From NCBI RefSeq assembly GCF_000009905.1, contig NC_006177.1, positions 2,046,001 through 2,110,000 of the forward strand: DNA of 64,000 bases, in the 5' to 3' direction. This DNA is from Symbiobacterium thermophilum IAM 14863 (lineage in GTDB: Bacteria > Bacillota > Sulfobacillia > Symbiobacteriales > Symbiobacteriaceae). The notes beneath the pieces are model-generated. The model saw only the letters and a program-made list of their open reading frames with translations, did not search any database and had not been told where the DNA came from. Every line of letters starts with the position of its first letter. The first letter of the stretch is position 1. Shown piece by piece: positions 1 through 64,000 of the stretch. Made by a program: the position numbers and the translations under genes.

Positions 1-1
1 G

Positions 2-79
2 GGCACCGTGTGGTTTGAAACCGACGACGCCGGACGAACCATCATCCGGGACTTCCGGCTGGACGAAGGGTGTGCGTGA
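2..79 (+). CDS. C-terminal end of an unidentified protein (partial)
   Basis: An open frame enters from the left edge and ends at the TGA at 77-79, giving 25 residues. The tail is acidic and polar and ends in Cys-Ala. Nothing in it identifies a family. The next gene starts 7 bases after this stop on the same strand, so the two are probably co-transcribed. Confidence 0.45.
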   Translation, partial: GTVWFETDDAGRTIIRDFRLDEGCA

Positions 80-85
80 TGCGAC

Positions 86-541
86 ATGTTGAACCATGGG
101 ATCGGGTTCTCCCTGGAAAGGCTGCGCCTGCGGCCCGCCGCGTTCTGGGCGGCCGGAGCCGCGAGCGCCGGCCTGTTCGTCGACTGGCTGCTGCGGGTCG
201 AATCCTTTTCCCCGCTGGATGAGAACAGCGGGAAGGCCCTGCTCGGGCTGACGTTTCTGGCGGCCGGCCTCTTCGGTTGGGCCGTGCTCATCGCCATCGG
301 CGAGTGGGCGCTGCGGCAGCGGATCCGCTCGCCCTGGGCCCCGCTGGCCTGGGGTGCTCTGCTCACCCTCCTCACGATCGGCTGGTTCCCGCCGGGTGCG
401 ATGCTTGGCTCCCTCTATGTGGGGACGCTGCTCGCGGACCGGCTGGGGGCGACGCGAAGGGTGCCGTGGCCGGTGGTCTGGCCGTTCTGGCTGGCGGGGT
501 CTCTGGGCATCACGTTCGCCATTCTGCGCTTCTTCGTTTGA
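86..541 (+). CDS. Small integral membrane protein, function unknown
   Basis: A 151-residue protein with about four hydrophobic segments, at roughly residues 18-36, 49-75, 86-118 and 126-151, separated by short arginine-rich loops. It should therefore sit in the cytoplasmic membrane. No catalytic or transport motif is visible and I do not recognise the family. The ATG at 86 follows the previous stop by 6 bases. A GAAGGG at 65-70 could serve as a distant ribosome binding site, so the exact start is uncertain. A hairpin follows about 35 bases after the stop. The high GC and hydrophobic periodicity support a real gene. Confidence 0.6.
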   Translation: MLNHGIGFSLERLRLRPAAFWAAGAASAGLFVDWLLRVESFSPLDENSGKALLGLTFLAAGLFGWAVLIAIGEWALRQRIRSPWAPLAWGALLTLLTIGWFPPGAMLGSLYVGTLLADRLGATRRVPWPVVWPFWLAGSLGITFAILRFFV

Positions 542-575
542 TCCGCACCGGCCGGCAGCGCCTGAGAGGGCAAGA

Positions 576-620
576 AGAGGAGCACGCTCAGGCGCGCTCC
601 TCTACGCCAGCGGTACGCTG
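576..620. terminator. Two hairpins between convergent genes
   Basis: The bases at 576-603 form an 8-bp perfect stem (AGAGGAGC/GCTCCTCT), extended by three more pairs past one mismatch, with a TCAG loop. A second small hairpin at 608-620 (CAGCG/CGCTG) is followed by TTTT at 621-624. They lie between the rightward membrane-protein gene and the leftward hsdR gene. A role as a bidirectional terminator is inferred; the U-tract is short. Confidence 0.45.
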
Positions 621-784
621 TTTTGCCGAGTACCCTTCTTCCGCGGCGACCTTATCACCACAGTAACCACATACGTAGGATCGCGCCCCTACGTTCTGAA
701 GATTTGTCCAGTATCCACCCTTCAGTTGATCCACGACCGCTGACATTTAAGTCTTCCCCCTACGTCGTTGGTCCAAGGATGGCT

Positions 785-3700
785 CTAGGCCGTGGCCCAC
801 TCCTGCGACAGCACCTCCGCCTGCTTCAGCACCAGGTTCGTCGCCGCCTCCTGCCGGTCCGGCGGGTACTTATACCGTCGGAGCAGCGTGCGCACCATGA
901 CCCTCAACCGGGCCCGCACCGTCTCGCGGCGCGCCCAGTCCACGGTCACCGACTTACGCAGCCGCTCCGTGAGCTCGACAGCCATCTTCTTCAGCACCTC
1001 GTCGCCCAGCTCCCGCACGGCCGACTCGTTGCTGGCCAGGGCGTCGTAGAAGGCGAGCTCATCCTCGTTCAGCCCGAGCTGCTCGCCCCGCCGCGCCTCC
1101 TCCTGGAAGCGCCTGGCCATGGCGATGAGCTCCTCGATCACCTGCGCCGTCTCGATGGTGCGGTTCCGGTAGCGGGTGAGCGCCTGCTGGAGCAGGTCCG
1201 AGAACCTCGCCGACTGGACCACGTTGGTCTCGAAGCGCGCCTTGATCTCGTTCTTGATCAGGCGCTGCAGCAGCTCGACGGCGAGGTTGCGCTCCTTCAT
1301 CCGGCGCACCTCGTCGAGGAACTCCTCCGAGAGGATGGAAATGTCGGGCTTGCTGAGCCCCGCCGCGGCGAAGATGTCCACCACCTCGTCGGAGACCACC
1401 GCCTGGGCGATGATCTGCCGCAGGGCCGCCTCCTTGCGCTCATCCGCCACCTTCCGGTCGGTTTCCGCGCGCTTGGAGAGCGCCGCCTTGACCGCCTGGA
1501 AGAAGGCCAGCTCGTCCCGGTAGGCCAGGGCGCCCTCCAGGGTGCAGCAGAGGGCGAAGGCCCTGGAGGCGGCCACCACGTGGTCGGCGAAGCGCTTCTG
1601 TCCGTCCTCCAGCCCCAGGATGTGGTTGGCCACCTTGGGCAGAAGCGCCATGGCCTCGGTGCGGAAGGCCGAGTAGTCGCAGCCGTGGAGCATCGCCCTA
1701 AGCACATCCATCTTCTCGCGCAGGATGTCCAGGGCCCGCTCCGCATCGATGGCCGGCTCGCCCCGGCCCCGCGCGGCGGTGTACTCCCGCAGCGCCTGTT
1801 TCAGCTCGTGCGAGATGCCGATGTAGTCCACCACCAGCCCGCCGGGCTTGTCCCTGAAGACCCGGTTGACCCGGGCGATGGCCTGCATCAGGTTGTGGCC
1901 CCGCATCGGCTTGTCGATGTACATCGTGTGCAGGCAGGGGGCGTCGAAGCCCGTGAGCCACATGTCCCGCACGATGACGATCTTGAACGGGTCGTTGGGG
2001 TCCTTGAAGCGCCGCTCCAGCCGCTTGCGGACCTCCTTGCTGTAGATGTGCGGCCGCAGAAGCGGCTTGTCGGCGGCGGAACCGGTCATGACGATCTTGA
2101 TGACGCCTTTTTCGGGATCCGGGTCGTGCCACTCGGGCCGCAGGGCGACGATGGCGTTGTACATGTGCACGCAGATCTCCCGGCTCATGCACACGACCAT
2201 CGCCTTGCCGTCCATGGCCGCCAGGCGCCGCTCGAAGTGGGCGACCAGGTCGGCGGCCACCTTCTGGATGCGAGGCGGCGCGCCCACCAGCTTCTCCAGA
2301 GCCGTCCAGCGGCGGTACTGAGCGGCCCGCGCGGCGTCGTCCTCCTCGTCCTCGGTCAGCTCTTCCACGGCCTCGTCGATCCGGGGGATCTCCTCCTCCT
2401 TCAGGTCGAGCTTGGCCAGGCGGGACTCGTAGTAGATGGGCACCGTCGCGCCGTCCTTCACCGCCTGCAGCACGTCGTAGATGTGCACGTAGTCACCGAA
2501 GACGGCCCGGGTGTTCCGGTCCTCCAGGGCAACGGGGGTGCCGGTGAAGGCGACGAAGGTGGCCCCCGGCAGGGCGTCGCGCATGTGCTGGGCGTAGCCG
2601 TAGCGGACGGCGTAGTTCCCGCCGGGCGTCTCGGCCGCGATCTGGTCGGACAGGTCGCCCCCGGACCCCATGGGTGCGGTCGCCGGGCGCCTGCGCCGCT
2701 CAGGCAGGCTCAGCCTGGCGGCGAAGCCGTACTGGCTGCGGTGGGCCTCGTCGCAGATGACGATGATGTTGGTCCGCTCGGAGAGCACCGGGAAGGTGTC
2801 CTCGTCCTCGCCGGGCATGAACTTCTGGATGGTGGTGAAGATGATGCCGCCCGACGGCCGGTTGGCCAGAAGCTCCCGGAGGCGCGGCCGGGTCTCGGCC
2901 TGCACAGGCGTCTCCCGCAGGAGTTCCGTGGCGCCGGCGAAGACGCCGAAGAGCTGGTTGTCCAGGTCGTTCCGGTCGGTGACCACCACGATGGTGGGGT
3001 TTTTCAGGTCCGGGTGGCTCATCAGCCGGCCGGCGAGGCAGGTCATCTCCAGGGACTTGCCGGCCCCCTGGGTGTGCCAGACGACGCCGCCCTTGCGGGA
3101 GCCGCCCGGGGCCGATGCCTTCAGCACGCTCTCCACCACGGCCCGGACGGCGTGGAACTGATGGTACCCGGCCACTTTCTTGACGAGGTGGCCATCCTCT
3201 TCGAAGAGGATGAAGTAGCGCAGGTACTCCAGCAGCAGGTCGTGCCGGAAGGCGCCGCGGATCAGGGTCTCCAGCTCCCGCATCTCGCCCAGGGGGTCGA
3301 TCTCGTGGCCGTCGATGGTCCGCCAGGCCATGAACCGCTCCCGGTTGGCGGTCAGCGACCCCATGCGGGCGGAGAGGCCGTCGGAGATGACCAGCAGTTC
3401 GTTGTAGACGAAGAGGTCGGGGATGTCCTCCTTGTAGGCCTGGAGCTGGTTGAAGGCGGCCCAGATGTCGGCGCTTTCGTCCGCCGGGTTCTTGAGCTCG
3501 ATGACGACGATGGGCAGGCCGTTGAGGTACAGGATGATATCCGGCCTGCGCACCTTCTTCGGCCCCTGAATGGAGAGCTGGTTGACCGCCAGCCAGTCGT
3601 TGCGACTCGGGTCGGTGAAGTCCACCAGCCGCACCCGGTCGCCCCGGGTCTCCCCGTCCTTCTGGAACTCGACCGGCACGCCCTCCACGAGCCACCGATG

Positions 3701-3976
3701 GAACTGCCGGTTGGCCTGCACCAGACCGGGGATGTTGGGGCTCACCACCTGCCGGAGGGCGTCCTCCTGCGCCGAGGCCGGGATGTGGGGGTTGAGGCCG
3801 CGGATGGCCTCCCGCAGCCGGCCCGTCAGCACAACCTGGCGGTAGGACTCCCGCTCGGTGCCGGGGGTGTTGGCGTCCACGGGGGAGATGTCGGGCCCAT
3901 GTGCGACCGCCCAGCCGAGCTCGCGGAGCCATTCGAGTGCGGCCTGTTCCAGGGTCTCTTCGCTCAGGACGGGCAT
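785..3976 (-). CDS. hsdR: Type I restriction enzyme, R (motor/nuclease) subunit
   Basis: HsdR is the ATP-driven translocase and endonuclease of a type I restriction complex. Numbered from the upstream GTG at 3979 (1064 residues), the protein shows an N-terminal PD-(D/E)xK nuclease core with RPD at 145-147 and ELK at 161-163. The helicase follows, with Walker A TQGAGKS at 303-309, a DEAH box at 410-413 and AFTGTP (motif III). A motif-VI-like stretch ending ARVNR comes next, then a long helical C-terminal region. The usual length is about 1000 residues, so the gene is full size. An AAGGAGG lies 7 bases before the ATG at 3976, so I prefer that start. The hsdS stop overlaps it as TGATG, which implies translational coupling in an M-S-R operon. 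Confidence 0.95.
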
Positions 3977-5214
3977 CACAGCACCTCCTTCAGGGCCTCC
4001 TCGGCCTCGGGCACGCGAAGCTTGCCGGCGATGAGGCGGGGGAGCAGGGTGTCGCGGAGGTTGACTAGTTGCATTCGGTATCGTTCATTGGCCGCTATCC
4101 TTTCTAGTACTGTCTGGGCAATCTGGGTAAAGCGGTTGACCAACTGCGCCGGAGGCACAACGAGCTTGATCTTGCGGAACGCAGCCTTGCTAATTTCCAT
4201 GAATGTAGAGCCGTTTGCGTGCTGTTTGATCGTATCGAGGTTGTAATGACTCCAGAACAGCATGTACTCCGGAGATAGCTGCCCAGCGGGCGGCATGGCA
4301 ATGAACCCCTGGTTGATCGCTGTGGGGATCTTCGTAATGGCGAGGTAACCGATCGGCGCACGGGACGACAAGAGGAGTGTGCCTTCTGGCAGGAGTCCGC
4401 TGCTGATCTTTTTCAGGCCAGCCTCGGAGATCATCCGCTCAGTTGTCAGCAGTACGGGCGTGGACTGGCCTGAAAGGTCCTTGGGCGTTACCCAGTGGTA
4501 TTCCGGTGGGTTCCAGTAGGCAGGCTCCTTGGTGCTGGGTGTCGAGCCCCCCACACACGAGATAACGCTGTCAATGGTGTCGACACGCCATCCTTTGGGA
4601 ATTGGGCCTAGTTCCGAATCCTGAAACTCCTCCGGAAACCACGCTGCCGTATCCTCGTCCACGCCTTCCGGATCCCGGCCTTCGGCCTTGGCGCGGACGG
4701 GGTCAAAATCAACAAACCATGACTTAAAGATTGCCTGGCCTATTGACTCGAGGCAAATGTTCGTGCTTTGCACGTTCGCGATTCTGGAATCTAGCGTTCC
4801 AAGAACATCGGCAATCTGCTTTTGAACCGCGAGCGGCGGGACTTTGACGGGAAGTCGGTAGAACTCCTCCCTGCTGGTCGAAGGAATCGCCGACCCGCTG
4901 TCCATCCCGTTGATGTCTTGTGTAAGCAACTGGTAATAAGCCCAGCGAATGTCCAGAGGTTGCTTCGGACTGATGTAGAACGCGGTGTCTATGACCCAAC
5001 AGGGAGAGGGCGATAGATGAACTCCACGGTAGGCGCCCTTACGCCCGATGATGACGGTCGGAAAGGGGCAGAGGGGCTTGTTTGTCCAGCCAATCGGCCC
5101 GTTGGTCCCGTATACCGGAACGGAACCGGTGCTGGTCTTGTAATCCCTGAGGGCTTTGCCGTACTCCAGGGTAGCCAACTCACCCCAGGTCGCCTCGCGC
5201 CAATTAGAGGTCAT
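3976..5214 (-). CDS. hsdS: Type I restriction-modification specificity subunit S
   Basis: HsdS (412 residues) chooses the DNA target of the HsdM2S methylase and the HsdR2M2S nuclease. It has the expected two-fold layout. A first target-recognition domain (about residues 1-130) is followed by a conserved helix ([20 protein letters not shown]). A second recognition domain (about 205-345) is followed by a second helix ([10 protein letters not shown]...QTVLERI). The GC of this gene is visibly lower than that of hsdM and hsdR, typical of recombining specificity genes. Its start overlaps the hsdM stop by 11 bases and its stop overlaps the hsdR start. Confidence 0.95.
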
Positions 5215-6769
5215 AACCTAACCTCCCCAGTATCTGTCGAATCTGCTCGTCCAGCTCGGCCCCCTTCTTCATCTGCTCGGCCAGCTCCGCCGTGAGCCGC
5301 TCCATCTTCTCCGCAAACGTCTCGTCGTCGTCCTCCACCTCTTCCGCCCCGACGTACCGCCCAGGGGTGAGCACGTAGCCGTTCGCGGCGATCTCCTCCA
5401 GCTTGACCGCGCGACAGAAGCCCGGCACGTCCTCGTACACCTGTCCGGGCGGCGCCTCCCGGTCCTGCCGCCAGAGGTGCACCGTGTTGGCGATCTTCGC
5501 GATCTCCTCGTCGTCGAGGACCCGGTTGACACGCGTCTCCATCCGCCCCATCTTACGGGCGTCGATGAAGAGCACCTCGCCCCGGCGATCCCGGCCGTTC
5601 TTGGTCTTGTCCTTGCACAGGAACCAGAGGCAGGCCGGGATCTGCGTGTTGAAGAAAAGCTGCGGCGGCAGTGCCACCATGACCTCCACCACATCGGCTT
5701 CCACCATGTTCTTGCGGATCTCGCCCTCGTTGTTCTGCTGCGACGACATCGAGCCGTTGGCGAGCACCACGCCCGCCTGGCCCGCCGGAGCCAGGTGCCA
5801 GAGGATGTGCTGCAGCCAGGCGAAGTTGGCGTTGCCGGCCGGCGGCGTGCCGTAGATCCACCGGGGGTCATCGACCAGCCGCTCACCGCCCCAGTCGGAC
5901 ATGTTGAACGGCGGATTGGCCAGGATGTAATCCGCCCGCAGGTCCGGGTGCTGGTTCCGGTGGAACGTGTCGGCCGGCTCCTTGCCCAGGTTGAAGTCGA
6001 GCCCCCGGATCGTCAGGTTCATCGCGACCAGCCGCCACGTGGTAGGGTTGGCCTCCTGACCGTAGATCGAGAGGTCCCCGAACCGGCCGCCCCTGCTCTC
6101 CAGAAAGCGCTCCGCCTGCACGAACATGCCGCCCGAGCCACAGCACGGGTCGTAGACCTTCCCCTTGTAGGGCGCGAGAATCGCGACCAGCAGCTTCACC
6201 ACTGAGGCGGGCGTGTAGAACTGGCCGCCCTTCTTGCCCTCCGCGCTGGCGAACTGGCCCAGGAAGTATTCGTACACCTCGCCGAGCACGTCCCTGGCCC
6301 GGTGCTCCTCGCCGAACCCGATGGTGGAGATCAGATCGACCAGCTCGCCCAGCCGCCCCGGCTCCAGATGGGCCCGGCCGTAGCGCTTGTCCAGGAGCCC
6401 CTTCAGCCGCGGGTTCTCCTCCTCGATGGCCTCCAGGGCCTGGTCGATGCGCGCGCCGATGTCCGGCTGCTTCGCGTGGGCGCGGATGGTCTCCCAGCGC
6501 GCCTGGTCGGGCACCCAGAAGACGTTGTCCATGGTGTAGTACTCCCGTTCCTCCAGGGCGGCCTCCCGGTCGGCCGGGTCATCCAGATATAGGTCGGACG
6601 CGGGGTCCGCAAGCACCTTCCGCAGCCTCTCCCGCTGCGCCACGAAGGAGTCGGAGATGTACTTCAGGAAGATCAGGCCCAGCACGATGTGCTTGTACTC
6701 GGCTGCGTCCATCGACGACCGCAGCTTGTCCGCCGCGGCCCACAGGGTGCGCTTCATCTCGTTGTCCAT
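5204..6769 (-). CDS. hsdM: Type I restriction-modification adenine methylase subunit M
   Basis: HsdM transfers a methyl group from S-adenosylmethionine to adenine in the sequence chosen by HsdS. Counting from the ATG at 6769, the protein is 521 residues. It has the N-terminal helical HsdM domain ([20 protein letters not shown]), the SAM-binding DPCCGSGG at 207-214 and the catalytic NPPF at 285-288. I chose 6769 rather than an upstream ATG at 6817 because family homology begins at this Met and the extra 16 residues look unrelated. A weak GAGAGGG lies upstream. It is the first gene of the hsdM-hsdS-hsdR operon. Confidence 0.95.
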
Positions 6770-6999
6770 CCGTTCAACCCTCTCGCCACAGTTCTTCCGA
6801 TTGCAGCCTGCTGGCAACCGGTGAGGCCAGACCCTGGATACGCAATCCCCGGCTCAATGGCACTCTGACCGAACAGGCCTGCAATTCCAAGTCATTGATA
6901 GTCAGTTCGGTACACGGAGGGCGGCTCCCTGCCGGAGCCTGGCTGTGCCGGCCAGGGCAGGGCGGTCAACCCAGCCGTGCACGCGGCCCCCCTCCATCC
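6770..6999. other. Intergenic region upstream of hsdM
   Basis: About 230 bases between hsdM and the next leftward gene. It must hold the hsd promoter and the end of the upstream gene. A slightly AT-richer stretch lies near 6885-6910. I found no convincing -35/-10 pair, hairpin with a U-tract, or small gene. Confidence 0.4.
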
Positions 7000-8562
7000 T
7001 CATCCCTTCCGCGCCTCGCCGTCGCTCCGGTGGCGCCGGCGGACGACCACCGTCCCCAGCGCCAGGAGCAGCACCGCACCGACGGCAACCCCGACAGCGG
7101 GTGCCCAGCCGCGCTGGGCCCCGGCATCGGTGGGCTCCGCGGCCCCGGGCGCAGGGGTCTCCCCGGCCGGCGGTGAAGGCCGGTCGGCCGGATCGGCCGC
7201 AGGCGGCTGCGCCGCGCCGCTTCCGGCCGTGGCCGCGCGCCGGACCGCCCCCGCGGCCAGCCGGTCAGCCCGCTCAGGCGTCAGCGCCTCCCCGGCGTTG
7301 GCCTCAACCCAGGCACGGGCCGCGTCTTCCGAAGCGAACGTCCCGGGCATGACCTCGGTCAGGAAGGCGGCGATCGCGTCCTGGGTCTCGGGACGCCACG
7401 GGTAGCCCGCCAGCTCCTCCTCCGCCCACGGCCGCCACCGCTGCACGTACAGCCGGTCGGTCATGCCGCGGGCGACCGCCTCCCGCAGGAAGAGGGCGAG
7501 GTGGTCCTCGCTGCGCACCCGCCAGACCCAGTCGGCCGACTCCCACACCAGCGGCAGCGACGTCTCCCGCAAGAGGAGCAGGTACTGCACCCGGACCTCG
7601 TCGTCGTCGGGATGCTCTGCCAGGAACGACTCGGCCGCGGCCAGTACATCCGGCAGCAGCCGGTCAGCGGCCTCGCCGGGCAGGCTGCCGTCCCGCAGGG
7701 AGGAGTTCATGCCCATGTTCCCGGCCTCGGCCAGGCTGCGGGTGGCTTCGATTACCGCGGTCAGCGCCGCAGGGTCGGCGATGCCTGCCTGCAGCATCTC
7801 CCGGATCTCCACCCCCATGTCGCGCCAGTAGGGGTTCTCCAACACCACATGGATATCGAAGTCCGGCTCCACGTCCTCCCACACCCAGCGAAGGGCGCCG
7901 TCCTCCAGCACCCAGCCGGGGGTCGTGATGCGGAAGGGGTTCTCCTCCGACCGGATGTCCTCCGCCCGGATCGGCCGGTCCATGGCCAGCACCGCCTCCG
8001 CCCGGCCGATCGTCCCGGCCCAGTGGGCGCCGGTGCGCAGGACGTAGGCGACCCAGAGCGGCGCGTCGTAGCCCTTGCCGTACGGCAGCACATTCATGGT
8101 GTAGCTGACCACCATCTCCAGCGGCTGGCCCGCCCGGAAGGTGACCGGAAAGACCGCCCAGTTCACGGGACCGGCATCGGCGTCCTGGTGCACAGCGGAC
8201 TCGCGGACCTCCGTGGCCACCTCCCGTCCGTCGATCTCCACCCGCAGGTTCTCGATGTGGGCGCCGAAGATCGCCTGTTCGGGGTCGAAGATGAACAGCG
8301 GGAAACCCACCATCATCTCCTCGTCCGCCTCGGGCTCGAAGCGGAACCAGATGCGGTACTCGCCCACCGCGCTGGTGCTGAGACGGTCATCGTGCCGTGT
8401 GTCGCGGCGCAGGAAAATCTCGATGCGCTCTTCCGCCAGCCGGACGGTGGTGGAGTCCAGCGGCTGGACGTGGGGCCCGACGGGGGCCAGGGGTGCGCTG
8501 TCACCCAGGCAGGTTGCGGAGAGGCCAAGGACGAGGAGCAGCGCGATCCAGAACCGGCGCAA
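7000..8562 (-). CDS. Secreted, C-terminally membrane-anchored protein of unknown function
   Basis: A 520-residue protein. Residues 1-20 form a signal peptide with an MRRFW start and a leucine-rich core ending near Cys-Leu-Gly-Asp. A large mixed extracytoplasmic region follows, rich in acidic and tryptophan residues and beta-like. The C-terminal part has a Pro/Ala-rich linker (about residues 440-480), one hydrophobic helix (VGVAVGAVLLLALGTVVV) and a basic tail. This is a type I membrane topology with the bulk outside the cell. I do not recognise a catalytic motif. A 66-bp gap separates it from a short upstream gene that resembles its own C-terminal third. Confidence 0.7.
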   Translation of the reverse strand: MRRFWIALLLVLGLSATCLGDSAPLAPVGPHVQPLDSTTVRLAEERIEIFLRRDTRHDDRLSTSAVGEYRIWFRFEPEADEEMMVGFPLFIFDPEQAIFGAHIENLRVEIDGREVATEVRESAVHQDADAGPVNWAVFPVTFRAGQPLEMVVSYTMNVLPYGKGYDAPLWVAYVLRTGAHWAGTIGRAEAVLAMDRPIRAEDIRSEENPFRITTPGWVLEDGALRWVWEDVEPDFDIHVVLENPYWRDMGVEIREMLQAGIADPAALTAVIEATRSLAEAGNMGMNSSLRDGSLPGEAADRLLPDVLAAAESFLAEHPDDDEVRVQYLLLLRETSLPLVWESADWVWRVRSEDHLALFLREAVARGMTDRLYVQRWRPWAEEELAGYPWRPETQDAIAAFLTEVMPGTFASEDAARAWVEANAGEALTPERADRLAAGAVRRAATAGSGAAQPPAADPADRPSPPAGETPAPGAAEPTDAGAQRGWAPAVGVAVGAVLLLALGTVVVRRRHRSDGEARKG

Positions 8563-8628
8563 TTGCCGTCACCTCCTGTTGGGCTCGTGCCAGATGGACG
8601 CAGGGAAGCTGGCGGACCCTCCATACCT

Positions 8629-8880
8629 TCAGGCGCGTGGCCGGCGCCTTGCGCGGAGGACGGCGCCGCCCTCCGCCAGGAGCAGGCCGAGACCGGTGAT
8701 CCAGCCCCCGACTTCCCAGGGGCCGGACTCAGGCCCCCCCGGGGAAGGAGCCTCACCTGTGCCGGACTCCGGCGTCCGCGCTCCCGCTGTGTCCCCCGCG
8801 TCCAGGACCCGGGTGAGCGGCTGGCCGATCGCCTCCTGCGTCTCCGCGGGCCACTGGCGGCCCGCCATACCACCCCTCAT
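8629..8880 (-). CDS. Short membrane protein resembling the C-terminal end of its downstream neighbour
   Basis: An 83-residue frame. Its first 30 residues share a W..ETQ.AI...LT.V pattern with about residues 373-392 of the 520-residue protein downstream. It then has a Pro/Gly/Ser-rich linker, one hydrophobic helix (WITGLGLLLAEGGAVL) and a basic tail, the same layout as that protein's end. An AAGGA lies 9 bases before the ATG, so it may be translated. It is either a small real gene born from a partial duplication or the remnant of a lost paralogue. The nearby terminator at 8950-8984 separates it from the amidohydrolase genes upstream. Confidence 0.4.
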   Translation of the reverse strand: MRGGMAGRQWPAETQEAIGQPLTRVLDAGDTAGARTPESGTGEAPSPGGPESGPWEVGGWITGLGLLLAEGGAVLRARRRPRA

Positions 8881-8949
8881 AACGGTAAATCCTTGAAAGG
8901 GTTACGCCCGTGCGGCCGGTTGGCCCAGGATGCAGGCCAGTGACGCCGA

Positions 8950-8984
8950 GCAGAAGAAGGGTCCGGTGCCTGCGCACCGGACCC
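8950..8984 (-). terminator. Intrinsic terminator of the amidohydrolase operon
   Basis: A perfect 11-bp stem (GGGTCCGGTGC at 8959-8969 with GCACCGGACCC at 8974-8984) with a CTGC loop. On the minus strand it is followed by CTTCTTCTG. It lies just past the stop codon at 9001. A separate perfect 16-bp palindrome (CCGACGGC/GCCGTCGG, 8983-8998) sits between the stop and this hairpin. Confidence 0.75.
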
Positions 8985-9000
8985 GACGGCGCCGTCGGAC

Positions 9001-10143
9001 TCAGGAGAGGCTCTTCGCCTCGTACACCCGCTGCCCCTCGATATACGTGGCCAGCACCCGGGCCCGCGCCCGGAAGGGGTGGTCGCTCCACAGCACGAAG
9101 TCGGCGTCCTTTCCCGGCTCCAGGGACCCCACCCGGTCGGCGACGCCCAGCATCTCGGCGGGGCTGAGGGTCATCGCCCGCAGGGCGCCGGCCTCGCTCA
9201 TGCCCTCCCGGACCGCCAGGGCCCCCTGGATGCGGTGGTGCGCGATGGGTACGAAGGGGTGGTCGGTCATCAGCGAGACGTGGACCCCCGCCTTCTCCAG
9301 GATGCCCGGGTTGCGGAAGGTCAGGTTGGCCGTCTCCACCTTGGACCGGCCGCCCAGCATCGGCCCCAGCGTGACCGGGTACCCGGCCTCGGCCAGGGCG
9401 TCCACCACCATCCAGCCCTCGGTGCAGTGCTCGATGGAGAGGTCGATGGAAAACTCCCGGGCGATGCGGATGGCGGTCAGGATGTCGTCCGCCCGGTGGG
9501 CGTGCAGCCGGAGCGGGATCTCCCGGTCCAGCACCTTCCGGGCCAGCTCCAGCCCCAGGTCCCGGCCCTTCTCCGGGTCATACGCCCGGGCCCGGGTCAG
9601 GAACTGCCGGATCACCGCCGCCACGCCCATGCGGGTCGCGGGCGTCCGCTTGTGGTTCTGCCCGTGCAGCCGCTTCGGGTTCTCGCCCAGGGCCCCCTTC
9701 AGCCCCGACGGCCGGCGCAGCACCATCTCGTCGGCCGTCCGGCCCCGGGTCTTGATGACCACCATCTCCCCGCCGATGGGGTTCCCCGACCCGGGCAGGG
9801 TCTGCACCGTGGTCACCCCGGCGGAGCGGGCGTCCGCGAAGGAGACGTGGAACGGGTTGATCGCATCCAGCGCCCGGACCTGCGCCGTGGTCGGGGAGGT
9901 CCACTCGTTGCCGTCGTAGGCGGGCGGGCCGTCCCCCTCGCCCCAGAGGCCCACGTGGGTGTGGGGGTCGACGAAGCCGGGCAAGAGGTGCAGCCCCCGG
10001 GCGTCGACCACCTCCGCGTCGGACGGGATCTCCACCAGCCCCACCGCCAGGATCTTCCCGTCGCCCACCAGCAGCGTCGCGCCTGCCATGGGCGGCCGGC
10101 TGATGGGGTAGACCGTCGCACCGGTGATCGCCAGCTTGGTCAT
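9001..10143 (-). CDS. Metal-dependent amidohydrolase (imidazolonepropionase-like), active-site residues present
   Basis: A 380-residue member of the amidohydrolase superfamily, a TIM-barrel hydrolase acting on C-N bonds in cyclic or amide substrates. The metal site is visible: H61 and H63 in PHTH, H214/H216 in LHAHRADD, H239 in IEHC and D294 in MTDHP. The C-terminal beta-sandwich sequence SPAEMLGVADRVGSLEPGKDADFVLW is also typical. The substrate cannot be told from sequence. There is no signal peptide, so it is cytosolic. Its ATG overlaps the stop of an upstream paralogue (ATGA), so the two are coupled and may form a heteromer. Confidence 0.85.
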   Translation of the reverse strand: MTKLAITGATVYPISRPPMAGATLLVGDGKILAVGLVEIPSDAEVVDARGLHLLPGFVDPHTHVGLWGEGDGPPAYDGNEWTSPTTAQVRALDAINPFHVSFADARSAGVTTVQTLPGSGNPIGGEMVVIKTRGRTADEMVLRRPSGLKGALGENPKRLHGQNHKRTPATRMGVAAVIRQFLTRARAYDPEKGRDLGLELARKVLDREIPLRLHAHRADDILTAIRIAREFSIDLSIEHCTEGWMVVDALAEAGYPVTLGPMLGGRSKVETANLTFRNPGILEKAGVHVSLMTDHPFVPIAHHRIQGALAVREGMSEAGALRAMTLSPAEMLGVADRVGSLEPGKDADFVLWSDHPFRARARVLATYIEGQRVYEAKSLS

Positions 10144-11360
10144 CGCCCGTTCACCTCCCCGCAGGGCCGGCCCGGCTCCGGGCCTTCCCGTCCGTCGTGT
10201 CCCCAGCCGCCGTGGGCGCTCCCGCGGTCGTCATCCATGTAGACCACCCTGCCCTCCACCATCGTCCAGGCCACCCGGGTGGTGAGCTCCAGCGGGTCGC
10301 CGTCCCAGAGCACCAGGTCGGCGTCTCTGCCGGGGGCGATGCTGCCGACCCGGTCCGCCACGCCCAGGATCTCCGCCGGGGTCAGGGTGACCGCCCGGAG
10401 CGCCTCCTCCGGCATCAGCCCCTCGCGCACGGCCAGGGCGGCGGCGACGTTCAGGTACAGTTGGTCCAGCTGGGGATGGCCGGTGACGATCGCGGTGGGC
10501 ACCCCGTGCCGGTGCAGCGCAAGCGGCAGGTGGAAGCCCACGTCCCGGGTTTCCTGCCGGCCCCGGGCGGCCAGGGACGGCCCCGCCGCCACCGCGGCCC
10601 CCGCCTCGGCGATGAGGTCGGCCACCAGGTGGCCCTCGGTCGCGCCCAGCAGCGTGATGCGGATGCGGAACTCCCGGCCGATCCGCAGGGCGGTGACGAT
10701 GTCATCCGCCCGGTGCGCCTCCACCAGCAGCGGCAGCTCGCCCCGCAGGACGGGCAGCAGCGCCTCGCAGCGCAGGTCCCGCTCCTTCCCGGGGTCGTAC
10801 TCCTGGGCCTTCACCAAGGCCTCCCGCAGGACGGCGGCGACGCCCATGCGGGTCGCCGGCATCCGCTTCTCCCCGCCGTAGGCGGCCTTCGGCCGCTCGC
10901 CCAGGCCGGCCGCCACGCCGGTGGGGTGGCGGAGGACCAGGTCGTCGGCTGCGACCGCCCTGCGCAGCTTGATCGCCAGCGCCTGCCCCGCCAGGACGTT
11001 GCTGCCGCCGGGCACCACGTGCACCGTCGTGACGCCGCCGGTGTGGGCTTCGGCGATGCCCCGGTCGAAGGGGTAGAGGCCATCCAGGGCGCGCACGTGG
11101 GCCGTGTTGGGATCGGTGGACTCGTCGGCATCGCTGCCCGCCCAGCCGAGCCCCTCGTTGATCAGCCCCAGACGGCTGAAGCCGTCCACCAGCCCGGGGG
11201 TGAGCGTCCGCCCCCCGGCATCGATCATCTCTGTTCCCTCCGGTACGTCGACCCGTTCCCCGACCGCCGCGATCCGGCCGGCGTCGTCCACCAGCACGGC
11301 CCCGGACGGGATCACGCCGGCGGAGACGGTCAGGATCCGTGCGTTGACAACGGCGAGCAC
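10140..11360 (-). CDS. Amidohydrolase paralogue lacking the metal-binding residues (probable pseudoenzyme)
   Basis: A 406-residue protein clearly homologous over its whole length to the downstream gene, with shared blocks such as PATRMGVAAVLRE, AHRADDI and LTPAEILGVADRVGS. The metal ligands are replaced: HTH becomes FSR at 61-63, HAHRADD becomes EAHRADD, EHCTEG becomes GATEG and TDHP becomes TGHP. It is therefore unlikely to hydrolyse a substrate and may be a structural or regulatory partner. I chose the GTG at 11360 because GAGAGGAGG lies just upstream and homology starts there; a longer frame to 11636 has no similarity. It has an extra Asp/Gly-rich C-terminal tail. Confidence 0.8.
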   Translation of the reverse strand: MLAVVNARILTVSAGVIPSGAVLVDDAGRIAAVGERVDVPEGTEMIDAGGRTLTPGLVDGFSRLGLINEGLGWAGSDADESTDPNTAHVRALDGLYPFDRGIAEAHTGGVTTVHVVPGGSNVLAGQALAIKLRRAVAADDLVLRHPTGVAAGLGERPKAAYGGEKRMPATRMGVAAVLREALVKAQEYDPGKERDLRCEALLPVLRGELPLLVEAHRADDIVTALRIGREFRIRITLLGATEGHLVADLIAEAGAAVAAGPSLAARGRQETRDVGFHLPLALHRHGVPTAIVTGHPQLDQLYLNVAAALAVREGLMPEEALRAVTLTPAEILGVADRVGSIAPGRDADLVLWDGDPLELTTRVAWTMVEGRVVYMDDDRGSAHGGWGHDGREGPEPGRPCGEVNGR

Positions 11361-11590
11361 CGCGCTCCTCCTCTCGCTGTGGCCTGTGCTCCAATGATTC
11401 TTCGTGCGGTTAACCATCCCTCCAGGGGCCGTAGACCTGCGCCCTCGGGCGGACGCCCTGCCCAGGCGCAGCGGCAGGGCAGACCCCCGGCGGAAAGCCC
11501 GCAGCCATAACAGGTTGCGGGCGCGCCTCGACAGAAAAAGGGGCAGGAATCCGAACTGCCTGTCAGCGCGACGGAAGGGGGAAGCCCGCC
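11361..11590. other. Divergent intergenic region
   Basis: About 230 bases between the leftward amidohydrolase operon and the rightward AraC-type regulator, so it should contain both promoters. I see no clear promoter hexamers. A self-regulated AraC-type site would be expected here, but I could not identify direct repeats that prove one. Confidence 0.35.
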
Positions 11591-12763
11591 GTGTTCCGGG
11601 TCGAAGGAGAGCTCTGCGGCCACTGTCCCGGCGCAACCGTCTACCAGGTGGGGGCGTTCCCGGGGCCCCGCATCGAGGGGCAGCCCGTGGCCATGGACAC
11701 CCTGGAAGGGCCTGGCCGGTTCACGCTGGACCTGCCCGACGGCGGCTGGTACCTGCACGCGGTGGGCGGCATCCCGGACGACCGGGGGACGCTGAACGGG
11801 CTGGGCTGGGGCAGCCACGGGGGGATCTACGGCTTCGGCCGCCCGGTTGCGCCCGGGGAGCCGGTCCGCATCCACGTGAGCCCTCTCTGGCGGGACCTGA
11901 CCCACCTCCCCCTGATCCGGGGCGCCATGCTCTCCGACGACCAGTGGCACGCCCTCCACCGGGCGATGGCCCGGCTACACGAGGACCTCAGCTGCAACAT
12001 CGAAGGCGACCTGGAGCGGGCGGCGTCGCTCACCCGCACCCGGCTGAGCGCCCTCTTCCGGCGGGGCGTGGGGGTGACCATGGAGGAGTACCGCACCCGG
12101 GTCCGGCTGGAGGCGGCCAAGGCGCTGCTGGTCCTCTCCGACGCGCCGGTCCGCGACGTGGCACTGGAGGTGGGTTACAGCGCCCCGGCGCAGCTGCGCC
12201 GCATGTTCCTGCGGTACCTGGGCGTCACGCCCGGGGAGTTCCGCCGCCTGGCGCAGGCCGTGTCGGAGTCCGGGCCTGCGCAGCCCCCGGCGGCCGGTTC
12301 CGCGCGCCGGTATGGCCTGGCCGGGGCCCTGTCCCGCTGGCTCGGCCCGCCCCGGACCGGGACCGTGCGGGGCGAGGTGCTCTACCGGGGCGACCGGGAG
12401 GGAAGGGCGCTTTACATCGGCCTGTTCCCCGGCCCTCTGCCCGACACCTACCCCGCCGTCTGGACCGCCATCCCCGCCCCGGGGCCCTTCACCCTGCGGC
12501 GGGTCCCGGAGGGGCGCTACTACGTGCTGGCCGCGTACCTCGCCGCCCGCATGCGCTACCCGGGGGACCTCGGCTCGGGCTTCGCCTACGGCGGTTACGG
12601 CGATGTGGACACCAGCGGCGACCTCGCCCGCTGGAACCCCGTCCCGGTGACGGTGCGGCCGGGCGACGAGGTCGCTGGGCTGCGCATCGAGCTGGTGGAC
12701 GGGGAGATCATCCGCCGGTTCGGCGGCACCTGGCTGCGCGCCTTCCTGCCGGATGGAAGGTAA
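11591..12763 (+). CDS. AraC-family regulator with two copies of a beta-rich domain flanking the DNA-binding domain
   Basis: A 390-residue protein. Residues about 125-222 form the double helix-turn-helix AraC domain; the second half reads PVRDVALEVGYSAPAQLRRMFLRYLG. The N-terminal domain (about 1-105) and the C-terminal domain (about 262-385) resemble each other. Both have an FPGP turn, a GPG/APGPF-T-L strand, a G-W/Y-Y-L/V strand and a glycine-rich loop. This suggests a duplicated ligand- or carbohydrate-binding beta-sandwich around the DNA reader. The usual AraC layout is one sensor plus a C-terminal reader, so this order is odd. The GTG start at 11591 follows GGAAGGGGG. Target genes are unknown; the SRPBCC gene downstream or the divergent amidohydrolases are candidates. 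Confidence 0.8.
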   Translation: MFRVEGELCGHCPGATVYQVGAFPGPRIEGQPVAMDTLEGPGRFTLDLPDGGWYLHAVGGIPDDRGTLNGLGWGSHGGIYGFGRPVAPGEPVRIHVSPLWRDLTHLPLIRGAMLSDDQWHALHRAMARLHEDLSCNIEGDLERAASLTRTRLSALFRRGVGVTMEEYRTRVRLEAAKALLVLSDAPVRDVALEVGYSAPAQLRRMFLRYLGVTPGEFRRLAQAVSESGPAQPPAAGSARRYGLAGALSRWLGPPRTGTVRGEVLYRGDREGRALYIGLFPGPLPDTYPAVWTAIPAPGPFTLRRVPEGRYYVLAAYLAARMRYPGDLGSGFAYGGYGDVDTSGDLARWNPVPVTVRPGDEVAGLRIELVDGEIIRRFGGTWLRAFLPDGR

Positions 12764-12802
12764 TGGCAGTGCGTGGAGAACCTCCTGTCCGGGCCCGTGC
12801 CG

Positions 12803-12831
12803 TTAACATATGGATCAGTTGATCGTATAGG
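12803..12831 (+). promoter_or_regulatory. Promoter-like pair with a palindrome in the spacer
   Basis: TTAACA at 12803-12808, a 17-base spacer and TATAGG at 12826-12831. The spacer holds a 12-bp palindrome GATCAGTTGATC (12813-12824), a natural place for a repressor. The predicted transcript start (about 12838) would fall after the GGGAGGG ribosome binding site of the SRPBCC gene. The mRNA would then be nearly leaderless, or the match is fortuitous. Confidence 0.4.
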
Positions 12832-12842
12832 GAGGGACGGAC

Positions 12843-13340
12843 ATGGAGGCCGTGGAGACGCAGGTGCTGGTCAAGGCCCCGCAGGAGGTCGTCTGGTGGG
12901 CCTGGACCCGCGCGGAGCGCATCACCCAGTGGTTCGCCCCGGCGGCCACCATCGACCCGCGCCCGGGCGGGGCGTTCGAGCTGTTCTTCAATCCCGCGGA
13001 CCGCAGCCGGGACTGCACCGCGGGCTGCACCTTCACCGCAGTGGAGCCCATGACCCGGCTGGCGTTCACCTGGAAGGGCCCGGACCTGTTCGCCGCGGTG
13101 ATGAACCACCCCGACCGGCTGACCGCCGTCACGGTGACGATGGAGCCGGTCGAGGGGGGAACCCGGGTGACGGTAGTCCACGCCGGATGGGGCGAGGGCG
13201 ACGGCTGGGCGGAGGCGCGCCGCTGGCACGCCGCGGCGTGGCGGCAGGTCCTGGACAGCCTGAAGGGCGCGCTGGAATCCGGCCGGGGCGACCTGTGCTG
13301 CGCGCCGGACGAGGATCAGAACCAAGCGACGGTCGAATGA
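12843..13340 (+). CDS. SRPBCC (AHSA1-like) domain protein
   Basis: A 165-residue single-domain protein of the START/SRPBCC superfamily, which folds around hydrophobic ligands or assists chaperones. The diagnostic pattern is the N-terminal V-KAPQEVVWWAWT...I-QWFAP, then PGGAFEL, then LAFTWKG, and a C-terminal long helix (AEARRWHAAAWRQVLDSLKGAL). It is cytosolic with no signal peptide. The ATG has GGGAGGG 6 bases upstream. Such genes often sit beside an ArsR-type regulator; none is here, but the AraC-type gene is 79 bases upstream. The ligand is unknown. Confidence 0.85.
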   Translation: MEAVETQVLVKAPQEVVWWAWTRAERITQWFAPAATIDPRPGGAFELFFNPADRSRDCTAGCTFTAVEPMTRLAFTWKGPDLFAAVMNHPDRLTAVTVTMEPVEGGTRVTVVHAGWGEGDGWAEARRWHAAAWRQVLDSLKGALESGRGDLCCAPDEDQNQATVE

Positions 13341-13431
13341 GGATGCGCCGGCAGGAATCCCCCCTGCCGGCGCTGCGCGTCGAACCGGCCGGTGCGCGCC
13401 CCCGCGGTCTGGCGATGCGCCTGCCGTGCAC

Positions 13432-13437
13432 TATAAT
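13432..13437 (+). promoter_or_regulatory. -10 box TATAAT for the 2H phosphoesterase remnant
   Basis: A perfect TATAAT in an otherwise GC-rich stretch, 41 bases before the ATG at 13479 and well placed ahead of its AAAGGAGGG ribosome binding site. The hexamer 17 bases upstream (CTGGCG) is a poor -35, so activation by another factor is possible. Confidence 0.5.
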
Positions 13438-13478
13438 ATCGCAATGGTGCTGTTCCAGAACAAAGGAGGGCGCCTGCG

Positions 13479-14004
13479 ATGGACTTCACACACCCCACGT
13501 ACGTCATCCTGCCCATCAAGCCGCCCGTCGCCGACCAGGTGCTGCGGATCCGGGAGCGGTACGGCCACCCCTCCCCCAACCCGGTGGAGGTGACCGTGGC
13601 GGGATCGAGCGGGGTGGACGTCCTGGAACCCGACCAGGATCCCGCCGCGGTGGTGCAGGCGCTGGAGCGGATCGCCGCGTCCACGCCGCCGTTTCAGACC
13701 GAGTTCGGCGAGGTGCGGCGCTTCCCGGGCACCCACATCTACTGGCTTTCCCTGAAGGACGAGGCGCCGTTCCGGGCGGCTGAAGAACTCCGGCATTCGC
13801 TTCCGGCCCAGCCCCTTCCCCTACCAGCCCCACTGCACGCTGCAGGTGCGGGAGCGCTCCGAGGAGGAGGCGGCGGAGCTCCTCCGCCTGCGAGTTCCGG
13901 GCACGGTGGTCTTCGACGAGATCGCCCTGGCGGCGGAGGTGGTGCGGGAGAACCGGCCGGTGGAGGCCCGCATCCTGTGGACGGCCAGGCTCACCGGCGC
14001 ATGA
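13479..14004 (+). pseudogene. 2'-5' RNA ligase-like (2H phosphoesterase) protein, frameshifted
   Basis: The gene starts at an ATG with AAAGGAGGG upstream and reads as a 2H-type protein (THPTYVILPIKPPV...) up to about 13785. After that the frame turns to low-complexity sequence. The +1 frame carries the logical continuation: FPYQPHCTLQVRERSEEEAAELL, through to a stop at 14002-14004. PHCTL matches the second H-x-T motif of the 2H family. The first motif region reads THIYW, which is atypical. One extra base, or a two-base loss, near 13785-13795 explains the break. It is either a real pseudogene or a sequencing error. Confidence 0.65.
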
Positions 14005-14021
14005 GCCCGCAGGGACACGCA

Positions 14022-14056
14022 AGCCAGGCGGACCCGCCACGGGGATCCGCCTGGCT
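14022..14056. terminator. Hairpin between convergent genes
   Basis: An 11-bp perfect stem (AGCCAGGCGGA at 14022-14032 with TCCGCCTGGCT at 14046-14056) lies between the 2H remnant and the 3' end of glyA. There is no U-tract on either side, so its use as a bidirectional terminator is inferred from position and stability. Confidence 0.5.
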
Positions 14057-14108
14057 GCATCCGTGTGCGTGCGGATGATCGCCCGCCGGTGCCAGCTGCT
14101 CCTGGCCG

Positions 14109-15347
14109 CTAGTCGGCGTAGAGCGGGAACCGGGCCGTGAGCTCGTGCACCTCCGCCCGGATCCGGTCCAGCTCCGCCTCGTCGTTCCGGTGGGTGATGG
14201 CCCGGTCGATGAGGTCGGCGATCTGGACCATCTCGGCCTCCTTCATCCCCCGGGTGGTCATGGCCGGGGTGCCGATGCGGATGCCGCTGGTCACCATCGG
14301 CTTCTCGGGGTCGTTGGGGATGGCGTTCTTGTTGACCGTGATCGAGACCCTGTCCAGCAGGTGCTCCGCGTCCCGGCCGGTGATGCCCTTGGGCCGCAGG
14401 TCCACCAGCATCAGGTGGTTGTCGGTGCCGCCGGTGACCAGCCGGTAGCCCCGCTCCAGCAGCGCCTGGGCCAGGGCCTTGGCGTTCTTCACCACCTGGC
14501 CGCAGTATGCCCTGTAGTCCGGGTCGGAGAGCTGCTTGAAGGCCACCGCCTTGGCGGCGATGATGTGCATCAGGGGGCCGCCCTGCATGCCCGGGAAGAC
14601 CGCCTTGTCGATCTCCTTGGCGAACTCCTTCTTGCAGAGGATCGCCCCGCCCCGCGGCCCGCGCAGCGTCTTGTGGGTGGTGGTGGTGACCACGTGCGCG
14701 TGCTCCACCGGGTTCGGGTAGTAGCCCGTGGCCGCCAGGCCGGCGAAGTGGGCCATGTCCACCATCAGGATGGCGCCCACCTCTTCGGCGATCTCCCGGA
14801 ACCGCTTGAAGTCCAGGACCCGCGGGTAGGCCGAGTAGCCGGCGACGATGAGCTTGGGCCGGTGCTGCCGGGCCAGCTCCGCCACCTGGTCCATGTTGAT
14901 CCGCTCGGTCTCCGGGTCCAGGCCGTAGGGCACGAAGTTGTAAGTCCTGCCGCTGAAGTTGACCGGCGAGCCGTGGGTCAGGTGGCCGCCCTGGGCCAGG
15001 TTCATGCCCAGCACCGTATCGCCGGGCTGGAGGAAGGCGAAGTAGACCGCCGTGTTGGCGTTGGCCCCCGAGTGCGGCTGGACGTTGACGTGCTCCGCGC
15101 CGAAGGCCGCCTTCAGCCGCTCCCGGGCGATGTTCTCCACGATGTCCACGTACTCGCAGCCGCCGTAGTACCGCCGGCCGGGATAGCCCTCGGCGTACTT
15201 GTTGGTGAGCACCGTGCCCGCCGCCTCGAGGACCGCCTTGGGCACGAAGTTCTCCGAGGCGATCAGCTCAATGTTGCGCTGCTGCCGCTCGACCTCCTGC
15301 TGAATGGCCGCGAAGACCTCGGGATCATACCGCTTCAGTGCATCCAT
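14109..15347 (-). CDS. glyA: Serine hydroxymethyltransferase
   Basis: GlyA interconverts serine and glycine, moving the one-carbon unit to or from tetrahydrofolate in the cytosol with pyridoxal phosphate. The 412-residue length is normal. The PLP lysine is K226 in [14 protein letters not shown]. The folate/PLP signatures [23 protein letters not shown] and VDMAHFAGL are all present. It lies 19 bases downstream of lipM in the same direction and next to the glycine cleavage genes, which make the methylene-THF it uses. The two systems together interconvert glycine, serine and C1 units. Confidence 0.97.
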
Positions 15348-15366
15348 GGAGTGAGCCGCCCCCTGC

Positions 15367-16200
15367 TTATTTTCTCATGTTCCAATTATCACACCCGTAC
15401 TTGGCCTCGACAAGCGTCTGCGCCTCTTTTTCCTCCCTCTCCGTGAGCTGGCCCGGGGTCAACGTGAGCCCCAGCGCCCGGGCGAAGCCTGCGGCGAAGG
15501 CGTCCCGGGCCTCCGCCCAGCTCACGGGCCGGCCCAGCGCCTCGGCCAGGGTGGTGGACTTGGCGCGAAAGCGCGCCATCAGCCGCTCCGCCGGGATCCC
15601 CTCCGGCAGCCGCATCAGCCGGAAGAGCAGGGGCACGTCGATATCCAGCAGGATCGACCCGTGCTGCAGGATCACCCCGTCCCTCCGCGTCTGGGCTGAG
15701 CCCGCGACCTTGCGGCCGCCGACCTGCAGCTCGTAGGCCGAGGCCGTGTCGAAGCACGCCGTGTGGAACCCGTCGGGATCCGCGCGGCGCGGATCCCGGT
15801 CACCGCCGGAGAGCGCGGCCGGCACGCCCAGCTCCGCCATCCCGGCCAGGAGCCCCCGGGAGATCTCCCGGTAGGTCTCGATCACCCCGCCGGGCAGGAG
15901 CTCCTCCCGGATCACCACGCTGTACGTGAGCTCCATGTGGTGGAAGATCAGCCGGCCGCCGGTGGGCCGCCGCACGTAGCCGTAGCCGCCGGCCCGCACC
16001 GCGTCCAGGTCGACCTCGCCCAGCATCGACTGGAAGTAGCCGATGGACACCGCCGGAGGGTTCCACCCGTAGAAGCGCAGGGTGGGCGGCACCTCCCCCC
16101 GCCCGTGGGCCATGGCGATCGCCTCATCGATGGCCATGTTCTCCGGCCCCGGGCGGTGCCCGGTGTCCAGCAGCCGCCAGTTCGTCTCCATCAGCGCCAT
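15367..16200 (-). CDS. lipM: Octanoyltransferase LipM (lipoyl assembly)
   Basis: A 277-residue BPL/LplA-fold acyltransferase. LipM moves octanoate from acyl carrier protein to a lysine of GcvH, the first step of lipoyl assembly in Firmicutes. The catalytic Cys is C149 in [13 protein letters not shown], and the conserved Lys is in [10 protein letters not shown]. The [12 protein letters not shown] acyl-binding loop and VILQHGSIL are also typical. LplA ligases lack this Cys, which favours LipM. It lies just after the glycine cleavage operon, whose GcvH is its expected substrate. A terminator at 16227-16263 separates it from gcvPB, so it may have its own promoter or rely on read-through. Confidence 0.88.
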
Positions 16201-16226
16201 CGGTCACCGTCATCCCTCTCGTCGTG

Positions 16227-16263
16227 AAAACGGGTGGGGCGTGCCCTGCGGCACCCCCACCCG
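16227..16263 (-). terminator. Intrinsic terminator of the gcv operon
   Basis: A 14-pair stem with one bulge (CGGGTGGGG.GTGCC at 16250-16263 on the minus strand with 16231-16245), a 4-base loop, then TTTTC on the minus strand. It starts 7 bases past the gcvPB stop. Confidence 0.8.
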
Positions 16264-16269
16264 CTTGCG

Positions 16270-17730
16270 TCAGCTCGGGTTCGCCCGGTAGCGCAGGTTC
16301 GGCCGCCTGGCCGCCAGCGCCTCGTCCAGCCGCCCCACGGGCGTCTTGTGGGGGGCAGACTTGACGTACTCGGGGTTGGACCGGGCCTCGTCGTGGATAC
16401 GGATCATCGCCTCGATGAACCGGTCCAGCGTGGCCTTGTCCTCCGTCTCCGTCGGCTCGATCATCAAGGCCTCCTCCACGATCAGCGGGAAGTAGATCGT
16501 GGGCGGATGGACCCCCTCGTCCAGCAGCCGCTTGGCCACGTCCAGCGTCCTGACGCCGGTCTCCTGCTTCAGGGTGCGGGCCGACAGCACGCACTCGTGC
16601 ATGCAGTACCGGTCGACGTAGGGCTCGTAGTAAGGCTTCAGGCGGGCCAGGACGTAGTTGGCGTTGAGCACCGCGTGCTCGGAGACCTCCTTCAGCGCCG
16701 GCCCGTGGGCCAGGACATACGCGTAGGCCCGCACGATGACGCCGAAGTTGCCCCAGAAGCCGTGGATCTTCCCGATGGACTGCGGCCGGTCCCAGTCCAG
16801 CGCGTACCGGTCGCCCTGCTTCTCCACCACCGGCACCGGCAGGAACGGCACCAGGTGGGACTTGACGCCCACCGGGCCGCTGCCGGGCCCGCCGCCGCCG
16901 TGGGGCGTGGAGAAGGTCTTGTGCAGGTTCAGGTGGACGACGTCAAACCCCATGTCGCCCGGGCGGGCGTAGCCCATGATGGCGTTGAGGTTGGCGCCGT
17001 CGTAGTAGCAGAGCCCGCCCGCCTGGTGGACGATCTCCGTGATCTCCCGGACGTGGGGATCGAAGAGCCCGAGGGTGGACGGGTTGGTCATCATCAGGGC
17101 GGCGGTCTTGGGGCCGACGATCTGCCGCAGGGCGTCCACGTCGATGGAGCCGTCGGGCCGGGACTTCACCGGAACCACCCGGTAACCCGCCATGGCGGCG
17201 GTGGCCGGGTTGGTACCGTGGGCCGAGTCGGGCACGATGACCTCGTTCCGCTCGGTGTCCCCCCGGGACTCATGGTACGCCCGGATCAGCAGGATGCCCG
17301 TCAGCTCGCCGTGCGCGCCCGCGGCCGGCTGGAAGGTCATCCGGTCCATGCCGGTGACCTCGCAGAGCCAGCCCTCCAGGGTGTGCAGCAGCTGCAGGTT
17401 GCCCTGCACGGTCTCCTCCGGCTGCAGCGGGTGGGTCAGGGCGAACCCCGGGATGCGGGCCGCCTCCTCGTTGACCTTGGGGTTGTACTTCATCGTGCAG
17501 GAGCCCAGCGGGTAGAAGTCCACGTCCACGCCGTGGTTCAGCCTGCTCAGCTGCGTGAAGTGGCGGACGACCTCGACCTCGGAGAGCTCCGGCAGCGCCG
17601 CGGGCGTCTGGCGGATGAGGTCGGCCGGGATCGCCTCGCTCAGCTCCACCGTCGGCACGTCCGGCGCGGGGAAGGTGACCGCCCGCTTGCCGGGGGTCGA
17701 CTTCTCGAAGAGCAGCGGTACGAGCGCCAT
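16270..17730 (-). CDS. gcvPB: Glycine dehydrogenase (decarboxylating) subunit 2
   Basis: One half of the P-protein of the glycine cleavage system, which decarboxylates glycine and passes the aminomethyl group to the lipoyl arm of GcvH. The 486-residue length fits. The PLP lysine is K271 in [21 protein letters not shown]. The two-subunit P-protein is the usual Firmicute form. The start follows the gcvPA stop by one base, indicating translational coupling; the complex is an alpha2beta2 heterotetramer in the family. Confidence 0.96.
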
Positions 17731-17731
17731 C

Positions 17732-19108
17732 CTACTTCACCTCCCCGAGCGCGGCCACGAGCCGGTCGATCTCCGCCCGCGTCCGCTTTTCGGTGACCGC
17801 GAAGCTCAGCGCGGCCGCCGGGCCGCCGGCGGAACCGGCCGCGCCGCCCAGCAGCTCCGGATAGTCCGCGCCCACGTCCAGGCCGCCCAGGATCTTCCGA
17901 TCCACCAGGCGACGGCTGACCTCCGCCGCGGCCGCGGGGGCCAGCACGGTGAACTCCTTAAAGAAGGGCGCGTCGCCGGCCAGCCGCCAACCGGGCAGCC
18001 TGGCGATCTGTTGCGCCGCGTAGTGCGCCTTCTGCAGCGAGAGGTTGGCGACCTCCCGGAGGCCCTCCTTGCCCACCAGGGCCAGGTAGACGGTGGCCGC
18101 GAGGGCGATCAGGGCCTGGTTGGTGCAGATGTTGGACGTGGCCTTCTCACGCCGGATGTGCTGCTCACGGGCCTGCATGGTCAGCACGAAGCCCCGCTGG
18201 CCGCGGTTGTCCACCGTGGCGCCGGCGATGCGGCCGGGCATGCGGCGGGCGAACCGGTCGCGGGTGGCCAGAACGCCCAGGTACGGGCCGCCGTAGGAGA
18301 GGGGCACGCCGAGCCCCTGGCCCTCCGCCACGACGATGTCTGCGCCGTAGCTGCCCGGGGCCTCCAGGAGGCCCAGGGAGATGGGGTCGACGGCTACGAC
18401 GAAGAGCCCGTTCTTCGCGTGCACCAGCGCCTCGATCTCCCGCACCTTCTCCAGGTAGCCCAGGTAGTTGGGCGTCTGGAGCAGGAGGCCGCCGACCTCC
18501 TCGGTCATCAGGGCCTCGAGCCGGTTCAGGTCCAGCGTCACGCCATCCAGCGGCACCTCGATGAGCTCGACGCCGATGCCGTGCATGTAGGTCTGCACGA
18601 CCCGGCGGTACAGCGGGCTCACGGACCGTGCGACCAGGAGCTTGGACCGGCCGGTCTGGTTCACCACCATGCCCGCGGCCTCGGCCAGGGCCGAGGCGCC
18701 GTCGTACATGGAGGCGTTGGACAGGTCCATGCCCGTCAGCTCGCACATCAGCGACTGGTACTCGTAGATGGCCTGCAGTACGCCCTGAGAGATCTCAGGC
18801 TGATACGGAGTATACGCGGTGAGGAACTCCCCCCGGCGAATCACCGCGTCCACCGCGGCGGGCACGTAGTGGTCGTACGCGCCGCCGCCCAGGAAGCAGG
18901 CATACTCCCCCGTGTGCGCGTTCTGCGCAGCCAGCTCCCTGAGGTGCGCGAGCAGCTCCATCTCGGTGAGCGCCGGGGGCAGGTTGAGCGGCCGGTTCAG
19001 GCGTACCTCCGCCGGGATGTTGGCAGCAAAGAGCTCCTCGGTGGAACTGACGCCGATCTCCCGCAGCATGGCCGCCTTGTCGGCCTGCGTAATCGGGACG
19101 TATCGCAT
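17732..19108 (-). CDS. gcvPA: Glycine dehydrogenase (decarboxylating) subunit 1
   Basis: The partner of GcvPB, 458 residues. It starts [20 protein letters not shown] and contains [37 protein letters not shown] and [16 protein letters not shown], all hallmarks of the alpha subunit, which has the PLP fold without the catalytic lysine. Its start is directly adjacent to the gcvH stop. The C-terminal part is less conserved. Confidence 0.96.
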
Positions 19109-19495
19109 TTAGCCCTCCTTGGTAAACGCGTCGTAAGCCGCCGCATCCAGCAGGTTGTCCAGTTCGGCCGGGTTCGAGAGCTCCAGCTTCAGAATCCAGC
19201 CCTCGCCGTAGGGGTCCTGGTTGATCAGCTCCGGCGAGCTCTCCAGCTTCGTGTTGACCTCCACCACCTTGCCGGAGGCCGGGCAGTACAGGTCCGAAAC
19301 GGTCTTGACCGACTCCACCACGCCGAACTGCTCGTTCTGCTTCAGTTCACGCCCCACCTCAGGCAGCTCGACGAAGACCACGTCGCCCAACTGATCCTGG
19401 GCGAACCAGGTGATGCCCACGATGCCGATGTTGCCTTCGACCCTGATCCACTCGTGCTCCTTCGAGTACTTGAGATCCGCCGGTACGTTCGCCAT
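19109..19495 (-). CDS. gcvH: Glycine cleavage system H protein
   Basis: GcvH is the lipoyl-carrying shuttle of the glycine cleavage system and in Firmicutes also the hub of lipoyl assembly. It is 128 residues. The lipoyl lysine is K64 in ESVKTVSDLY, within the conserved hairpin. It begins MANVPADLKYSKEHEWI. It lies between gcvT and gcvPA with small gaps, consistent with an operon gcvT-gcvH-gcvPA-gcvPB. LipM encoded nearby would octanoylate K64. Confidence 0.97.
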   Translation of the reverse strand: MANVPADLKYSKEHEWIRVEGNIGIVGITWFAQDQLGDVVFVELPEVGRELKQNEQFGVVESVKTVSDLYCPASGKVVEVNTKLESSPELINQDPYGEGWILKLELSNPAELDNLLDAAAYDAFTKEG

Positions 19496-19535
19496 GTTCC
19501 GCGTCCTCCCTGTGCGTAATTCTCAACCGTGCCGG

Positions 19536-20663
19536 TTATCGTCTGTGCGGCGACCGGTAGAAGGGGGTCTCCACGACCCGCGCCTTCAGCGCCCGGCCCC
19601 GGATGATGACCTCCACCTCGGTGCCCACGGCGCTGTGGGCGACGGGCACGTAGGCCAATGCAATGTTCTTCTCCAGCGTGGGCGAGAAGCTTCCCGTGGT
19701 CACCTCGCCGACCACCTCGCCCCCCACGGCGACGGGGTAACCCTGCCGGGGCACGCCCCGGTCGATCATCTCGATGCCCACCAGCTTCCGGGTCGGCCCC
19801 TGCTCTTTGATCCTGGCCAGGGCGTCCCGGCCGATGAAGTCCACGCCCTTCTTCAGCTTGACGGCGAAGCCCAGCCCCGCCTCCAGCGGGTTGTGCTGGT
19901 CGCTGATCTCGTGGCCGTAAAGGGGCAGCTTCGCCTCGAACCGCAGGGTGTCCCGGGCGCCGAGGCCGCAGGGCAGGAGCCCCTGCTCGTCGCCCGCCTC
20001 CAGCAAGGCCTCCCAGAGGGCGGCGACGTCTTCGGCCTTCACGTAGATCTCGAAGCCGTCCTCGCCGGTGTACCCCGTGCGGGAGAGCACCAGGGTCGGC
20101 ACCCCGGATACCGTGACGTTCTTCGCCAGGCTGAAGGGCTCCAGCTGCGACAGCACGACGCCGGTCGCGAGCGGCTGCAGGATCTCCTCCGCCTTCGGCC
20201 CCTGCAGGGCCAGCAGGGCGATCTCCGCCGACCGGTCGATGAGCTCCAGGTTGTGCAGGCCGGCCCGCTCCCGGGCGGTGTTGATCCATTCCCAGTCCTT
20301 CTGGGTGTTCCCGGCGTTGACCACCAGCCAGTAGCGGTGCTCGTCCAGCCGGTAGATGAGGATGTCGTCGACCACGGTGCCGTTCTCGTAGCACATCAGC
20401 GCGTACTGAACCCGCCCGACCGCCAGTTTGGCGGCGTCGTTGGTGCTCACCAGCTGGATGAGGTCCAGGGCCTGGGGCCCCCTCACCTCAAACTCGCCCA
20501 TGTGCGACACGTCGAAGAGGCCCGCCGCCTCACGCACGGCCCGGTGCTCCTCGATGACGCTGGAGTACTGCACGGGCATCTCCCAGCCGCCGAAGGGCAC
20601 CATGCGGGCGCCCAGCTTCAGATGCAGCTCGTACAGGGGCGTCCGTTTCAGCGACTCGTTCAC
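19536..20663 (-). CDS. gcvT: Glycine cleavage system T protein (aminomethyltransferase)
   Basis: GcvT moves the methylene group from aminomethyl-lipoyl GcvH to tetrahydrofolate and releases ammonia. The start is best placed at the GTG of 20663 (375 residues), where homology begins with [18 protein letters not shown] and an AGCGAGG lies upstream. A longer frame to 20846 overlaps a terminator and has no homology. Folate-binding blocks [23 protein letters not shown] and [10 protein letters not shown] are present. It heads the operon. The start lies among three consecutive GTG codons, so it may be 3 or 6 bases further upstream. Confidence 0.95.
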
Positions 20664-20680
20664 CACCACACCTCGCTTCC

Positions 20681-20731
20681 GCTTGCATAGTCTGGCCAAC
20701 GAGCCAGGGGGGCTACTCCCCTCGGGAGCGT
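20681..20731 (-). promoter_or_regulatory. gcvT leader with possible structured element
   Basis: The bases between the upstream terminator and gcvT contain the string GGGGAGTAGCC (20711-20721, minus strand) and a small hairpin (TGGC/GCCA, 20693-20706). The string is similar to the opening consensus of yybP-ykoY manganese riboswitches, but the remaining conserved parts are missing and the space is too short. It is listed only as an unexplained leader. Confidence 0.2.
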
Positions 20732-20733
20732 GC

Positions 20734-20788
20734 AAAACGGGGACAGCCCCTGCACCCGGGCTTCGGCCCGCTGTGCGCTCTGTCCCCG
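20734..20788 (-). terminator. Strong terminator between DUF192 gene and gcvT
   Basis: A long hairpin with outer stem CGGGGACAG/CTGTCCCCG (20738-20746 and 20780-20788) and inner stem GGGC/GCCC with a CGAA loop. It is followed on the minus strand by TTTT (20737-20734). It most likely ends the upstream DUF192 transcript. A role as an attenuator of gcvT is possible, since it lies 70 bases before that gene. Confidence 0.8.
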
Positions 20789-20858
20789 CCGGTCCACTCG
20801 CAGACCTCTTGTGGGGATTGCCGGTAACAATATTCCCTGCGGGCAACCAATACTCCTG

Positions 20859-21197
20859 CTATGGGAAAGCCCTCACCAGGTCCCCCGGCCGGGTCTCCCC
20901 CATCGCCCCGGCCGGGAGTTCCAGCACGGCCCGGGCTCCGGGAACGGCCGGACTGATGCGCCGCGGGGGAAAGGACGCCAGCGCGCGCAGGACCCGCCCT
21001 TCCGCGTCCAGGAAGAGCAGGTCCAGGGGGAACCGCATGAAGTGGGTGTGCACCTGGCAGCAGGGCTCCAGCCAGAGCCCCTCGCCCGGCTCCAGCCCCG
21101 GGCGGAACATGAGGCCGAGCAGGCGCAGCCGGAAGGTGTCGGCCCGGCGGATCCGGTCGCCCAGGACAAGGCCGCGCGTAAGGTTGCGCACGATCAC
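20859..21197 (-). CDS. DUF192 family protein
   Basis: A 112-residue protein beginning [16 protein letters not shown] and containing the family pattern [13 protein letters not shown]...[16 protein letters not shown]...GRVL. The family is a small beta-barrel found in bacteria and archaea without a settled function. I chose the GTG at 21197 because GGGGAGG lies 10 bases upstream and homology begins there; longer frames run into the GC-rich repeat. There is no signal peptide here, unlike some relatives. Confidence 0.8.
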
Positions 21198-21221
21198 TGG
21201 CGGTCGACCTCCCCTTTGAGC

Positions 21222-21336
21222 GGTGAGCGGTGGGCCGTGGGCGATGCGCCGTGGGCGGTGCGCCGTGGGCGGTGCGCCGTGGGCGGTGCGCCGTGGGCGG
21301 TGGGCGGTGCGCGCTGGGCGGCGGGCGGCGGGCGGT
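21222..21336. repeat. Heptamer-based tandem repeat (14-bp unit GGTGCGCCGTGGGC)
   Basis: Three perfect 14-bp copies of GGTGCGCCGTGGGC (21257-21298) flanked by degenerate copies. The underlying unit is 7 bp (GGYGSGC). The array lies directly upstream of the DUF192 gene. Slippage would change the spacing of its promoter. It opens false long reading frames on both strands. Confidence 0.85.
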
Positions 21337-21457
21337 TGGGGTCTGGCAGCGGAGTACAGCGAAGTGTTCGACGAACGCAATTCCACTTCCTGCCACGAGA
21401 CGGACTGATCTCAGCGCCGCTGGTGCAGGTCCTCGCGTCGTGACGACGCTGCGCATG

Positions 21458-21611
21458 GAGCCATGCCGGGCACACCACTGTGCCCGGCATGGCTCATCCA
21501 GGTACGCCGTTGTACCCGCAGCGCGGCACCTCGTTGTGCCTCTGGTGCGGCAGGCGCCCCGTTGCGCCGCCGCACCGGATCACCGCCCGTTCGGGCACGC
21601 CGTTGTGCCCG
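21458..21611. repeat. Array of small hairpins with conserved CGTT-ended loops
   Basis: A perfect 17-bp hairpin at 21458-21495 (arms 21458-21474 and 21479-21495, loop CCAC) is followed by four short hairpins. These are GGTAC-GCCGTT-GTACC (21501-21516), GGCAC-CTCGTT-GTGCC (21525-21540), GGCGC-CCCGTT-GCGCC (21553-21568) and CGGGCAC-GCCGTT-GTGCCCG (21592-21611). The loops keep CGTT while the stems change in compensating pairs. The third is nested in a longer stem (GGTGCGGC/GCCGCACC). Similar elements occur at 27959 and 28450. The function is unknown. Confidence 0.75.
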
Positions 21612-22196
21612 TCATTCCCCCGCTTCCGGCCGCCAGACCCGCGGCTCATCCACGGCCCGCTCGCCGTCCCACCGGAGCAGGACCACGGCGCCGGGAGGAA
21701 CCCGCCAGTCCCAGAGTCCCCTGCCGGTCAGGTGGGCAAGCACCGTGCGGATCACACCGCCGTGTGTGACCACGACGGCCCCGTCCTGCCGGGGCAGGGC
21801 GGCCAGGGCCCGGCTCCGCAGCGACGCCAGGCTCTCCCCGCCCGGGGGCGGCGCGTGTTCCGGGTCGGCCAGCCAGGCGGCGAGCTCCTCGGGCCACTGC
21901 CGGGCGATCTCCTCGTACGTCAGGCCGGAGAAGCGCCCGAAGTTCAGTTCCCGCAGCCTTGGGTCGGGCGCGGGCGTGAGCCCCGTGGCCCTCCCGATCC
22001 GCTCGGCGGTCTGGCGGCACCGCATGAGGTCGCTGGTGCGCATGCCGGTGAGCCGAAACCGGCTCAGGTAACGCGCAGCCGCTTCCGCCTGAGCGAGCCC
22101 GTCTGCGCTGAGCGGGTGCTCCTCCCAGCCGACGTACCGCCCTTCCGCGTTGGCAGCCGTCGCGCCGTGGCGCACCAGGAAGAGGGTGCAGGTCAC
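21612..22196 (-). CDS. cobC: Histidine phosphatase family protein, probable alpha-ribazole phosphatase
   Basis: A 194-residue histidine phosphatase with the catalytic RHG (R9-H10-G11 in LVRHGATAAN), ELNFGRFSGLTYEEI and the second histidine in VVVTHGGVIRTV. CobC removes the phosphate from alpha-ribazole phosphate or adenosylcobalamin phosphate. The assignment to CobC rests on its position as the last gene of a corrinoid operon. Its start overlaps the cobD stop by 4 bases. Confidence 0.85.
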   Translation of the reverse strand: MTCTLFLVRHGATAANAEGRYVGWEEHPLSADGLAQAEAAARYLSRFRLTGMRTSDLMRCRQTAERIGRATGLTPAPDPRLRELNFGRFSGLTYEEIARQWPEELAAWLADPEHAPPPGGESLASLRSRALAALPRQDGAVVVTHGGVIRTVLAHLTGRGLWDWRVPPGAVVLLRWDGERAVDEPRVWRPEAGE

Positions 22197-23242
22197 GGCG
22201 CCTCCTCCTCCAGGATGCTGCGCAGCAGGGCGATCAGCCGCCGGTTCTCTGGCCGGGTGCGCACAGCAAGCCGCATGTGATGCTCCGTCAGCCCGGCAAA
22301 GGAGCGGCAGTCGCGTATCAGCACACCCCGGGGTCCCAGCCGCCGCTGGATCTCGTGGGCGGGCAGCGGCGCCCGCACCAGCACGAAGTTGGCAGATGGC
22401 GGATAGACGATAAACCCCGGCAGGCTCGCCAGCTGCTCGGCGAGATAGGCCCGTTCCACGGCCACCCAGTGCCGGGTGCGGGCGGCGTAGGCCTCATCGC
22501 TCAGGGCCGCGAGCGCAGCGGCCTGCGCCAGACTGTTCACGCTCCAGGGGTCGCGCGCCGCGTCCAACTCGGCCACCATCCAGCGCGGGGCCACCGCATA
22601 CCCGACCCGCAGTCCGGGCAGGGCGAAAAACTTCGTGAGCGACCGCACCACGACCAGGTTGCAGCGGTGGGGCACACGGGCGATCACGGAGCCGGCCTCG
22701 CCCGCGGCTGTGAGGTCGATGAAGGCCTCGTCGATGAGCAGGGTCGCCTCCGTCCGCTCCGCCGCCCGCAGGAGCTGCTCCGGCGTGAACAGGTGGCCGG
22801 TGGGATTGTGGGGGTTGCAGATGATCCACCAGTCCCCCCGCCCCAGCTGGGGCGGCGGATCGGTGCGGTCGTGCGCGACGGGCAGCAGCTCGGCCCCTGC
22901 AGCCCGGGCGGCGCGCGCGTACTCCGCAAAGCCGGGTTCGGGCAGTGCCACCCGGAAGCCTGACGCCAGGCGGAGCAGCAGGTACAGCACCTCCGCCGCG
23001 CCGTTTCCCACCAGCACCATCGACTCGTCCACCTGGTGACGCCGGGCCAGGGCGGCCCGCAGCCGGCGGGCGAATGGCTCGGGGTAGTGCGCGATTCCGG
23101 CTAGGGCCGCCTGCGCCGCGGCCACCGCGCCCGCGGGCGGGCCCAGCGGGTTGATGTTGGCGCTGAAGTCGCAGAAACCCCCTGGCGGCTCGCCCCAGCG
23201 GGCCCGCGCCACAGCCAGGTCGCCGCCGTGCAGGGTCATCAT
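22193..23242 (-). CDS. cobD: Threonine-phosphate decarboxylase (aminotransferase fold I)
   Basis: A PLP enzyme that decarboxylates threonine phosphate to aminopropanol phosphate, the linker of the cobalamin nucleotide loop. It is 349 residues from the ATG at 23242, which has GGGAGG 8 bases upstream. The PLP lysine is in VVRSLTKFFALPGLRVGYA, and the CNPHNPTG motif is present. HisC paralogues look similar; the cobalamin context and the HGGD...DFSANINPLGPP opening favour CobD. The stop overlaps cobC. Confidence 0.9.
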   Translation of the reverse strand: MMTLHGGDLAVARARWGEPPGGFCDFSANINPLGPPAGAVAAAQAALAGIAHYPEPFARRLRAALARRHQVDESMVLVGNGAAEVLYLLLRLASGFRVALPEPGFAEYARAARAAGAELLPVAHDRTDPPPQLGRGDWWIICNPHNPTGHLFTPEQLLRAAERTEATLLIDEAFIDLTAAGEAGSVIARVPHRCNLVVVRSLTKFFALPGLRVGYAVAPRWMVAELDAARDPWSVNSLAQAAALAALSDEAYAARTRHWVAVERAYLAEQLASLPGFIVYPPSANFVLVRAPLPAHEIQRRLGPRGVLIRDCRSFAGLTEHHMRLAVRTRPENRRLIALLRSILEEEAP

Positions 23243-24051
23243 CCTGTCCACCTCCCTGTCTGCAGAGCGAAGCAGGCGATCGCCGCCAGTTCCGCCAGCT
23301 CGCACAAGGCTCCGTAAGTGTCGCCGGTCAGGCCGCCGAGTCGCCGCGAGAGCCACCGCCCGCCGGCCAGACCGACCCCGAGGGCGGCGAGCCACGCGCC
23401 CAGCCCCCGCAGGGCGGAGACCGTCACGGCTGCCGTCAGGCCCGGCGGGGCTGCCGGGCTCTGCCCCCACCACGCCAGGAGCCCCGGCACCCCGACAGCC
23501 AGCGTGAGGCCGCCCAGAAGCGCCCCGGCCAGCTGCGCCCCGCCCACGTGCCGGCCGAAGGCAGCGCCCATCCCTTCGGCACGGGCGGGCGGCCAGCGCA
23601 CCGCCGCCAGGGGGATCACCATCCGCCCCACGGCCGGGGCCACCAGCAGGGCGGCTGCTGCCCGCGGCGGTGTCAGCTCCAGCAGCAGGGCCCACCGCAG
23701 CATCAGGGCCAGGGCTCCCGCCGCTGCGCCCATCACGCCGACCCGGGAATCTTTCATGATCTCCAGCATCCGCTCGCGGCTCCGGGCGGAGAGCAGCCCG
23801 TCGGCGGCGTCCATCAGGCCGTCCAGGTGGACCGCACCGGTCGCACCGAGGCCCGCGGCCACGGCCGCGACGCCCGCCACGGCAGGCCCGAAGAGCAGCC
23901 TGCCCGCAAGCCAGGCGATCAGGCAGATGGCCCCCACCAGCAGGCCCACCAGGGGGAAGAACCCCGCCGCGCGGCCGAGATCCCGCATGTAGTCCGGGGT
24001 CTCAAGTCGGCCCATGGGAATCCGGGTCAGAAAGGAGAGCGCGATGCGCAC
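23239..24051 (-). CDS. cobS: Cobalamin synthase (adenosylcobinamide-GDP ribazoletransferase)
   Basis: A multi-pass membrane enzyme that joins adenosylcobinamide-GDP to alpha-ribazole (phosphate). It is 270 residues. The family signatures are FLTRIPM near the N-terminus, HLDGLMDAADGL, MKDSRVGVMG and GGLTGDTYGALCEL. It has about six hydrophobic helices. The start is a GTG at 24051 with GAGGGGG upstream. It overlaps cobD by 4 bases. Confidence 0.95.
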   Translation of the reverse strand: MRIALSFLTRIPMGRLETPDYMRDLGRAAGFFPLVGLLVGAICLIAWLAGRLLFGPAVAGVAAVAAGLGATGAVHLDGLMDAADGLLSARSRERMLEIMKDSRVGVMGAAAGALALMLRWALLLELTPPRAAAALLVAPAVGRMVIPLAAVRWPPARAEGMGAAFGRHVGGAQLAGALLGGLTLAVGVPGLLAWWGQSPAAPPGLTAAVTVSALRGLGAWLAALGVGLAGGRWLSRRLGGLTGDTYGALCELAELAAIACFALQTGRWTG

Positions 24052-24063
24052 CCGGTCACCCCC

Positions 24064-25017
24064 TCACGCCAAGAACCAGAGCGTCAGCGCCCCGAGGCCC
24101 GTCCCGAGCAGGGTCGCCAGCCACATCCACCGCACCGCCTGCACGATGTGACCCGGCTGCAGCATCTCCAGCGGATCGCCCATGTGGGCCCGCCGCTCCG
24201 GCCTCCCGCCGTAGTGGTTGAGGCCGCCCAGCTGCACCCTCAGCAGGGCCGCCATCGCCGCCTCCGGCCAGCCGCTGTTGGGGCTGGGGTGGCGCGGCGC
24301 GTCCCGCAGGGCGATGCGGAGGGCCTTCGGGCTCAGGCCGGCCAGGGCCAGCAGCAGGGCGCTGAGCCGGGCAGGCGCCAGGTTGACCAGATCATCCAGC
24401 CGGGCGGAGGCCCAGCCGAACTCCAGGTAGCGCTCGTTCCGGTGGCCGACCATCGAATCCAGGGTGTTGGCGGCCTTGTAGGCCATCGCCAGCGGCGCGC
24501 CGCCGACCAGCCCCCAGAAGAGCGGCGCGATCACGCCGTCGCAGGTGGACTCGGCCACCGTCTCCACCGTCGCCCGGGTGACCTCGGCGGCGTCCAGCCC
24601 GGCCGTGTCCCTGCCGACGATGTGCGCCACCCGGCGCCGCGCCTCGCTGAGGTCCCCGGCCTTCAGCGGGCGGTAGACCGCCAGTGCGTGATCGGCCAGA
24701 GAGCGGGCCGCCAGGCAGGTGCTGAGGAGCCAGACCTCGGCGGCCACACCGAGCCAGGGATGCAGGGCCGCGGCCAGCCGGATGAGCCCCCAGGTGAGGC
24801 CCCAGGCCGCGACCGGCAGCAGGAGGGCCAGCAGCACCCCGGCCGCCCGCAGCGGCAGCCGCGTCCGCCGCAGTCGCGGCTCGGCCCACGCAATCACCCG
24901 GCCCATGAGCGCCACCGGATGGGGCAGCCGGGCGGGATCGCCCACCGCCGCGTCCACCGCGAGGGCCGCCAGCGGCAGGTACCAGGGCGCCGCGGGAAAC
25001 ATTTCCGCCACGCTCAC
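24064..25017 (-). CDS. cbiB: Adenosylcobinamide-phosphate synthase (CbiB/CobD type)
   Basis: A membrane enzyme that attaches aminopropanol phosphate to adenosylcobyric acid. It is 317 residues from the GTG at 25017, which overlaps the cobU stop (GTGA). Characteristic pieces are DAAVGDPARLPHPVALMGRVI, VETVAESTCDGVIAPLFW and YKAANTLDSMVGHRNERYLEFGW (split here across two lines of the protein). Several transmembrane helices are evident. Alternative starts at 25011 (GTG) and 25002 (ATG) are possible. Confidence 0.93.
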   Translation of the reverse strand: MSVAEMFPAAPWYLPLAALAVDAAVGDPARLPHPVALMGRVIAWAEPRLRRTRLPLRAAGVLLALLLPVAAWGLTWGLIRLAAALHPWLGVAAEVWLLSTCLAARSLADHALAVYRPLKAGDLSEARRRVAHIVGRDTAGLDAAEVTRATVETVAESTCDGVIAPLFWGLVGGAPLAMAYKAANTLDSMVGHRNERYLEFGWASARLDDLVNLAPARLSALLLALAGLSPKALRIALRDAPRHPSPNSGWPEAAMAALLRVQLGGLNHYGGRPERRAHMGDPLEMLQPGHIVQAVRWMWLATLLGTGLGALTLWFLA

Positions 25018-25571
25018 TCCGGGATCACCGTACCGATCCGCCTCAGGTCGACGGCGATACCGGCCACGCAGGCGTAGACCTGGTCCGCCTCCCGCGCCAG
25101 CCACTGATTCAGCCGCCCCTGGGCGTCGCGGAAGAGCCGCCCGAGCCGGTGCTCGGGCACCAGCCCCGCCCCGACCTCGTTGGACACGGCGATGAGCAGC
25201 GCGCCGCGCTCACGGGTCAGGCTGAGCAGCTGCGCCAGCTCCTGCCGGGCCCGGGCTTCGAACCCCTCCTCCCCCTGCAGCAGGTGGTTGGAGATGAGCA
25301 GGGTCACGCAGTCCAGCAGCACCGCATCCGCCGGCGCCTCGTGCAGGGCCTGCGCCAGGGCGGCCGCCGGCCTGAGCTCTTCCTCCACCGTGCGCCAGTG
25401 GGCCGGACGGCTCGCCCGGTGCCGGGCGATGCGGTCGGCCATCTCCGCATCGCCCGCCCGGCCGGTGGCCAGATAGACCACCCGCCGGAACGGCGAAGCC
25501 AAATGCTCCGCCCAGCGGCTCTTGCCGCTCCGCGCGCCGCCTAGCACCAGAATCACACCCGCCATGCGCAT
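25014..25571 (-). CDS. cobU: Adenosylcobinamide kinase / phosphate guanylyltransferase
   Basis: A bifunctional enzyme that phosphorylates adenosylcobinamide and then adds GMP. It is 185 residues from the ATG at 25571, which has AAGGGAG 7 bases upstream. Walker A is GGARSGKS near residue 15, and the family motif VLLDCVTLLISNHL follows. NEVGAGLVPEHRLGRLFRD also matches. A longer frame to 25652 overlaps the upstream btuF stop and lacks homology. Confidence 0.93.
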   Translation of the reverse strand: MRMAGVILVLGGARSGKSRWAEHLASPFRRVVYLATGRAGDAEMADRIARHRASRPAHWRTVEEELRPAAALAQALHEAPADAVLLDCVTLLISNHLLQGEEGFEARARQELAQLLSLTRERGALLIAVSNEVGAGLVPEHRLGRLFRDAQGRLNQWLAREADQVYACVAGIAVDLRRIGTVIPE

Positions 25572-25609
25572 CGCCTCGCTCCCTTCGGGAAAGCGCCCCA
25601 TCGGCCCGG

Positions 25610-26626
25610 TCACTGCTCGAAGAGCTCCGGGTGGAGATTCCGGGCGAACCACTGGAGCCCCTGAATCAGGCGGGGGCCGGGGCGCACCACGATGTTCTCA
25701 TCCGGCAGCCCCAGCACCCGGCCTTCCTTCACCGCCGCGATCGACTCCCAGCCAGGCCGCTCCCGGACCTCCCGGGCCGCGGCCTCCGACGCGGTGACGA
25801 TGATGTCGGGGTCTGCGGATACCAGTTCCTCCAGCGAGATAACCGGCCAGGGCTCGCCGGCGAAGGATGCGGCGTTGGTGCCGCCGGCGATGCGGATCAT
25901 GTCGTCGATGAAGGAGCCCGGGCCGGCGGTGGTGATGGGATCGTGCCAGACCTGGTAGAACACCACGGGCCTGTTCTCCGCCAGCGCGACCTTCCCGGCG
26001 ATGGCCTCCACCTCACGCTGCATGTCCGCCACGAGCGCCTCCGCGGCCTCCTGGGCGTTCACCACCTGGCCCAGGGCGAGGATCCCCTCGTACAGCTCCT
26101 CAAAGTTGGAGGGGTTCAGCACGAAGGTGGTGAGCCCATAATCGTTCTCCAGCTTCTCCCGCGCCTCCACGGAGCCGCTGGTCAGGAGGAGCAGGTCGGG
26201 CTCCAGCGAGATGATCTTCTCGTAGTCGGGCGAGTAGAAACCGCCGATGGACTCGATCTCCTGCGCCTCGGGGGGATAGTCGTCCCAGTCGGAGCGCCCG
26301 ACCAGCAGGTCGCCCTTGCCGAGCGCGAACATCAGTTCCGTGTTGGAGGGGGCGACGGAGATCACCCGCCTCGGCTCGGCGGCGATGGTCACCTGCCGGC
26401 CGGCGCCGTCGGTAATCGTGAGGGGGTAGGCCGTCTGCCGGGGTTCGGCCTGCCCGGCGCTCCCCGTGCCGGCCGCCCGGTCTGCGGGCTGGTCGCTCGA
26501 CTCAGCCGCCGGGGCTGCGGGCGGGCTGTCCGGGTTCACCGCCGTCTGGCGGCCTGCGCAGCCTGTCAGGATGCCGACCACGAGCAGAAGGGAAAGCATG
26601 AGGGCTGCCAGCGAACGCTTCTTCAT
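25610..26626 (-). CDS. btuF: Corrinoid ABC transporter substrate-binding lipoprotein (copy 1)
   Basis: A 338-residue periplasmic-binding-type lipoprotein. The lipobox is LTGC at about residues 20-23. The mature part contains the BtuF/FecB family pattern AEPRRVISVAPSNTELMFALG, followed by LVGRSDWDDYPPEA and a conserved ending RPGPRLIQGLQWFARNLHPELF. It has no permease beside it and sits inside the salvage operon. It is closely similar to the second copy at 31296-32333 and may share its BtuCD. B12 specificity is inferred from riboswitch and context. Confidence 0.88.
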   Translation of the reverse strand: MKKRSLAALMLSLLLVVGILTGCAGRQTAVNPDSPPAAPAAESSDQPADRAAGTGSAGQAEPRQTAYPLTITDGAGRQVTIAAEPRRVISVAPSNTELMFALGKGDLLVGRSDWDDYPPEAQEIESIGGFYSPDYEKIISLEPDLLLLTSGSVEAREKLENDYGLTTFVLNPSNFEELYEGILALGQVVNAQEAAEALVADMQREVEAIAGKVALAENRPVVFYQVWHDPITTAGPGSFIDDMIRIAGGTNAASFAGEPWPVISLEELVSADPDIIVTASEAAAREVRERPGWESIAAVKEGRVLGLPDENIVVRPGPRLIQGLQWFARNLHPELFEQ

Positions 26627-26708
26627 GGGATGTACCTCCGTAAGTCCACTGTTCTACTTAAATGAAGATGCCGCTGAGGGCTGGTAAGCAGATCCGCCAA
26701 CCATCGTC

Positions 26709-27440
26709 CTATCGAAGCTGCGCGACGACCGCCCACGGCTGGGTGAGCGTGAGGGCCAGCCCCTGCAGGGCCGACGGCGCCGCCGCGACCAGCAGACAGG
26801 TGACCGGACCCGCCGACTTCCCGAGGGGGAAACCCGCTTCCGCCGGGGCCCACTCCACCTCCAGCCCCGCGCTGGCGGCGAGATCCTCCGCCTCGGCGCG
26901 GATCCCACGGGAGCCCACGGGCAACAGGTCGTGCACCAGCGGGTCGCCGGCGAGCCGCCGGACCAGGGGAAGATCGGGCAGTTCGGGGTCATCCAGCCGC
27001 ACCTCGGCCCCGACCTTCGGCCGCCCGATGGCGACGACCAGGTCGCCCGGCCGCGCCGTGCGCAGCGACCGGCCCGGGGCCAGGTAACCGATGGCGGTCA
27101 CCCCCAGGCCCGTCTGGACCGTCGGAATGTTCTTCTCGAAGGAGCCGTTGATCTGGTCGGCGGAAAGGCCCGCCAGGGCCGCCTCGTCGCAGATGCCCTG
27201 CAGGATCTCCCGCCCGGTGGGATCAGGCTCCACGCAGGTGTTGTTCACCAGGTGGAGCGGCTGCGCGCCGGCGGCGAGCAGATCCATGAGGGCCACCCGG
27301 GCAGTGAACCGCCCGATGACGTACCCGGCCACCCGAATCACGTCGCGCTCCTTCGGCCCGATGCCGCCGGCGGCATCGCAGGCGATGACCAGCCGGCCGC
27401 CGCACGGCAGGTCCACCAGGGTCAGGTCCCGCCACCTCAT
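26709..27440 (-). CDS. cblS: AIR-synthase-like protein, probable alpha-ribazole kinase CblS
   Basis: A 243-residue protein with the PurM/ThiL-like N-terminal pattern LVIACDAAGGIGPKERD and NNTCVEPDPTGREILQGI. In Listeria and Geobacillus such proteins next to CblT phosphorylate alpha-ribazole to alpha-ribazole phosphate, bypassing CobT. The neighbouring ECF S-component upstream, with a 4-base ATGA overlap, and the cobalamin operon support this call. No cobT is in the window. A generic AIR-synthase relative is the alternative. Confidence 0.75.
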   Translation of the reverse strand: MRWRDLTLVDLPCGGRLVIACDAAGGIGPKERDVIRVAGYVIGRFTARVALMDLLAAGAQPLHLVNNTCVEPDPTGREILQGICDEAALAGLSADQINGSFEKNIPTVQTGLGVTAIGYLAPGRSLRTARPGDLVVAIGRPKVGAEVRLDDPELPDLPLVRRLAGDPLVHDLLPVGSRGIRAEAEDLAASAGLEVEWAPAEAGFPLGKSAGPVTCLLVAAAPSALQGLALTLTQPWAVVAQLR

Positions 27441-27922
27441 CCCTCGACCCCCGCCCGCCTCAGGCCCAGCACCACCAGCAGCGCGACGGCTGCGTTGGCT
27501 CCCGCAGCGACGGTGAGCGGGAGGGCCAGGGCCGCGAACAGACCGAGCCCCAGCGGGTTTGGCAGCAGAGCCAGCAGGGCCGGTGCCAGGATGCCGTTGG
27601 CCACCACCAGCACCGCCGCGCCGGCCACCAGACCGAAGCGCCGGGCTGCAAGCCCGCCCAGGCAGCCCACGCCGGCCATGGCCGCGGCGCTGGCCAGATG
27701 AAACGGCAGGGTGAGCGGAAAGCCGGTGACGGCCGCCACGGCCACATGCCCCAGACCGCAGATCAGGGCGCCGGCCGCGGGGCCCATGAGGAGCGCAGCC
27801 ACGAAGCCGGCCATCGCGTCGAAGGCGATGGAGCTCGGCCCCAACTTGATGTAGGCGCCCAGCACGCTGAGGGCCAGCAGGATTCCGAGCCTCACCAGGG
27901 TGTTTGTCCTCGCCAGCAGCAC
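27437..27922 (-). CDS. cblT: ECF transporter S component, probable alpha-ribazole transporter CblT
   Basis: A 161-residue protein with five or six hydrophobic helices. The pattern RLGILLALSVLGAYIKLGP...SIAFDAMAGFVAALLMGP matches S components of energy-coupling-factor transporters, which bind a vitamin precursor in the membrane. The GTG start at 27922 has AGGAGG 7 bases upstream. Pairing with CblS and control by a cobalamin riboswitch point to alpha-ribazole. The shared ECF energising module (EcfA/A'/T) is not in this window. Confidence 0.75.
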   Translation of the reverse strand: MLLARTNTLVRLGILLALSVLGAYIKLGPSSIAFDAMAGFVAALLMGPAAGALICGLGHVAVAAVTGFPLTLPFHLASAAAMAGVGCLGGLAARRFGLVAGAAVLVVANGILAPALLALLPNPLGLGLFAALALPLTVAAGANAAVALLVVLGLRRAGVEG

Positions 27923-27956
27923 GAGCAGACCTCCTCTTCCCAGTAGCAATCGCTTG

Positions 27957-28130
27957 GTGGGCACGCCGTTGTGCCCGTACTCGGCGGCGCCTCGTTGCGC
28001 CCTGCTTTCGCCGGTGCCAGTCCGGCAGGCTACTGTGCACCGATGCTTTGGTGCTCCGATTCCGCTGGTCGTCGTCAGGTGTTCCAGGGGCACGCCGTTG
28101 TGCCCGGCCTCTCAGGCACCGCGCTGTGAC
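27957..28130. repeat. Second group of CGTT-loop hairpins
   Basis: Hairpins GGGCAC-GCCGTT-GTGCCC (27959-27976), GGCGC-CTCGTT-GCGCC (27986-28001) and GGGCAC-GCCGTT-GTGCCC (28088-28105), plus a degenerate one near 28114. They match those at 21501-21611, including the order of a GCCGTT-loop element followed about 25 bases later by a CTCGTT-loop element. They lie in the cblT leader between a riboswitch terminator and the start codon. Confidence 0.75.
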
Positions 28131-28141
28131 CGAGAGACCGA

Positions 28142-28171
28142 TAAAGAAAACCCCCGGGCTCAGCCCGAGGG
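28142..28171 (-). terminator. Riboswitch-associated terminator upstream of cblT
   Basis: A 9-bp stem (GCCCGAGGG/CCCCCGGGC in plus-strand terms, 28163-28171 with 28151-28159) with a 3-base loop, followed on the minus strand by TTTTCTTT. It lies downstream of the cobalamin aptamer and is its likely expression platform. Confidence 0.8.
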
Positions 28172-28244
28172 AAAGAAATGACAGATCGAACGCATGGACA
28201 GCCATGCGAACGCCTCACCCTTTCACCCGAGGGTCGAGCAGCGC

Positions 28245-28425
28245 CAGCGCGGCAGGCAGGTTTCCTGACTCCGGATCCTCGCCGCCCCTCCGCCTTCCCG
28301 GCCTTCGGGCCAGTGGCACATCCCGAGGGGCGACTCCCCGTCACAGTGGCGGGACCGTGCCGGACTTGCACCGGCTTCCCTTTTAACTCCCGACCGCAGG
28401 GTCGGGAGCACCTGCCGCTGTTTGC
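28245..28425 (-). promoter_or_regulatory. Cobalamin riboswitch 1 (upstream of cblT-cblS-btuF-cobUSDC operon)
   Basis: The minus strand shows the aptamer core: GGAAGCCGGTGCAAGTCCGGC, then the B12 box GCCACTGTGACGG (around 28339-28352), and the 3' arm GTCAGGAAACCTGCC near 28255-28270. It is followed by a conserved GGGTGAAAGGG segment and a terminator. I see no good promoter just upstream, so it may lie within read-through transcripts from the cobQ-like gene. Confidence 0.95.
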
Positions 28426-28449
28426 TCTATGCAGTTGCCCTCCCAAACC

Positions 28450-28465
28450 GGCACGCTGTTGTGCC
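28450..28465. repeat. Isolated hairpin of the CGTT-loop family
   Basis: GGCAC-GCTGTT-GTGCC, with one loop change from the family consensus. It lies between the cobQ-like gene and the first cobalamin riboswitch, in the same orientation as the other members. Confidence 0.6.
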
Positions 28466-28525
28466 CAGAACCCGCATGGGTCGTTCCCTTCGTCCGGCAC
28501 CTCGCCGCACCGGAGCGCCCGCCCG

Positions 28526-29374
28526 TCACCGTTGCCGGGCAAGCAGCTCCAGCACCTGGTCCACCCGGGCGTGCCGGCGCACGTGGTCGGCCAGCCGGTC
28601 CAGGGCCCCCTCCCGCGCCGCAGCGGACGGCGCCGGGGCGCTCACATCGGTCAGGCCCGCCGAGTCCTCCTCATCGAGGCCCAGGTCGGCCAGGTAGGGA
28701 ATCACGCCGATCACCGGCAGGCCGGTGCGCTCCTCCAGCCAGCGCACGCCGTCCTCGAAGAGCGAGGCGTCGCCCCGGAAGCGGTTGATCACCAGCCCCT
28801 TCACCCGGGCCCGCTCGGCCGGGGGCAGCAGCTCCAGGGTGCCCACGATCGAGGCGAACACCCCGCCCCGGTCGATGTCGGCCACCAGCAGCACGTCGGC
28901 GTCCAGCAGTTCCGCGGTCTTCATGTTGGCCAGGTCACGGTCCCGCAGGTTCACCTCCACCGGCGAGCCGGCCCCCTCGGCCACAATCACCTCGAACTCT
29001 GCCTCCAGCCGGGCAATGGCCTCCCGCACCGCCTGCAGGGCCACAGTGTGCAGATCGGCCGTGTACTGCTGCCAGGCCATCTCGCCCAGCGACCGGCCGT
29101 TGACGATCACCTCGGAGCGGAGCTCCGTCCGGGGCAGCAGCATCACCGGGTTCATCTCCACCCGGGGGGCCACCCCCGCCGCCTGCGCCTGCATGGCCTG
29201 CACCACGCTGATGCGCAGCCCGCCCTCGATCTCCGTCGCGGCGCAGGACATGTTCTGCGCCTTGAACGGCGCCACCCGGAAGCCCTCCTGGCGCAGGATG
29301 CGGCAGAAGGCCGCGGCCAGGGTCGACTTGCCCACGCTGGATGCGGTGCCCAGGAACATCAACGAACGTGCCAT
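28526..29374 (-). CDS. cobQ: CobQ-like cobyric acid synthase lacking the glutaminase domain
   Basis: Cobyric acid synthase amidates four corrin side chains using ATP and glutamine. This 282-residue protein has the N-terminal ATPase domain: the P-loop MFLGTASSVGKSTLAAAF, the CobQ signature FKAQNMS, VEMNPVMLLP and ADIDRGGVFASIVGT. The family is normally about 500 residues with a C-terminal class I glutamine amidotransferase domain containing a Cys nucleophile. That domain is absent. After LGLDEEDSAGL the sequence jumps to a tail (LDRLADHVRRHARVDQVLELL) like the usual extreme C-terminus, which suggests internal deletion. It is the last gene of the btuFCD operon. The ATG at 29374 has AGAGGTG upstream. 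Confidence 0.85.
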   Translation of the reverse strand: MARSLMFLGTASSVGKSTLAAAFCRILRQEGFRVAPFKAQNMSCAATEIEGGLRISVVQAMQAQAAGVAPRVEMNPVMLLPRTELRSEVIVNGRSLGEMAWQQYTADLHTVALQAVREAIARLEAEFEVIVAEGAGSPVEVNLRDRDLANMKTAELLDADVLLVADIDRGGVFASIVGTLELLPPAERARVKGLVINRFRGDASLFEDGVRWLEERTGLPVIGVIPYLADLGLDEEDSAGLTDVSAPAPSAAAREGALDRLADHVRRHARVDQVLELLARQR

Positions 29375-29408
29375 GACGGTGCCACCTCTTCTGCAAGATC
29401 TCCCGGGA

Positions 29409-30233
29409 CTAGTCGCTGCCGGCGCTGACCGGCTCCAGCGGCTGGGCCGGCGCCGCAACCTCCCTCGAGAGCAGCATGACCTGCGGCTGGCCAGCGCTGG
29501 GATGGCGGACGATCCGAACCCGGCTGCCGTAGACGGTGAGGATGTTGGCCTCGGTGAGCACCTCCGCGGGCGGGCCGTCGGCCCACACGCGCCCGCCCCT
29601 CAGCATCACCAGCCGGTCCGCGTACAGCGCCGCCAGGTTCAGGTCGTGCAGGATCGCCAGAACCGTCAGCCCCTCGGTCCGGTTCAGACGCCGGACCAGA
29701 TCCAGCAGCCCCACCTGATGGGCAATGTCCAGGTGGGCAGTGGGCTCGTCCAGGATCAACAGGCGCGGTTCCTGGGCCAGGGCTCGGGCCACCATCACCC
29801 GCTGCCGCTCACCGCCCGAGAGCGCCGTGACCAGCCGGCCGGCCAGGGGCTGGGTGCCGGTCAGCCGCATGGCCCGCTCCACGGCCGCCCGGTCGCGCGG
29901 GGTCTCGCTGCGCAGCGGCGGCAGGTGCGGGATGCGCCCCAGGGCGACGATCTCCTCGACGGTGAAGGGGAACCCCACGGACGTGTCCTGGGCCACCACG
30001 GCCAGCGTCCGGGCCACCTCCCGGGGCCGCAGGCCGCGCAGATCCCGGCCGTCCAGCAGGATCCGCCCCTCCGTCGGGGGCAGCGCCCCGGTCACGGCCC
30101 GCACCAGGGTGGACTTGCCGCTGCCGTTGGGGCCCACCACCACCAGGAACTCGCCCCGGGCGACGGCCAGGTCCAGCCCGTTGAGGACCGGCTCGCCGCC
30201 ATAGCCCACGGCGAGCGATTCGATGCGCAGCAT
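29409..30233 (-). CDS. btuD: Corrinoid (FecE/BtuD-type) ABC transporter ATPase
   Basis: A 274-residue ATPase that powers corrinoid import. Walker A is GPNGSGKS near 35-42, the signature is LSGGERQRV, Walker B is LLILDEPTAHLD and the switch His is in ILHDLNLA. It lies 16 bases from the permease gene. Iron-siderophore transporters share the family; the cobalamin riboswitch upstream decides for corrinoid. Confidence 0.92.
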   Translation of the reverse strand: MLRIESLAVGYGGEPVLNGLDLAVARGEFLVVVGPNGSGKSTLVRAVTGALPPTEGRILLDGRDLRGLRPREVARTLAVVAQDTSVGFPFTVEEIVALGRIPHLPPLRSETPRDRAAVERAMRLTGTQPLAGRLVTALSGGERQRVMVARALAQEPRLLILDEPTAHLDIAHQVGLLDLVRRLNRTEGLTVLAILHDLNLAALYADRLVMLRGGRVWADGPPAEVLTEANILTVYGSRVRIVRHPSAGQPQVMLLSREVAAPAQPLEPVSAGSD

Positions 30234-30249
30234 CGGCGTCCACCTCCTT

Positions 30250-31299
30250 TCACGAACCAGGCAAGAGCTGCCGCCGCAGGATGACCAGGAAGACCGGCCC
30301 GCCGATGAGGGACATCACCAGCCCCACGGGCAGTTCGCTGACCCAGGGCAGCGAGCGGGCCACGGTGTCCGCCGCGACCACCACCACGGACCCCGTGACG
30401 GCCGCGATCGGGAGGAGCCAACGATGGTCGGGGCCCACCAGCAGCCGCACCAGGTGCGGCACGATTAACCCCACGAAGCTGATGATCCCGCAGAAGGCGA
30501 CCGCCGCGGCGGTGAGCAGCGACCCGGCGGCCAGGATCCGCCGCTTCAGCCGCTCCACGTCCACGCCCATCGACAGCGCTGCCTCCTCGCCCAGCAGGAA
30601 GGCGTTCAGCTCCCGGCCGTCCCAGAGCAGGAGCCCCAGCCCCAGCGCCAGGTACGGCAGGAGCCAGGCCGCCTTCGGCCAGTTGGCCCCGGAGAGGCCG
30701 CCCATCAGCCAGAAGACGATGGCGTCCCGGGCCTGGGAGTCGGTGAAATACATGATCAGCGAGACCAGGGAGGTGGCAACGGTGCTGACCACCATGCCGG
30801 CCAGCAGGAGGCTCACCGTGGAGGTCTGCCGGCCGGCGGTCGCCAGGCGGAAGGCTACCAGGACCGCTGCCACCCCGCCGGCGAAGGCAAAGAGCGGGAC
30901 CGGCCCCAGCCGCCACAGGCCGGTCAGGGAGGGAACGCGGTCGAAAAAGGCGATGGCCAGCGCGGCGCCCAGCGAGGCGCCGGCCGAGGCGCCGATGACC
31001 GACGGGTCCGCGAGGGGATTGCGGAAGAGCCCCTGGTACGCCGCCCCTGCCACGCTGAGCCCCATGCCCACCAGGGCCCCCATGGCCACCCGGGGGAAGC
31101 GGACGTCCCACAGGACCGCCTCCCAGGTGCGGGGCCAGGTGGCCGGGAAGTCCGCCCCCAGCCGATTCAGCAGGATCTTCACCACGTCCGCCGGCGGGAT
31201 GCGCACCGAACCCAGGGCGCCCGCCACGATCAGCGCGGCCAGCAGGGCCACCGCGGTCAAGGTCATCGCCCTGCGGCCGCGGGTCGCCCGTCCCGTCAT
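30250..31299 (-). CDS. btuC: Corrinoid (FecCD/BtuC-type) ABC transporter permease
   Basis: A 349-residue membrane protein with about nine or ten helices. Family blocks are LRNPLADPSVIGASAGA (here FRNPLADPSVIG), LLGEEAALSMGVDVERLKR and ISFVGLIVPHLVRLLVGPDHR. The ATG at 31299 overlaps the btuF stop by 4 bases; a longer frame to 31635 is a shadow of btuF. It pairs with the ATPase downstream. Confidence 0.93.
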   Translation of the reverse strand: MTGRATRGRRAMTLTAVALLAALIVAGALGSVRIPPADVVKILLNRLGADFPATWPRTWEAVLWDVRFPRVAMGALVGMGLSVAGAAYQGLFRNPLADPSVIGASAGASLGAALAIAFFDRVPSLTGLWRLGPVPLFAFAGGVAAVLVAFRLATAGRQTSTVSLLLAGMVVSTVATSLVSLIMYFTDSQARDAIVFWLMGGLSGANWPKAAWLLPYLALGLGLLLWDGRELNAFLLGEEAALSMGVDVERLKRRILAAGSLLTAAAVAFCGIISFVGLIVPHLVRLLVGPDHRWLLPIAAVTGSVVVVAADTVARSLPWVSELPVGLVMSLIGGPVFLVILRRQLLPGS

Positions 31300-32333
31300 T
31301 GCCCGAACAGCCCGGGGTGCAGGGTTTCGGCGAACCAGCGCAGCCCCTCCACCAGCCGCGGGCCCGGCCGGACCACGATGTCCTCGTTGGGCACGCCGTA
31401 CACCCGGCCCTCCCGCACCGCTCTGAGCGACTCCCAGCCGGGCCGGGTCAGGATGTCCTGCGCCATGGCCTCCGAGCCCGCCACGATGATGGCGGGGTCC
31501 GCCGCGAGCAGCTGCTCCAGCGAGTACACGGGCCACGGGCCGTCCGCGTCGCCGGCCACGTTGCTGCCGCCGGCGATGCGGATCATGTCGTCGATGAACG
31601 AGCCGGGCCCGGCGGTGGAGAGCGGATCCGGCCACACCTGATAGAAGACCGACGGCGAGTAGCTGATGGGAAGGACCTTCGCGTAGATCGCGTCGACCTC
31701 TCCCTGGATCTCGGCGACGATCGCCTCCGCCGCCTCCCGGGCGTTCACCGCCTGACCGAGCGCCACCATCTGGGCGTAGAGCTGCTCAAAGCTCGCCGGA
31801 GCGTAGACGAAGACCGTCAGGCCGTACTCCTGCTCCAGCCGCTCCCGCACATCCACCGAGCCCTCGATCATGACCACCAGGTCAGGCTCCGTGGACAGGA
31901 TGCGCTCGTAGTCGGGCGGGAAGAGGCTGCCCACCGACGGCACCTCCAGGGCCGCCTCCGGGAAGTTGCACCAGTCGGTGCGGCCGACCAGTCGGTCGCC
32001 ACGGCCCAGGGCGAAGAGCGTCTCCGTGGCCGAGGGGCCCAGCGACAGGATGCGCTGCGGCTCGGCGTCGATGGTGACCTCCCGCCCGGCGCCGTCCACC
32101 AGCGTGATGGGATAGGCGGTCTCGCCGCCTGCCTGCTGCCCACCCGTCTGCTCTCCAGTCGCAGGCTCTCCGGTCGTCTGCTCTCCAGTCGACTGCCCTA
32201 CGCTCGCCTGCTGTCCGCCCGCCTGCCCTCCGGCCGCGCCGGACCCGTCGCCCGGCGACCCGCCGCTGCACGCGGCGAGCAGGGCCGCCAGGAGCGCGGA
32301 GATCAGCAGCGCGCCCAGCCTCTGCTTTCTCAT
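31296..32333 (-). CDS. btuF: Corrinoid ABC transporter substrate-binding lipoprotein (copy 2)
   Basis: A 345-residue lipoprotein. The lipobox is LAAC near residue 21. It is followed by a Gly/Gln/Thr-rich linker with repeated TGE units. The binding domain begins near AEPQRILSLGPSATETLFALG and ends RPGPRLVEGLRWFAETLHPGLF, very like copy 1. The ATG at 32333 has AGGAGG upstream. It is the first gene of btuF-btuC-btuD-cobQ and is directly under a cobalamin riboswitch. Confidence 0.9.
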   Translation of the reverse strand: MRKQRLGALLISALLAALLAACSGGSPGDGSGAAGGQAGGQQASVGQSTGEQTTGEPATGEQTGGQQAGGETAYPITLVDGAGREVTIDAEPQRILSLGPSATETLFALGRGDRLVGRTDWCNFPEAALEVPSVGSLFPPDYERILSTEPDLVVMIEGSVDVRERLEQEYGLTVFVYAPASFEQLYAQMVALGQAVNAREAAEAIVAEIQGEVDAIYAKVLPISYSPSVFYQVWPDPLSTAGPGSFIDDMIRIAGGSNVAGDADGPWPVYSLEQLLAADPAIIVAGSEAMAQDILTRPGWESLRAVREGRVYGVPNEDIVVRPGPRLVEGLRWFAETLHPGLFGQ

Positions 32334-32402
32334 GCAGTGTACCTCCTGTGTCAGCGTAATCGCCATGCATCGTCATGTAGGTCCCAGAGCACATACGGCA
32401 GC

Positions 32403-32436
32403 AACGAAAACCCCCTCTGGACTCAACCAGAGGGGG
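32403..32436 (-). terminator. Riboswitch-associated terminator upstream of btuF
   Basis: A perfect 10-bp stem (CCCCCTCTGG/CCAGAGGGGG, 32411-32420 and 32427-32436) followed on the minus strand by TTTTCGTT. It lies about 70 bases upstream of the btuF start codon and downstream of the aptamer. Confidence 0.9.
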
Positions 32437-32504
32437 ATGCGCGACAGCACGGCAATGCAAGGCTACGCATAACGCCCCCCCTTTCACCCGAAGGCTGAGT
32501 GACG

Positions 32505-32685
32505 TTGCAGCGACAGGCAGGTCTCCTGACTTCGGATCATCGCCTTCCCCCGCCTTCCCAGCCTTCCGGCCAGTGGCGCATCGTGGGGACGGCTCCCCGT
32601 CACAGTGGCGGGACCGTGCCGGACTTGCACCGGCTTCCCTTTTAACTCCCGGAGCGCGGGGCCGGGAGCACCTGCCGCTGTGCCC
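32505..32685 (-). promoter_or_regulatory. Cobalamin riboswitch 2 (upstream of btuFCD-cobQ)
   Basis: Nearly the same core as riboswitch 1: GGAAGCCGGTGCAAGTCCGGC, the B12 box CCGCCACTGTGACGG (around 32600-32613) and the 3' arm GTCAGGAGACCTGCC near 32515-32530. The conserved GGGTGAAAGG segment follows, then the terminator at 32403-32436. Binding of cobalamin would stop btuFCD transcription. Confidence 0.95.
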
Positions 32686-32703
32686 GTATTCACCTGTGTC
32701 TCC

Positions 32704-32732
32704 AGTATAAGCGACGTGGCAACCGCTGACAA
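32704..32732 (-). promoter_or_regulatory. SigA-type promoter of the btuFCD-cobQ operon
   Basis: On the minus strand TTGTCA (32732-32727), a 17-base spacer and TATACT (32709-32704). The expected start near 32697 is just before the aptamer, an ideal placement. Confidence 0.85.
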
Positions 32733-32763
32733 CCGCAGATGTGAACGAAACGCGCGGTCCGGC

Positions 32764-33507
32764 TCAGATGCGCCCCGCGTAACGGGCCTTCAGGGCCTCG
32801 TTGTGCTCATCCGAACCGTCCACGTTGGCGCTGATGTACACCGGCGGCGTCTGCCCGGCGGCCACCAGCCGGCCGATCACCTCGGCGGTCAGCCCCTGGG
32901 CGATGAGGGCACCCGTGATAGACGAGACCGCGCAGACCTTGACGGGGCTGCCCTCCACCTCCAGCAGCGCGTCGCCAAGCGGCCCGCAGTTGTCGATCAC
33001 CACGTCCGCGAACTCGTAGAGCCGCTTGCCGCTGGGGTGGCGCGAGGTGACCGAGGTGGTGTGCGCCATCGAGGTGACCACGATCAGCTTGTGGCCCCGG
33101 CGCTTCACCTCCGCGGCCATCTCCACCGTGGAGCCGTTGCGGCCCGAGTTGGAGACGATGATGAAGATGTCCTCGGGCCGGATGTCGTACTGCGCCAGGA
33201 TCTGGTGCGCGATCTCAGGCTCCCGCTCCAGGTACGGGTTCTTCCGCTCCTCCACCGGATAGACCCCGTTGAGGAAGAGGATGTCCTCCTCGATGGCGTG
33301 GGCCGGGACCAGCCCGCCGGCCCGGCCGGCCATCTCCAGGGCAAACGCCCGGGAGTGGCCCGTGCCGAACACCTGGATGACGCCGCCCTTCATGACCGTC
33401 TCCGCCAGCAGCTCGCCCGCCCGCTTGATGGCCGGCAGCTGGGTCGCCTTCAGCCGTGCGATCGCCTCGTCCGCCGCCTGGTAGAACCGTTCCGCCGTGA
33501 TCGTCAT
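32764..33507 (-). CDS. SIS-domain protein (UPF0309 type)
   Basis: A 247-residue sugar-isomerase-domain protein. The SIS pattern is visible as VIQVFGTGHSRAFALEMAGRAGG and IFIIVSNSGRNGSTVEMA. SIS domains bind phosphosugars as isomerases, deaminases or regulators. It is the last gene of the PTS/nagA operon, 15 bases after nagA, so an amino-sugar phosphate substrate is likely. It could take the role of NagB or AgaS, but that is inference. Confidence 0.8.
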   Translation of the reverse strand: MTITAERFYQAADEAIARLKATQLPAIKRAGELLAETVMKGGVIQVFGTGHSRAFALEMAGRAGGLVPAHAIEEDILFLNGVYPVEERKNPYLEREPEIAHQILAQYDIRPEDIFIIVSNSGRNGSTVEMAAEVKRRGHKLIVVTSMAHTTSVTSRHPSGKRLYEFADVVIDNCGPLGDALLEVEGSPVKVCAVSSITGALIAQGLTAEVIGRLVAAGQTPPVYISANVDGSDEHNEALKARYAGRI

Positions 33508-33522
33508 GTCCGTTGCCCCCTT

Positions 33523-34728
33523 CTACTCGTCGATCGCCTTTGCCTCCGGGTTGTACGCGGGAGGCGGATCCCCCGGCCGGCGCACCACCCGGCCCTCGAC
33601 GACGCACCAGGCCACCTGCCAGCCCGGGCCGATGGCCACCAGGTCGGCGTCCTTGCCCGGCGCCAGGCTGCCCTTCCGGTCGGCGAGCCCGATGGCGCGG
33701 GCCGGAATCAGGGACGCCATCCGCACCGCCTCCGCCCACGGCACCCCGAGCACCTCCACCAGGTTGCGCAGGCCGTGGAGCATCAGCTTGGTGGATCCCG
33801 CGATGGTGCCGTCGGCCAGCTTCGAGTAACCCTGCTCATCGATGTACAGGTCCCGGCCCCAGAGCAGGTAGTGGCCGGGCTTCAGCCCCGCCGCGGGGAT
33901 CGCGTCGGAGATCAGGGCCACCCGGTCCGGGCCCGCCGCCCGCAGCGCGATCCGGACCGCCGCGGGGTGCACGTGCAGCAGGTCGCAGATGATCTCGCAG
34001 GTCACCCGGTCATCGGTGAGATACGCCCCCACCGCCCCGGGCTCCCGGTGGTGCAGCCCGCGCATCGCGTTGTAGGTGTGGGTAGCCAGCGAGACCCCGG
34101 CTTCGATGCCCGCCACCGTCTCTGCGTACGTCGCGTCGGTGTGCGCGCCTGCCACCGTCACCCCCTGCGCGACGAGGTAGCGGATCAGCTCCGGGGCGCC
34201 GGGCAGCTCGGGCGCCAGCGAGACCCGCCGCACCGTGCCTCCGCCGGCCGCCAGCAGCCGCTCGGCCTCGGCGACGGAGGGCGTGCGCAGGTTGTGGATG
34301 TGCATCGCCCCGGGCCGCTTCGGGTTCAGGAACGGCCCCTCCAGGTGGAGGCCCAGGATGGCGGCGCCGTCGTATTCCGCCTCCGTGGCCGCCCGGACCT
34401 GCCGGGCCACCTCCTCCAGCTCCTCCAGGGGCCGCGCGGAGGCGCTGGGCAGGAAGCCCGTCACGCCGAAGCCGGCCAGGAACCGGCCGAGCCCCTGCAG
34501 CAGCCCGACGTCCGCCCCTTCCACGGGCCACCCGCCGGCGCCGTGGATGTGCAGGTCGATCATGCCCGGGATCAGGTCGCAGTCCGGCAGGTCCACCCTA
34601 TCGACGCCCTGCAGCTCCGCCGGGACCGGCCCGGCCTCCACCGCGGCGATGCGCCGGCCGTCCACCAGCACGTAGCCGTCGACCAGGCCGCCCTCGGCGT
34701 GGATCCGTGAGCACGTAAACAGCATCAT
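33523..34728 (-). CDS. nagA: N-acetylglucosamine-6-phosphate deacetylase
   Basis: NagA removes the acetyl group from GlcNAc-6-phosphate. It is 401 residues. Metal and catalytic residues appear in DLHIHGAGGW, GLHLEGPFLNP, AGAHTDATYAE, ATHTYNAM and ALISDAIPA (catalytic Asp). It is cytosolic and overlaps the upstream gene by 4 bases. The PTS upstream would supply the 6-phosphate. Confidence 0.93.
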   Translation of the reverse strand: MMLFTCSRIHAEGGLVDGYVLVDGRRIAAVEAGPVPAELQGVDRVDLPDCDLIPGMIDLHIHGAGGWPVEGADVGLLQGLGRFLAGFGVTGFLPSASARPLEELEEVARQVRAATEAEYDGAAILGLHLEGPFLNPKRPGAMHIHNLRTPSVAEAERLLAAGGGTVRRVSLAPELPGAPELIRYLVAQGVTVAGAHTDATYAETVAGIEAGVSLATHTYNAMRGLHHREPGAVGAYLTDDRVTCEIICDLLHVHPAAVRIALRAAGPDRVALISDAIPAAGLKPGHYLLWGRDLYIDEQGYSKLADGTIAGSTKLMLHGLRNLVEVLGVPWAEAVRMASLIPARAIGLADRKGSLAPGKDADLVAIGPGWQVAWCVVEGRVVRRPGDPPPAYNPEAKAIDE

Positions 34729-36017
34729 GCGCCCGCCACCTCCGCCTTCAACTCGCTCAGCAGGTCCGCCGCCGCGTCCACCAGCCGCTCGCCGGAGCCG
34801 GGCTCGCTGGGGGCCGAGAGCGCCTCGTACCCGCCCCGGGCGAAGGCCGCACGGTCAGGGATGTAGCCGCAGTAGCCGTTGCCGTAACCCGCCACCAGGG
34901 TGACCGCGAAGGGCGAGCGGGACCGGATCGCCTGGCCCAGCGCCGAGAAGGGCTCACCCGCCAGGCTGACCAGGGCCGCGTCCCCGATCGCGAACGCCTG
35001 CACCTCGCAGTTCAGGTCGACGGGGATGCCCTCGGTGGCGTACCGCAGCGCCAGCTCTGCACCCTGCAGCGCCGTCTGGGCGATGCGGAGCTCGGCGTGG
35101 GAGGCCCCGGCCGCCTCCAGTTCCGCCACGCGCGCCCGGGCGGACTCCACCTGGAGGGCCGCCTCCTCCGCCGACGGGAGTCGCCGCGCCTCCAGGCGCA
35201 CGACCCGGGAGCGCGCCCCCAGCCGCAACGGCCGGCTGAGGGAACCGCCCTCCGGTCCGCCCAGCCGGCCCAGGGCCGTCAGCGCGGCGCCGGCCAGCAG
35301 CCAGCCGTGCCGCTCCACCTCGGCAAAGGACTGCTCCCGCCGGGTAAAGCGGGCGCTGACGTCGCCCGCGCACCCCTGGGCGAACCCGACCCAGACGTCG
35401 TCGCCCAGGGCGCGCCGCAGGGCCGCCACCGCAGCCCCCGGCCAGTCGGCGGAGATGAGCCGGTTCTCCGGGCCCATCACCGTCGGGTGGCAGCCGTAGT
35501 TGAGGAGTACCGCCCGCGGCCGGCCGCCCGCCAGCAGCGCGAGCAGCCGCAGCGTCGGGTCGAAGGGCAGGTCCGGATCGGTGCGGTTCTTGCCCAGCCC
35601 CTCCACCGGTGCCTCCGCCCAGGCCAAGTCCACCTCGGCCATCTGCCGGGTCGCCTGCAGGAGGCAGCCGGCCAGCTGCAGGGGCAGCCACGCCCGGTAC
35701 TCGGGCGGGGACGGGTGGGTGCTCCAGTCGCCGGGTGACGGGCCGGAGTGGGTATGGGACGCCAGGAGCATCACCCGCTCCGGCGGGATGCCGGTGAGCT
35801 CCGCGGCCCGGGCCCGCGCCGCCTCCACCACCGGCCGCTCCAGGTGCAGGATGTCGCAGGTGATGATCCCCAGCCGCTCACCGCCGGCCTCCAGGACCAG
35901 CGCCCGCGCAAAAAGGGGGTCGTGCACCCCCTCGGCCGGCCCGGACCGAGCCGCATAGCCCCCCATCCCGCAGGGGATGGGCGGCGTGATGATCGCACAG
36001 TGGTGTCCGGCCTTCAT
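34725..36017 (-). CDS. Neutral/alkaline ceramidase-like amidase, cytosolic
   Basis: A 430-residue protein resembling the N-terminal catalytic domain of neutral ceramidases, which cleave N-acyl bonds. The zinc-site pattern SHTHSGP is at 87-93 (H88, H90). The QGCAGDVS motif is at 214-221 with the candidate catalytic Ser221. The signal peptide and C-terminal beta domain of secreted ceramidases are missing, so it acts inside the cell. It lies between PTS IIB and nagA with overlapping or nearly overlapping ends. A role in deacylating an imported N-acyl amino sugar or glycolipid fragment is inference. Confidence 0.75.
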   Translation of the reverse strand: MKAGHHCAIITPPIPCGMGGYAARSGPAEGVHDPLFARALVLEAGGERLGIITCDILHLERPVVEAARARAAELTGIPPERVMLLASHTHSGPSPGDWSTHPSPPEYRAWLPLQLAGCLLQATRQMAEVDLAWAEAPVEGLGKNRTDPDLPFDPTLRLLALLAGGRPRAVLLNYGCHPTVMGPENRLISADWPGAAVAALRRALGDDVWVGFAQGCAGDVSARFTRREQSFAEVERHGWLLAGAALTALGRLGGPEGGSLSRPLRLGARSRVVRLEARRLPSAEEAALQVESARARVAELEAAGASHAELRIAQTALQGAELALRYATEGIPVDLNCEVQAFAIGDAALVSLAGEPFSALGQAIRSRSPFAVTLVAGYGNGYCGYIPDRAAFARGGYEALSAPSEPGSGERLVDAAADLLSELKAEVAGA

Positions 36018-36029
36018 GTTCCGGCCCCC

Positions 36030-36521
36030 TCACAGCCCCTTCTTGGCGATCAGCTCAATGAAATCGTTCTTCGGATCGGCGGGCACCATGCGGCCGGTCA
36101 GCTCGTAACCACGCTTGACGATCTCGCGGTAGATCGCCGCGTCCTCCGGCGTCACCGCGCAGGTGCGGGTGACCATCGTGAACTTGGTGCCAGGGATCGG
36201 CGCCTGGTTGCCGACGTTGATCTCCTGCGGCTTCAGGCCGCCGTCCAGGAGCGCCAGCGCGTCGGACGGGAACTTGGCGATGATGAAGATGCGCTCCTGC
36301 TCCGCCTCGGGCGAGGCGCAGTAGGCGAGCGTATCCGCCACCGAGAGCACCGACGTCTTCACGCCGCGCGCCGCGGCCGGCAGCATCATCTTCTGAATCG
36401 GATCCTGCGCGACCTTGTCGTTGCAGACGATCATGTGGTCGGCGCTCAGGTGGCTCGCCCACGCGACCGTGACCTGACCGTGGATCAGGCGGTTGTCGAT
36501 GCGCATGTGGACCACGGGCAT
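36030..36521 (-). CDS. PTS mannose/fructose/sorbose-family IIB component
   Basis: A 163-residue phosphocarrier. The active histidine is H14 in IDNRLIHGQVTVAW. IIB accepts the phosphate from IIA and gives it to the sugar carried by IIC/IID. The ATG at 36521 follows GGGAGGAGAG, so I discard a longer frame to 36590. It lies between IIA and the ceramidase-like gene. The sugar is not defined by sequence; the nagA neighbour suggests an N-acetylated amino sugar. Confidence 0.95.
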   Translation of the reverse strand: MPVVHMRIDNRLIHGQVTVAWASHLSADHMIVCNDKVAQDPIQKMMLPAAARGVKTSVLSVADTLAYCASPEAEQERIFIIAKFPSDALALLDGGLKPQEINVGNQAPIPGTKFTMVTRTCAVTPEDAAIYREIVKRGYELTGRMVPADPKNDFIELIAKKGL

Positions 36522-36552
36522 ACGTCTCTCTCCTCCCGATCGTGAGATCTGA

Positions 36553-36951
36553 TCAACCCCGGCCGAGCACGTCGGCCAGGCGCAGGGCACCGGAGGCGCC
36601 CGCCTGCACGGCGGTCTGCGCCAGCTCCGAAAGCGTCTGGCCGTCGCGCAGGGTCAGGACCTCCAGCAGCATCGGCAGGTTGGCGCCGCAGACCACCTCC
36701 ACGCCGGGGCGCAGCAGGTACGCGGACGTGTTGGCGGGGCTGCCGCCGAACAGGTCCGCCACGATCAGCACGCCGTCGCCGGAATCCACCCGGGCCACCG
36801 CCTGCTCCATCGCCTCGCGGAACTGGTCCATCTCCTGGGCCGGCTGCAGCTCCAAGACGGCCACCTGGGACTGCTCCCCCGCGATCATCTCGGCGGCCTG
36901 CAGAAGGCCCGATGCCAAGGGACCATGGCTGATCAGCACGATGCCGATCAC
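36553..36951 (-). CDS. PTS mannose-family IIA component
   Basis: A 132-residue IIA domain. The active histidine is H9 in IVLISHGPLASGL, and the family loop DLFGGSPANTSAYLL is present. It takes phosphate from HPr. I chose the GTG at 36951 because AAGGGGG lies 8 bases before it; the GTG at 36960 directly abuts that site. IIA and IIB are separate polypeptides here. Confidence 0.94.
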   Translation of the reverse strand: MIGIVLISHGPLASGLLQAAEMIAGEQSQVAVLELQPAQEMDQFREAMEQAVARVDSGDGVLIVADLFGGSPANTSAYLLRPGVEVVCGANLPMLLEVLTLRDGQTLSELAQTAVQAGASGALRLADVLGRG

Positions 36952-36976
36952 CGGTCTCACCCCCTTACGTGGCGGC

Positions 36977-37005
36977 GGGGGGCGGGGTCAGGTCCCCGCC
37001 CCCCC
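36977..37005 (-). other. Strong hairpin inside the PTS operon
   Basis: An 11-bp stem (GGGGGGCGGGG/CCCCGCCCCCC) with a 6-base loop lies between the IID stop and the IIA start. There is no U-tract, so it is more likely an mRNA-stability or processing element than a terminator. Confidence 0.6.
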
Positions 37006-37016
37006 GGTGCCGTGCA

Positions 37017-37871
37017 TTACAGGATGCCCAGATAGCTGCAGGCGAAGGCGAGAACGGTCAGCCACAGGAGCACCTTGATCGGCGACTGACGGCGGGCCTT
37101 CAGCAGCCAGTAGGCAAAGCCGACGATGAGCAGCGGGATCATGTACGGCAGGATGGAGTCGAGCGCGGGCTGCAGCTCCACGACCTTCTCCGTGAGCTGC
37201 CCGTCCACGGTAACCTGCCGTACGAACTTGATCGGCGTCGTCACCTTCGCCATGATGGACGGAACGAAGCCGCCCACCACGATCAGGCCCATGATGGTCG
37301 CGCCCTCGGTGACCTTCTCCAGCGCGCCGCCGGCCACGGTGGTGACCAGGCTGACGCCCTGCTTGTAGCCCCAGGTGACCTGCGGGAACTTCAGGCCGAA
37401 CCAGCACAGGCCGAAGATGAACATGATCAGCGGGCCGGCCCAGCTGCCCTCCATGGCCAGCGAGGCGGCCAGGACGGCGACGATCGGGCGGAGCAGAATG
37501 GCCTGAATCGTGTCGCCGATGCCGGCAAACGGGCCCATCAGGGCCACCTTCAGGCTGTCGGCGACCTCGCCCTGCCCCTTCTCCTCCAGGGCGCAGGCGG
37601 CGCCGAAGATGATGGGCGAGCCGACCGCCGGGTTGGTGTTGTAGAACACCAGGTGCCGCTGCATGTTGGCGATGAGCTCTTCCTTGGTGCGGGAGACCCG
37701 CTGCAGGATCGGCAGGATCGACCACATGAAGCCCAGGGCCTGCATGCGCTCGTAGTTCCAGGACCACTGGAGCGTCAGGTTGTGCCGCCAGGCGGCCTTC
37801 CTGAGGTCAGCGGGGGTTACCGGGCCGTACTCCGGCAATACCTGGCTCTGGTCTACCTGCGTGTTAGCCAC
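37017..37871 (-). CDS. PTS mannose-family IID component
   Basis: A 284-residue membrane component. The family block is RHNLTLQWSWNYERMQALGF, followed by FYNTNPAVGSPIIFGAACALEE and LMGPFAGIGDTIQAILLRPI. It forms the sugar channel with IIC. Its start overlaps the IIC stop by 8 bases. IID is unique to the mannose PTS family. Confidence 0.96.
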   Translation of the reverse strand: MANTQVDQSQVLPEYGPVTPADLRKAAWRHNLTLQWSWNYERMQALGFMWSILPILQRVSRTKEELIANMQRHLVFYNTNPAVGSPIIFGAACALEEKGQGEVADSLKVALMGPFAGIGDTIQAILLRPIVAVLAASLAMEGSWAGPLIMFIFGLCWFGLKFPQVTWGYKQGVSLVTTVAGGALEKVTEGATIMGLIVVGGFVPSIMAKVTTPIKFVRQVTVDGQLTEKVVELQPALDSILPYMIPLLIVGFAYWLLKARRQSPIKVLLWLTVLAFACSYLGIL

Positions 37872-38607
37872 GAGCCCGCACCTCCTTCAGGTTGAGGTAG
37901 AGGATGCCGACGGCGACAGCGGTGAGCGCGATGCCGATCATGGGCACCTTCAGGTAAGCGAACAGGACGTAGCCCAGCAGGGCGAACGGCCAGTACTTCT
38001 TCAGCGGCATCATGGTCAGCAGTAGGGCGAAACCGAGGGCCGGCAGGACGGCGCCGGTGACCCGCATGGCGTTCATGACGTGGTCCGGCATCCAGTTGAT
38101 GAAGTTCTGCACGGGCTCTGCGCCCAGCCAGACCGCAAGGAAGACCGGGAAGAACCGTGTGAGGCCCCAGGGCAGCTGGCCCAGCAGGTGCCACCAGGTG
38201 ACCGCGCGCACGTTGCCTTCGGCGACCGCCTTGTCGGCGCCGTGGATGAACAGCGTCGTGGTGGCGCGGCCCAGCACGTCCAGCTGGGTCATGAGCAGCG
38301 CCGCCGGCACCGCGATGGCGAGGCCGCCCTCGACCCCCACGCCCGGCAGTGCGCCGAACGCGGTGCCGAGGATGGCGCCGGTCATGAAGTCGGGGATCGT
38401 CGCACCGCCGTAAGTCCACATGCCGAGGGACATGAGGGTCAGCGTCGCGCCGATCGTGAGGCCCATCTGCACATCTCCGACGATGAGTCCCGTAACCGCG
38501 CCGACGATGAGCGCCTCGTGCCAGAAGACGCTGGCACCCAGATTCATCACGACCGCAATGTACGCGATGATTCCCAGGAGCAGTGCAATCCCAATGCCAT
38601 ACGTCAA
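37864..38607 (-). CDS. PTS mannose-family IIC component
   Basis: A 247-residue integral membrane transporter with several helices. IIC signatures GLIVGDVQMGLTIGATLTLM and MGxxTYGGATIPDFMTGAILGTAFG are visible. It is the first gene of the operon and has ACCGGAGGTG upstream of the ATG at 38607. Confidence 0.94.
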   Translation of the reverse strand: MTYGIGIALLLGIIAYIAVVMNLGASVFWHEALIVGAVTGLIVGDVQMGLTIGATLTLMSLGMWTYGGATIPDFMTGAILGTAFGALPGVGVEGGLAIAVPAALLMTQLDVLGRATTTLFIHGADKAVAEGNVRAVTWWHLLGQLPWGLTRFFPVFLAVWLGAEPVQNFINWMPDHVMNAMRVTGAVLPALGFALLLTMMPLKKYWPFALLGYVLFAYLKVPMIGIALTAVAVGILYLNLKEVRARG

Positions 38608-39010
38608 CGCAACACACCTCCGGTCCTAGTTTGATCCTCCAGATGGACACGTCGCCGGGCCGAGGCCGCGCTTCCCTCCTTTCCCAGGCGCTGCCCGGCG
38701 GGTGTGTGGGCTGGACGACACGGTTCAGGATCCTAGGGTCATAGCTTTATCATTTTATGCGGTCGATACAGTCTTCATAGTACCGGTTCTGTCTAGGGCA
38801 GAAAAATCCTCCAACAGTCCCTCACTTTCTCAAGTTCGATACTAACGGGTTCCTTCCGGTGCAGCAGCAGCCCCTAAGGATCAGTACGACCGTGCTCCCC
38901 ATTGCGGCTCCGACCGGGAAGGTTGACGAAAACGTACGTTATGTGACCTGGGTCCGCGGCGGCGCATAGGATGGGGTGTACCGGTACGGTCCAAAGGAGG
39001 TCGCGACGGG
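38608..39010. other. Divergent 403-bp regulatory region
   Basis: Lies between the leftward PTS operon and the rightward SPOCS gene. The middle (about 38735-38855) is distinctly AT-rich and should hold the PTS promoter. I find no confident -35/-10 pair, -24/-12 pair or catabolite-control site. Two perfect 10-bp palindromes, AACGTACGTT (38931-38940) and GTACCGGTAC (38978-38987), lie closer to the SPOCS gene and could be operators. Confidence 0.4.
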
Positions 39011-39607
39011 TTGAAGGACAACGGATACGTGATTCAGACACCCGTGGTGGTGAACGCCAACACGGCGCAAGTGCTGGTTGTGAGCGAGATTCCGCTGACG
39101 CCCCCGGCCTTCAAGATCGACCACATCGACAAGCTGGTCGAAGTGGACGACTGCGTTGCGGCATGTGACAAGGTGATCATCAACGGCCGCCTGATCAAGA
39201 ACATCACGTACAAGACGGCGAAGGAGTGGGACCACAAGGGCGGCCTGAACCGCGTCTGCGGCGACGTGCGCCACTGCACCGTCGAGATCCCCTTCCACCT
39301 CTTCATCGATGTGCCCGGCAGCCGCGACGGCGATGACTGCGAGATCGAGGACGCCATCGTCGCCGGCGAGTTCGACAAGCTGGTGGACCGCAACCGGGAC
39401 GGCACCTTCTCCAAGCTGCTGGAGAAGTCGGTCATCAAGGTGCGGGCCAAGGTGGTGCGCCGCAGGTGGCTGAAGGTGAACGCCCAGGACGTCACCCCCA
39501 GGCGGCTGCGCTGCCCCGAGACGTCGGAGGTGGTCACCGTCCCGGGGCTGGACATCCCGACGCAGGACAAGGGCGACAAGCCCTTCGCCCCCGGGGACGA
39601 GTGGTAG
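39011..39607 (+). CDS. SPOCS (DUF3794) domain protein, sporulation-associated
   Basis: A 198-residue protein. The region VSEIPLTPPAFKIDHIDK...VIINGRLIKNITYKT matches the SPOCS/DUF3794 domain found in spore coat and cortex morphogenesis proteins such as SipL. The second half is rich in charged residues, with VIKVRAKVVRRRWL and a soluble acidic tail. It starts at TTG with AAAGGAGG 10 bases upstream. No signal peptide. The spore role is inference from the domain. Confidence 0.75.
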   Translation: MKDNGYVIQTPVVVNANTAQVLVVSEIPLTPPAFKIDHIDKLVEVDDCVAACDKVIINGRLIKNITYKTAKEWDHKGGLNRVCGDVRHCTVEIPFHLFIDVPGSRDGDDCEIEDAIVAGEFDKLVDRNRDGTFSKLLEKSVIKVRAKVVRRRWLKVNAQDVTPRRLRCPETSEVVTVPGLDIPTQDKGDKPFAPGDEW

Positions 39608-39608
39608 G

Positions 39609-39645
39609 AAAAAACGAACGGGCGGGGGTCGCTTCTCCCCCGCCC
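39609..39645 (-). terminator. Terminator of the stalk-domain gene
   Basis: A 9-bp GC stem (GGGCGGGGG/CCCCCGCCC, 39620-39628 and 39637-39645) followed on the minus strand by GTTCGTTTTTT. It lies between two converging genes. Confidence 0.75.
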
Positions 39646-39654
39646 CGTGCGCGC

Positions 39655-40416
39655 CTACTCGAACTTCAGGCCGGCGATGCCCATCTGGGCCATCACCAGC
39701 TGATCGCCCAGCGGCACCCCCTCGTAGGGGTGCAGCGTGACCACGATCCGCACCCGCTTCACGCCGTCCAGCGGCACCGAGAACGGCACGGGGTCGGACT
39801 TGGTCGTGAGGTCCGGGCTGGTGTAGATGGGCCGGTTCAGCTCATTGAGCACCACCAGGCGGCCCACGCGCCGCTCGCCGGCCAGCCCGAAATACTGGTG
39901 CGGCACGTAGAGCGTGCCGCTCATGCGGCCGACGCCCGCCGGCAGGTCGTAGTCGGCCCACAACTGCGAGGTCACGCCCCGCTTGTCCTCCACGTCGCCC
40001 CCCGGGGCGACCAGGGTGACCACGGTGGCCGCCGGCATCTCCTCCCCCTGCAGGCTGAGGGCCCGGTCGGCGAAGAACTGGACCTTGAAGCTGCCCTCCC
40101 CCTGCTCGGTCAGGCGGTTCCAGACCTCCGGGGTCTTCCCCGGGATCGCGCCCACGTAGATCGTGCCGTCCACGAACTCCACCGGGCGGCCCAGCGACTC
40201 CGCGATGAAGCGCAGCGGCACGTAGGTGCGGTTCTGATAGATGAAGCCCGCCTCGCCCCCCTGCGGCGTGCGCTCGATGCCGTCAAACACGTACTTCAGC
40301 GGCCGGAAGTGCACCGTAATCTGCCGCTCGTAGCCCGCCGCCACCGCCAGACCGCCGAACAGCACGGCCGCGGTCACGAAGCCGGCCACGAAGCCCATCA
40401 TGCCGTGTCTCCGCAA
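39655..40416 (-). CDS. Exported protein with copper-amine-oxidase-N-like (stalk) domain
   Basis: A 253-residue protein. An N-terminal signal anchor (MGFVAGFVTAAVLFGGLAVAAG) is followed by the stalk domain pattern YQNRTYVPLRFIAESLGRPVEFV. The C-terminal part is beta-rich (VRIVVTLHPYEG) and may be a carbohydrate-binding-like module. Such domains are common on Firmicute cell surfaces. Its own terminator follows. Confidence 0.8.
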   Translation of the reverse strand: MRRHGMMGFVAGFVTAAVLFGGLAVAAGYERQITVHFRPLKYVFDGIERTPQGGEAGFIYQNRTYVPLRFIAESLGRPVEFVDGTIYVGAIPGKTPEVWNRLTEQGEGSFKVQFFADRALSLQGEEMPAATVVTLVAPGGDVEDKRGVTSQLWADYDLPAGVGRMSGTLYVPHQYFGLAGERRVGRLVVLNELNRPIYTSPDLTTKSDPVPFSVPLDGVKRVRIVVTLHPYEGVPLGDQLVMAQMGIAGLKFE

Positions 40417-40531
40417 AGCAGCGCCCTCCTCTACGGACGAGTTCTCCTAGTGGAATTCGTCCGGAGGAGGGCGTTTCCTGTCCGTCGCGCGGGCCGGGAC
40501 ACCTCCGGCAGCGTGCGCCGGCGGGGCGGCG

Positions 40532-40975
40532 TCAGCCGTGCTCGATCAGCCGCACCTGCCCCAGGCTCACCTGGGCTCCGGCGCCTGCGTGCAGCGTCAC
40601 GCGCACCCCGGGGGAACCGGGCCCCGCCGCTTCGTAGCCGTCCGCGGCGCCGCCGGGCCAGCCGCGGTACCGGTCGTGTCCGGATCCGTCCGCCCGGCGC
40701 CCGCCGCTGCGAGGTCCATCTCCGGAGAGGCGGGCCTCCAGCCGGGCCACCCGCTCCTCCAGGGCACCGATGCGCCGGAGCAGGGACGCCGCCAGGTCCT
40801 CGTCGCCGGCGCGGGAACGTCCGGGTCGGTGCTCCGGCGGCCACCCGCGCCGGCCGGAGAGGCCGTCCCAGCCCCCGTCGCCCCGGTCGCCTGCGGGCCG
40901 CAGCCGCGAGGAGGTGCCGAAGCGCCCGTACCGGTCCGAGCGGAATACGATCGTGTCGCCGTGGGTGACGAACAT
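40532..40975 (-). CDS. Hypothetical protein with short coiled coil
   Basis: A 147-residue protein. It begins MFVTHGDTIVFRSDRYGRFG. It has a Gly/Arg/Asp-rich middle, a leucine-zipper-like helix (LLRRIGALEERVARLEARL) near residues 65-84, and a beta-like end (VRVTLHAGAGAQVSLGQVRLI). GAGGGGG lies upstream of the ATG. I do not recognise a family. The composition is unusual but the frame has clear secondary-structure features. Confidence 0.5.
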   Translation of the reverse strand: MFVTHGDTIVFRSDRYGRFGTSSRLRPAGDRGDGGWDGLSGRRGWPPEHRPGRSRAGDEDLAASLLRRIGALEERVARLEARLSGDGPRSGGRRADGSGHDRYRGWPGGAADGYEAAGPGSPGVRVTLHAGAGAQVSLGQVRLIEHG

Positions 40976-41034
40976 GGCCGCTGCCCCCTCGCCCTCACCA
41001 GCCTATTCCGGCCGGCGCGGCGGGGTGCGCGGGC

Positions 41035-42108
41035 TCAGCGGGCCGGGACCGCCAGCTTCTCCTTCACCCGGCGGATCACCTCGTCGGTGAACTCGGTGGT
41101 CCGGGCGGTTCCGCCCAGGTCGGCGGTCCGCACGCCCTGCGCCACAGCCTGCAGGCAGGCTTCCTGGATCGCCGCGCCCGCACGCTGGTACTCCGGATCC
41201 GGCATCTGCTTCAGCAGAGCGCCCGCCGCAAGCTGCATCGCCAGCGGGTTGGCCAGGTTCTTGCCCTGCAGGCTGGGCGCGGTGCCGTGCGGCGCCTCGG
41301 CCATGACCACCCGCGGGTTGAACTGTTCGTCGAAGGCGATGAGCAGCGACTCCGATCCCGCGATGGAGCCGTAGAGCGCCAGCACCAGGTCAGACAGGAT
41401 GTCCCCGTCCCGGTTGAGGCACGGGATGACCAGCGGCCGGGTCGCCCGCGCGATCAGCAGGGCGTACGCTGCGTCGATGAGCTGCGGGTCGTAGGGCACG
41501 TCCGGATTCCGCCTGGCCGCCTCGTCCATCGCCTCCTTCAGCAGTCCCTCGTAGGTCGGCGACACCGTCCACTTGGGGCCGCCGAAGACCAGCGCCCCCA
41601 TCTGCCGCGCGAGGCGGAAGGCGAACTCGGCGGTGGCACGGCAGTTGCGGGCGGAGATGTAGGTGGTGCGGAACGCCCGCTCCTCATCGCCCTCGCCCTC
41701 GCGCCACTCCTTCGCCTCGTACGCATCCTCGGTCGCCATGCGCACCACCGCGATGGGCGCGGTGATTCCGCCGATGGTCTCGACCCCCGGCAGGGGCCGG
41801 CCGGTCCGCAGGATGACCGTGCCGTCGATCTCCCGCCGCAGGATGGCGTTGGGCGACCCCACGTCTCCCCGGCCCTCCGGGGTGATGGTCGCCGCCTTCA
41901 GTCCGTACCCGTGCTCCCGCATCGCCGCGGCCGCCTCGTAGACGACCCGGTTACTGGTCGCCCGGCGGTTCTCCAGGCTCAGGTCATAACGCACCAGATG
42001 CAGCGGCAAGCCGATCACGTCAGGGCTGAGAAGCCGAACGGCCTCTTCCAGCAGCTCCTGCCCGGTCTGGTCCCCTTCCAGTACCACGATGGTCGGAACG
42101 AATGCCAT
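41035..42108 (-). CDS. Isocitrate/isopropylmalate dehydrogenase family protein
   Basis: A 357-residue beta-decarboxylating dehydrogenase. The N-terminal VVLEGDQTGQELLEEAVRLL and the C-terminal RTADLGGTARTTEFTDEVI match the family. Arg and Asp residues for metal and substrate are in AILRREID and NRDGDILSDLVLALYGS. It could be isocitrate or a related 2-hydroxyacid dehydrogenase; the leu genes are not nearby. It has its own promoter at 42133-42161. Confidence 0.85.
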   Translation of the reverse strand: MAFVPTIVVLEGDQTGQELLEEAVRLLSPDVIGLPLHLVRYDLSLENRRATSNRVVYEAAAAMREHGYGLKAATITPEGRGDVGSPNAILRREIDGTVILRTGRPLPGVETIGGITAPIAVVRMATEDAYEAKEWREGEGDEERAFRTTYISARNCRATAEFAFRLARQMGALVFGGPKWTVSPTYEGLLKEAMDEAARRNPDVPYDPQLIDAAYALLIARATRPLVIPCLNRDGDILSDLVLALYGSIAGSESLLIAFDEQFNPRVVMAEAPHGTAPSLQGKNLANPLAMQLAAGALLKQMPDPEYQRAGAAIQEACLQAVAQGVRTADLGGTARTTEFTDEVIRRVKEKLAVPAR

Positions 42109-42132
42109 GTGCTTCAGCCCCCTTCCGTCACA

Positions 42133-42161
42133 ATCCTAATCGGTGAGACGCCCCCTGTTAA
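42133..42161 (-). promoter_or_regulatory. Promoter of the dehydrogenase gene
   Basis: On the minus strand TTAACA (42161-42156), a 17-base spacer and TAGGAT (42138-42133), followed by GAAGGGGG and the ATG at 42108. Confidence 0.65.
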
Positions 42162-42167
42162 GCCCCA

Positions 42168-42190
42168 ATCGTTCCACGGTACAGAACGAT
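42168..42190. promoter_or_regulatory. Inverted repeat upstream of the dehydrogenase promoter
   Basis: ATCGTTC and GAACGAT are perfect 7-bp arms with a 9-base centre, just upstream of the -35 box. The position suggests an activator or repressor site. Confidence 0.4.
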
Positions 42191-42228
42191 GTTCTATTTC
42201 TCTTATGCCCTCGGGGAATGCCCCGCGC

Positions 42229-42258
42229 AAAACCCCCGTTCCCGTGACGGAACGGGGG
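42229..42258 (-). terminator. Terminator of the aro-psuG operon
   Basis: A perfect 10-bp stem (CCCCCGTTCC/GGAACGGGGG, 42233-42242 and 42249-42258), then TTTT on the minus strand. Confidence 0.9.
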
Positions 42259-42275
42259 TCGGCCATGTGCAGCGG

Positions 42276-43202
42276 CTACTTTCCGGCCTTCAGGGCGACG
42301 GCGATCTGCGCGCCCACCAGGGCGTTGTGCTTGACCAGCGCGATGTTGGTCTGCAGCGCCCGGCCGCTGGTGACCTCCTTCAGCCGGGCCAGCAGGTACG
42401 GGGTCACCGCCTTGCCGGTCACCCCCTCGGCCGCCATGGCCTTCAGGGCGTCCGCGATGTGCCGCTCCACCTCGTCGGGGTCCATGGCGTGCTCCTCCGG
42501 CACGGGGTTGACCACCAGCACGCCGCCGGGGAGCATGGTCTGCTGCCGCGCGTGGATGACGGCCGCGGCCTCCTCCGGCGTGTCCACCCGGGCGTCCACG
42601 CCGAACCCGGTGTCCCGGGTGTAGAAGCCGGGGAACCGGTCGGTCCGGTAGCCCAGCACCGTCACCCCCAGCGTCTCCAGAACCTCCAGGGTCGCGCCGA
42701 TGTCCAGCACCGACTTGGCCCCGGCGCAGACCACCGTGATGTCCGTGCGGCCCAGCACGGTCAGGTCCGCGGACACGTCCCACATCTGCGCGGGGTCGCC
42801 CGGGCTCTTGCGATGGACACCGCCGATGCCGCCGGTCACGAACACCTCGATCCCCGCCGCCGCCGCGATGGTCGCCGTGGTGGCGACGGTGGTCGCCCCC
42901 AGGGACTTGCGCGCCAGCACCACCGGCAGGTCGCGCAGCGACACCTTCACCGCCTCGGGCGAGGTCGCGAGCAGCTCCAGCTCCTCGTCCGTCAGCCCCA
43001 CCTTGCAGCGGCCGCCGATCACCGCAATCGTCGCCGGGACCGCGCCCTGGCTGCGGACGATCTCCTCCACCTCCCGGGCGGTGCGCAGGTTCTCGGGGTA
43101 CGGCATGCCGTGGCTGATGATGGTCGACTCCAGGGCCACCACGGGCCGGTTCCGGTCCAGGGCCTCCCGAACCTCCGGCGTATACGACAACAGGTACTTC
43201 AT
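42276..43202 (-). CDS. psuG: Pseudouridine-5'-phosphate glycosidase
   Basis: PsuG splits pseudouridine phosphate into uracil and ribose phosphate, or the reverse. It is 308 residues from the ATG at 43202 (GAGGAGG upstream, inside the 3' end of the aroB region). Family blocks are VALESTIISHGMPYPEN, VSADLTVLGRTDITVVCAGAKS and GVTGKAVTPYLL. It follows aroB by 8 bases and appears to be the last gene of that operon. PsuK kinase is not in the window. Confidence 0.93.
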   Translation of the reverse strand: MKYLLSYTPEVREALDRNRPVVALESTIISHGMPYPENLRTAREVEEIVRSQGAVPATIAVIGGRCKVGLTDEELELLATSPEAVKVSLRDLPVVLARKSLGATTVATTATIAAAAGIEVFVTGGIGGVHRKSPGDPAQMWDVSADLTVLGRTDITVVCAGAKSVLDIGATLEVLETLGVTVLGYRTDRFPGFYTRDTGFGVDARVDTPEEAAAVIHARQQTMLPGGVLVVNPVPEEHAMDPDEVERHIADALKAMAAEGVTGKAVTPYLLARLKEVTSGRALQTNIALVKHNALVGAQIAVALKAGK

Positions 43203-43210
43203 CTGAATCC

Positions 43211-44302
43211 TTACCTCCTCAGCGCTTCCAGTCCCCACCGGATGGCATCGGGCGAAACGTCGGGCGTGACGACCACCTCGCCGGGCCGCACGGGCATCAC
43301 CCAGTGGATCACTCCGCTCTTGATCTTCTTGTCCCGCCGCAGGAAGGGCTCCAGGTCCTTGGGATCCATGCCCTCCGGCAGCGTGGTGGGCAGGTCGAGG
43401 CGCTCCAGCAGACGCGTCAGCCGGAGCTCCAGCCGGCCCTCCTGTGCAATGCCGCTGTGCCGGGCGATGTGCGCCGCCGCAACCATGCCGACCGCGACGC
43501 ACTCGCCGTGAAGCCAGCGGAACCCGATGGCCGCCTCCAGGGCGTGGCCCACGGTGTGGCCGAAGTTGAGGATCGCCCGCAGCCCCTTCTCGCGGGGGTC
43601 CGCGGCCACCACCTCGGCCTTGATCCGGCAGCTCTCCGCCACCACCCGCTCCAGCACCGCGGGGTCGCCGGCGAGCACGTTGCCCACCTGGACCTCCACG
43701 TACTTCAGGAATTCCTCGTCCCGGATGACCCCGTGCTTGACCACCTCGGCCATCCCGGCGGACAGCTCCCGCCGGGGCAGGCTCTTCAGGGTCTCCACGT
43801 CGGCCACCACCAGAGAGGGCTGGTGGAACGCCCCCACCAGGTTCTTGCCCTGGGGCAGGTCGACGCCGGTCTTCCCGCCGATGGACGAGTCCACCTGTGC
43901 GAGCAGGGTGGTGGGCACCTGCACCAGGGGGATCCCCCGCAGGTAGGTGGCCGCGACGAACCCGGCCAGGTCACCGACCACGCCGCCGCCCAGGGCGACG
44001 ACCGCGCTGGTGCGGTCCAGCTCCGCCCGGACGCAGCTGCTGTACAGGCTGTAAGCCTGGGACAGCGACTTGGACGCCTCGCCGGCCGGCACCGTCACCC
44101 GGGCGGTGGTGATCCCGGCCTGCTCCAGAGCTGCGCGGGCGGCCTCCCCGTAGAGGGGCGCGACGTTGGCATCGGTCACCAGCAGGGCCCGCCGGGTCTC
44201 CGGCAGGTGCCGCCGCACCAGCGCGCCCAGCTGCGCCATCAGCCCGGCGCCCACGTAAATCGGGTAGCGTTCCTCGCCGAGTTCCACCCAGACCTCTGTC
44301 AC
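43211..44302 (-). CDS. aroB: 3-dehydroquinate synthase
   Basis: AroB closes DAHP to dehydroquinate, with NAD and zinc, in the shikimate pathway. It is 363 residues. VVALGGGVVGDLAGFVAATYLRGI and GGKTGVDLPQGKNLVGAFHQP are typical. It overlaps aroK by 4 bases. The protein sits mid-operon between aroK and psuG. Confidence 0.96.
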   Translation of the reverse strand: MTEVWVELGEERYPIYVGAGLMAQLGALVRRHLPETRRALLVTDANVAPLYGEAARAALEQAGITTARVTVPAGEASKSLSQAYSLYSSCVRAELDRTSAVVALGGGVVGDLAGFVAATYLRGIPLVQVPTTLLAQVDSSIGGKTGVDLPQGKNLVGAFHQPSLVVADVETLKSLPRRELSAGMAEVVKHGVIRDEEFLKYVEVQVGNVLAGDPAVLERVVAESCRIKAEVVAADPREKGLRAILNFGHTVGHALEAAIGFRWLHGECVAVGMVAAAHIARHSGIAQEGRLELRLTRLLERLDLPTTLPEGMDPKDLEPFLRRDKKIKSGVIHWVMPVRPGEVVVTPDVSPDAIRWGLEALRR

Positions 44303-44823
44303 CCGCGCTCTCCCCTTTCCTGTAGCTTTTCCATGATCTCTGCCACGACGTCCTGCAGCGAACGACGGTCCGTACAGATCCGCACGTGGGCGGCCTGGGC
44401 GTAGAACGGCCGGCGCGCGGCCGCCAGCGCCCGCAGCCGCCCCAGCGGATCAGGGCCGCTGAGCAGCGGCCGGCGGTGCAGCCCCTGCCCGCGGGCCCGG
44501 TCATACAGCGTTTCCGGCTCCGCATCCAGCCAGATCACGAACCCCGTGCGGCGCAGCGCCTCCCGGTTCTCCGTCCGCAGCACGGCGCCGCCCCCGGTCG
44601 CGATCACCTGGTTGTCGCCGGCGGCCGCCCGCGCCACCACCTCCGCCTCCCGGCGGCGGAACCCCTCCTCGCCCTCTGCGGCGAAGATGTCGGCGACGGT
44701 GCGGCCGGCGTCCGCCTCCACGAGCCTGTCCGTGTCCACGAAGGGCCGGCCCAGCCGCTCGGCCAGGAGCCGGCCCACAGCCGTCTTGCCGGATCCCATG
44801 AGTCCCACGAGAACGATGTTCAC
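44299..44823 (-). CDS. aroK: Shikimate kinase
   Basis: AroK phosphorylates shikimate. It is 174 residues. Walker A is GLMGSGKTAVG at 7-17. The substrate-binding parts FVDTDRLVEADAGRTV and ATGGGAVLR are visible. It overlaps aroB by 4 bases (ATGA). Confidence 0.95.
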   Translation of the reverse strand: MNIVLVGLMGSGKTAVGRLLAERLGRPFVDTDRLVEADAGRTVADIFAAEGEEGFRRREAEVVARAAAGDNQVIATGGGAVLRTENREALRRTGFVIWLDAEPETLYDRARGQGLHRRPLLSGPDPLGRLRALAAARRPFYAQAAHVRICTDRRSLQDVVAEIMEKLQERGERG

Positions 44824-44884
44824 CGCACCGCCCCCCTGCCGCCGCGCGCTCCCGCGAGCCCGTCCGCGGGCGCCCCCCGGCCCG

Positions 44885-46063
44885 TCAGCGCCGGGCGATC
44901 TGTTCCAGGTACCCGCGGAAGTTGCGCAGGGCCTCCTCCAGCGAGTCGCCGCCGAACTTCTCGGCCACGAAACGGGCCAGCTCGAAGGCGGTGACGCACT
45001 CCGCGATCACCGCCGCGGCGGGCACGGCACAGACGTCGGACCGCTCGATGCCCGCCGCGGCCTCGACGTGCGTATCGATCTCCACGGAGCGCAGGGGCTT
45101 GTACAGCGTGGCGATGGGCTTGAAGGCAACCCGGACCACCAGGTCCATCCCGTTGGTCATACCGCCCTCCAGCCCGCCCGCCCGGTTCGTGTAACGGAAG
45201 TAGCCCCTGTCCGGACTCCAGCCGATCTCGTCGTGCACCTCCGAGCCCCGCCGCCGGGCGCCCAGAAACCCGTCGCCGATCTCCACGCCCTTGGCGGCCT
45301 GAATGGAGAGCAAGGCCGCCCCGAGGGCGCCGTCCAGCTTCCGGTCCCAGTGCACGTGGCTGCCCAGGCCCGGCGGGAGCCCCGCGGCCACCACCTCCAC
45401 GACGCCGCCCAGCGAGTCGCCGTCCCGCTTCGCCGCGTCGATCTCCTCCACCATCCGGGCCGACGCCGCGGGGTCGGGGCAGCGCACGGGGCTCGCCTCC
45501 GCCCGGGCGACGATCCCGTCCAGGTCCAGCCCGGCCGGGGGCTGGGCCTCCACGGGGCCGATGGACCGCACGTACCCGGCCACCCGGATGCCGAACGGCG
45601 CCAGGTACTGCTTGGCCAGCGACCCCGCCGCCACCCGCGCCGCGGTCTCCCGGGCCGAGGCCCGCTCCAGCACGTTGCGCAGGTCGGCGTGATCGTACTT
45701 CAGGGCCCCCGCCAGGTCCGCGTGGCCCGGCCGGGGGCGCGTCCGCACCTTCTGCGCCGCCCGCGGGTCGGTGTAGGCCTCCAGCGGCGCAGGCGACATC
45801 ACTTCGGTCCAGTTGAGCCAGTCCCGGTTCTCCACCAGCAGCGCGACCGGGCTGCCCAGGGTCTTGCCGTGCCGGATGCCCGACAGCACCTGCACCCGGT
45901 CCTGCTCGATCTTCATCCGCCCGCCCCGCCCGTAGCCGGACTGCCGCCGGGCGAGGTCGCGGTCGATGGCCGCCAGGTCCACCGGCACGCCGGCGGGCAG
46001 CCCCTCGACGATGGTCACCAGCGCCCGCCCGTGCGACTCGCCGGCTGTCAGGTACCGCAACAC
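44885..46063 (-). CDS. aroC: Chorismate synthase
   Basis: AroC converts EPSP to chorismate with reduced FMN. It is 392 residues. It begins [49 protein letters not shown] is the family core (three pieces shown as one block in the enzyme). It sits 25 bases after the prepilin peptidase gene. Confidence 0.96.
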
Positions 46064-46088
46064 TCCGGGACCGCCCCCTTCCTATGCG

Positions 46089-46733
46089 TCATCCCGCGTA
46101 CCAGTTCCAGATCTGGCTTCCCCACAGGATGGTGATCAGGCCGCCCGCGGCGAGGAACGGGCCGAAGGGGATGTGCCCCCTGCGCCCGACCCGCCGGGTG
46201 GCCAGCAGCACGGCCGAGGCCAGACCGCCCAGGAGAAACGCCAGGATGAGGGCCATGGCTACCCATCCCGCTCCCAGGAACAGCCCCATCACCAGGGCCA
46301 GCTTCACATCTCCCATGCCCATGCCGTCGGGCACGAGCACCGCGAGCAGGTAGAAGAACGCAAAGGCGGCCGCGCCGCCCCCCAGCGCAGAGAGCCACGT
46401 CTTCCCGTCGTACGGGAAGAGCAGCATCGCCGGCAGCCAGACCGCGAAGCCCACCAGCACCAGGTCGTTGGGGATAATGTGGTCCTGCAGGTCGATGAAG
46501 GCCGCTGCAAGGAGGATGGCCACCAGCGCCAGCTGGTGCCAGAAGTAAGGCGTGAGCCGGTGGAAGTAGCCGAGCAGCCCCGCCGCCAGCGCGATACCCG
46601 CGACCAGCGAGGCCGAGAGCCACCGCGGCGCCGGCCGGGTCAGCCAGCGGGGGGAGAACCGCACACCCAGATAGCCCAGGGCCGCCCCCAGGGCCACGCC
46701 CAGGAGGGCGGCGGGCCACGCCTGCCCGCTCAT
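46089..46733 (-). CDS. Prepilin peptidase (A24), catalytic domain only
   Basis: A 214-residue polytopic membrane protein. The two catalytic aspartate sites are FIDLQDHIIPND (D81 region) and GMGMGDVKLALVMG (D142). The N-terminal cytosolic domain with zinc cysteines and methylase activity of PilD/ComC is absent. It lies between aroE (overlap of 4 bases) and aroC. Its target prepilins are not in this window. Confidence 0.9.
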   Translation of the reverse strand: MSGQAWPAALLGVALGAALGYLGVRFSPRWLTRPAPRWLSASLVAGIALAAGLLGYFHRLTPYFWHQLALVAILLAAAFIDLQDHIIPNDLVLVGFAVWLPAMLLFPYDGKTWLSALGGGAAAFAFFYLLAVLVPDGMGMGDVKLALVMGLFLGAGWVAMALILAFLLGGLASAVLLATRRVGRRGHIPFGPFLAAGGLITILWGSQIWNWYAG

Positions 46734-47614
46734 GGCTGTCCCTCCAGGGCCGCCAGCGCGGCCGTCCGCATCACGTCCACCGGGCCCCGCCGGCCGAACC
46801 AGTACTCCCAGGCGCAGGCGCCCTGGTGCACCAGCATCGCCAGGCCGTTGACGGTGATGAGCCCGTGCTGCCGCGCCTCCCGCAGGAGGCGGGTCTCCAG
46901 CGGCCGGTACACGGTGTCGTAGACCACGCAGTGGGCCGGGAGCAGCCCGACGTCCTCCAGCGGCGTCGACTCGGTGTCGGGCTCCATGCCCAGAGGGGTG
47001 CAGTTGACGACCAGGCCGGCCTCCGCGAGCGCGGCCCGGGCCTCCTCCGACCCCGGATCGGCCACCTCCGCCCGCACCGGGGTCTTGGCCCGGGCGAGAT
47101 CGGCCGCCAGGAACTCGGCCCGCTGGCGGGAACGGTTGATGATCGTCAGGCGCGCCACCCCGGCCATGCCCAGGTGCAGGGCCACCGCCCGGGCGGCGCC
47201 ACCCGCACCCAGCACCACGGCGTTCCGGCCGGCGACCCGCACGCCCCGCTCCTCCAGGCTGAGCAGGAAGCCCCAGCCGTCGGTATTGTACCCGATCAGC
47301 CGGCCGCCCCGGTTGACGATGGTGTTCACCGCACCCACCTGCCGGGCGGTGGGGGCCACGTCGTCCAGGTAGGCCATGACCGCCTCCTTGTGGGGAATGG
47401 TGACGTTGACGCCCAGGAGCCCCAGCGCGCGAATCCCGGCGATCGCCTTCTCCAGCTGGGAAGGCGGGACGTCAAAGGCCCCGTACATGGCGTGCATCCC
47501 CTGCGCGGCGAATGCGGCGTTGTGCATGGCGGGCGAGGCGGAGTGCGCCACCGGATGGCCCAGGATCCCCAGGATCCGCCCCGGACCCCGCGATGTGCTC
47601 CGACGCTTGGTCAT
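46730..47614 (-). CDS. aroE: Shikimate dehydrogenase
   Basis: AroE reduces 3-dehydroshikimate with NADPH. It is 294 residues. GHPVAHSASPAMHNAAF binds substrate, VNVTIPHKEAV holds the catalytic Lys, and VLGAGGAARAVALHL is the nucleotide loop. It heads the aro part of the operon. Confidence 0.96.
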   Translation of the reverse strand: MTKRRSTSRGPGRILGILGHPVAHSASPAMHNAAFAAQGMHAMYGAFDVPPSQLEKAIAGIRALGLLGVNVTIPHKEAVMAYLDDVAPTARQVGAVNTIVNRGGRLIGYNTDGWGFLLSLEERGVRVAGRNAVVLGAGGAARAVALHLGMAGVARLTIINRSRQRAEFLAADLARAKTPVRAEVADPGSEEARAALAEAGLVVNCTPLGMEPDTESTPLEDVGLLPAHCVVYDTVYRPLETRLLREARQHGLITVNGLAMLVHQGACAWEYWFGRRGPVDVMRTAALAALEGQP

Positions 47615-47729
47615 CCCAGTCCCCCCTCCCGCGCCACAGCGGGTCTCTTCTCACCTTACTCCTTTCGGCGGTGCCCCCGGCGGAACCTGCCAACTATAGG
47701 CAGACCGGCTGGCCGCTCGCCAGCCGGAC

Positions 47730-48239
47730 CTACTTCGGGGTGAGGAGACCCTGGCGGAACAGGTAACGGAGCACCCGCCGCTCGATCAGGCGCACGAGCC
47801 GGGTCCCGATGAATTCCCGCCGGTCGATGGGCACCACCAGGATGGTGTAGGCGCCGGCCCGGTTGCCGCCCAGGACGTCGGTGAACAGCTGGTCGCCCAC
47901 CACCACCGTTTCGTGAGGCGCCACCCCCAGTTGCCGCATGGCCTGCCGGAACCCCTTCACGCGGGGCTTGGCGGCGCTGGGGACGAACGGGACGCCGGCC
48001 CGCGCGGCGAACTCGCCCACCCGCGGGCCGCTGTTGTTGGAGACGATGCAGGGCATGAGGCCGTGCGCCCGGACGGCTGCGAGCCACTCCAGCAGCTTCG
48101 GCGTCGGCGTCGGGTCATTCCACCGCACCAGGGTGTTGTCCAGGTCGAGGATGATCGCCCGCTTGCCCATCCGGCGCAGCCTGTCCAGGTCGATCTCGAA
48201 GATGGAGTTATGGTACTCCTGCGGTCGCAGGCCGCCCAC
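47730..48239 (-). CDS. yqeG: YqeG-family HAD phosphatase
   Basis: A 169-residue HAD-superfamily protein. Nucleophile motif DLDNTLV has D32 and D34. The opening LRPQEYHNSIFEIDLDRL is typical of YqeG. GDQLFTDVLGGNRAG is motif III/IV. In Firmicutes YqeG is often next to aroE or aroD. The GTG start at 48239 has GGAGG 8 bases upstream. Confidence 0.9.
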   Translation of the reverse strand: MGGLRPQEYHNSIFEIDLDRLRRMGKRAIILDLDNTLVRWNDPTPTPKLLEWLAAVRAHGLMPCIVSNNSGPRVGEFAARAGVPFVPSAAKPRVKGFRQAMRQLGVAPHETVVVGDQLFTDVLGGNRAGAYTILVVPIDRREFIGTRLVRLIERRVLRYLFRQGLLTPK

Positions 48240-48364
48240 AGGTCACACCTCCAGGCTCAGAGGGTCATTCTACCACAGGTGTGACCATGGGGAAACCCCC
48301 AGGTAGGGGCGATCCCCTCACCCCGTCACCGCGGCGGCCGCAGCGCAGCAGAGCCCGCGCCCGG

Positions 48365-49429
48365 TCAGGGCCCGTCCGCGCCGGTCCACACCGATTCCAC
48401 CGGCCCTGCCGCCCAACCGGCGTCCTCCAGGGCCCAATGCTGCCGCACGACCCCGATGACGGTGCGGCCATCGCGGAACTGCAGCCGCTCCAGAACCAGC
48501 GCGACGCCCTCGTTGCGCTCCCAGTCCAGCAGCGACGCCTCGTACCGCACCAGCCCGTACCGGCGGGCGGCGGCCAGCCACGCCGACCACCCGTCCCGGT
48601 GCGCGGGGGAGGTCCGGCGGAGGAATGCCTCCACGTCCCCGCCGGCCGCGGCCTCCGCCCGCCGGGCGATGGCATCCGGCAGGCCCTCGGGCACCCGGGA
48701 CTGCGCGGCCGGAACGTTCAGCACCGACGTGGCCTGCAGCTGCCGGTGCAGGAAGACCTCGAACTCGGCGGCGAGCGTTTCCGGCGTCTGTCCCAGCCGA
48801 TCCGCCAGCGCACCCAGGCTCCAGCCCCGGCCGGGCGCCGGGCCCTGCAGCTCCTCCGCAGGAAGCCGGTCCTGCAGGAAGCGGACCAGTTCCGCAGCGG
48901 CCGTGGCGTAGGCCCGCTGCCCGGCCGCCCCCAGGGACTGGACCGGGGTGCTGAAGAGCGCCGCCAGGTCGGGCAGCGGCGTTCCGACCAGCCTCCGGGG
49001 GTCGGGGAGGTAGGGCAGGTCCCCTGCGGTACTCCGCTCGAAGAGCCCCATGGCGATCGGATCGATCAGGGCCACCGGCTGCCCGGACGCGGCGGCGGAG
49101 ATGTGCTTGACGAACTCATAGCCCAGGTCGCGCTCCGTCTCCCAGCGCATGAGCCCCCGCAGAAACTCCGGCGACAGCCGCAGCGGATCGCCCGGATTGT
49201 ACCAGGCCAGCGCATCCGGCGGGGCCGCGGCGCCCACCGCGGCGCGGAAGGCCTCGTGGCTCTCGTAGAGCCGGATCTGCGGACGCCCGGCCGAGGCCGC
49301 TTCCGGGAACAGCTCCAGCAGGCGGCCATAGGCGTGATCCGCGGCCGTGGCCAGGAAGTTCACCCGCTGGCGCAGGCTGATGGCCTCGACCGAGGGGTTC
49401 AGCGGGTCAAAGGCCGCCGTCACGTCCAC
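48365..49429 (-). CDS. Possible inactive MA-clan metallopeptidase-like protein, in frame with the upstream permease
   Basis: A 354-residue reading frame starting at GTG (49429), one codon after the TAA that ends the permease, and in the same frame. The layout resembles gluzincin-type peptidases (VRFLATAADHAYGRLLELF-like opening, RLYESHEAFRAAV). Where HExxH is expected, the sequence is LGYEFVKHI, so both zinc histidines are lost. No good ribosome binding site precedes the GTG, so translation may depend on read-through or the gene is dead. The assignment is tentative. Confidence 0.45.
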   Translation of the reverse strand: MDVTAAFDPLNPSVEAISLRQRVNFLATAADHAYGRLLELFPEAASAGRPQIRLYESHEAFRAAVGAAAPPDALAWYNPGDPLRLSPEFLRGLMRWETERDLGYEFVKHISAAASGQPVALIDPIAMGLFERSTAGDLPYLPDPRRLVGTPLPDLAALFSTPVQSLGAAGQRAYATAAAELVRFLQDRLPAEELQGPAPGRGWSLGALADRLGQTPETLAAEFEVFLHRQLQATSVLNVPAAQSRVPEGLPDAIARRAEAAAGGDVEAFLRRTSPAHRDGWSAWLAAARRYGLVRYEASLLDWERNEGVALVLERLQFRDGRTVIGVVRQHWALEDAGWAAGPVESVWTGADGP

Positions 49430-49432
49430 GTG

Positions 49433-50781
49433 TTACCCGCGCAGGGTGTAGAGCTCCCGGTCCTCCACGTACCACGTGCCCAGGCGGCGCACCAGGTCCA
49501 CAGGCCGGCTGAGGTGCAGCGGAGGGCTGTCGGCGAACGTGACCGTCATGGTGAGCCGGGCTTGCGCCCGGGCCCCCCGCAGCCGGACCTCCTCCATCGC
49601 CACGTCCACCGACTCCACCCGCTCCCCGGCCAGGGCGGCGGCCAGGAGGCGGGCGTCCGCCCGCAGCGCGTCGCTCCCGGGCGCCACGGTGCCCGCGTAC
49701 CCCTCCGCATCCCCGGCGGAAAGCGCCGCCGCCTGCCGGGTTGCCAGGGCCTGGATTCCGGCCGCCCGGTCCCAGGGCAGCCCCTGGTAGTACCAGAGCA
49801 GGCCAAAGAGGGGCAGGGCCGCCAGCGCCCACCGCCACCTGCGCGAAAGCCGCCCCGTGGTGCGCTCCTTGATGCGGGCGACGGGGAGGTTGAGCCCCTC
49901 CAGCCCCTGGGAGAGCAGGGTGAAGCCGGTCACGGCGATGAGAAACGCCACCGCGGGCGGAAAGGCGATCCAGGGCCGGGAGAGCACCTGCAGACGGCCG
50001 TCGCTGAGCAGCGAACCCCACTCGGGAAGCCCGCTGACCTGGTACCACCTGTCCGGGTTCCGTGCGTCCCCCACCACCATGATCCCGCCGCCGAACAAGA
50101 TGCCGAAGATGCCCATCTGCGCGATGACCGAGAGAGCCCGGGCCATCTCCGCGGCCACCAGGTGGAGCAGGGTCGGCCAGAGGTGGGGCAGCAGGTGGAT
50201 GTGGAAGACGTGCCAGCGGCTCCCGCCGACGGCCACGGCCCCCTCCACGAAGGGCTCGGCCATCAGCTGTTGGAGCCTGCCCTTGAGCGTCACCGCGACC
50301 CGGGGCCACTCCACCAGGGTGAGCACGCAGGCGGTGAGCGCCACGTTGGGCCAGAGCCCGATGGTGTTCTTCACCGGTGACGACAGCAGAAGCAGATAGG
50401 TGACCAGGGGCGGGATCGCGGTGGTCATCACGTACAGCTTGTCCACCAGCCAGCCCAGGCGCCGGGGACCGTAGACCGCCGCAAAGGTCGCCGCAAGGCC
50501 GATCAGCATCCGGCCGGCCGTCACCAGGGCCGCAAAGAGCAGCGACCAACGAGTGCCGTAGACGACGCGGCTCCACACGTCGCGGCCCCACTCATCGGTC
50601 CCCAGCGGGTGACCGGGGCCCGGGGGGAAGGGCGGCCTGCCTTCCAGGATGCTGCTGCGGGCATCCCAGTAGTGGGGCGAGACGGCGGTGATCTCGTCGG
50701 CGAACACAGCTGCCAGCAGCAGCAGGCCGACCAGCAGTCCGCCTGCAATGAGGGGGAGGCGGGACCCCTTCTGCGCGGCGC

Positions 50782-50785
<4 letters not shown>
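49433..50785 (-). CDS. DppC-type ABC permease with C-terminal NTF2-like extension
   Basis: A 450-residue protein. The first about 320 residues form a binding-protein-dependent permease with six helices. The entry motif HPLGTDEWGRDVWSRVVYGTRWSL is diagnostic of DppC/OppC. The C-terminal 110 residues form a soluble alpha/beta domain (QALATRQAAALSAGDAEGYAGTV) that resembles NTF2-like domains. It overlaps dppB by 4 bases. It stops at TAA (49433) and continues in frame into the next gene. No ATPase or binding protein is near. Confidence 0.75.
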
Positions 50786-51747
<962 letters not shown>

Positions 51748-51879
51748 GGTTGCGCCCCCAGTGCCAGCAGAGTTTGCCTAAGCTTCATCAAAACGCAGCG
51801 TCTTAGATATGCAATGTCAAAAACGAGTTCTAATATGCGGGCGGTTCCATTTCGCTGTCAGAGGACACGGCGCCGCGAC
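51748..51879. other. AT-rich intergenic region upstream of the dppB remnant
   Basis: An AT-rich block (about 51775-51840) contains TTGACA on the minus strand and possible TTAGAA-17-ATATCT. It probably still holds the promoter of the decayed permease operon. Confidence 0.35.
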
Positions 51880-51910
51880 AAGGGCCCGGTGCGCCGGCAT
51901 CCGGGCCCTT
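51880..51910 (-). terminator. Hairpin after sigK
   Basis: A 10-bp perfect stem (AAGGGCCCGG/CCGGGCCCTT) lies 8 bases past the sigK stop. It lacks a U-tract, so termination is inferred. Confidence 0.5.
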
Positions 51911-51917
51911 CACCGAT

Positions 51918-52628
51918 TCAGTTGCCATACCCCTCTTCGAAGAGCTCCCTGCAGAGCTTCATCACCGCCTTCTTCTCGATGCGGCTGACGTAGCTCCGGG
52001 AGATGCCGAGCATGCGCGCGATCTCCCGCTGGGTCTTGCGCGGGCCGCCGGCGATGCCGTAGCGCAGCTCCAGCACCTGCCGCTCCTTGCCGCCCAGCTT
52101 CTTCAGCTTCTCCCGCAGCTTGGACTCGTCCAGCCGCTTGCCCACCAGGTCGGGGACCACGTCCGGGTCGGAGCCGAGCACGTCGATGAGGGTGATCTCG
52201 TTGCCCTCCCGGTCCACACCGATGGGGTCGTAGAGGGAGACCTCGCCCCGCACCCGCTTCAGGCTGCGCAGGTGCATCAGGATCTCGTTCTCGATACAGC
52301 GCGCCGCATATGTAGCCAGGCGCGTGCCTCTTTCTGGTTTAAATGTGCCGATTGCTTTTATCAGACCGACGGTTCCAATGGAGATTAGATCATCAACATC
52401 CTCGCCTGTATTATCAAACTTCTTCACAATATGGGCGACCAGCCGCAGGTTCCGCTCGATCAGGACGGCCCGGGCCTCCTCGTCGCCGTTCTGGAGACGG
52501 GAAAGGTACTTCGCCTCCTCCTCTTCGCTGAGCGGCTGTGGGAACGTACCGGAGTTGGCCACGAACCCGGCCAGCAGCAGCATGCTGCGCACGATGGCTT
52601 CGGCCAAGGGTCCCAACATGGCAAGCAC
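51918..52628 (-). CDS. sigK: RNA polymerase sigma-K, late mother-cell sporulation factor
   Basis: SigK directs late mother-cell genes in sporulation. It is 236 residues and intact. The N-terminal hydrophobic stretch (VRSMLLLAGFVANSGTFPQPLS) is the pro-sequence removed by SpoIVFB. Sigma region 2 reads VGLIKAIGTFKPERGTRLATYAARCIENEILMHLR, and region 4 has GISRSYVSRIEKKAV. About 110 bases (52325-52434, roughly 41% GC) use AT-rich codons, unlike the flanks. They end near the codons where skin-type elements insert in other species. The start is a GTG with GGAGGGGAGGGG upstream. Confidence 0.95.
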   Translation of the reverse strand: MLAMLGPLAEAIVRSMLLLAGFVANSGTFPQPLSEEEEAKYLSRLQNGDEEARAVLIERNLRLVAHIVKKFDNTGEDVDDLISIGTVGLIKAIGTFKPERGTRLATYAARCIENEILMHLRSLKRVRGEVSLYDPIGVDREGNEITLIDVLGSDPDVVPDLVGKRLDESKLREKLKKLGGKERQVLELRYGIAGGPRKTQREIARMLGISRSYVSRIEKKAVMKLCRELFEEGYGN

Positions 52629-52655
52629 CGCTACCCCTCCCCTCCTGTGCGGGAT

Positions 52656-52663
52656 AGGGTATG
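52656..52663 (-). promoter_or_regulatory. SigE-like -10 of sigK
   Basis: CATACCCT on the minus strand, 28 bases upstream of the sigK GTG. It resembles the SigE -10 (CATACA-T), as known for sigK in Bacillus. The -35 region is not convincing. Confidence 0.35.
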
Positions 52664-52666
52664 CGG

Positions 52667-52683
52667 CACCGGCTTGACCGGTG
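52667..52683 (-). terminator. Small hairpin after the ABC permease gene
   Basis: CACCGG/CCGGTG with a 5-base loop, immediately after the permease stop. It has no U-tract and is weak as a terminator. Confidence 0.3.
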
Positions 52684-52685
52684 AC

Positions 52686-53588
52686 TCAGCTCAGGATCTG
52701 CTGCCGTTGACCCAGGCGCAGGGCGGCGAGGCATGCCAGGACGGTCCAGCCGGCGACGACGGCCCAGGAAACCCAGGGCGCCGGCGCCGGAACCAGGGCC
52801 AGGGGCTCCCCCACCATGCCCCCGGGCAGGTAGACGAAGTGGTCCACCATCAGGTTGCCGTAGGCGATGCGGGGAAGCAGCCACCCCCACTCGGGCGTAC
52901 CGATGACGAACGCCTCCACGTAAGGCAGCGCGAGGCCGACGAGCGCGCCGGCAAGGGCGCTGCGCGTGACCAGGGCGGCCAGCAGGCCGACCAGGCCGAA
53001 GAAGAAGAGGCCCAGGGCCGCCGTCAGCGCCTGCGCAAACAGGGGCGCCTTCAGCGGCGGCGGGGTCACCTCGCCGGCGAGCAGGAGGGCGTCCTGCGCT
53101 GCGCGCCAAGTTACCTGGCCGCTCAGGGCGCCGATCCCGGCGAAGAGCGCGGCCAGCCCGGCGCTGAGCAGGAGCAGCCAGGCGACCTTCGCCGCCACCA
53201 TCGCCCCCCAGCCGACGTGCGCCGCCCGCGCCTTGGCCGTGCGGTGCCGGAACTCGTTGCCGACCAGTTGGGCGCCCCAGATGGGCAGCACCATCGTCCC
53301 CAGCACCGCCAGGATGGCCAGCAGGTAGTTGGGCCCCATGGCGGGATGGAGCAGGGCAAGCGTCCCCTGCAGCTCGGCGACGAGGTCGTCCAGGATGAGC
53401 TCGGCGAACTCGGCCTCGTAGGCCGCCCGCAGCGCGTGGATGCGCTCCGCGCTGCGCACCGCGTAGCGATAGGTGCCGAAGGGGCCGCCCCACACGCTCG
53501 CCGCGGCGAGCGCGAGCGTGAGAAGGGCCACCCAGCGGCCCTTCCACACCAGGCGGCCCTCCGTCCGCAGCAGCGACCACAGGCTCAC
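52686..53588 (-). CDS. ABC transporter permease (ABC-2 like)
   Basis: A 300-residue membrane protein with about six helices (ALLTLALAAASVWGG, LLAILAVLGTMVLPIWGAQLVG, LLLLSAGLAALFAGIGAL, LGLFFFGLVGLLAALV and others). The GNEFRHRT motif following the second helix is common in ABC-2 permeases. It overlaps the ATPase gene by 4 bases. Substrate unknown. Confidence 0.8.
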   Translation of the reverse strand: MSLWSLLRTEGRLVWKGRWVALLTLALAAASVWGGPFGTYRYAVRSAERIHALRAAYEAEFAELILDDLVAELQGTLALLHPAMGPNYLLAILAVLGTMVLPIWGAQLVGNEFRHRTAKARAAHVGWGAMVAAKVAWLLLLSAGLAALFAGIGALSGQVTWRAAQDALLLAGEVTPPPLKAPLFAQALTAALGLFFFGLVGLLAALVTRSALAGALVGLALPYVEAFVIGTPEWGWLLPRIAYGNLMVDHFVYLPGGMVGEPLALVPAPAPWVSWAVVAGWTVLACLAALRLGQRQQILS

Positions 53589-54502
53589 GGCGCCACCTCC
53601 TGCTGCTCCTCCCCGTCATACAACCCCAGCCGGCGGAAGCTTTCCTCCAGCGTGGCGGCCCTAAGCTCCAGCGACTGGAGGGGGATCTCGGAGGCCCGGA
53701 TCCGGGCCAGCAGCGCCTCGCCTTCGGCGCCGCTGGCGCACGGGATCTCCAGGCACGGCACGGGCCTCTCTGCCAGCACCTCGGCCTGCGGGAAGAGCGC
53801 CCGCAGCCGGTCGGCGGCAGGGGTGCGCACCCGCACCCGGGGCGGGTGGAGCCGCTGCAGTTCCGCCCGCGTTCCCGCGAACACCGCCGCGCCGTCCCGG
53901 ATGACGACGATCTGGTCGGCCAGCTCCTCCAGGTTCTTCAGGTCCTGCCCCGTCACCACGATGCAGGCGCCCTCCGCCGCCAGCCGGCGCAGGGTACCGG
54001 CGACCGCGCCCCACGCCCCCGAGTCGAGCCCGACGGAGGGCTCGTCCAGGAGGAGCCAGGAAGGACGGCGCAGGAGGGCGGCCGCCACCGCCAGCCGCTT
54101 CCGCTGGCCGAAGGAGAGCCCGTCCGCCCGGAGCGGCAGCAGCGACCCCAGGTCCAGCTCGTCCACCAGGGCCCTGGCCGGAGCGGTCCGCAGCGGGCAC
54201 CCGCCGGAGAGCACCTCCAGGTTCTCCGCGCCGGTGAGCAGGGGATAGACCGGAGCGTCGTCAAACACCGCCGCCAGCCGGGTCCGCACCCGTCCCGCCG
54301 GCCATCCGCCGAAAAGCACCGCACCGGAGGAGGGGTGCGCGAGGCCCGTGGCCACGCGCATCCAGGTCGTCTTGCCGGCGCCGTTGCGGCCCGCCAGCAG
54401 CGTGACGGAGCCCGGCACCGCCGCGAAGCTGAGTCCCCGCAGGGCCCAGCGCTCACCGAACCGCTTGGACAGGTCCCGGGTCACCAGGTCGAGGGAACGC
54501 AT
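53585..54502 (-). CDS. ABC transporter ATPase
   Basis: A 305-residue ATPase of the CcmA/DrrA type. Walker A is GRNGAGKTT, the signature reads LSFGQRKRL, and Walker B is LLLDEPSVGLD. The last 90 residues are an extension (LHPPRVRVRTPAADRLRALFP...) common in ABC-2 exporters. It couples with the permease downstream. Direction of transport is probably export. Confidence 0.9.
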   Translation of the reverse strand: MRSLDLVTRDLSKRFGERWALRGLSFAAVPGSVTLLAGRNGAGKTTWMRVATGLAHPSSGAVLFGGWPAGRVRTRLAAVFDDAPVYPLLTGAENLEVLSGGCPLRTAPARALVDELDLGSLLPLRADGLSFGQRKRLAVAAALLRRPSWLLLDEPSVGLDSGAWGAVAGTLRRLAAEGACIVVTGQDLKNLEELADQIVVIRDGAAVFAGTRAELQRLHPPRVRVRTPAADRLRALFPQAEVLAERPVPCLEIPCASGAEGEALLARIRASEIPLQSLELRAATLEESFRRLGLYDGEEQQEVAP

Positions 54503-54537
54503 GGGGACAACCGCCCTCCTGTGCCGAAGATCAGGGT

Positions 54538-55059
54538 CTAGAAGTAGCTATAGCCGCCGTTGCCGTTCACCGTCGTGTAGATGCGGCTCGAATAGGAACT
54601 GCCCACCGGCCCCCACGGCGTGGGCACGCCGAACACGAACTGCACCTGCGTGTTGGAACGGCCGGTGCCGCCCTTGCCCGTGGTGTACCAGTCCCACTTG
54701 GCCGAGTGGGTCTTGTAGTTGTTCAGCGGGGCGGTCCACCAGTCGACGTCGATGCCGCGGGGGCTGCTGTAGAGCGTGCCGCCGCCGTACGTCCAGGTGG
54801 TCCGGGAGTAATGCTTGGCCACCGTGAGACCGGCCAGGCTCTTGAACGACCGGGTGATGGTCACCGTCTTGGTGTACTTGGTCGCCTGCGTGGAGAGCCC
54901 GCCGTCCTCCCGGCGGACGGAAACCTCCACCCTGTCCTCGATAAACTTGCTGTCCTGCGCCTGCGGCAGCCGGACCGCCGGCTGCGCCAGCGCCGTCGAC
55001 CCCATGAGCAGGACCAGGCCCGCGGCCAGGGCGGGCACGAGCACGCGCCGCCTTGCCAT
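54538..55059 (-). CDS. Secreted protein of unknown function
   Basis: A 173-residue protein. The signal peptide MARRRVLVPALAAGLVLLM ends at ALA-QP. The mature chain is rich in Thr, Tyr, Trp and Gly with beta-strand pattern (KHYSRTTWTYGGGTLYSS, WDWYTTGKGGTGRSNTQ). The ATG at 55059 has GGAGGG upstream. I do not recognise a family. It lies upstream of the ABC genes on the same strand. Confidence 0.65.
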   Translation of the reverse strand: MARRRVLVPALAAGLVLLMGSTALAQPAVRLPQAQDSKFIEDRVEVSVRREDGGLSTQATKYTKTVTITRSFKSLAGLTVAKHYSRTTWTYGGGTLYSSPRGIDVDWWTAPLNNYKTHSAKWDWYTTGKGGTGRSNTQVQFVFGVPTPWGPVGSSYSSRIYTTVNGNGGYSYF

Positions 55060-55311
55060 TCCGCATCCCTCCGTATGTGGTTGAACTCCGCCCCGGGGCT
55101 GTTGCTCCATGATACGGCGAGGAACAGGAGTTGTCCATAAGTTCACCCTTTTCTACCCCGTGGCGAAACCAACCCATCTGCCTGCCGGGTCTCGGCCTGG
55201 GATACCCGACGCCCTCCGGAACCAGGGAGGCAAGACGCGCATCCAATTCCCAGAACAATCCTACGGCGATCGTCTTCAGGCGCAACGCGCCTGAACGGTT
55301 AAGGAGGAGAT
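55060..55311. other. Intergenic region between divergent genes
   Basis: About 250 bases between the secreted protein and a rightward frameshifted gene. Apart from the AAGGAGG at 55301-55307 I see no defined site. Confidence 0.4.
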
Positions 55312-55933
55312 GTGCAGGTGGCGGGCGGTCGCGCAGGGCTGGAAGAGCTCCATCCGCTCCAGCTCACGGGGGCGCGGCTCGTGGCGGACTACCGGGCCGC
55401 CGGGCCCCTCGGGGCGGGCGCGATGTTCTCCGGCGGGACGGCGGTGCGGCCGCGCGCCTGTTGCGGCGGGCAGATCGGGGCGTCCTGTTCTGTTTACGAC
55501 GAAGTCGATGGGGTCAGGCTGACGGACCTCCCGCCTCCCGAGGTCGAAGATCCTGGTAACACGCAGTGGAACCGGGTTCCGTGCCGCATCAGGTTGGAGC
55601 CGGTTCGCTCGACGCCCCACTGGGAGGACGCCCGGCCGGAGCTGGCCGGCCCCGGGCTGGGGGAGAACGCCTGGGAAGCCTACAACGCCGCGCGCCAGGT
55701 CTTCGCTCCGGCGCCGCAGGGTGGAGAGCCGGCCGGGCGGCTGGCCCGACTGGAGCCAGGGCCCGGAGTGGCCCTCGTGTCCGGGATGCGGCCGGCGCAT
55801 GCGGCTGATCTGGCAGCTGGACTCCGAGCCTGACACGGGGCTCATGTGGGGAGATGTCGGGCGGGTCTACATCTTCGCCTGTCCGACCCCGTGCAGCCCG
55901 CAGTCCCTGGCACTGGTCATACAGTGCGGTTAG
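55312..55933 (+). pseudogene. Frameshifted DUF1963-like gene
   Basis: A start codon (GTG at 55312 or 55318, after AAGGAGG) opens a frame that reads EDPGNTQWNRVPCRIRLEP...ENAWEAYNAARQVFAPAP up to about 55715. A different frame (phase of 55721) continues with RPGGWPDWSQGPEWPSCPGC, RRMRLIWQLDSEP and GDVGRVYIFACP, then stops at 55933. The GGWPxW...CPxCxRxM motif is typical of DUF1963-like proteins. One small indel near 55716-55725 breaks the gene. Confidence 0.6.
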
Positions 55934-55969
55934 CCCACGAAGAAGAATCTGGGTGGGGAGGATTTTCGG

Positions 55970-56392
55970 TTGGAAGACCTGCGCATCCGGTTCGCAGGCC
56001 TCGAAGATGAAGAGACGTGCCGGCGGATGGATCCTTATCTGCCCGGGCCGGCCTTCGCGCACAAGATCGCCCTGCACGAGCTGCTCCTGGTGGAGCGCGC
56101 TGGCCGAACGATCGGATACGTGCGGCTGGAGTACATCTGGGGGAAGATCCCCTACATCGGCCTGATCTGGCTGGAGCCCACCCACCGGGGACAGGGCATC
56201 GGCCGGGCCGTGCTGGCGTTCGTCGAGGCCCACCTGCGGGAACGGGGATACACCTTTCTCCTTTCCTCTTGCCAGGTGAACGAGCCCGAACCGCAGGCGT
56301 GGCACCGGGCCGTCGGCTTCCGGGAGTGCGGCCTCATCGCGGGGATCAACGACGGCGGGATCGGCGAGGTGTTCTTCCGCAAGGAGCTCTGA
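55970..56392 (+). CDS. GNAT-family N-acetyltransferase
   Basis: A 140-residue acetyltransferase. The acetyl-CoA loop is RGQGIGRAVL near 73-82, after IWLEPTHRGQGIG. A conserved C-terminal WHRAVGFRECG follows. Start is TTG with GGGGAGG upstream. The acceptor is not predictable. It is convergent with the broken NTF2-like gene. Confidence 0.9.
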   Translation: MEDLRIRFAGLEDEETCRRMDPYLPGPAFAHKIALHELLLVERAGRTIGYVRLEYIWGKIPYIGLIWLEPTHRGQGIGRAVLAFVEAHLRERGYTFLLSSCQVNEPEPQAWHRAVGFRECGLIAGINDGGIGEVFFRKEL

Positions 56393-56395
56393 CGG

Positions 56396-56824
56396 AGGCG
56401 CCCGGGCCGGTCGCCGGACGGGCCGGGCGCGCCAGATGTGCTCGACCGTCTCCCGGATGAGCACCCGGCGTCCGTCCACCTGCCGCCACACCTCCAGCAC
56501 GAAGGCGGATACGGTGCGCCCCCCGAGCTCCATGGGCTTCTCGTAGAACACCACGGCGCTGGTCTCGGACGGCATGCGGATGAGCCGGTTCACGCATCCT
56601 GTCCGGGCCCCCGGCGCGGCCTCGGCGGTGTGGCGGATGCCCGCGACCGCCTCGTCCGCTTCGAAGTAGTCCGCCCGCTCCCGGTCGGGCGTGCCGACGT
56701 ACCCGTGGTAGGTCTGCCCGAACAGCTAAGCCAGCACATCGGTCTCTCCCGTCCGGTAGGCGCGCTCCATGATGGTCAGGTACCGGTCGTGCACGGCCTC
56801 CAACGCTTTCAGGGCGTCTGTCAA
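56396..56824 (-). pseudogene. NTF2-like gene with an in-frame TAG
   Basis: A TTG start at 56824 has GGAGG 8 bases upstream and reads TDALKALEAVHDRYLTIMERAYRTG, then TAG at 56728-56726, then continues LFGQTYHGYVGTPDRERADY...EAVAGIRHTAEAA...MPSETSAVVFYEKPMELGG and VWRQVDGRRVLIRETVEHIW. This is a SnoaL/NTF2-like pattern. The stop probably replaces CAG (Gln). Beyond about 56420 the frame runs on antisense through the GNAT gene, so the natural end is lost as well. Confidence 0.6.
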
Positions 56825-56937
56825 CCTGCATCCCTCCGGCTACATTTCCTGCATGATTTCGTGTCTTCGCTTTTATTTCTGAATTACCCTTCGTTCGTTC
56901 GGCCGATCCGGGTTCTGGTCTGGCCGTTCCCAACAGT

Positions 56938-56970
56938 ACAGCCCCGCCGCCATGCAGGCAGCGGGGCTGT
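56938..56970. terminator. Hairpin at the end of the HEPN/CBS gene
   Basis: A 10-bp perfect stem (ACAGCCCCGC/GCGGGGCTGT) with a nested GCC/GGC, 18 bases past the gene's stop. The tail is only weakly T-rich. Confidence 0.5.
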
Positions 56971-56987
56971 GTCGATTCCGCGGGCCC

Positions 56988-57704
56988 TTACGACACGCCG
57001 GCCGGCGGGTGGAGAAGATCCCGCGGCGTGATGATACCCAGGAGCTCCTCGTCGTCCCGGCCGCTTGCGGTGATCAGGATGGCCTCCAAGGACGCCCGGC
57101 GCTTTCCCTTCGCCGGGGAGAGCAGCTCGACGGCGTCGTACCAAGTCGCGTCGCGGGCGACAAAGACCACCCGCCGCCCCTCGTACTCGTCGTGGCGCAG
57201 CACGTCACCCACGGTGACCCCGCCGAACTCGACGCCGCCGTTGTGCACCGAGTCGGCCAGCCACTGGGCGACGCAGCGGGAGGTGAGCAACCCGGCGAAC
57301 CGCCGCTCCCGGTACACCGGGAACTGGGTGTAGTGGTACTCGCGGATCCACCGCAGAGGCTTGGCAATGGGGTCGTCCCAGGAGAGCCGCCGGACCTCCC
57401 GCCCGAACAGCGGGTATACCCGCGGCGGGTCGAGGATGATGTCGGCCAGCCGCTCGATGGCCTCGACGACCTCGGGACGGGGATCGGCGATGATGCGGGC
57501 GGGGAACTCCTTGTCGTGGACGATGGCGTTGCGCAGCGCGCCGAACTCCTTCAGGTCATCGGCGTACCGCCGGACCACGCTGTAACGCTTTGCGGCCTGA
57601 TCCACCACGCTGGCGAAGCCGTAGCGGGTGCGGTCGATGTCCATGAGACCCCGCAAGTAGTCGTCGATGCGGTTGTAGGCCCGCAGAAACCGTTCCGCCG
57701 TCAC
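56988..57704 (-). CDS. HEPN-like plus CBS-domain-pair protein
   Basis: A 238-residue protein. The N-terminal 90 residues are helical and carry LRNAIVHD, with R58-X4-H63, the HEPN RNase-type motif. The C-terminal part contains a CBS pair: FPVYRERRFAGLLTSRCVAQWL, then VVFVARDATWYDAVELL and EELLGIITPRDLL. CBS pairs bind adenosine nucleotides. A nucleotide-controlled RNase-like protein is therefore possible but is inference. No antitoxin (MNT-type) neighbour is seen. Confidence 0.7.
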   Translation of the reverse strand: MTAERFLRAYNRIDDYLRGLMDIDRTRYGFASVVDQAAKRYSVVRRYADDLKEFGALRNAIVHDKEFPARIIADPRPEVVEAIERLADIILDPPRVYPLFGREVRRLSWDDPIAKPLRWIREYHYTQFPVYRERRFAGLLTSRCVAQWLADSVHNGGVEFGGVTVGDVLRHDEYEGRRVVFVARDATWYDAVELLSPAKGKRRASLEAILITASGRDDEELLGIITPRDLLHPPAGVS

Positions 57705-57911
57705 TGCGCCTCACCTCACGGAAGAGGTACGGCGCAGTCCAGAAGATTTCCTACTTGACTTTGTGTCGCCCTATGCAAACGGTTCCTGGGTATGGAGTTG
57801 GTTGCACCCCCGGTCCCGATGCGGGACCGCCAGACCGCCGCGACCCGGTACGCGGGTGACGTCCCCATACGGGGCGAAGGGCCACCGCACCGGGGGTCGG
57901 CCACGGCCGGG
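57705..57911. other. Intergenic region
   Basis: About 200 bases. It contains the promoter of the HEPN/CBS gene; a TTGCAT with a distant TAGGAA can be seen on the minus strand but the spacing (19) is poor. Nothing else is evident. Confidence 0.3.
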
Positions 57912-58535
57912 TCACAGGGCGCTGACCAGGGTGCGGATCTGGTCCACGAACTCCCCTTCCCCCACCGAGGGAAACGCCCTCGGTGCAGCCTCCCACATGC
58001 TTTCGACCTGAACCTCCGCGTCCCTCAGGGCAAACCGCCACGGCTCCGCGACCCCGATCCAGCGCCCTTCCGCGTCGGCCGCCCTGTTCAGGAAGAGGAT
58101 GTACCGGCCGCCGGATTCCATCTCCGGAGCGGGCGGCTCAGCCGGAATCCCTTCCCGACCGTGGGACAGGAACTTCCTGGCCTCGGTCACCAGGATCGTG
58201 TCGGGACCATCGCCTTTCAGGTACTCCTCCACCACAAATCGGTAGTCGTATCCGATGATCTCCAGGCTGGGGTGCGGCAGATCCGGGTTGTCCGGGTCCC
58301 GGGCCAGGTTGCGGGTGCCCTCCACCCCTTCCACCATCCCCACTGCGATCACCGACGCCTCCTCCACCAGTTCTTCCAGGGTGGTGTAGACCTGATAGTC
58401 AGCCCTGATCGCCACCGACCGCTCCAGGGAACCGAAGACCGCGGGCAGGCCGCCGTGCCCGCGGCTGTACCCGACCCAAATGGCCGCGCCCACCGCGACC
58501 GCCAGCGCGACCAGTCCTGCGATCCATTTCACCAT
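57912..58535 (-). CDS. Membrane-anchored extracytoplasmic protein of unknown function
   Basis: A 207-residue protein. An N-terminal anchor (WIAGLVALAVAVGAAIWVG) is followed by an extracytoplasmic domain with YTTLEELVEEASVIAVGMVE, YDYRFVVEEYLKGDG and GGRYILFLNR. The pattern recalls small secreted Firmicute proteins that begin with 'LEELVxxADVIVxGxV'. The ATG at 58535 has GGAAGGTG upstream, itself preceded by a 12-G run on this strand. Confidence 0.7.
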   Translation of the reverse strand: MVKWIAGLVALAVAVGAAIWVGYSRGHGGLPAVFGSLERSVAIRADYQVYTTLEELVEEASVIAVGMVEGVEGTRNLARDPDNPDLPHPSLEIIGYDYRFVVEEYLKGDGPDTILVTEARKFLSHGREGIPAEPPAPEMESGGRYILFLNRAADAEGRWIGVAEPWRFALRDAEVQVESMWEAAPRAFPSVGEGEFVDQIRTLVSAL

Positions 58536-58545
58536 CTCGCACCTT

Positions 58546-58557
58546 CCCCCCCCCCCC
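58546..58557. repeat. 12-base poly-C (poly-G) tract
   Basis: An uninterrupted run of 12 Cs just upstream of the ribosome binding site of the preceding leftward gene. Runs of this length are slippage-prone. Confidence 0.9.
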
Positions 58558-58685
58558 GCCACTGGTGGCCGGCCCCCTCGCTCACCCGGCCTCGGGTCCT
58601 GCGACCCGTGTTTCCGCCAATTCTGACGGATCGCCGGTCAAGTCCGTTTCACCGATCCTCCCTCGGGTCGTGCCCCCGACGGAAT

Positions 58686-59135
58686 GTGCACCCCACCAGA
58701 TGTGCACCGGCAGACGCCCACCACTGTACATTTTGCCCGTACCTTCGCCCCCGTCCCCTCAGTTCGAGGCGAAATGTGCACCCGTCCCCCTCCCGCCATC
58801 GCACATTTCGCACGCAACCTCTCCCTCGCCCCCCCAGTTCGAGGCGAAATGTGCACCCGTCCCCCTCCCCCCACTGCACATTCCGCGCGCAACCTCTCCC
58901 CCGTCCCCCCAGTTCGAGGCGGAATGTGCACCCGTCTCCCTCCCCCCACTGCACAGTTCGCACGCAACCCCTCCCCCGTCCCCCCAGTTCCAGGCGAAAT
59001 GTGCACCCGTCCCCCTCCCGCCACTGCTCATTTCGCGCGCAACCTCTCCCCCGTCCCCCCAGTTCGAGGCGAAATGTGCACCCGTCCCCCTCCCGCCACT
59101 GCACATTTCGCCCGCAGCATGCGCCGTCACCCATC
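58686..59135. repeat. 75-bp tandem repeat array (five good units plus one degenerate)
   Basis: AGTTCSAGGCGAAATGTGC starts at 58761, 58836, 58911, 58986 and 59061, exactly 75 bases apart; a degenerate unit starts near 58686. Each unit has GCGAAATGTGCA on its left and TGCACATTTCGC on its right, joined by pyrimidine-rich C tracts. Unit 3 has GCGGAATGTGCA and unit 2 ends TGCACATTCCGC, so the change is compensated between neighbours. Because 75 is a multiple of 3, all frames stay open and produce long false genes. Confidence 0.9.
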
Positions 59136-59167
59136 CCCTGTAGAATCCACCCGTCGAGCCTCCACGC

Positions 59168-59197
59168 GGAAACGGGGCGGTTGCCCGCCCCGTTTCC
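59168..59197. terminator. Strong hairpin between the repeat array and crr
   Basis: A 13-bp perfect stem (GGAAACGGGGCGG/CCGCCCCGTTTCC) with loop TTGC. The T-rich side (GTTCGTTTCC) is on the plus strand, so it could end rightward transcripts, or act for crr without a tail. Confidence 0.6.
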
Positions 59198-59231
59198 GTT
59201 CGTTTCCCCGGCCCGTGGCAGTTCGCCGTTC

Positions 59232-59726
59232 TCACGGGTCCACCGTAGCCACCGGTTCCCCCGCCTCCACCTTCCCCTGCCGGTCGAGCCGCCACGTCCG
59301 CTTGTCATCCAGGTTCGTCAGCAGCACCGGAGTGGCCAGGGAAGGCACGTCGCTCTGGATCGAACCCAGGTCCACCTCCAGCATCGGCTGCCCGGCCGAG
59401 ACCCGGTCCCCCTGGGCAACCAGCGCCCGGAAACCCCGGCCCTGCAGCTTCACCGTGTCGATGCCCACGTGCACCAGCACCTCCAGCCCGTCGGGGGTGC
59501 GGAGACCGACGGCGTGGCCCGTGGGGAAGAGGTTGACCACCTCGCCGTCCACCGGGCTCACGACGGTCGTTCGGTCCACTGCGGCCGGAAAGACGCAGAA
59601 CCCGTCGCCCAGCATCTTCTCCGCGAACACCGGGTCGGGCGCCTCGCTGATGGGCCGCACCTCGCCCGCCAGTGGCGCCGCCACGGTTACAGGCTTGCTC
59701 CGCTTCCCAAAGAGGCCGAACACCAC
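59232..59726 (-). CDS. crr: Glucose-type PTS EIIA domain protein
   Basis: A 164-residue EIIA-Glc. Active-site histidines are H71 (PTGHAVGL) and H86 (LVHVGIDTV). It begins VVFGLFGKRSKP. The GTG at 59726 follows AGGAGGGG; the next GTG 3 bases on is also possible. No IIBC gene is near, so it may serve a distant permease or signal carbon status. Confidence 0.93.
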   Translation of the reverse strand: MVFGLFGKRSKPVTVAAPLAGEVRPISEAPDPVFAEKMLGDGFCVFPAAVDRTTVVSPVDGEVVNLFPTGHAVGLRTPDGLEVLVHVGIDTVKLQGRGFRALVAQGDRVSAGQPMLEVDLGSIQSDVPSLATPVLLTNLDDKRTWRLDRQGKVEAGEPVATVDP

Positions 59727-59982
59727 AGCCAACCCCTCCTGCGCCTGCCAGATCGCAAAAGAACTCCGCCGCACCCAGTTTCTCCAGCAGGCCGGCGCCT
59801 CCCTTCCTGCCCCGGCCGGGGTGACGCGTGCCCCTCGGTCCGGCCTGGCGCCGGCGCTGGTCCGGGCGACGTGCGCCGGACAGAGCCCCCGCCGCGTGGA
59901 CCCATCGCACGCCGCCTGCATACCGTGATGGGGAATCTCCCGCCCATCCGCAATGGGCGGAGTACAGGGGGAGGATGGGCAG
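59727..59982. other. Divergent intergenic region between crr and the NitT/TauT-type operon
   Basis: About 255 bases that should carry two promoters. GC-rich, without a clear -10 box. A CGCCCATCCGCAATGGGCGG hairpin near 59940-59960 may affect the rightward transcript. Confidence 0.35.
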
Positions 59983-61014
59983 ATGTGGAACCGCAGATTC
60001 CGGCCCGCCGGCGCGGCTCTGGCGCTTGTGCTGACGGCGGCGCTGCTCGCTGCGTGCAGTCCGCGCTCGGCGCCGAAGGACGAGAAGTTCACCGTACGGT
60101 TCACGGAGGTGATCCACTCCATCTTCTACGCTCCGCAGTACGTGGCCCAGGCCAAGGGCTTCTTCGCTGACGAGGGGCTGGAGGTCGTCTCCTCCACGGC
60201 CCAGGGCTCCGACCGGGGCGCGGCGGCCCTGCTGGCCGGCACCGCCGACATCGCCATGGTCGGTCCGGAGACCGCCGTCTTCGTCCACAACCAGGATTCG
60301 CCGGTGAAGGTGAAGATTTTCGCCCAGCTCACGGCCCGCGACGGTTCCTTCCTGCTGGCCCGGGAGAAACCCGAAGGCGAGTTCTCCTGGACGGACGTGA
60401 AGGGCAAGTCCATCATTGGCTGGCGGCCCGGTTCGATGCCCCAGCTGGTGGCCGAGGCCATCCTCCGGCAGCACGGCCTGGACCCGGAGACCGACCTGGA
60501 GTACATCGACAACCTCGCGGCGACCGCCATGGTGGGGGCCTTCCTCAGCGGGCAGGGGGATTACATACAGGTCTTTGAGCCAAGCGTGAGTGAGCTGGTG
60601 CAAGGCGGCCACGCCTATCTGGCCACCTACCTCGGCGCCGATTACGGCGAGATGCCCTACACCGCCTTTCTGGCCACCGACAAGTTTATCGCGGAGCATC
60701 CCGACGTGATCCAGCGGTACACCAACGCGATCTACCGGGCCCAGAAGTACATCTTCGAGGCCGACCCGAAGGTCGTCGCCCAGGAGGTGGCCCAGTTCTT
60801 CGAGGGCACCGATGTGGAGATCCTCGCCTCCTCGATCCAGCGGTACCGGGACGAGGGCGGCTGGGTGCACACGCCGGTGATGAAGCCCGAGGACTACGAA
60901 AAGCTCCAGGACCTCATGATCGCCGGCGGCGTGCTGGAGCCGGACCAGCGTGCCCCGTTCGACGCCATCGCGACCAACCGGTTTGCTGAGGAGGCGGTCA
61001 GACAGGTGAAATAG
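59983..61014 (+). CDS. NitT/TauT-type ABC transporter substrate-binding lipoprotein
   Basis: A 343-residue lipoprotein. The lipobox is LLAACS near residues 22-26. The NMT1/THI5-like domain has FTEVIHSIFYAPQYVAQAKGFF, LLAGTADIAMVGPE and KGKSIIGWRPGSMPQLVAE. Ligands in the family include thiamin precursors, taurine, nitrate and riboflavin, so this one is open. The ATG at 59983 follows GGGGGAGG. Confidence 0.9.
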   Translation: MWNRRFRPAGAALALVLTAALLAACSPRSAPKDEKFTVRFTEVIHSIFYAPQYVAQAKGFFADEGLEVVSSTAQGSDRGAAALLAGTADIAMVGPETAVFVHNQDSPVKVKIFAQLTARDGSFLLAREKPEGEFSWTDVKGKSIIGWRPGSMPQLVAEAILRQHGLDPETDLEYIDNLAATAMVGAFLSGQGDYIQVFEPSVSELVQGGHAYLATYLGADYGEMPYTAFLATDKFIAEHPDVIQRYTNAIYRAQKYIFEADPKVVAQEVAQFFEGTDVEILASSIQRYRDEGGWVHTPVMKPEDYEKLQDLMIAGGVLEPDQRAPFDAIATNRFAEEAVRQVK

Positions 61015-61028
61015 AGGAGGTCGGGCGC

Positions 61029-61805
61029 ATGGACCGTCCCCGCATCACCCTGGAGGAGGTCTCGCTGACCTACCTCTCCCCCCGGGGGGCGACGCAGGCC
61101 CTGGCCGGCGTCAGCCTCGCGGTCTGGCCGGGGGAGTTCGTCTCCATCGTCGGCCCCAGCGGCTGCGGCAAGTCCACCATCTTGTCGCTCATCGCCGGGA
61201 TCCTGCGGCCCACCGCCGGCCGGGTGCTCCTGGACGGCGAGCCGGTCAGCGGCCCTTCCCGGCGGGTGGGGTACATGCTGCAGCGCGACTACCTGTTCGA
61301 ATGGCGGACGGTCACGGAGAACTGCCTGATCGGTCCGGAAGTGCAGCGACAGGACATGGCCCGGGCGCGGGACCGGGTGGCCGGGCTGCTCCGCAAGACG
61401 GGCCTCTCCGCCTTTGCCGACGCCTACCCCGATCAGCTGTCGGGGGGCATGCGGCAGCGGGCGGCCCTGGTGCGGACCCTCGCCATCGACCCGGACATCC
61501 TGCTGCTCGACGAGCCCTTCTCCGCACTGGACTTCCAGACCAAGCTGACGCTCATCGACGAGGTGTGGAGCCTCCTCCGTTCGGAGCAGAAGACCGTCCT
61601 GCTGGTCACCCACGACATCTCCGAGGCCATCTCCATGTCCGACCGGGTCATCGTCCTGTCCCGGCGGCCGGGAAGGGTGAAGTCCGTACATGAAATTCGC
61701 TTCGCAGGCCCCGAGCGGCCGATCCCGTTTCAGGCCCGCAGTGCGCCCGAATACGGCGGGTACTTCCACCGGATCTGGGCCGAGCTGGACCCCCCGGAAG
61801 GCTGA
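61029..61805 (+). CDS. NitT/TauT-type ABC transporter ATPase
   Basis: A 258-residue ATPase. Walker A is GPSGCGKST, signature LSGGMRQRAAL, Walker B LLLDEPFSALD and switch THDISEAI. The TLEEVSLTYLSPRG opening is typical of SsuB/TauB relatives. Starts 14 bases after the binding-protein gene. Confidence 0.94.
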   Translation: MDRPRITLEEVSLTYLSPRGATQALAGVSLAVWPGEFVSIVGPSGCGKSTILSLIAGILRPTAGRVLLDGEPVSGPSRRVGYMLQRDYLFEWRTVTENCLIGPEVQRQDMARARDRVAGLLRKTGLSAFADAYPDQLSGGMRQRAALVRTLAIDPDILLLDEPFSALDFQTKLTLIDEVWSLLRSEQKTVLLVTHDISEAISMSDRVIVLSRRPGRVKSVHEIRFAGPERPIPFQARSAPEYGGYFHRIWAELDPPEG

Positions 61806-62622
61806 TCCCGGGTCCTCCGACGAGGCGCTGCTCGCCCGCTACCGGCAGGCGCAGCGGCGGCGCCGGCAGACGGTGACCGCCGCCCAGGTCGCCCTGTTGG
61901 GGATCGTCCTCCTGCTGTGGGAGGTGGCGGCGGACCGCTACTGGGTCAACCCCATGCTCACCAGCCGTCCCAGCCAGATCTGGAGGACGCTGGTCAGCAT
62001 GGCCTCCTCCGGCTCCCTCTGGATGCACCTGGGGGTGACGCTCCGGGAGACCCTGGCCGGGTTCGCCATCGGCATGGCCCTGGGCCTCGGCGTCGCGATC
62101 GCCCTCTGGTGGTGGCCGGCCCTGGCGGCGGTGCTGGACCCCTACCTGGTGGTGCTCAACGCCCTGCCCAAGATCGCCCTGGGCCCCATCTTCTACATCT
62201 GGCTGGGCCACACACTGTCGGTCTACGGCATGGCCGTGGCCATCTCGGTGGTCGTGACCATTGTGATGCTGCACGCCGGGTTCAGCGAGGTCGAGGCCAA
62301 CCAGGTGCTGGTCATGCGCACGTTCGGCGCCACCCGGGGGCAGATCCTGCGGAAGGTGGTCATCCCCTCCTCCCTGCCCACGGTGATGGCTGCCCTGAAA
62401 GTGAACATCGGCCTGACGCTGGTGGGGGTGATCGTCGGCGAGTTCCTGTCGGCCCGGGCGGGCCTGGGTTACCTGATCATCTACGGGGGCCAGGTCTTCC
62501 AGATGCAGCTGGTGATGACCTCGGTGGTCATCCTGGCGGTCATCTCGGCCCTGCTCTACCTGGCGGTCACGTGGGCGGAGCGGCTGGTTTCTCGCCTCCT
62601 GCACCTGCCGATGCGCAGCTGA
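61690..62622 (+). CDS. NitT/TauT-type ABC transporter permease
   Basis: A membrane permease with six helices and the EAA loop VEANQVLVMRTFGATRGQIL. ALWWWPALAAVLDPYLVVLNALPKIAL is the characteristic substrate-facing part. The start is uncertain. In-frame ATG 61690 and GTG 61741 both overlap the ATPase gene; a GTG near 61873 would give a shorter protein that loses the basic N-terminal stretch. None has a clear ribosome binding site. Confidence 0.88.
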   Translation: MKFASQAPSGRSRFRPAVRPNTAGTSTGSGPSWTPRKADPGSSDEALLARYRQAQRRRRQTVTAAQVALLGIVLLLWEVAADRYWVNPMLTSRPSQIWRTLVSMASSGSLWMHLGVTLRETLAGFAIGMALGLGVAIALWWWPALAAVLDPYLVVLNALPKIALGPIFYIWLGHTLSVYGMAVAISVVVTIVMLHAGFSEVEANQVLVMRTFGATRGQILRKVVIPSSLPTVMAALKVNIGLTLVGVIVGEFLSARAGLGYLIIYGGQVFQMQLVMTSVVILAVISALLYLAVTWAERLVSRLLHLPMRS

Positions 62623-62765
62623 CCGACCCGGAGGACCTCCCGGGCCGCGCAGCCGGTGTGGACCGCGGCCGCGCCGGCCACCGGGCCACGAAACCGACGG
62701 TGGCAGGAGAGTCCGGCCGCTTTGTAGAATCTACCATGATACTGCAGTGGGTTGGGAAACGCGTC

Positions 62766-62800
62766 CAGAGGGCGGAGCCACACGGGCTCCGCTCTCTGGT
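62766..62800 (+). terminator. Hairpin after the ABC operon
   Basis: A long stem CCAGAG.GCGGAGCC/GGCTCCGC.CTCTGG with a 5-base loop. The following TTGG is a weak tail. It lies 22 bases before the next gene's start. Confidence 0.6.
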
Positions 62801-62821
62801 TGGAGACTGGGGGGCTCCGGC

Positions 62822-64000
62822 TTGAGTCGCAGAAACCGTTCGCAACAGACGGGCCCGAGGGCCGCGGCGATCGTCGGCCTCGGCCTGGGCGTTTGGCTGG
62901 CGCTCTGGTGGACAGGCCGGGCGGACTTCTGGACGACCGCCGCCGCAGCCGCGGGGACCGCCCTGCTCCTGCTCCTCAACCACATGGCGGGGCAGCGCGG
63001 ACCGGCCGCAGCGGCCCCGGGCCGGGCCGATGCGGAGGAGCCGCACGGTCCGTCCGAGGACGCCGCCGGCAGGAGGCTGCGCACGCCCAACGCCGTGCGC
63101 CCCGAGTACAACACCCTTCCCGACTCGTGGCCGTCCAAGACCTCCCGGGTACCGGCCGCCGCACCGTCCCCTGCCCGCCGGCGACCCGTCCCCGCGGCGG
63201 ACCAGGAGCACACCCATGCCTCCGCGCCCGGTCCGGTGCCGTCACGGGTCCCGCCCCCGCTGCCGCCGCCCCTGTTCGGCAACCCGGAATCCCGACCGAT
63301 CCTGGCGGGGATGGAGCACACCGTCCGCCAGCGACCGCGGATTGCCGGCCCGGAGGACGAGACTGCGGAGGCCGCATCCCCGTCGATGGGGGCGGTTCCT
63401 TCCTCCCCGGGCGCCGAATCCGGGGAGGAAGCGCCGCCGACCGCGGGCACCTTCGCCTCCGGCGTCCCCGTCGGCCCGTCGGGGATCCTGGCCGCAGACC
63501 CCGGGGGGAATGCGGCCGGGGCATCTCCGGAGTTGGTGGCCGGGGCACCTCCGGAGGTGGCCGCCGCGGCGCTGCCGGAAGCGCCTGCACCCGACCTCCC
63601 GCAGCCGCTCCGGCTTCCGGGATTGACGGAAGCGGAGCGGGCTGCCCTGGGGCTCGCGGAGGCCGGGTCAGGGCCTGACCCGGTTCCCGGGTCGACGGCC
63701 GGGTCTGCTCCGGGGCCTGCTATCGGGTCGCCTGCCGGACCTGTTTCCGGGCCTGGTTTCGGGCCAGCTACTGTGCCTGCACCCGGACCTGCTTTCGAGT
63801 CGACCGCCAAGTCTGCTCAAAGACCTGCTTTCGGACCGGCCCCTGGGCCTGCACTTGGGTCGGCTTCCGTGTCTGATCCCGAGCCGGTTATCAGGCCAGC
63901 TCCCGCACCTGCACCCGGACCTGCTTTCGGGTCAACCGCCGAGTCTGCTCAAAGACCTGCTTTCGGACCGGCCCCTGGGCGTGCTCCCGGACCGGCTTTC
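62822..64000 (+). CDS. Proline-rich membrane protein, continues past the right edge
   Basis: An open frame from TTG 62822 to the end of the window (393 codons, no stop). GGGGGG lies 7 bases upstream of the TTG. The N-terminus has two hydrophobic helices (AAIVGLGLGVWLALWW and TTAAAAAGTALLLLLNHM). A long Pro/Ala/Gly-rich soluble part follows. From 63779 it contains a 44-residue repeat (ESTAKSAQRPAFGPAPGPA) whose copies are 132 bases apart. The composition resembles wall-spanning or coat proteins. I do not recognise the family. Confidence 0.55.
   Translation, partial: MSRRNRSQQTGPRAAAIVGLGLGVWLALWWTGRADFWTTAAAAAGTALLLLLNHMAGQRGPAAAAPGRADAEEPHGPSEDAAGRRLRTPNAVRPEYNTLPDSWPSKTSRVPAAAPSPARRRPVPAADQEHTHASAPGPVPSRVPPPLPPPLFGNPESRPILAGMEHTVRQRPRIAGPEDETAEAASPSMGAVPSSPGAESGEEAPPTAGTFASGVPVGPSGILAADPGGNAAGASPELVAGAPPEVAAAALPEAPAPDLPQPLRLPGLTEAERAALGLAEAGSGPDPVPGSTAGSAPGPAIGSPAGPVSGPGFGPATVPAPGPAFESTAKSAQRPAFGPAPGPALGSASVSDPEPVIRPAPAPAPGPAFGSTAESAQRPAFGPAPGRAPGPAF
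63779..63996 (+). repeat. 132-bp imperfect direct repeat in the proline-rich gene
   Basis: GCACCCGGACCTGCTTTCG begins at 63779 and again at 63911, and the next about 70 bases match with a few changes. The period is 44 codons. The second copy runs to the window edge. Confidence 0.85.

Follow-up and report, generated by a model that had tools for sequence, protein, structure and literature searches.

Hairpins of the Symbiobacterium thermophilum cob operon as candidate ANTAR targets in a proposed AdoCbl-gated sponge

From their sequence, the hairpins in the leader and in the 3' UTR of the Symbiobacterium thermophilum IAM 14863 cob mRNA are likely to bind an ANTAR response regulator and to act as an AdoCbl-gated sponge, a reading to which we assign a probability of about 0.6; judging from the layout of the operon, such sponging is also their probable main function. 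The analysis was carried out on a window of 64,000 nucleotides (the whole stretch of DNA studied, positions 2,046,001 to 2,110,000 of NC_006177.1), together with the complete genome, a single contig of 3,566,135 bases, and genomes of relatives.

Hairpins at both ends of the cob operon

A previous, sequence-only reading of the window had described small hairpins with CGTT-ended loops at three intergenic sites beside cobalamin genes. Eight perfect hairpins were verified there (A1, A2, B1, B2, C2, D1, D2, and E2), and the sites are indeed flanked by cob and btu genes, all of them on the minus strand. That reading had taken the loops in the opposite sense, as GCCGTT, which is unsupported, as both the genes and the two cobalamin riboswitches of the window lie on the minus strand and the hairpins lie there with them. 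The RNA thus corresponds to the minus strand, and its conserved loop reads AACGRS instead of GCCGTT; all features below are on this strand.

At the operon tail, an array ordered A1-A2-B1-B2-F follows directly upon the stop of the cobC-like gene (21612) and fills the 3' UTR with five hairpins. Hairpin A1 (CGGGCAC-AACGGC-GTGCCCG, 21592–21611), recognised from its sequence, lies directly 3' of the stop, followed by A2 (GGCGC-AACGGG-GCGCC, 21553–21568), the stem of which is prolonged to 21544–21576 beyond a bulged U, and by B1 (GGCAC-AACGAG-GTGCC, 21525–21540) and B2 (GGTAC-AACGGC-GTACC, 21501–21516). The last one, F, is a 17-bp hairpin (21458–21495) lacking a U tract, whose top can be read as GGGCAC-AGTGGT-GTGCCC, with A at loop position 1 and G at position 4. 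In the leader, C1 (GGTCAC-AGCGCG-GTGCC, 28115–28131) presents one U.C mismatch or bulge, its stem continuing outward to about 28141/28105, and is followed by C2 (GGGCAC-AACGGC-GTGCCC, 28088–28105), D1 (GGCGC-AACGAG-GCGCC, 27986–28001), and D2 (GGGCAC-AACGGC-GTGCCC, 27959–27976). Hairpins B1, B2, D1, and D2 were recovered by sequence, covariance model, and descriptor scan alike.

Two further hairpins lie 5' of the riboswitch. Degenerate hairpin E2 (GGCAC-AACAGC-GTGCC, 28450–28466) reached 17.4 bits (E 3.9 genome-wide) with R2, a covariance model built from the window hairpins only. Just past the cobQ stop, E1 (CCGGTGC-GGCGAG-GTGCCGG, 28494–28513) is a weak partner with two G.U pairs and a doubtful member of the family. 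Both break the binding-site rule discussed below, E1 having G at position 4 and no A at position 1, and E2 having A in place of G at position 4. The loop first listed as GCTGTT is present (AACAGC on the minus strand) and lacks the otherwise fixed G. The original list of hairpins had missed C1, F, and the weak E1.

Loop AACGGC is found in A1, B2, C2, and D2, AACGAG in B1 and D1, AACGGG in A2, AACAGC in E2, and AGCGCG in C1. Every copy is oriented alike relative to the transcript, as had been claimed. Perfect hairpins with NNNGTT loops and a stem of 5 bp or more numbered nine on one strand of the 64-kb window versus one on the other, the nine comprising eight of this family and an unrelated one at 63735; for [GC][CT][CT]GTT loops with such stems, the count was nine versus none, against 0.2 expected in random sequence with matched dinucleotide content.

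The unit is a pair of hairpins, not the single hairpin assumed before. Pairs B (21540–21501), C (28131–28088), and D (28001–27959) have linkers of 8, 9, and 9 nt, respectively, and their loops start 24–26 nt apart, in agreement with the alternation of GCCGTT and CTCGTT loops at about 25 bases already noticed. The A1-A2 linker is of 23 nt, beyond the known range.

With R2, pairs B, C, and D scored 54.2, 60.4, and 63.2 bits, respectively. No copy above noise was detected outside the cob locus in the whole 3.57-Mb genome by exact, degenerate-pattern, or covariance searches, so the hairpins are not scattered through coding regions; R2 matches outside the locus, of up to 20.9 bits, were rejected as noise that lacks dual hairpins with the A and G at loop positions 1 and 4. 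The lack of other copies led us to drop the reading of the family as a dispersed mobile repeat (REP- or MITE-like) landed at the cob operon. The copies are alike and the segment of about 190 nt that contains the leader pairs is missing from a same-genus genome, as such a repeat would have it, but their single orientation relative to the transcript and their adherence to the ANTAR loop rules also make this origin highly improbable.

Correspondence to ANTAR targets

ANTAR proteins bind two short hairpins whose hexaloops begin with A and have G as their fourth base; in the eut leaders of Enterococcus faecalis, the linkers measure 5–12 nt, and in eutP of this species 24 positions separate loop residues A29 and A53, and the A-U and C-G closing pairs are not swappable (PMC3369931). 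A descriptor derived from this literature only (two stems, each of 5 bp or more; loops A..G..; linker of 3–14) found four pairs in the 64-kb window, all on the minus strand and all in two of the flagged intergenic sites, versus a mean of 0.007 pairs in 150 dinucleotide shuffles, none of which reached four. The A and G of the rule are present in the hexaloops of A1, A2, B1, B2, C1, C2, D1, and D2. In pairs B, C, and D, two hairpins lie next to each other, with stems no shorter than 3 bp (C1 with its mismatch or bulge), and the linkers are within the E. faecalis range, which that of pair A (23 nt) exceeds. The closing pairs of the perfect cob hairpins are A-U/C-G in six of eight and G-C/C-G in the remaining two.

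The covariation of the stems, also part of the sequence-only reading, was borne out, as the stems differ by paired changes. In an alignment of 15 distinct hairpins, which mixes paralogues with hairpins from other genomes, 97.3% of cells were paired, both partners had changed in four of the five pairs, and covariation scored 0.537 versus 0.133 in shuffles (0 of 500).

The cob hairpins thus resemble the dual-hairpin targets of EutV, NasR, and AmiR (Ramesh 2012, PMC3369931) in their A/G hexaloops, mostly A-U/C-G closing pairs, linkers of 8–9 nt, and loops 24–26 nt apart. In contrast to those targets, pairs A to D have no overlapping terminator, up to five hairpins form an array, and one linker measures 23 nt. 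From these features, it is very likely that the cob hairpins are ANTAR targets of the EutV/NasR type. The initial proposal of an RNA or protein-binding element therefore holds as to an RNA element, most likely a protein site, and falls short in its strand, its unit, and the identity of the element as an ANTAR target.

The genome encodes one ANTAR-domain protein above threshold (E 4e-17), with a receiver and an ANTAR domain, at about position 2184.5 kb. A site of the eut locus (GCGGAC-AACGGC-GTCCGC ACCC GGGC-AATGGG-GCCC), flanked by a BMC shell gene and by eutA-eutB and about 126 kb from the cob hairpins, overlaps a terminator; by its sequence, it is a canonical site of ANTAR antitermination, and it shares the AACGGC loop of the cob hairpins. 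The orthologous eutA site of genome G002 has loops AAAGGC and AAAGAG and is preceded by an EutV-like ANTAR gene, located there between the BMC gene and eutA and missing here. The sole ANTAR protein of S. thermophilum shows 62% identity to the second ANTAR copy of G002 versus 41% to the EutV-like one; as the eut-locus gene is missing and the sole protein is nearer to that second copy, its link to the eutA site is a presumed one.

Among 59 further relatives (own genome and G002 left out), R2 ranks 2 and 3 outside Symbiobacterium corresponded to the glnR-glnA leaders of G048 and G060, ANTAR-positive genomes of another genus. These leaders are organised as promoter-P1-P2-terminator, P1 and P2 both carry AACGGC loops, and an ANTAR gene lies 2.8 kb off; their sister G029 has an equivalent glnR site with AAGGGC as the P1 loop. 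The top outside match, in G041 (30.7 bits), was discarded as it lacks the dual-hairpin look. A degenerate dual-pattern scan of genome contigs returned 21 loci, for the most part chance matches or repeats in coding sequence; L087, the sole system-linked one, matches the near-identical G002 contig, and loci L084, L088, and L096 are hairpin-like in appearance. In the eut locus of G016, with two EutB genes and ANTAR, neither dual hairpins nor a riboswitch were found by the criteria used.

These comparisons bear on the possibility that the hairpins are sites of another RNA-binding protein, or mRNA-stabilising stems with convergent ANTAR-like loops. The ANTAR identity is a prediction from sequence, and E1 and E2 violate the loop rule; however, loop, closing pairs, and pair spacing are all ANTAR-like, the AACGGC loop recurs at the own eutA site and at glnR sites of ANTAR-positive genomes, and the hairpins are absent from the one genome of the genus that has no ANTAR gene, so this explanation appears improbable to us.

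That genome, G001 (Symbiobacterium, 99% complete), has kept the cob operon (66–90% protein identity) and its riboswitch, and all three of hairpins, ANTAR gene, and EutB gene are absent from it. Hairpins, ANTAR, and eut genes are co-present in S. thermophilum and G002 and co-absent in G001; in G002, where eutA lies at a contig end, EutA was found and EutB was not. The cob blocks of S. thermophilum and G002 are about 99% identical, probably through recent exchange, so the conservation of the hairpins between them is not independent and the pattern of presence and absence amounts to one contrast, that with G001.

Operon layout and predicted folds

The cob operon runs from a gene for the substrate-specific component of an ECF transporter (ECF-S; PF12822, 27437–27928), the first one behind the leader, through to a cobC-like alpha-ribazole phosphatase gene (PF00300, 21612–22196), the last one, whose product has TIGR03162 as best NCBIfam match, under its cut-off. 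The leader contains a cobalamin riboswitch aptamer (RF00174, 121 bits, 28238–28430), and an Rfam search detected the second cobalamin riboswitch of the window at 32499–32690. An intrinsic riboswitch terminator, T1 (CCCTCGGGCTGAGCCCGGGGG TTTTCTTT, 28143–28171), was recognised from sequence, and pairs C and D come directly behind riboswitch and terminator, on the same strand. This is the arrangement of RF00174 cob/btu leaders, with aptamer and intrinsic terminator ahead of an ECF-S/cob operon, as in G001, where the terminator equivalent to T1 occupies the same place with a changed stem, the ECF-S orthologue begins at the equivalent place behind it, and the operon tail is different. However, only about 20 nt separate the G001 terminator from the Shine-Dalgarno sequence, whereas here about 190 nt with two ANTAR-type pairs lie between T1 and the first gene.

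Each site was folded with 75 nt of downstream sequence, along with seven reference sites (the own eutA, eutA of G002, glnR of G048 and of G029, a second G048 site, G041, and G028). In the predicted folds, the probability of P2 was 0.00 in all seven references, because its 3' arm pairs downstream in a terminator-like stem that each site overlaps. In contrast, P2 was preformed (0.80–1.00) in the four cob pairs, A to D, with its 3' arm unpaired downstream; thus, C2 is preformed without an overlapping terminator. The degenerate E site gave a P2 probability of 0.14. No strong U tract was found downstream of pairs A to D in the folded sites, and the intrinsic terminator overlapping P2, present at the own eutA site and at the six sites elsewhere, is absent from them. 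With P2 preformed and no downstream pairing, pairs A to D are not ordinary antitermination sites.

This has consequences for a reading in which the ANTAR targets act in cis and the regulator activates or adjusts the cob operon itself, for example by shielding the leader against Rho, by helping the first gene to be translated, or by stabilising both ends of the mRNA, B12 then being made on demand of ethanolamine or nitrogen signals. The sites do lie at both ends of a single operon, D2 ends about 20–25 nt upstream of the ECF-S Shine-Dalgarno sequence, and for actinobacterial ANTAR sites near ribosome-binding sites an effect on translation has been proposed (PMC8164766). Nevertheless, the predicted folds show neither an overlapping terminator at A to D nor a sequestered Shine-Dalgarno sequence in the cob leader, and antitermination of T1 is impossible for C and D, which lie past it. 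Action in cis is therefore unlikely, the more so for the tail, as we know of no case of cis-activation by a 3' UTR ANTAR array.

A proposed sponge and its significance

The sponge that we favour would work as follows, with binding, titration, direction of the effect, ligand-promoted termination, ANTAR signal, and 3' UTR contribution all at the level of proposals. When AdoCbl is plentiful, the riboswitch would halt transcription at T1, the hairpins would not be made, and the regulator, being free, would bring about antitermination in the eut operon, upstream of eutA. Under AdoCbl scarcity, readthrough of T1 would yield a cob mRNA with two leader pairs and five hairpins after cobC, which would titrate the ANTAR regulator. 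The AdoCbl-requiring ethanolamine ammonia-lyase would thus be held back until B12 is made. A contribution of the tail array presupposes full-length transcripts; as single hexaloops are bound by EutV (PMC8934654), unevenly spaced arrays could still titrate the regulator.

Riboswitch-controlled sponge RNAs for EutV are known as EutX in E. faecalis and Rli55 in Listeria (PMC5821096). As in these, an AdoCbl-class riboswitch is followed here by a terminator and by terminator-free ANTAR hexaloop hairpins (C and D), and the same genome has an ANTAR antitermination site ahead of eutA. However, EutX and Rli55 are noncoding RNAs transcribed from promoters of their own and, in the species studied, encoded at or close to the eut locus, whereas the cob hairpins lie inside a protein-coding operon about 126 kb from the eutA site, with two pairs in the leader, past the terminator, and another five hairpins in the 3' UTR. 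The cob array may therefore be said to work like EutX, not to be EutX.

In conclusion, we consider it somewhat favoured that the B12-synthesis mRNA doubles as a riboswitch-gated decoy that titrates an ethanolamine-pathway regulator in trans, outside the eut locus. AdoCbl-gated sponges for EutV are known from a few gut Firmicutes, as small noncoding RNAs encoded within or close to their eut loci. According to a review of 2018, a sponge of this kind could theoretically sit anywhere, and the review asked if it is located elsewhere in species with EutV but no eut riboswitch (PMC5821096). The cob hairpins offer a concrete candidate sponge that is fused to the cob operon and comes from a different lineage, and a rule for further searches, namely, terminator-free ANTAR hairpins behind the cobalamin riboswitches of cob operons. 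If the proposal is true, the B12-synthesis mRNA would itself signal B12 shortage.

Riboswitch core and the cob leader

In the cob operon leader, an 18-nt segment at 28010–28027 on the minus strand, flanked by the putative ANTAR-target hairpin pairs C and D, showed complementarity at 17 of 18 positions to the core of the cobalamin riboswitch (28358–28375). No other stretch of the window's minus strand was predicted to form as stable a duplex with that core (−37.6 kcal/mol), and the segment is possibly part of the riboswitch expression platform. Close by, a CobQ-like ORF (28526–29458) matched cobyric acid synthase only within its first half (residues 2–241 of 480). Its orthologue in the relative G001 gives an alignment of equal length, so the ORF appears to be a half-length version of the enzyme that has been conserved.

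ANTAR genes and sites elsewhere

A EutV-like ANTAR gene, placed between the BMC shell gene and eutA in the relative G002, is absent from this genome (L109 7938–8490 versus L047), and the remaining ANTAR protein of this genome is nearer to the second G002 copy. A group II intron (L109 4256–6051) adjoins the eut locus. Within the same class, three genomes belonging to a single genus carry a canonical ANTAR antitermination site ahead of glnR-glnA-ANTAR, with dual hexaloop hairpins overlapping a terminator (L112, about 2640–2690; L066; L125, about 978).

Edge of the cob block

Between the cob tail, the 3′ UTR hairpin array closed by the 17-bp hairpin F (21458–21495, minus strand), and a DUF192 gene lie 14-bp tandem repeats, GTGGGCGGTGCGCC-like, at 21217–21330. 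Identity to G002 was about 99% within the cob block and about 78–95% outside it, with the step located at hairpin F (window 21495; L033 about 7785). Given this stepwise drop, the cob block appears to have been recently exchanged between the two species.
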